Source: Lachnospiraceae bacterium (GTDB taxonomy: Bacteria > Bacillota > Clostridia > Lachnospirales > Lachnospiraceae). From it: a stretch of 11,494 nucleotides of DNA. The translations under genes and the position numbers were made by a program. This document shows positions 1 through 11,494 of this stretch, one piece after another (the stretch's first letter is position 1; every line of letters starts with the position of its first letter). The notes below the pieces were generated by a model. It was not told where the DNA came from and searched no databases. It saw nothing but the letters and a program-made list of their open reading frames with translations. The DNA is taken from the NCBI GenBank assembly GCA_021202575.1, contig JAJQCU010000078.1, forward strand, positions 1 to 11,494, given 5' to 3'.

Positions 1-2
1 CC

Positions 3-425
3 ACGACCAAACAGCTAGTTAAGGCCGTTTCCAACACGGTAGATATCATGGACGCCACGATCCTGGTCAGCGGCGGCCGCGGCGGCGGAAGCCCGGAGAA
101 CTTTAAAATTCTGGATGATCTTGCGGACGCAATCGGCGGCACTGTCAGCTGCTCCCGCGCGGTGGTGGACGCCGGCTGGAAGCCGAAGGATCTGCAGGTA
201 GGCCAGACCGGCAAGACCGTCCGCCCCAACGTATACTTTGCCATCGGCATTTCCGGTGCCATCCAGCATGTGGCCGGTATGGAGGAGTCCGATATCATCA
301 TCGCCATCAATAAGGATGAGGACGCTCCGATCTTTGATGTGGCGGACTACGGCGTGGTGGGCGACCTGAATAAGATCGTGCCCCAGCTGACTGAGGCCAT
401 CAAGGCCGCGAAAGCGAACAAATAA
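3..425 (+). CDS. etfA: Electron transfer flavoprotein alpha subunit, C-terminal part
   Basis: The reading frame enters from the left edge, so only about 140 C-terminal residues are visible and the true start lies outside. The visible part is the FAD-binding domain of EtfA. It has [12 protein letters not shown] near visible residues 23-34, SRAVVDAGW near 52-59, and the family signature [15 protein letters not shown] followed by IIIAINKD. In butyrate-forming Clostridia, EtfA pairs with EtfB and butyryl-CoA dehydrogenase to reduce crotonyl-CoA, often coupled to ferredoxin reduction by electron bifurcation; that role is family knowledge. The position just before ptb-buk fits a butyrate cluster whose bcd and etfB genes would lie to the left, although this is not visible. 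The gene ends with TAA at 423-425. No defect is seen. Confidence 0.94.
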
Positions 426-448
426 ATATTTGTAATACAGACATACAG

Positions 449-498
449 AAAATCTGCCGCACCCGCAGGGCGTGTACCGCGTGTAAGGGCAGATTTTT
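449..498 (+). terminator. Probable Rho-independent terminator after etfA
   Basis: AAAATCTGCC at 449-458 pairs perfectly with GGCAGATTTT at 488-497. The loop is 29 nt and the right arm runs into five T residues. It lies 24 nt after the etfA stop, which suggests etfA transcription ends or is attenuated here and that ptb-buk has its own promoter or is fed by readthrough. I found no convincing promoter in 499-600; the best -10-like string, TAAAAT at 522-527, has no matching -35. The long loop makes this less certain than the other terminators. Confidence 0.65.
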
Positions 499-609
499 CT
501 GCATGTCCTGCGTGTCCGCTTTAAAATGATGATTTTACGCGTGCCGTTCATACGAAGGGCGTCCCGAAGAAAAAGCGGATGTGACTGAATAAATATGAGG
601 TAAATGACT

Positions 610-1524
610 ATGAATTTCGACTATGTATTAGCGAAGGTGAAAACCTTAAGCAAAAAGAAGGTCGCCATCGCCGCCGCCCAGGACAGTGCAGTCTTAGAGT
701 GCGTCAAGGCCTGCAAAGAGCAGGATATCGCGGACGTCGTGCTGGTGGGTGACCAGGTAAAAATTGAGGAGATCGCGGGTCAGATCGGTCTGGATCTGAC
801 AGGCATTGAGATCATCAACGAGCCGGATATGGTCGAGGCTTCCTTAAAAGCGGTGAAGCTGGCGCATGACGGCGATGTGGACATGTACATGAAGGGCCTG
901 GTGGATACCAAAAACTTCTTAAAGAGTGTATTGAATAAAGAGGTGGGTCTGCGTACCGGCGGCGCCCTGTCCCATGTCAGCGTCTTTGAGGTGCCGGGCT
1001 TTGACCGCCTGCTTTTCCTGACCGATGTAGCCTTCATGACATATCCGACTCTGGAAGATAAGGTACATATCATCAACAACACCATTCCGGTCTGCAGAGC
1101 CTGCGGCGTGGAAGTGCCCAAGGTTGCCCCGGTGGCGGCGGTGGAGGTTGTCAACCCGAAAATGCAGGTGACTGTGGAGGCGGCGGAGCTGACCAGAATG
1201 AACGAGGCCGGTGAGATCACGGGCTGTATCATCAATGGGCCGCTGTCCCTGGACCTGGCGATCGACCCGGAGGCGGCGAAACATAAAGGTGCCACCGACC
1301 GCAAAATTCAGGGCGACGCGGATGTGATTCTCTTCCCGGATATCCATGCCGGTAATCTGGTGTACAAAGCCCTGGTACACACCACAAAATCCAAAAACGG
1401 CTGCATCCTGACCGGTACCAAGGTGCCGGTAATCCTGACCAGCCGTTCCGATACCTTTGAGACTAAACTGAATTCCATCGCGCTGGCGGCGGTCGTCGCG
1501 GAGGAGCTGCAGCAGGGAAAGTAA
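610..1524 (+). CDS. ptb: Phosphate butyryltransferase
   Basis: Phosphate butyryltransferase converts butyryl-CoA and phosphate to butyryl-phosphate and CoA in the cytoplasm. The protein is 304 residues, the usual Ptb size, and belongs to the PTA_PTB acyltransferase family. Family-like segments include MKGLVDTKNFLKSVLNKE near residue 94, the GGALSHVSVFE stretch, INGPLSLDLAID, FPDIHAGNLVYKAL and a C-terminal VPVILTSRSDTFETK. There is an in-frame ATG at 604, but GAGG at 597-600 is only 3 nt from it and 9 nt from the ATG at 610, so 610 is the better start. The gene is followed by buk on the same strand, the standard ptb-buk order. A plain phosphotransacetylase is less likely because of this context and the Ptb-like sequence. 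Confidence 0.95.
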   Translation: MNFDYVLAKVKTLSKKKVAIAAAQDSAVLECVKACKEQDIADVVLVGDQVKIEEIAGQIGLDLTGIEIINEPDMVEASLKAVKLAHDGDVDMYMKGLVDTKNFLKSVLNKEVGLRTGGALSHVSVFEVPGFDRLLFLTDVAFMTYPTLEDKVHIINNTIPVCRACGVEVPKVAPVAAVEVVNPKMQVTVEAAELTRMNEAGEITGCIINGPLSLDLAIDPEAAKHKGATDRKIQGDADVILFPDIHAGNLVYKALVHTTKSKNGCILTGTKVPVILTSRSDTFETKLNSIALAAVVAEELQQGK

Positions 1525-1627
1525 TCCTGCCATAGAATGAGAAAAGTGTCCGGATGTGAGTGCGCCTGTCTGTTTAAAAAGAAGCGGAACTGCCCGTGAG
1601 CGGCATCCGGAAAAGGGGAAAAAGAAA

Positions 1628-2695
1628 ATGTCAGTCAAGAGTTTAATTATCAACCCGGGCTCCACCTCCACCAAAATCGGTGTTTTTGAGGACGAAACCC
1701 TCTTATTTGAGGAAACGCTGCGCCACACCACGGAGGAAATCGCGCAGTTTCCCATGATCGTGGACCAGAAGGATTTCCGCAAAAAGATTATTACGGATCT
1801 GCTGGAGAGCAAAAATTTCGATATCAAAAGTCTGGACGTGGTCGTGGGAAGGGGCGGTATGCTGAAGCCTATCCCTGGCGGCACCTACGCCGTGACGGAT
1901 GATCTGCTGGAGGATCTGAAGGTGGGAGTTCAGGGGCAGCACGCTTCCAATCTGGGCGGTATCCTGGCCCGGGAGATCGCGGACGAGATCGGCGTACCCT
2001 CCTACATTGTGGATCCGGTGGTGGTGGATGAGCTGATGCCCATTGCCAGATATTCCGGCCACCCGGATCTGCCCCGTACCAGCGTCTTCCATGCGTTAAA
2101 CCAGAAGGCGGTAGCCAAGCGCTATGCCAAAGAAGTCGGAAAAGCTTATGAGGAGCTGCGACTGATCGGCGTCCATATGGGTGGCGGTGTGTCTGTAGCG
2201 GCTCATGAGTACGGCAGAGTGGTGGATGTGTTCAACGCGCTCGACGGCGACGGCGCTTTCTCTCCGGAGAGGGCGGGTGCGGTACCGGTGGGCAAGCTGA
2301 TCGGCCTGTGCTTCTCCGGCAAATATACGGAGAAAGAGGTCAGGAAGATGCTGACCGGCAACGGCGGCTTCAACGCCTACCTTGGCACCAACGACATGCG
2401 TGAGGTGACAAAGCGTGCCAACGAGGGAGATGAAAAGGCAAAAGAGGCAAAGGAAGCCTTTCTTTTGCAGGTATCCAAGGATATCGGTTCCATGGCCTGT
2501 GTTCTGAACGGCAAGGTAGACCAGATCATTGTTACCGGCGGCATCGCTTACGGCGAGGACGTGGTGGCGGGCCTGAAGGAAAGATGCGGCTGGATCGCGC
2601 CCTTCACCGTTTATCCCGGTGAGGACGAGCTGCTGGCTCTGGCGCAGGGAGCGCTGAGGGTGCTGAACGGTGAGGAAGAGACCAAAGTATATTAA
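1628..2695 (+). CDS. buk: Butyrate kinase
   Basis: Butyrate kinase transfers phosphate from butyryl-phosphate to ADP, giving butyrate and ATP. The 355-residue product matches the normal length and shows the acetate/butyrate kinase (ASKHA) landmarks: NPGSTSTK at residues 9-16 (phosphate binding), [14 protein letters not shown] near 180, [19 protein letters not shown] near 201, and TGGIAYGED near 302. The frame stays open upstream to a GTG at 1556, but that extension is unlike the family. The ATG at 1628 is preceded by GGGG at 1615-1618 with 9 nt spacing and gives the canonical [16 protein letters not shown] start. It lies 103 nt after ptb. CCGGATG at 1550-1556 and CATCCGG at 1604-1610 could form a long-range stem between the two genes, of unknown meaning. 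A bidirectional terminator follows. Confidence 0.96.
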
Positions 2696-2738
2696 ATGAT
2701 AAAGGGCGGTTGATGAAGAGCGAGAGCCTTTTGCCCAT

Positions 2739-2796
2739 AAAAAAAGAACTCCTGAATTCATTCCATATCAGAAGGAACGGTAAAGGAGTTCTTTTT
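2739..2796. terminator. Bidirectional terminator between buk and the minus-strand block
   Basis: AAAAAGAACTCCT at 2741-2753 is a perfect inverted repeat of AGGAGTTCTTTTT at 2784-2796. Each arm gives a T-run when read outward, so it can end buk transcription on the plus strand and the lactonase/asrC-remnant transcript on the minus strand. The 30-nt loop contains a possible small inner stem (TTCC at 2761-2764 with GGAA at 2774-2777). Confidence 0.82.
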
Positions 2797-2816
2797 ATTG
2801 TTACCAAATTTCGCGC

Positions 2817-3266
2817 TTAAACATGGGACGTATCTGACGCCGGCCCCGCGTGATGGTGCATACTCGGGGGCTTTACGTTGAAGTTGGAGCGGTATTCATT
2901 TTCATGCCAGAACATATCTTCCGCCACAAGACATTTGGGGTTTAACTCCACGCCGTCCAGAATGATTTCCTTGAATTTCTTGTAGCCGGCCCTGTCGATC
3001 AGATGGCCGCCGTGAAGGTATTCCGGCTTGTAGTCCATTACCCAGGCAGAGAACTTCTGCCAGTTGCCGAGAATGGACAGTACCACATCCTCACTGGCCC
3101 AGTTCAGGAACACCTTGCCGGCCCGGGGAGTCTGCCGCCCGGTTCTGCCGCCCAGTATTACTCTGTAGAAGGGCTCCTCCTGACGGGTCCAGGCGCTTGT
3201 GGGGCAGGCCTTTACGCATTCGCCGCAGCCCACACAGCAGCAGGGATCCTTGTCAAGCGAGGGGAG
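2817..3266 (-). pseudogene. asrC: Anaerobic sulfite reductase subunit C remnant, 5' truncated
   Basis: The frame encodes about the last 145 residues of a siroheme/4Fe-4S sulfite reductase of the AsrC type; such proteins are usually about 300 residues. Visible are a ferredoxin-like cluster motif CVGCGECVKACP, then TSAWTR, a YRVILGGRTG segment, a GGHLIDRAGYKKFKE segment, and an acidic/aromatic tail ending at TAA 2817-2819. The siroheme-binding N-terminal half is missing. No usable start exists: the GTG at 3231-3233 would remove the first cluster cysteine, and there is no Shine-Dalgarno site. Family-like sequence (LDKDPC) can be followed back to about 3258, and the lactonase stop codon is at 3269-3271, so the break is almost exactly at the lactonase end. 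Downstream codons show no stops, so truncation may be recent or the residual frame still conserved. Assignment to AsrC is from recalled family sequence. Confidence 0.75.
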
Positions 3267-3268
3267 TC

Positions 3269-4420
3269 TTACACCTCGTAAAAGGTCACGTTTCCCGGAT
3301 GCTCCTGACCAAAGGTCATGTAAGCAGTCTCCGTCAGCGTCCCGTCATCTGCCACCGCCAGCGTCGTAACGTCCTTTGAGTCCAGATTAGCAACCAGCAG
3401 AAATCTCCCGTCAGGAGAGAGTTTGCAGCCTCTTGGGCCTTTTCCGGAAAGGGCGATCTCCTGGACAAACTCCGGGATACCTGTTTCCTGATCTATCGCA
3501 TATACACACACCATATTGATTCCCCTGTACATGGTATATAGGAAGCGCCCATCGGCACTTACGGTCAGATCAGACTGGGATAAGCTTCTGCCTCCGGCAC
3601 TGGGCGGCGTGACGTCCAATATCTTCACCGTCTCAAGTCCCGCTCCGTAGCTCATGACCGTGAGCCACAGTAGGTACTCGCTGTTAATATAAACGAATGG
3701 CTTTGTCGGATGGAATGCGCTGTAACGGGGGCAGTGTCCGTCCTTTATGCCCTTGCCCCGCTCAAACTGCACGGCGCCGTCAAGAATCAGCTTTTTGCTG
3801 TCTGCGTCAAAATGCATAAGGTATACCTTGTCCTGATTGCGCTCACACACCACAAGGGAGTGACCGTCTGGTGCAAGATTGACAGAGTGAAGGCAGGAGT
3901 AGAACTCCCCCTCCGTCGGGGTTATATATATATCATCAGGGCTCCCCAGGCCGCCGTCGTCATTGATAGGATAGTGTACGATCGTCGTGTCGCTAAAAAT
4001 GCTTTCAAGACTGTACCGCCCGCTCTCTTCCTTAACAATGCGGGTGATGTATGCATTTCCGGAATGGTTGCACAGCAAAAGTCCGTTTCCCGTTCCGTCG
4101 TCCGTTATGTATGCGGGCATCGAGCCGAACGAGCTTTGGCGGCTCACCTCCTCAAGATACCCTGTTTCCGGGTCAACGCGCAGCGAGAAAACACGTCCTC
4201 CTCCGCTCTTTGCCGGCATATCAGGATTATCACTGCGCTCGTCAATGCTGTATATAACGCCGCGCTTCCTGTCGGCGATTATAAGACCTGCCACAATATC
4301 CTCTCTGACTGTTTTGATGTATTTCGTCTCACCGGTGGACGGATCGTATTCATATATTCCGATCCCGCCATCGCCTTTTGTGCTCCAGTTTCCAACATAC
4401 GCATAAGTCTTACCTGACAA
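3269..4420 (-). CDS. Lactonase-family beta-propeller protein (6-phosphogluconolactonase-like)
   Basis: The 383-residue product resembles the seven-bladed propeller lactonase family that includes YbhE/Pgl-type 6-phosphogluconolactonases. It starts with YAYVGNWSTKGDGGIGIYEYD, close to the usual YVGtYt...GI..y opening. Blade-like repeats follow, including LAPDGHSLVVCE, FHPTKPFVYIN, VSADGRFLYTMY and LSPDGRFLLVAN, ending in a conserved HPGNVTF. The likely role is hydrolysis of a sugar lactone in the cytoplasm, but the substrate cannot be read from sequence. The start is TTG at 4420, chosen because GGGGAGG (4435-4429) lies 8 nt upstream and the next residues begin the first blade. No signal peptide is seen. 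It stands alone between two terminators, with the asrC remnant immediately downstream. It has more AT-rich codons and a more AT-rich upstream region than neighbours, hinting at separate origin; this was judged by eye. Confidence 0.85.
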   Translation of the reverse strand: MSGKTYAYVGNWSTKGDGGIGIYEYDPSTGETKYIKTVREDIVAGLIIADRKRGVIYSIDERSDNPDMPAKSGGGRVFSLRVDPETGYLEEVSRQSSFGSMPAYITDDGTGNGLLLCNHSGNAYITRIVKEESGRYSLESIFSDTTIVHYPINDDGGLGSPDDIYITPTEGEFYSCLHSVNLAPDGHSLVVCERNQDKVYLMHFDADSKKLILDGAVQFERGKGIKDGHCPRYSAFHPTKPFVYINSEYLLWLTVMSYGAGLETVKILDVTPPSAGGRSLSQSDLTVSADGRFLYTMYRGINMVCVYAIDQETGIPEFVQEIALSGKGPRGCKLSPDGRFLLVANLDSKDVTTLAVADDGTLTETAYMTFGQEHPGNVTFYEV

Positions 4421-4468
4421 TTTCTGAACCTCCCCGTCTGATTCCTTTAATATCTTCGTTCCGCGTCT

Positions 4469-4503
4469 ATTATAGTTTAACGTCTCTCCCTTTTCTTAGT
4501 CAA
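4469..4503 (-). promoter_or_regulatory. Possible promoter of the lactonase gene
   Basis: On the minus strand a perfect -10 box TATAAT (4474-4469) lies about 50 nt before the TTG start. The only good -35 match, TTGACT (4503-4498), is 23 nt away, longer than the usual 17; at 17 nt only a poor AAGAAA-like hexamer is present. The -10 box is convincing and the -35 is not. The rest of 4421-4750 holds no gene: only this promoter region, a weak CCTAT/ATAGG repeat at 4622-4640, and the terminator at 4682-4721. Confidence 0.35.
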
Positions 4504-4681
4504 ATACTTTTCGGAATCTCTAACCACTTGTTTTTCACAATGTCATTACCATTAAATGCAGCACTACCCCTGAGACTTTAAAGTAAATGACGGGATAATT
4601 CCCCGCAAGCTACCCTCTTGTCCTATGGTACTATAATAGGCATAGCCCGTTTGGTTACATAAGTTGTAGAAAGCAATAGGC

Positions 4682-4721
4682 AAAAAGAGCTCCCTTACCG
4701 CTTTTCAAGGGAGCTCTTTTT
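4682..4721. terminator. Strong bidirectional terminator downstream of the GlsB-type gene
   Basis: AAAAAGAGCTCCCTT at 4682-4696 and AAGGGAGCTCTTTTT at 4707-4721 form a perfect 15-bp stem with a 10-nt loop, followed by a sixth T. On the minus strand it ends the small membrane-protein gene whose stop is at 4751. It also insulates the lactonase promoter from upstream transcription. Confidence 0.88.
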
Positions 4722-4750
4722 TGCTGAACAAGTTGAAAGAATAATATATA

Positions 4751-4990
4751 CTACTTTCTGATCTTCCTGACAATCCAGATCAGGAGGCAGGAGCCGATCA
4801 CACCGCAGATGATGCCGCCGATAATGCCATTGAAGGAAATGCCGATCAGCCCGAAGAGCAGGCCGCCCACGAAGCCGCCGATAATGCCGAGGACGATGTT
4901 GAAGATCAGGCCGCCCTCCACATGTATGATCTGTCCGGCTACGTAGCCGCAGATGGCGCCGATGATGATGGATGAAATAATGCTGAGCAT
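4751..4990 (-). CDS. GlsB/YeaQ/YmgE-family small membrane protein
   Basis: A 79-residue protein made almost entirely of three hydrophobic, glycine-rich segments (about residues 2-22, 26-50 and 54-75). It contains a GAICGYVAGQI stretch and GGFVGGLLFGLIG, typical of the family once called transglycosylase-associated proteins, and ends with a basic tail RKIRK. Members are small inner-membrane proteins often linked to stress or envelope homeostasis; the biochemical role is not established. The start ATG at 4990 has AGAGG (5005-5001) 10 nt upstream. It is transcribed in the same direction as uxaC but is probably separate, as 138 nt with an inverted repeat lie between them. A TATAAA-like box near 5030 has no clear -35. 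Length is normal for the family. Confidence 0.88.
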   Translation of the reverse strand: MLSIISSIIIGAICGYVAGQIIHVEGGLIFNIVLGIIGGFVGGLLFGLIGISFNGIIGGIICGVIGSCLLIWIVRKIRK

Positions 4991-5040
4991 AATTGAAATA
5001 CCTCTTTTCTTGAAAAGTTGACGGGGTCCTTTATAAGAGA

Positions 5041-5116
5041 AGCTTCAGGGCGGCCCGTAGAGTATTCTTTTGTGGAAAATATTCACGAAAAAATATTCCG
5101 GAAAAGGTCTGAAGCT
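5041..5116 (-). repeat. Inverted repeat between uxaC and the GlsB-type gene
   Basis: AGCTTCAG at 5041-5048 pairs with CTGAAGCT at 5109-5116. Inside is an AT-rich section with AATATT at 5080-5085 and again near 5093-5098. It begins about 12 nt past the uxaC stop and could form a 3' structure of the uxaC transcript. There is no clean T-run, so I do not call it a terminator. Confidence 0.35.
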
Positions 5117-5128
5117 GTTCTTATGTTG

Positions 5129-6537
5129 TCAGTCTAACGGAAACTTGAAATATTTCTTCGCGTTATTGTAGGAAATACCTCTGACAATCTCCTCCAGCAT
5201 CTCCCAGTCGCAGGGATACTCCCCGTTCTCCACCCAGTTGCCGATCAGGTTGCAGAGGATGCGGCGGAAATATTCATGCCGGGTATAGGATAAGACGCTT
5301 CTGGAGTAGTTCAGCATGCCCACGAAGCCGCTTAAGTTGCCCAGATTGCCAGAGAAATCATCTGGTTCTGCATGCCGACCTTGTGGGCGGTGAACCACCA
5401 GGCGCTGCCCTGCTGAATCTTGGCTACCGCGGTGGAATCCTGGAAGCAGCCCAGAATGGTGCCGATGGCCTCATTGTCGTTGGGGTTCAGGGAATAGATG
5501 ATGGTCCTGGGAAGCTGATCGGTTTTGATCAGGGCGTTCAGGAAATCCGCCATCTGGGCGCTGGGAGCGTAATTGTTGATGCAGTCGTAGCCGGTGTCCG
5601 GGCCGAGGGACTGATACATCAGCTCATTATTATCCCGCTTGCAACCGTAGTGGAGCTGCATGGCCCAATCCAGCCGGTTGTATTCCTTCGCCACGAAAAG
5701 CATGAAAGCGGTCTTGAATTTCAGCTCGCAGGTCTTGCATACAGATTTGCCTGCCAGACGGTTCGCGAAAATTTCCTCGATCTCCTCATCGGAAGCGGGC
5801 TCATACATTACATACTCGAGAGCGTGGTCGGAGACGCAGCAGCCCTGGCTTGCAAAGAATTCCATGCGGTTGACGAGGGCCGCTTTCAGGTCGGCAAAGC
5901 TCTTAATCTCGATGCCGCTGACTTTGGACAGGGTCGCCAGATAGTCCAGGTACTCCGGCTTCTCAATGTTCATGGCCTTGTCCGGTCTCCAGGCGGGCAA
6001 CACCTTCACCTCAAAGCTTTCGTCAGCCTTAATCTTCTGATGCCACTCCAGACTGTCCACCGGGTCATCGGTGGTGCAGATCAGAGTCACGTTGGACTGA
6101 CGGATCAGGTTGCGCACGCTCATGGAGTCCTCCTGGAGCTTCGCGTTGCACAGGTTCCAGACCTCTTCGGCGGTGTTTTTATTTAACACGCCATAATAAC
6201 CGAAATATCTCTGCAGCTCTAAATGAGACCAGTGGAAGAGCGGATTGCCGATGGCCTTGCCCAGGCACTCAGCCCACTTGAAAAACTTCTCCTTGTCGGA
6301 GGAATCGCCGGTGATGTATTTCTCCTCCACGCCGCAGGAGCGCATGAAGCGCCACTTGTAGTGGTCGCCGCCCAGCCAGACCTGGGTGATATTGTCAAAT
6401 TTGCGGTCCTCGGCGATCTCTTTGGGGTTGATATGACAGTGATAATCCAGGATGGGAGTGGTCGCTGCATATTCGTGATACAGTTTCTGGGCCGTTTCTG
6501 TCTCCAGCAGAAAGTTCTCGTCCATAAATTTCTTCAT
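5129..6537 (-). pseudogene. uxaC: Glucuronate isomerase, broken by a one-base frameshift
   Basis: UxaC isomerises glucuronate to fructuronate and galacturonate to tagaturonate. Restoring one base gives 469 residues, essentially the family length. Visible motifs are the metal-site DYHCHINPKEIA at residues 31-42, CTTDDPVDSLEWH, AWRPDKAMNIEK, QLHYGCKRDNNE and GPDTGYDCINNY. The frame then fails: after MQNQMISLA it reads IWAT and stops, while the next frame carries on with [30 protein letters not shown] and the rest of the normal C-terminus to TGA at 5131-5129. One extra T at the TT of 5346-5347 (plus strand) would repair it to SLANLGNLSG. The start is ATG at 6537, with GGAGG 11 nt upstream; the open frame continues upstream to 6678 but that part is unlike UxaC. 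It is divergent from uxaBA. A sequencing indel and a real mutation are both possible. Confidence 0.93.
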
Positions 6538-6651
6538 TTTTTGCCTTACCTCCATAAATACGTATCCATCAAATGCCCACGGGTGCTTCGCGGGAAAGCC
6601 TTCTGGCCGCTTGATGAAATCATGCGGAATCTTTTTTGCACGATTGAATTT

Positions 6652-6680
6652 ATTATAAGTCATAAATCTGTGAAACACAA
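6652..6680 (-). promoter_or_regulatory. Probable promoter of uxaC
   Basis: On the minus strand TTGTGT (6680-6675) is followed after 17 nt by a perfect TATAAT (6657-6652). The -10 is consensus and the -35 matches at only its first three bases. Transcription would begin near 6645, leaving a leader of about 110 nt before the ATG at 6537. A weak -35 fits a regulated promoter, but no activator site is identified. Confidence 0.5.
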
Positions 6681-6718
6681 GGAGTTATGAGGGAATTTTT
6701 ACAATTGTGGGTTCTGTG

Positions 6719-6730
6719 AATGTTAACATT
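6719..6730. promoter_or_regulatory. Candidate operator palindrome between uxaC and uxaB
   Basis: AATGTTAACATT is a perfect 12-bp palindrome placed between the two divergent promoters, 26 nt before the uxaB -35 and 39 nt upstream of the uxaC -35. A site here could serve a hexuronate repressor acting on both directions. It is only a sequence match to the operator idea; no regulator gene is in the window and I cannot assign a family. Confidence 0.4.
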
Positions 6731-6755
6731 AATTCCATAATTTCTCAAAACCGCA

Positions 6756-6784
6756 TTGACGAATATCCCGTTTTGATATAAAAT
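6756..6784 (+). promoter_or_regulatory. Probable promoter of uxaB-uxaA
   Basis: TTGACG at 6756-6761 and TAAAAT at 6779-6784 are 17 nt apart. An alternative overlapping -10 is TATAAA at 6777-6782, which carries an extended TGN element (TG at 6774-6775). Either choice puts the transcript start near 6790, giving a leader of about 145 nt before the uxaB ATG at 6937. Confidence 0.6.
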
Positions 6785-6840
6785 TTATGTAATTGTTGGG
6801 TGCGGAAAGTGTTTTTTTGTGCATAGTAACAATGGGAAAC

Positions 6841-6878
6841 TGACGCCATGGCGTTCCATGAGATAAGCCGCGGCGTCA
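6841..6878 (+). promoter_or_regulatory. Hairpin and palindrome in the uxaBA leader
   Basis: TGACGCC at 6841-6847 pairs with GGCGTCA at 6872-6878, and the stem can extend through GGC/GCC inside a 2x2 internal loop. The left arm also forms a separate perfect palindrome, ACGCCATGGCGT, at 6843-6854, so two alternative folds compete. A short GGGG/CCCC stem (6881-6884 with 6896-6899) follows before the Shine-Dalgarno at 6925. It could be a DNA operator or an mRNA leader structure. No known riboswitch is recognised. Confidence 0.4.
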
Positions 6879-6936
6879 CAGGGGCGGTTCCATTACCCCG
6901 GCAGTATCATAAAAAATGACAGATGGGAGAACAGGT

Positions 6937-8367
6937 ATGGAGCAATTAAACAAAACTGTCACCAAAAAGGTGGACAGACCGGTAAAGGTAGTACAGTTCG
7001 GCGAGGGCAATTTCCTGCGGGCCTTTGTGGACTACATGATTGATATCGCCAACGAGAAGGGCTTGTTTGACGGCGATATTGTGCTGATCAAGCCGATTCC
7101 CTTCGGCAGCACGGACATGTTCCATGAGCAGGACTGCCAGTACACCGTATCTCTTCGGGGCATCGTGGAGGGCGAGGCGAAGGTGCTCAACAGGGTGATT
7201 ACCTCCGTGAAGGATATCGTGGATACAGCGACGGAGTATGACAAATACATGTCCTTAGCTGAGATCGACACCCTGCGTTTTGTGGTTTCCAATACCACAG
7301 AGGCGGGCATTGTGTATGATCCCACGGATGAGTTTTTATACAGAAGATTTACCACATTTAACGGCGCGGCGGACAAGGGCCTTGTGATGCTGCCCGTGGA
7401 GCTGATCGACGACAACGGCATTATGTTAAAGAAGTGCGTCAACCAGCTGATTGACCTGTGGGGCCTGGACGCCGACTTTAAGGCCTGGGTCAATGAGAGT
7501 TGCATTTTCACCTCCACTCTGGTAGACCGCATCGTGACCGGTTATCCGAGAGCCACCATCGAGCAGGAGTGGGAGAAGCTGGGATACCAGGACAAGATCC
7601 TGGTGACCGCGGAGCCCTTCGCTCTCTGGGTGATTGAGTCTGAGAAGGACATCAGCGGCGAGTTCCCGTTAGATAAGGTGATGGCGGACATGCCCGGCAT
7701 GGACGTGATCTTTACGGACAATCAGAAGCCGTACAAGCAGCGCAAGGTCCGTATCCTGAACGGCGCTCATACCTCTTTCGTGCTGGCGGCTTATCTGTGC
7801 GGCTATAACATTGTGAGAGACGCCATGAAGGACAAGGATATCCGCCCGTTCATCAAGGCGACCCTGTATGATGAGGTGATCCCGACTCTGATGCTTCCGA
7901 AGGAGGAGCTGGAAGCCTTCGCGGCGGCTGTGGAGCTTCGTTTTGAGAATCCATATGTGGACCACGCGCTGATGGCGATTTCTCTGAATTCCGTCTCCAA
8001 GTGGAAGGCGAGATGCTTGCCGTCCTACTTAGGCTATGTGGAGAAGACCGGGAAGATTCCGACCCATCTGGCATTTTCCATCGCGGCTCTGATGGCGTTC
8101 TATACCGGTTCCGAGATCCGCGACGGCAAGCTGGTGGGACACAGAGGAGAGGAAGAGTATCTGGTGCAGGACGATGCCGCGGTGCTTGAATTCTTCGCTG
8201 AGAATTCCCAGAAGTCCACGGAAGAGTTCGTGGAAGCGGTTCTTTCCAATGAGGATTTCTTCGGCCAGGATCTGACTTTAGTGGCGGATACGAAGGCTGC
8301 GGTTACCGCTTATCTGGCTGACATCAAGGCAAACGGAATGAGGGCTGCGTTATGCAAAGTTTCTTAA
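6937..8367 (+). CDS. uxaB: Tagaturonate reductase (altronate oxidoreductase)
   Basis: UxaB reduces tagaturonate to altronate with NADH in the cytoplasm. The 476-residue product is of normal length and belongs to the mannitol dehydrogenase family. An N-terminal Rossmann segment, VVQFGEGNFLRAFVDYM, starts near residue 17. The catalytic K-x4-N-x2-H triad characteristic of the family lies in RKVRILNGAHTSF near residues 269-281. The frame is open to an ATG at 6916, but ATG 6937 is preceded by GGGAG (6925-6929) with a 7-nt gap and gives a compact N-terminus. It overlaps uxaA by 16 bases, which suggests translational coupling. Fructuronate reductase (UxuB) is a related alternative, but adjacency to uxaA and divergence from uxaC favour the galacturonate branch. 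The gene appears intact. Confidence 0.93.
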   Translation: MEQLNKTVTKKVDRPVKVVQFGEGNFLRAFVDYMIDIANEKGLFDGDIVLIKPIPFGSTDMFHEQDCQYTVSLRGIVEGEAKVLNRVITSVKDIVDTATEYDKYMSLAEIDTLRFVVSNTTEAGIVYDPTDEFLYRRFTTFNGAADKGLVMLPVELIDDNGIMLKKCVNQLIDLWGLDADFKAWVNESCIFTSTLVDRIVTGYPRATIEQEWEKLGYQDKILVTAEPFALWVIESEKDISGEFPLDKVMADMPGMDVIFTDNQKPYKQRKVRILNGAHTSFVLAAYLCGYNIVRDAMKDKDIRPFIKATLYDEVIPTLMLPKEELEAFAAAVELRFENPYVDHALMAISLNSVSKWKARCLPSYLGYVEKTGKIPTHLAFSIAALMAFYTGSEIRDGKLVGHRGEEEYLVQDDAAVLEFFAENSQKSTEEFVEAVLSNEDFFGQDLTLVADTKAAVTAYLADIKANGMRAALCKVS

Positions 8368-9836
8368 GAATAAATGACAATGACAACGTGGTGGTGGCTA
8401 TCGAGACGCTCGGACCCGGCACTGTTGTCAGGGTCTCCGATGATTTAACCGTGACCGCGCAGGAAGAGATTCCTGCCGGTCACAAGATGGCGCTTGCGGA
8501 TATCCCTGAGGGAAGCCCTGTAATCAAATATGGTTTCCGCATCGGCAACGCGAAACAGGACATTAAAGCGGGGCAGTGGATTCACACCCACAATATCAAG
8601 ACAGCTCTGGGCGATCTGCTGGAGTACACCTATGAGCCGGTTCCTTACGAAGAGAAGACTACGGAGGATGTGACCTTCATGGGCTTCAACCGCCCGGACG
8701 GCAAGGTCGGCGTGCGCAATGAAATATGGGTCGTTCCCACTGTCGGCTGTGTCAATGACATTGCCAAGCTGATTGTGAAAAAGGCCAATGAGTATGTGAA
8801 GGGCTCTGTGGATGAGGTTATCACCTTTACCCATCCATACGGCTGCTCCCAGATGGGCGACGATCAGGAGCACACCCGCACCATTCTGGCGGATCTGATC
8901 AATCATCCCAACGCGGGCGGCGTGCTGGTGCTGGGACTGGGTTGTGAGAATTCCAACATCGATGTGTTGAAGCCCTATATCGGCGAGGTGGACCCCGATC
9001 GTGTGAAGTTCCTGGTTTGTCAGGAATCCGATGATGAGATCGCGGACGGCGTTGAACTCTGTAAGGAGCTGATTGATTACGCATCCGGTTTTGAGAGAGA
9101 ACCCATCAGTGTTTCCAAGTTGGTGATCGGCATGAAGTGCGGCGGCTCGGACGGCTTTTCGGGTATCACCGCCAATCCCTGCGTGGGACGCTTCTCCGAC
9201 ATTCTGGTATCCAAGGGCGGCACCACCATCCTGACGGAGGTGCCGGAGATGTTCGGCGCGGAGACGATTCTCATGAACCGCTGCGCCAACGAAGAGCTGT
9301 TCCACAAGACCGTGGATCTGATCAATGATTTTAAGAATTATTTTAAGTCTCACAATCAGACCATTTATGAGAATCCGTCCCCGGGCAATAAAAAGGGCGG
9401 CATCTCTACCCTGGAGGACAAGTCCCTGGGATGTACGCAAAAGTCCGGTTCCTCTCTGGTGAAGGGCGTATTGTCTTACGGTGAGCGCGTTTCCACACCG
9501 GGGCTGAATCTGCTGAGCGCTCCCGGCAACGACCTGGTGGCTTCCACAGCGCTGGCGGCCAGCGGCGCGCATATTGTGCTGTTCACCACAGGCAGGGGCA
9601 CTCCCTTCGCGTCCCCGGTGCCTACGGTGAAGATCTCCACCAACTCCCGTCTGGCGGGCAAGAAATCCAACTGGATTGACTTCAACGCGGGCGTGCTGGT
9701 GGAGGACCAGACCATGGCGGACACCGCGCAGAAGCTGTTTGACTATGTGGTGGCGGTGGCCTCCGGCGAGAAGGTCTGCTCGGAGTTAAACGGCTTCCAC
9801 GACATGGCCATCTTTAAGCAGGGCGTTACCTTATAA
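8352..9836 (+). CDS. uxaA: Altronate dehydratase
   Basis: UxaA removes water from altronate to give 2-keto-3-deoxygluconate. The 494-residue product carries an N-terminal SAF-type domain (about residues 1-95, including IHTHNIKTALGD) and a large C-terminal dehydratase domain starting at GFNRPDGKVGVRNEIWVVP. Conserved Cys/His-rich stretches follow: HPYGCSQMGDDQEHTRT near residue 160, LGLGCENSN near 195, GMKCGGSDGFSGITANPCVG near 260, and GRGTPFASPVPTVKISTNS near 415. The start ATG lies inside the uxaB 3' end; GAGGG at 8340-8344 is 7 nt upstream and the two genes overlap by 16 bases. UxaA enzymes are iron-dependent (family knowledge). Length and motifs look complete. Confidence 0.96.
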   Translation: MQSFLRINDNDNVVVAIETLGPGTVVRVSDDLTVTAQEEIPAGHKMALADIPEGSPVIKYGFRIGNAKQDIKAGQWIHTHNIKTALGDLLEYTYEPVPYEEKTTEDVTFMGFNRPDGKVGVRNEIWVVPTVGCVNDIAKLIVKKANEYVKGSVDEVITFTHPYGCSQMGDDQEHTRTILADLINHPNAGGVLVLGLGCENSNIDVLKPYIGEVDPDRVKFLVCQESDDEIADGVELCKELIDYASGFEREPISVSKLVIGMKCGGSDGFSGITANPCVGRFSDILVSKGGTTILTEVPEMFGAETILMNRCANEELFHKTVDLINDFKNYFKSHNQTIYENPSPGNKKGGISTLEDKSLGCTQKSGSSLVKGVLSYGERVSTPGLNLLSAPGNDLVASTALAASGAHIVLFTTGRGTPFASPVPTVKISTNSRLAGKKSNWIDFNAGVLVEDQTMADTAQKLFDYVVAVASGEKVCSELNGFHDMAIFKQGVTL

Positions 9837-9847
9837 GATCACACATG

Positions 9848-9890
9848 ATGCCGGAAATATTGGGCAGATTCTGTTCCCTGTTTCCGGCAT
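9848..9890 (+). repeat. Long hairpin after uxaA
   Basis: ATGCCGGAAA at 9848-9857 and TTTCCGGCAT at 9881-9890 are perfect 10-bp arms. The loop folds further: GGG and CAG (9862-9867) face CTG and CCC (9871-9878) across a short ATT turn with a TT bulge. It starts 11 nt after the uxaA stop. There is no T-run, so it may stabilise or partly end the uxaBA mRNA rather than act as a classical terminator. Confidence 0.5.
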
Positions 9891-10017
9891 GCTTATTATA
9901 AAAGTGTTGTCAATAGCCGGACTTCGGGCCGTATATACGCAAGGTACTCCCTGCGGGTGTGTACGGCTAAGAGTATGGATATCAGGCTTTTATATGAAAA
10001 CGCGCGAAAGGATTATT

Positions 10018-10545
10018 ATGAAAGAAAGACTGATTCAGGCATACGAGGCCATGAAAAGCGGCGATTTCACCTCTGACACGGTGAAAGAAACCGTGGAGGA
10101 GCTGAAGGCGTTTCCGAGAAATGAGCTGGGCGTTTTCGATCTGTCCGCTGTTTCGAACAATGTCTATGAGGCCGGAGGCTATGTGTACCCGGTATACATG
10201 CTTTATGAGACGAAGGCCAACGGCAAAAAGGGCTATATGGATCTGATGGCGCAGCTTCGTGCCCTGTCTCCCCGGGATGGCCGTGACCTGTCTTTAGAGA
10301 ACGCTGCTTACTATCTGGATATGATGGTGAAATGCATCGACGCCATCAGCCCGGAAATCTATGAAATGTACCGGGAGCTGATCGACATGTTCCGCAGCTG
10401 CATGAAGGAGACTCTGATGACGGCGCAGGGGCAGCACGGCGCGGCGGTTCGTTCTGTTGGGGCGTCCATAGAGAGAGCCTGCGGCATGGACATCATTCTG
10501 GCGGAAAAATATATCGACACCGCGAAGGCACTTCAGGAGGCATAA
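10018..10545 (+). CDS. Uncharacterised protein, possibly reduced GH105/GH88-like
   Basis: I do not firmly recognise this 175-residue protein. It is mostly helical in character with no signal peptide or membrane segment. Two stretches loosely resemble unsaturated rhamnogalacturonyl hydrolases (GH105/GH88): GGYVYPVYMLYETK near residue 60, followed by YMDLMAQLRAL, and NAAYYLDMMVKCIDAISPE near 95, followed by a helix similar to the part after the family's WxRGNgW. The usual GH105 protein is about 350 residues, and the middle section with the catalytic Asp would be missing. This likeness is recalled, not computed. The start at 10018 is chosen from GAAAGGA at 10006-10012, 5 nt upstream; the frame is open from 9889 but the extension crosses the hairpin arm. 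It ends one base before the GH28 gene, so the two are surely co-transcribed and probably share a pectin-related job. Confidence 0.7.
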   Translation: MKERLIQAYEAMKSGDFTSDTVKETVEELKAFPRNELGVFDLSAVSNNVYEAGGYVYPVYMLYETKANGKKGYMDLMAQLRALSPRDGRDLSLENAAYYLDMMVKCIDAISPEIYEMYRELIDMFRSCMKETLMTAQGQHGAAVRSVGASIERACGMDIILAEKYIDTAKALQEA

Positions 10546-10546
10546 A

Positions 10547-11494
10547 ATGATGAATATTACGCTGATTATGAGTACAGCCAGAAGTGCTGTGATTGAGCTT
10601 GAGGACGGCGGCCGTTATTTTACAAAAAAACCGTACCGGATCTGTCTGAACGGAAAAGAATATGGCGGGACTGACCGGACGATCACCAATCTTTTTGACT
10701 TAAAGCCGGAGACGCGCTATCTGGCGGAGATTTACGACGGGGAGACGCTGGAGGGAAGTCTGGAATTTACCACGGATTATGAATATGTGACCCTGGATGT
10801 GCGTAAATTCGGCGCAAAGGGCGACGGCGTGTCGGATGATACCCACTTTATTCAGGCGGCCATCATGGCCTGCCCCAAATACAGCAGAGTGCTGATTCCG
10901 GCGGGGACCTACCGCATTACCTCTTTATTTTTAAAGAGCAATCTGCGGCTGGAGCTGGCGGAGGGCGCGGAGCTGAAGGCCTTTACTGACAGGAGTAAAT
11001 TTGTGACCATGCCTCCCAGTATTGAGAGCTATGATGAGACGGACGAGTATTTCCTGGGCACTTGGGAGGGCAATCCGCTGCCCATGTACGCGGCCATCAT
11101 CAGCGGCTATCAGGCCAAGAATGTGATTATTTACGGCGCGGGCACCATCAACGGCAATGCAAGCAAGGAGGACTGGTGGAATAATCCCAAGGTCATGAGG
11201 GGAGCATTCCGTCCCAGGCTGTTCCACATCAACAACTGTAAGGACGTGACTCTGCAAGGCATTACGGTGTGCAACTCCCCGTCCTGGACGCTGCATCCGT
11301 TCTTTTCCAAAAACCTGCGCTTCATCGGCATTACTATCAAAAATCCGTCCGATTCGCCTAACACGGATGGACTGGATCCGGAGTCCTGCAAAAATGTGGA
11401 CATCCTGGGAGTGCGTTTCTCCCTTGTTTTTTTATTTATTGATTTGTAGTCCTGCTAGATCTACATGGGCAGCCGGTTTAAAAAGCCCTCGGAG
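10547..11494 (+). pseudogene. GH28 polygalacturonase-type hydrolase, interrupted by stops and cut by the window edge
   Basis: This family hydrolyses alpha-1,4-galacturonide bonds in pectin, often as an intracellular exo-enzyme when no signal peptide is present, as here. Residues 1-76 look like a small fibronectin-III-like domain. The right-handed beta-helix begins at VRKFGAKGDGVSDDTHFIQAA (from residue 86), with LIPAGTYRITSLFLKSN, GAGTINGNASKEDWW and the catalytic NTDGLDPESC at 272 onwards. Where the family has GDDCIAVKSGK, the sequence reads VFLFIDL, stop, SC, stop (11426-11458). The same frame then resumes with IYMGSRFKKPSE to the window edge, a normal GH28 continuation. AGGAGG at 10535-10540 is 6 nt before ATG 10547; ATG 10550 is also possible. 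The gene is either truly inactivated or carries a base-calling artefact in that short patch. Confidence 0.88.

What the first reader, a model, noticed from the sequence alone, without database searches (positions are those of the whole stretch)
11426..11458. Thirty-base T-rich patch replaces the catalytic GDD region of GH28 with exact length and frame kept
Immediately after VRFSL, GH28 proteins normally read close to GDDCIAVKSGK, then IYMG. Here 11 codons read VFLFIDL-stop-SC-stop, then IYMGSRFKKPSE continues in the same frame. Ile at codon 5 and Ser at codon 9 of the patch still match the expected residues, so this looks like base substitution without any insertion or deletion. Several changed codons differ from the expected ones by a single purine-to-T change (GGT to GTT, TGT to TTT, GTG to TTG, GGC to TGC, AAG to TAG twice). 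The flanks are clean. Such a one-directional burst over a catalytic motif is unusual. The leading explanations are a local base-calling or consensus fault, or a localised replacement/mutation event. The codons used for comparison are inferred, not observed.
Basis: partly seen in the sequence, partly recalled or inferred. Interest (0 to 1): 0.72.

Follow-up and report, generated by a model that had tools for sequence, protein, structure and literature searches.

The report
Miscalled bases at a contig end
A T-rich stretch that seems to destroy the active site of a pectin-cutting enzyme gene is most likely a run of wrongly read bases at the very end of an assembly piece, because its relatives have the normal sequence there.

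Summary
The window is one whole contig of a 427-contig, 84% complete genome, and the patch ends 36 bases before the contig stops. Against the nearest relative found (96.4% identical over the gene, no gaps), 17 of the 33 bases at 11426-11458 differ: 8 G>T, 4 A>T, 3 C>T, 2 C>A. The last 38 bases are identical. All 76 related loci read GDD here, as do 119 of 120 proteins examined, one of them ending right after it. The patch has 15 changes to T in 33 columns; the best in any other alignment with that relative is 7. No other contig matched the rest of the gene or the patch. The pattern, nearly everything to T, dense at first and then fading, resembles a described Illumina base-calling fault. A damaged read at a coverage edge, whose clean tail was too short to rejoin the assembly graph, would explain both the patch and its place. 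Reads were not available, so the artefact is inferred: not a real feature, about 95% sure.

The parts
10547..11494 (+). 5' part of a GH28 (polygalacturonase-type) gene, cut off by the contig end
   Evidence: Pfam PF00295 at 66.7 bits and PF12708 at 41.3 bits; the relative L009 carries the whole gene
11426..11458 (+). T-rich patch in place of the codons for GDDCIAVKSGK; 17 of 33 bases differ from L009, first at 11427, last at 11456
11457..11494 (+). clean tail of 38 bases, identical to L009, ending at the contig end

Best explanation
The patch is a sequencing fault carried into the assembly. Shown: the contig stops 36 bases after the patch; the relatives compared are intact; the changes go almost only to T; no other contig matched the rest of the gene. 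Inferred: at a place with one or very few reads, a read had about 30 cycles in which the T signal swamped the others (worst at the start, then recovering, if it was read on the + strand), its last 38 bases were read well, and the assembler kept it because no other read contradicted it. The clean tail was shorter than the assembler's k-mer, so the path could not rejoin and the contig ended there. The gene in the living cell is most likely an intact GH28 pectinase.
For: Window = whole contig G000:C376, 1-11494. 17 changes: 15 to T, 2 to A, 0 to G or C; the 4 template T's unchanged. Along the + strand the changes fall 8 of 8, 6 of 10, 3 of 12 and 0 of 38 (bins set after seeing the alignment). Outside the patch 1,294 of 5,218 differences in the same comparison go to T (binomial P 7e-8 for 15 or more of 17, taking sites as independent), and 71% are transitions against 3 of 17 in the patch. 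From 10550 up to the patch the gene has 17 differences from L009: 15 silent, 2 in one changed codon, so it was under selection until recently. The nearest protein found, P0001 (96%), has the intact motif together with the window's own residue K265, in which L009 differs. The downstream half of the gene gave no other match in G000, which fits a coverage edge. Printed precedent: G, then A and C, miscalled as T through T accumulation (PMC2745764, passages); bubbles and moving particles that spoil one or several cycles (PMC3163567, passages); read errors giving spurious dead ends in de Bruijn graphs (PMC5563063, passages).
Against: No reads, qualities or coverage were seen. The platform and the assembler of this genome are unknown to me; T accumulation was described for an old chemistry, since replaced. 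A recent two-colour artefact paper reports T>G, the other direction (PMC13218037, abstract). No second T-burst was found at other ends, but only 26 of 202 ends of 101 contigs were covered to within 120 bases, the window's own included, so recurrence was barely tested. The first 21 compared bases of the patch match the relative hardly better than shuffles (P 0.09).
Confidence: 0.86

Rival explanations
1. An assembly step other than a single faulty read, such as gap filling, a chimeric read or a scaffold end patched with wrong bases, made the patch.
For: Contig-end position. The first 21 compared bases match the relative hardly better than shuffles (6 against a mean of 3.7, P 0.09), so that part alone could be foreign sequence.
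Against: Length is kept exactly. Over the whole patch 15 of 32 bases match against a mean of 6.2 in shuffles (P 2e-5), and 9 of the last 11 match (P 1e-4), so at least the later part is the same template. The patch's first 27 bases occur nowhere else in G000 with up to 3 mismatches nor exactly in viral contigs.
Confidence: 0.09
2. A real local mutation burst or short replacement in this strain inactivated a GH28 gene.
For: The patch removes the conserved GDD and adds two stops. Another gene on the contig, the glucuronate isomerase gene, has a one-base gap against all 7 relatives with a match, so decay of the pathway in this strain is conceivable.
Against: 15 of the 17 other differences in the gene are silent. 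I recall no mutagen that turns G, A and C all to T within 30 bases and spares the flanks (not searched for in print). No donor found. It sits at a contig end. The one-base gap is equally what an error-prone contig would show.
Confidence: 0.03
3. Programmed diversification (a diversity-generating retroelement) rewrote the stretch.
For: A short, length-preserving burst of substitutions.
Against: Such elements change template A's (recalled); here 8 G and 5 C changed as well, almost all to one letter, in a motif kept in 76 of 76 related loci.
Confidence: 0.005

Closest known systems
T-accumulation miscalls of the Illumina Genome Analyzer (PMC2745764, passages)
   Same: G called as T first, A and C called as T as well
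   Different: There the errors grow towards the read end over many reads; here a burst of about 30 bases fades out and 38 clean bases follow (if read on the + strand). Platform of this genome unknown
GH28 exo-polygalacturonases (PDB 3jur; NCBIfam polygalacturonase PglA, 440.9 bits, below its cut-off of 600; both run with the relative L009)
   Same: The gene outside the patch; the aligned 3jur and 5olp chains have GDD at this place
   Different: The GDD codons are altered in the window and the second half of the gene is off the contig

Membership tests
Glycoside hydrolase family 28 | Match to the GH28 profile | tested here: met
   PF00295, 66.7 bits against a cut-off of 22.9 for the truncated reading; 148.1 bits for the relative L009
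Glycoside hydrolase family 28 | GDD motif after the NTDG segment (catalytic roles of these motifs recalled) | tested here: not met
   Absent in the window as assembled; present in 76 of 76 related loci. Judged a miscall, not a real loss
Glycoside hydrolase family 28 | Downstream GHG and RIK motifs (recalled) | not testable with these tools
   The contig ends before them, and no other match to the rest of the gene was found in G000
Illumina-type T-biased base-calling fault | Changes go to T from all three other bases, without indels | tested here: met
   15 of 17 to T (8 G, 4 A, 3 C), 2 C>A, no gap
Illumina-type T-biased base-calling fault | Low quality scores in the reads, few reads supporting it | not testable with these tools
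   No reads are held

The most novel reading that the evidence does not exclude
A real, strain-specific burst of substitutions to T, confined to 30 bases, wiped out the catalytic motif of a GH28 gene by an undescribed local mutational process.
Probability: 0.02. Interest if true: 0.5.

Novelty: not a real feature. Interest (0 to 1): 0.06.

Why it matters
It is a clean example of how the last hundred bases of a metagenome contig can fake a loss of catalytic residues. Claims of inactivated enzymes drawn from such genomes should check the distance to the contig end and the read support. It says nothing new about pectin breakdown.

Tried and rejected
Foreign insert or donor: the patch's first 27 bases were searched in G000 with up to 3 mismatches (only itself) and exactly in viral contigs (none); rejected as far as tested. 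Continuation of the gene on another contig: L009:2800-4876 against G000 gave only the window's own end. T- or A-rich stretches near ends: 17 of 223 merged stretches (at least 18 T or A in 30 bases) lie within 200 bases of an end of 101 contigs, the window's own included, that is 17 in 40,400 end bases against 206 in 715,073 others. Composition alone cannot tell natural AT-rich DNA from faults, so ends were compared with G006: 26 of 202 were covered to within 120 bases and 23 over at least 60 of the last 70. No second T-burst was seen, but an end with a burst might also fail to align. Alignments under 88% identity or 200 columns were dropped before these counts. The other end with many differences (L106, 20 of 68) was not studied further; the 33 columns of it printed show mixed changes, as ordinary divergence would. 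A stretch of L115 with 10 changes to A in 33 columns was not examined; it lies inside its contig. Two-colour chemistry as the cause: considered, since all 17 wrong calls are T or A (the 'green-on' bases, recalled), but the one paper looked at (abstract only) reports T>G, so I do not claim it. No structure prediction was run: a fold of the faulty reading would say nothing. Paper searches: (listings).

Full report
What is there. The window is the whole of contig C376 of the genome G000: 2,481,547 bases in 427 contigs, 84% complete. A GH28 gene begins at 10547 and runs off the contig end at 11494. At 11426-11458 it reads VFLFIDL*SC* and then goes on in frame.

Comparison with relatives. Seven of the nine genus genomes searched, G000 included, have a match; the other six align over the window's last 395 bases without the patch. 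L009 is 96.4% identical over 945 bases with no gap. It differs at 34 places, 17 before the patch and 17 in it. The 17 before the patch change one residue (265; K in the window, Q in L009) through two of them; the other 15 are silent. The window's first codon also differs, outside the BLAST alignment. All 76 loci read GDDCI at this place. Of the 120 proteins listed (best 120 of 1,954), 118 have the full motif, one (P0035) ends right after GDD, and one (P0063) reads EMTVLQSRAVR there, which looks like a shifted frame. The nearest, P0001 at 96%, has the full motif and K at the window's residue 265.

Character of the change. 8 G>T, 4 A>T, 3 C>T, 2 C>A; nothing becomes G or C, and the 4 template T's stay. 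Along the + strand the changes fade: 8 of 8, 6 of 10, 3 of 12, then 0 of 38 to the contig end (bins set by eye). For a yardstick, 101 G000 contigs (the window and 100 others of 427) were aligned with 631,917 bases held, nearly all of them from the G006 stretches, plus L009; 32 alignments of at least 88% identity and 200 columns remained, 108,659 columns. The best 33-column stretch for changes to T has 15 here and at most 7 in any other alignment. Outside the patch 1,294 of 5,218 changes go to T and 71% are transitions, against 15 and 3 of 17 in the patch. For changes to A the top is 10, inside L115 (not examined). By total mismatches the patch leads with 17, but other stretches reach 16, 16 and 15, so it is the direction, not the density alone, that stands out. 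The match to the relative over the patch exceeds that of shuffled patches (15 of 32 against a mean of 6.2, P 2e-5), mostly through its last third; the first part alone is not significant (P 0.09).

Why an artefact at a contig end. The rest of the gene, taken from L009, has no other match in G000, the patch's first 27 bases have no second copy there and no exact one in viral contigs. A path that breaks off 38 bases after the last wrong base is what a de Bruijn graph gives when a damaged read is the last support and the clean tail is shorter than k. The value of k and the assembler are inferred, not known. Papers (passages only): PMC2745764 describes G, then A and C, called as T; PMC3163567 describes bubbles and moving particles that spoil one or several cycles; PMC5563063 describes spurious dead ends from read errors. 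PMC4787001 reports a MiSeq bias towards wrong G and T and cites GGG to GGT as the commonest error of another study; the relative has GGGG where the burst begins.

What could not be shown. Reads, qualities, depth, platform and assembler are all unseen. Recurrence at other ends was tested on only 26 of 202 ends, with no second case.

Context. By NCBIfam the window holds an electron-transfer flavoprotein alpha end part (below cut-offs), phosphate butyryltransferase, butyrate kinase, a lactonase-like protein (6-phosphogluconolactonase models, below cut-offs), glucuronate isomerase, tagaturonate reductase and a sugar-acid dehydratase (galactarate dehydratase model, below cut-off), then the GH28 gene. 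This fits a pectin and hexuronate use cluster with an intact GH28 in the cell (inference).

Verdict.

Noticed in passing
5132-6678, - strand, break near 5348: The glucuronate isomerase gene is split over two frames: one reading matches UxaC profile positions 1-397, the next 398-464. The window has a one-base gap there against all 7 relatives with a match. Either another assembly error or a real frameshift.
   Followed up: partly
2700-3350: This stretch has no DNA match in the 8 other genus genomes searched. The - strand ORF 2817-3233 looks like a fragment of a nitrite/sulphite reductase-type protein (NIR_SIR 22.4 bits, below the cut-off of 27; Fer4 22.1 bits, cut-off 21.1), possibly a remnant.
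   Followed up: partly
10018-10542, + strand: A 175-residue ORF between the dehydratase and GH28 genes has no match in NCBIfam or Pfam at E 0.001.
   Followed up: no
L115 (G000:C386), about 3165: A 33-column stretch with 10 changes to A against G006, inside the contig; not examined.
   Followed up: no
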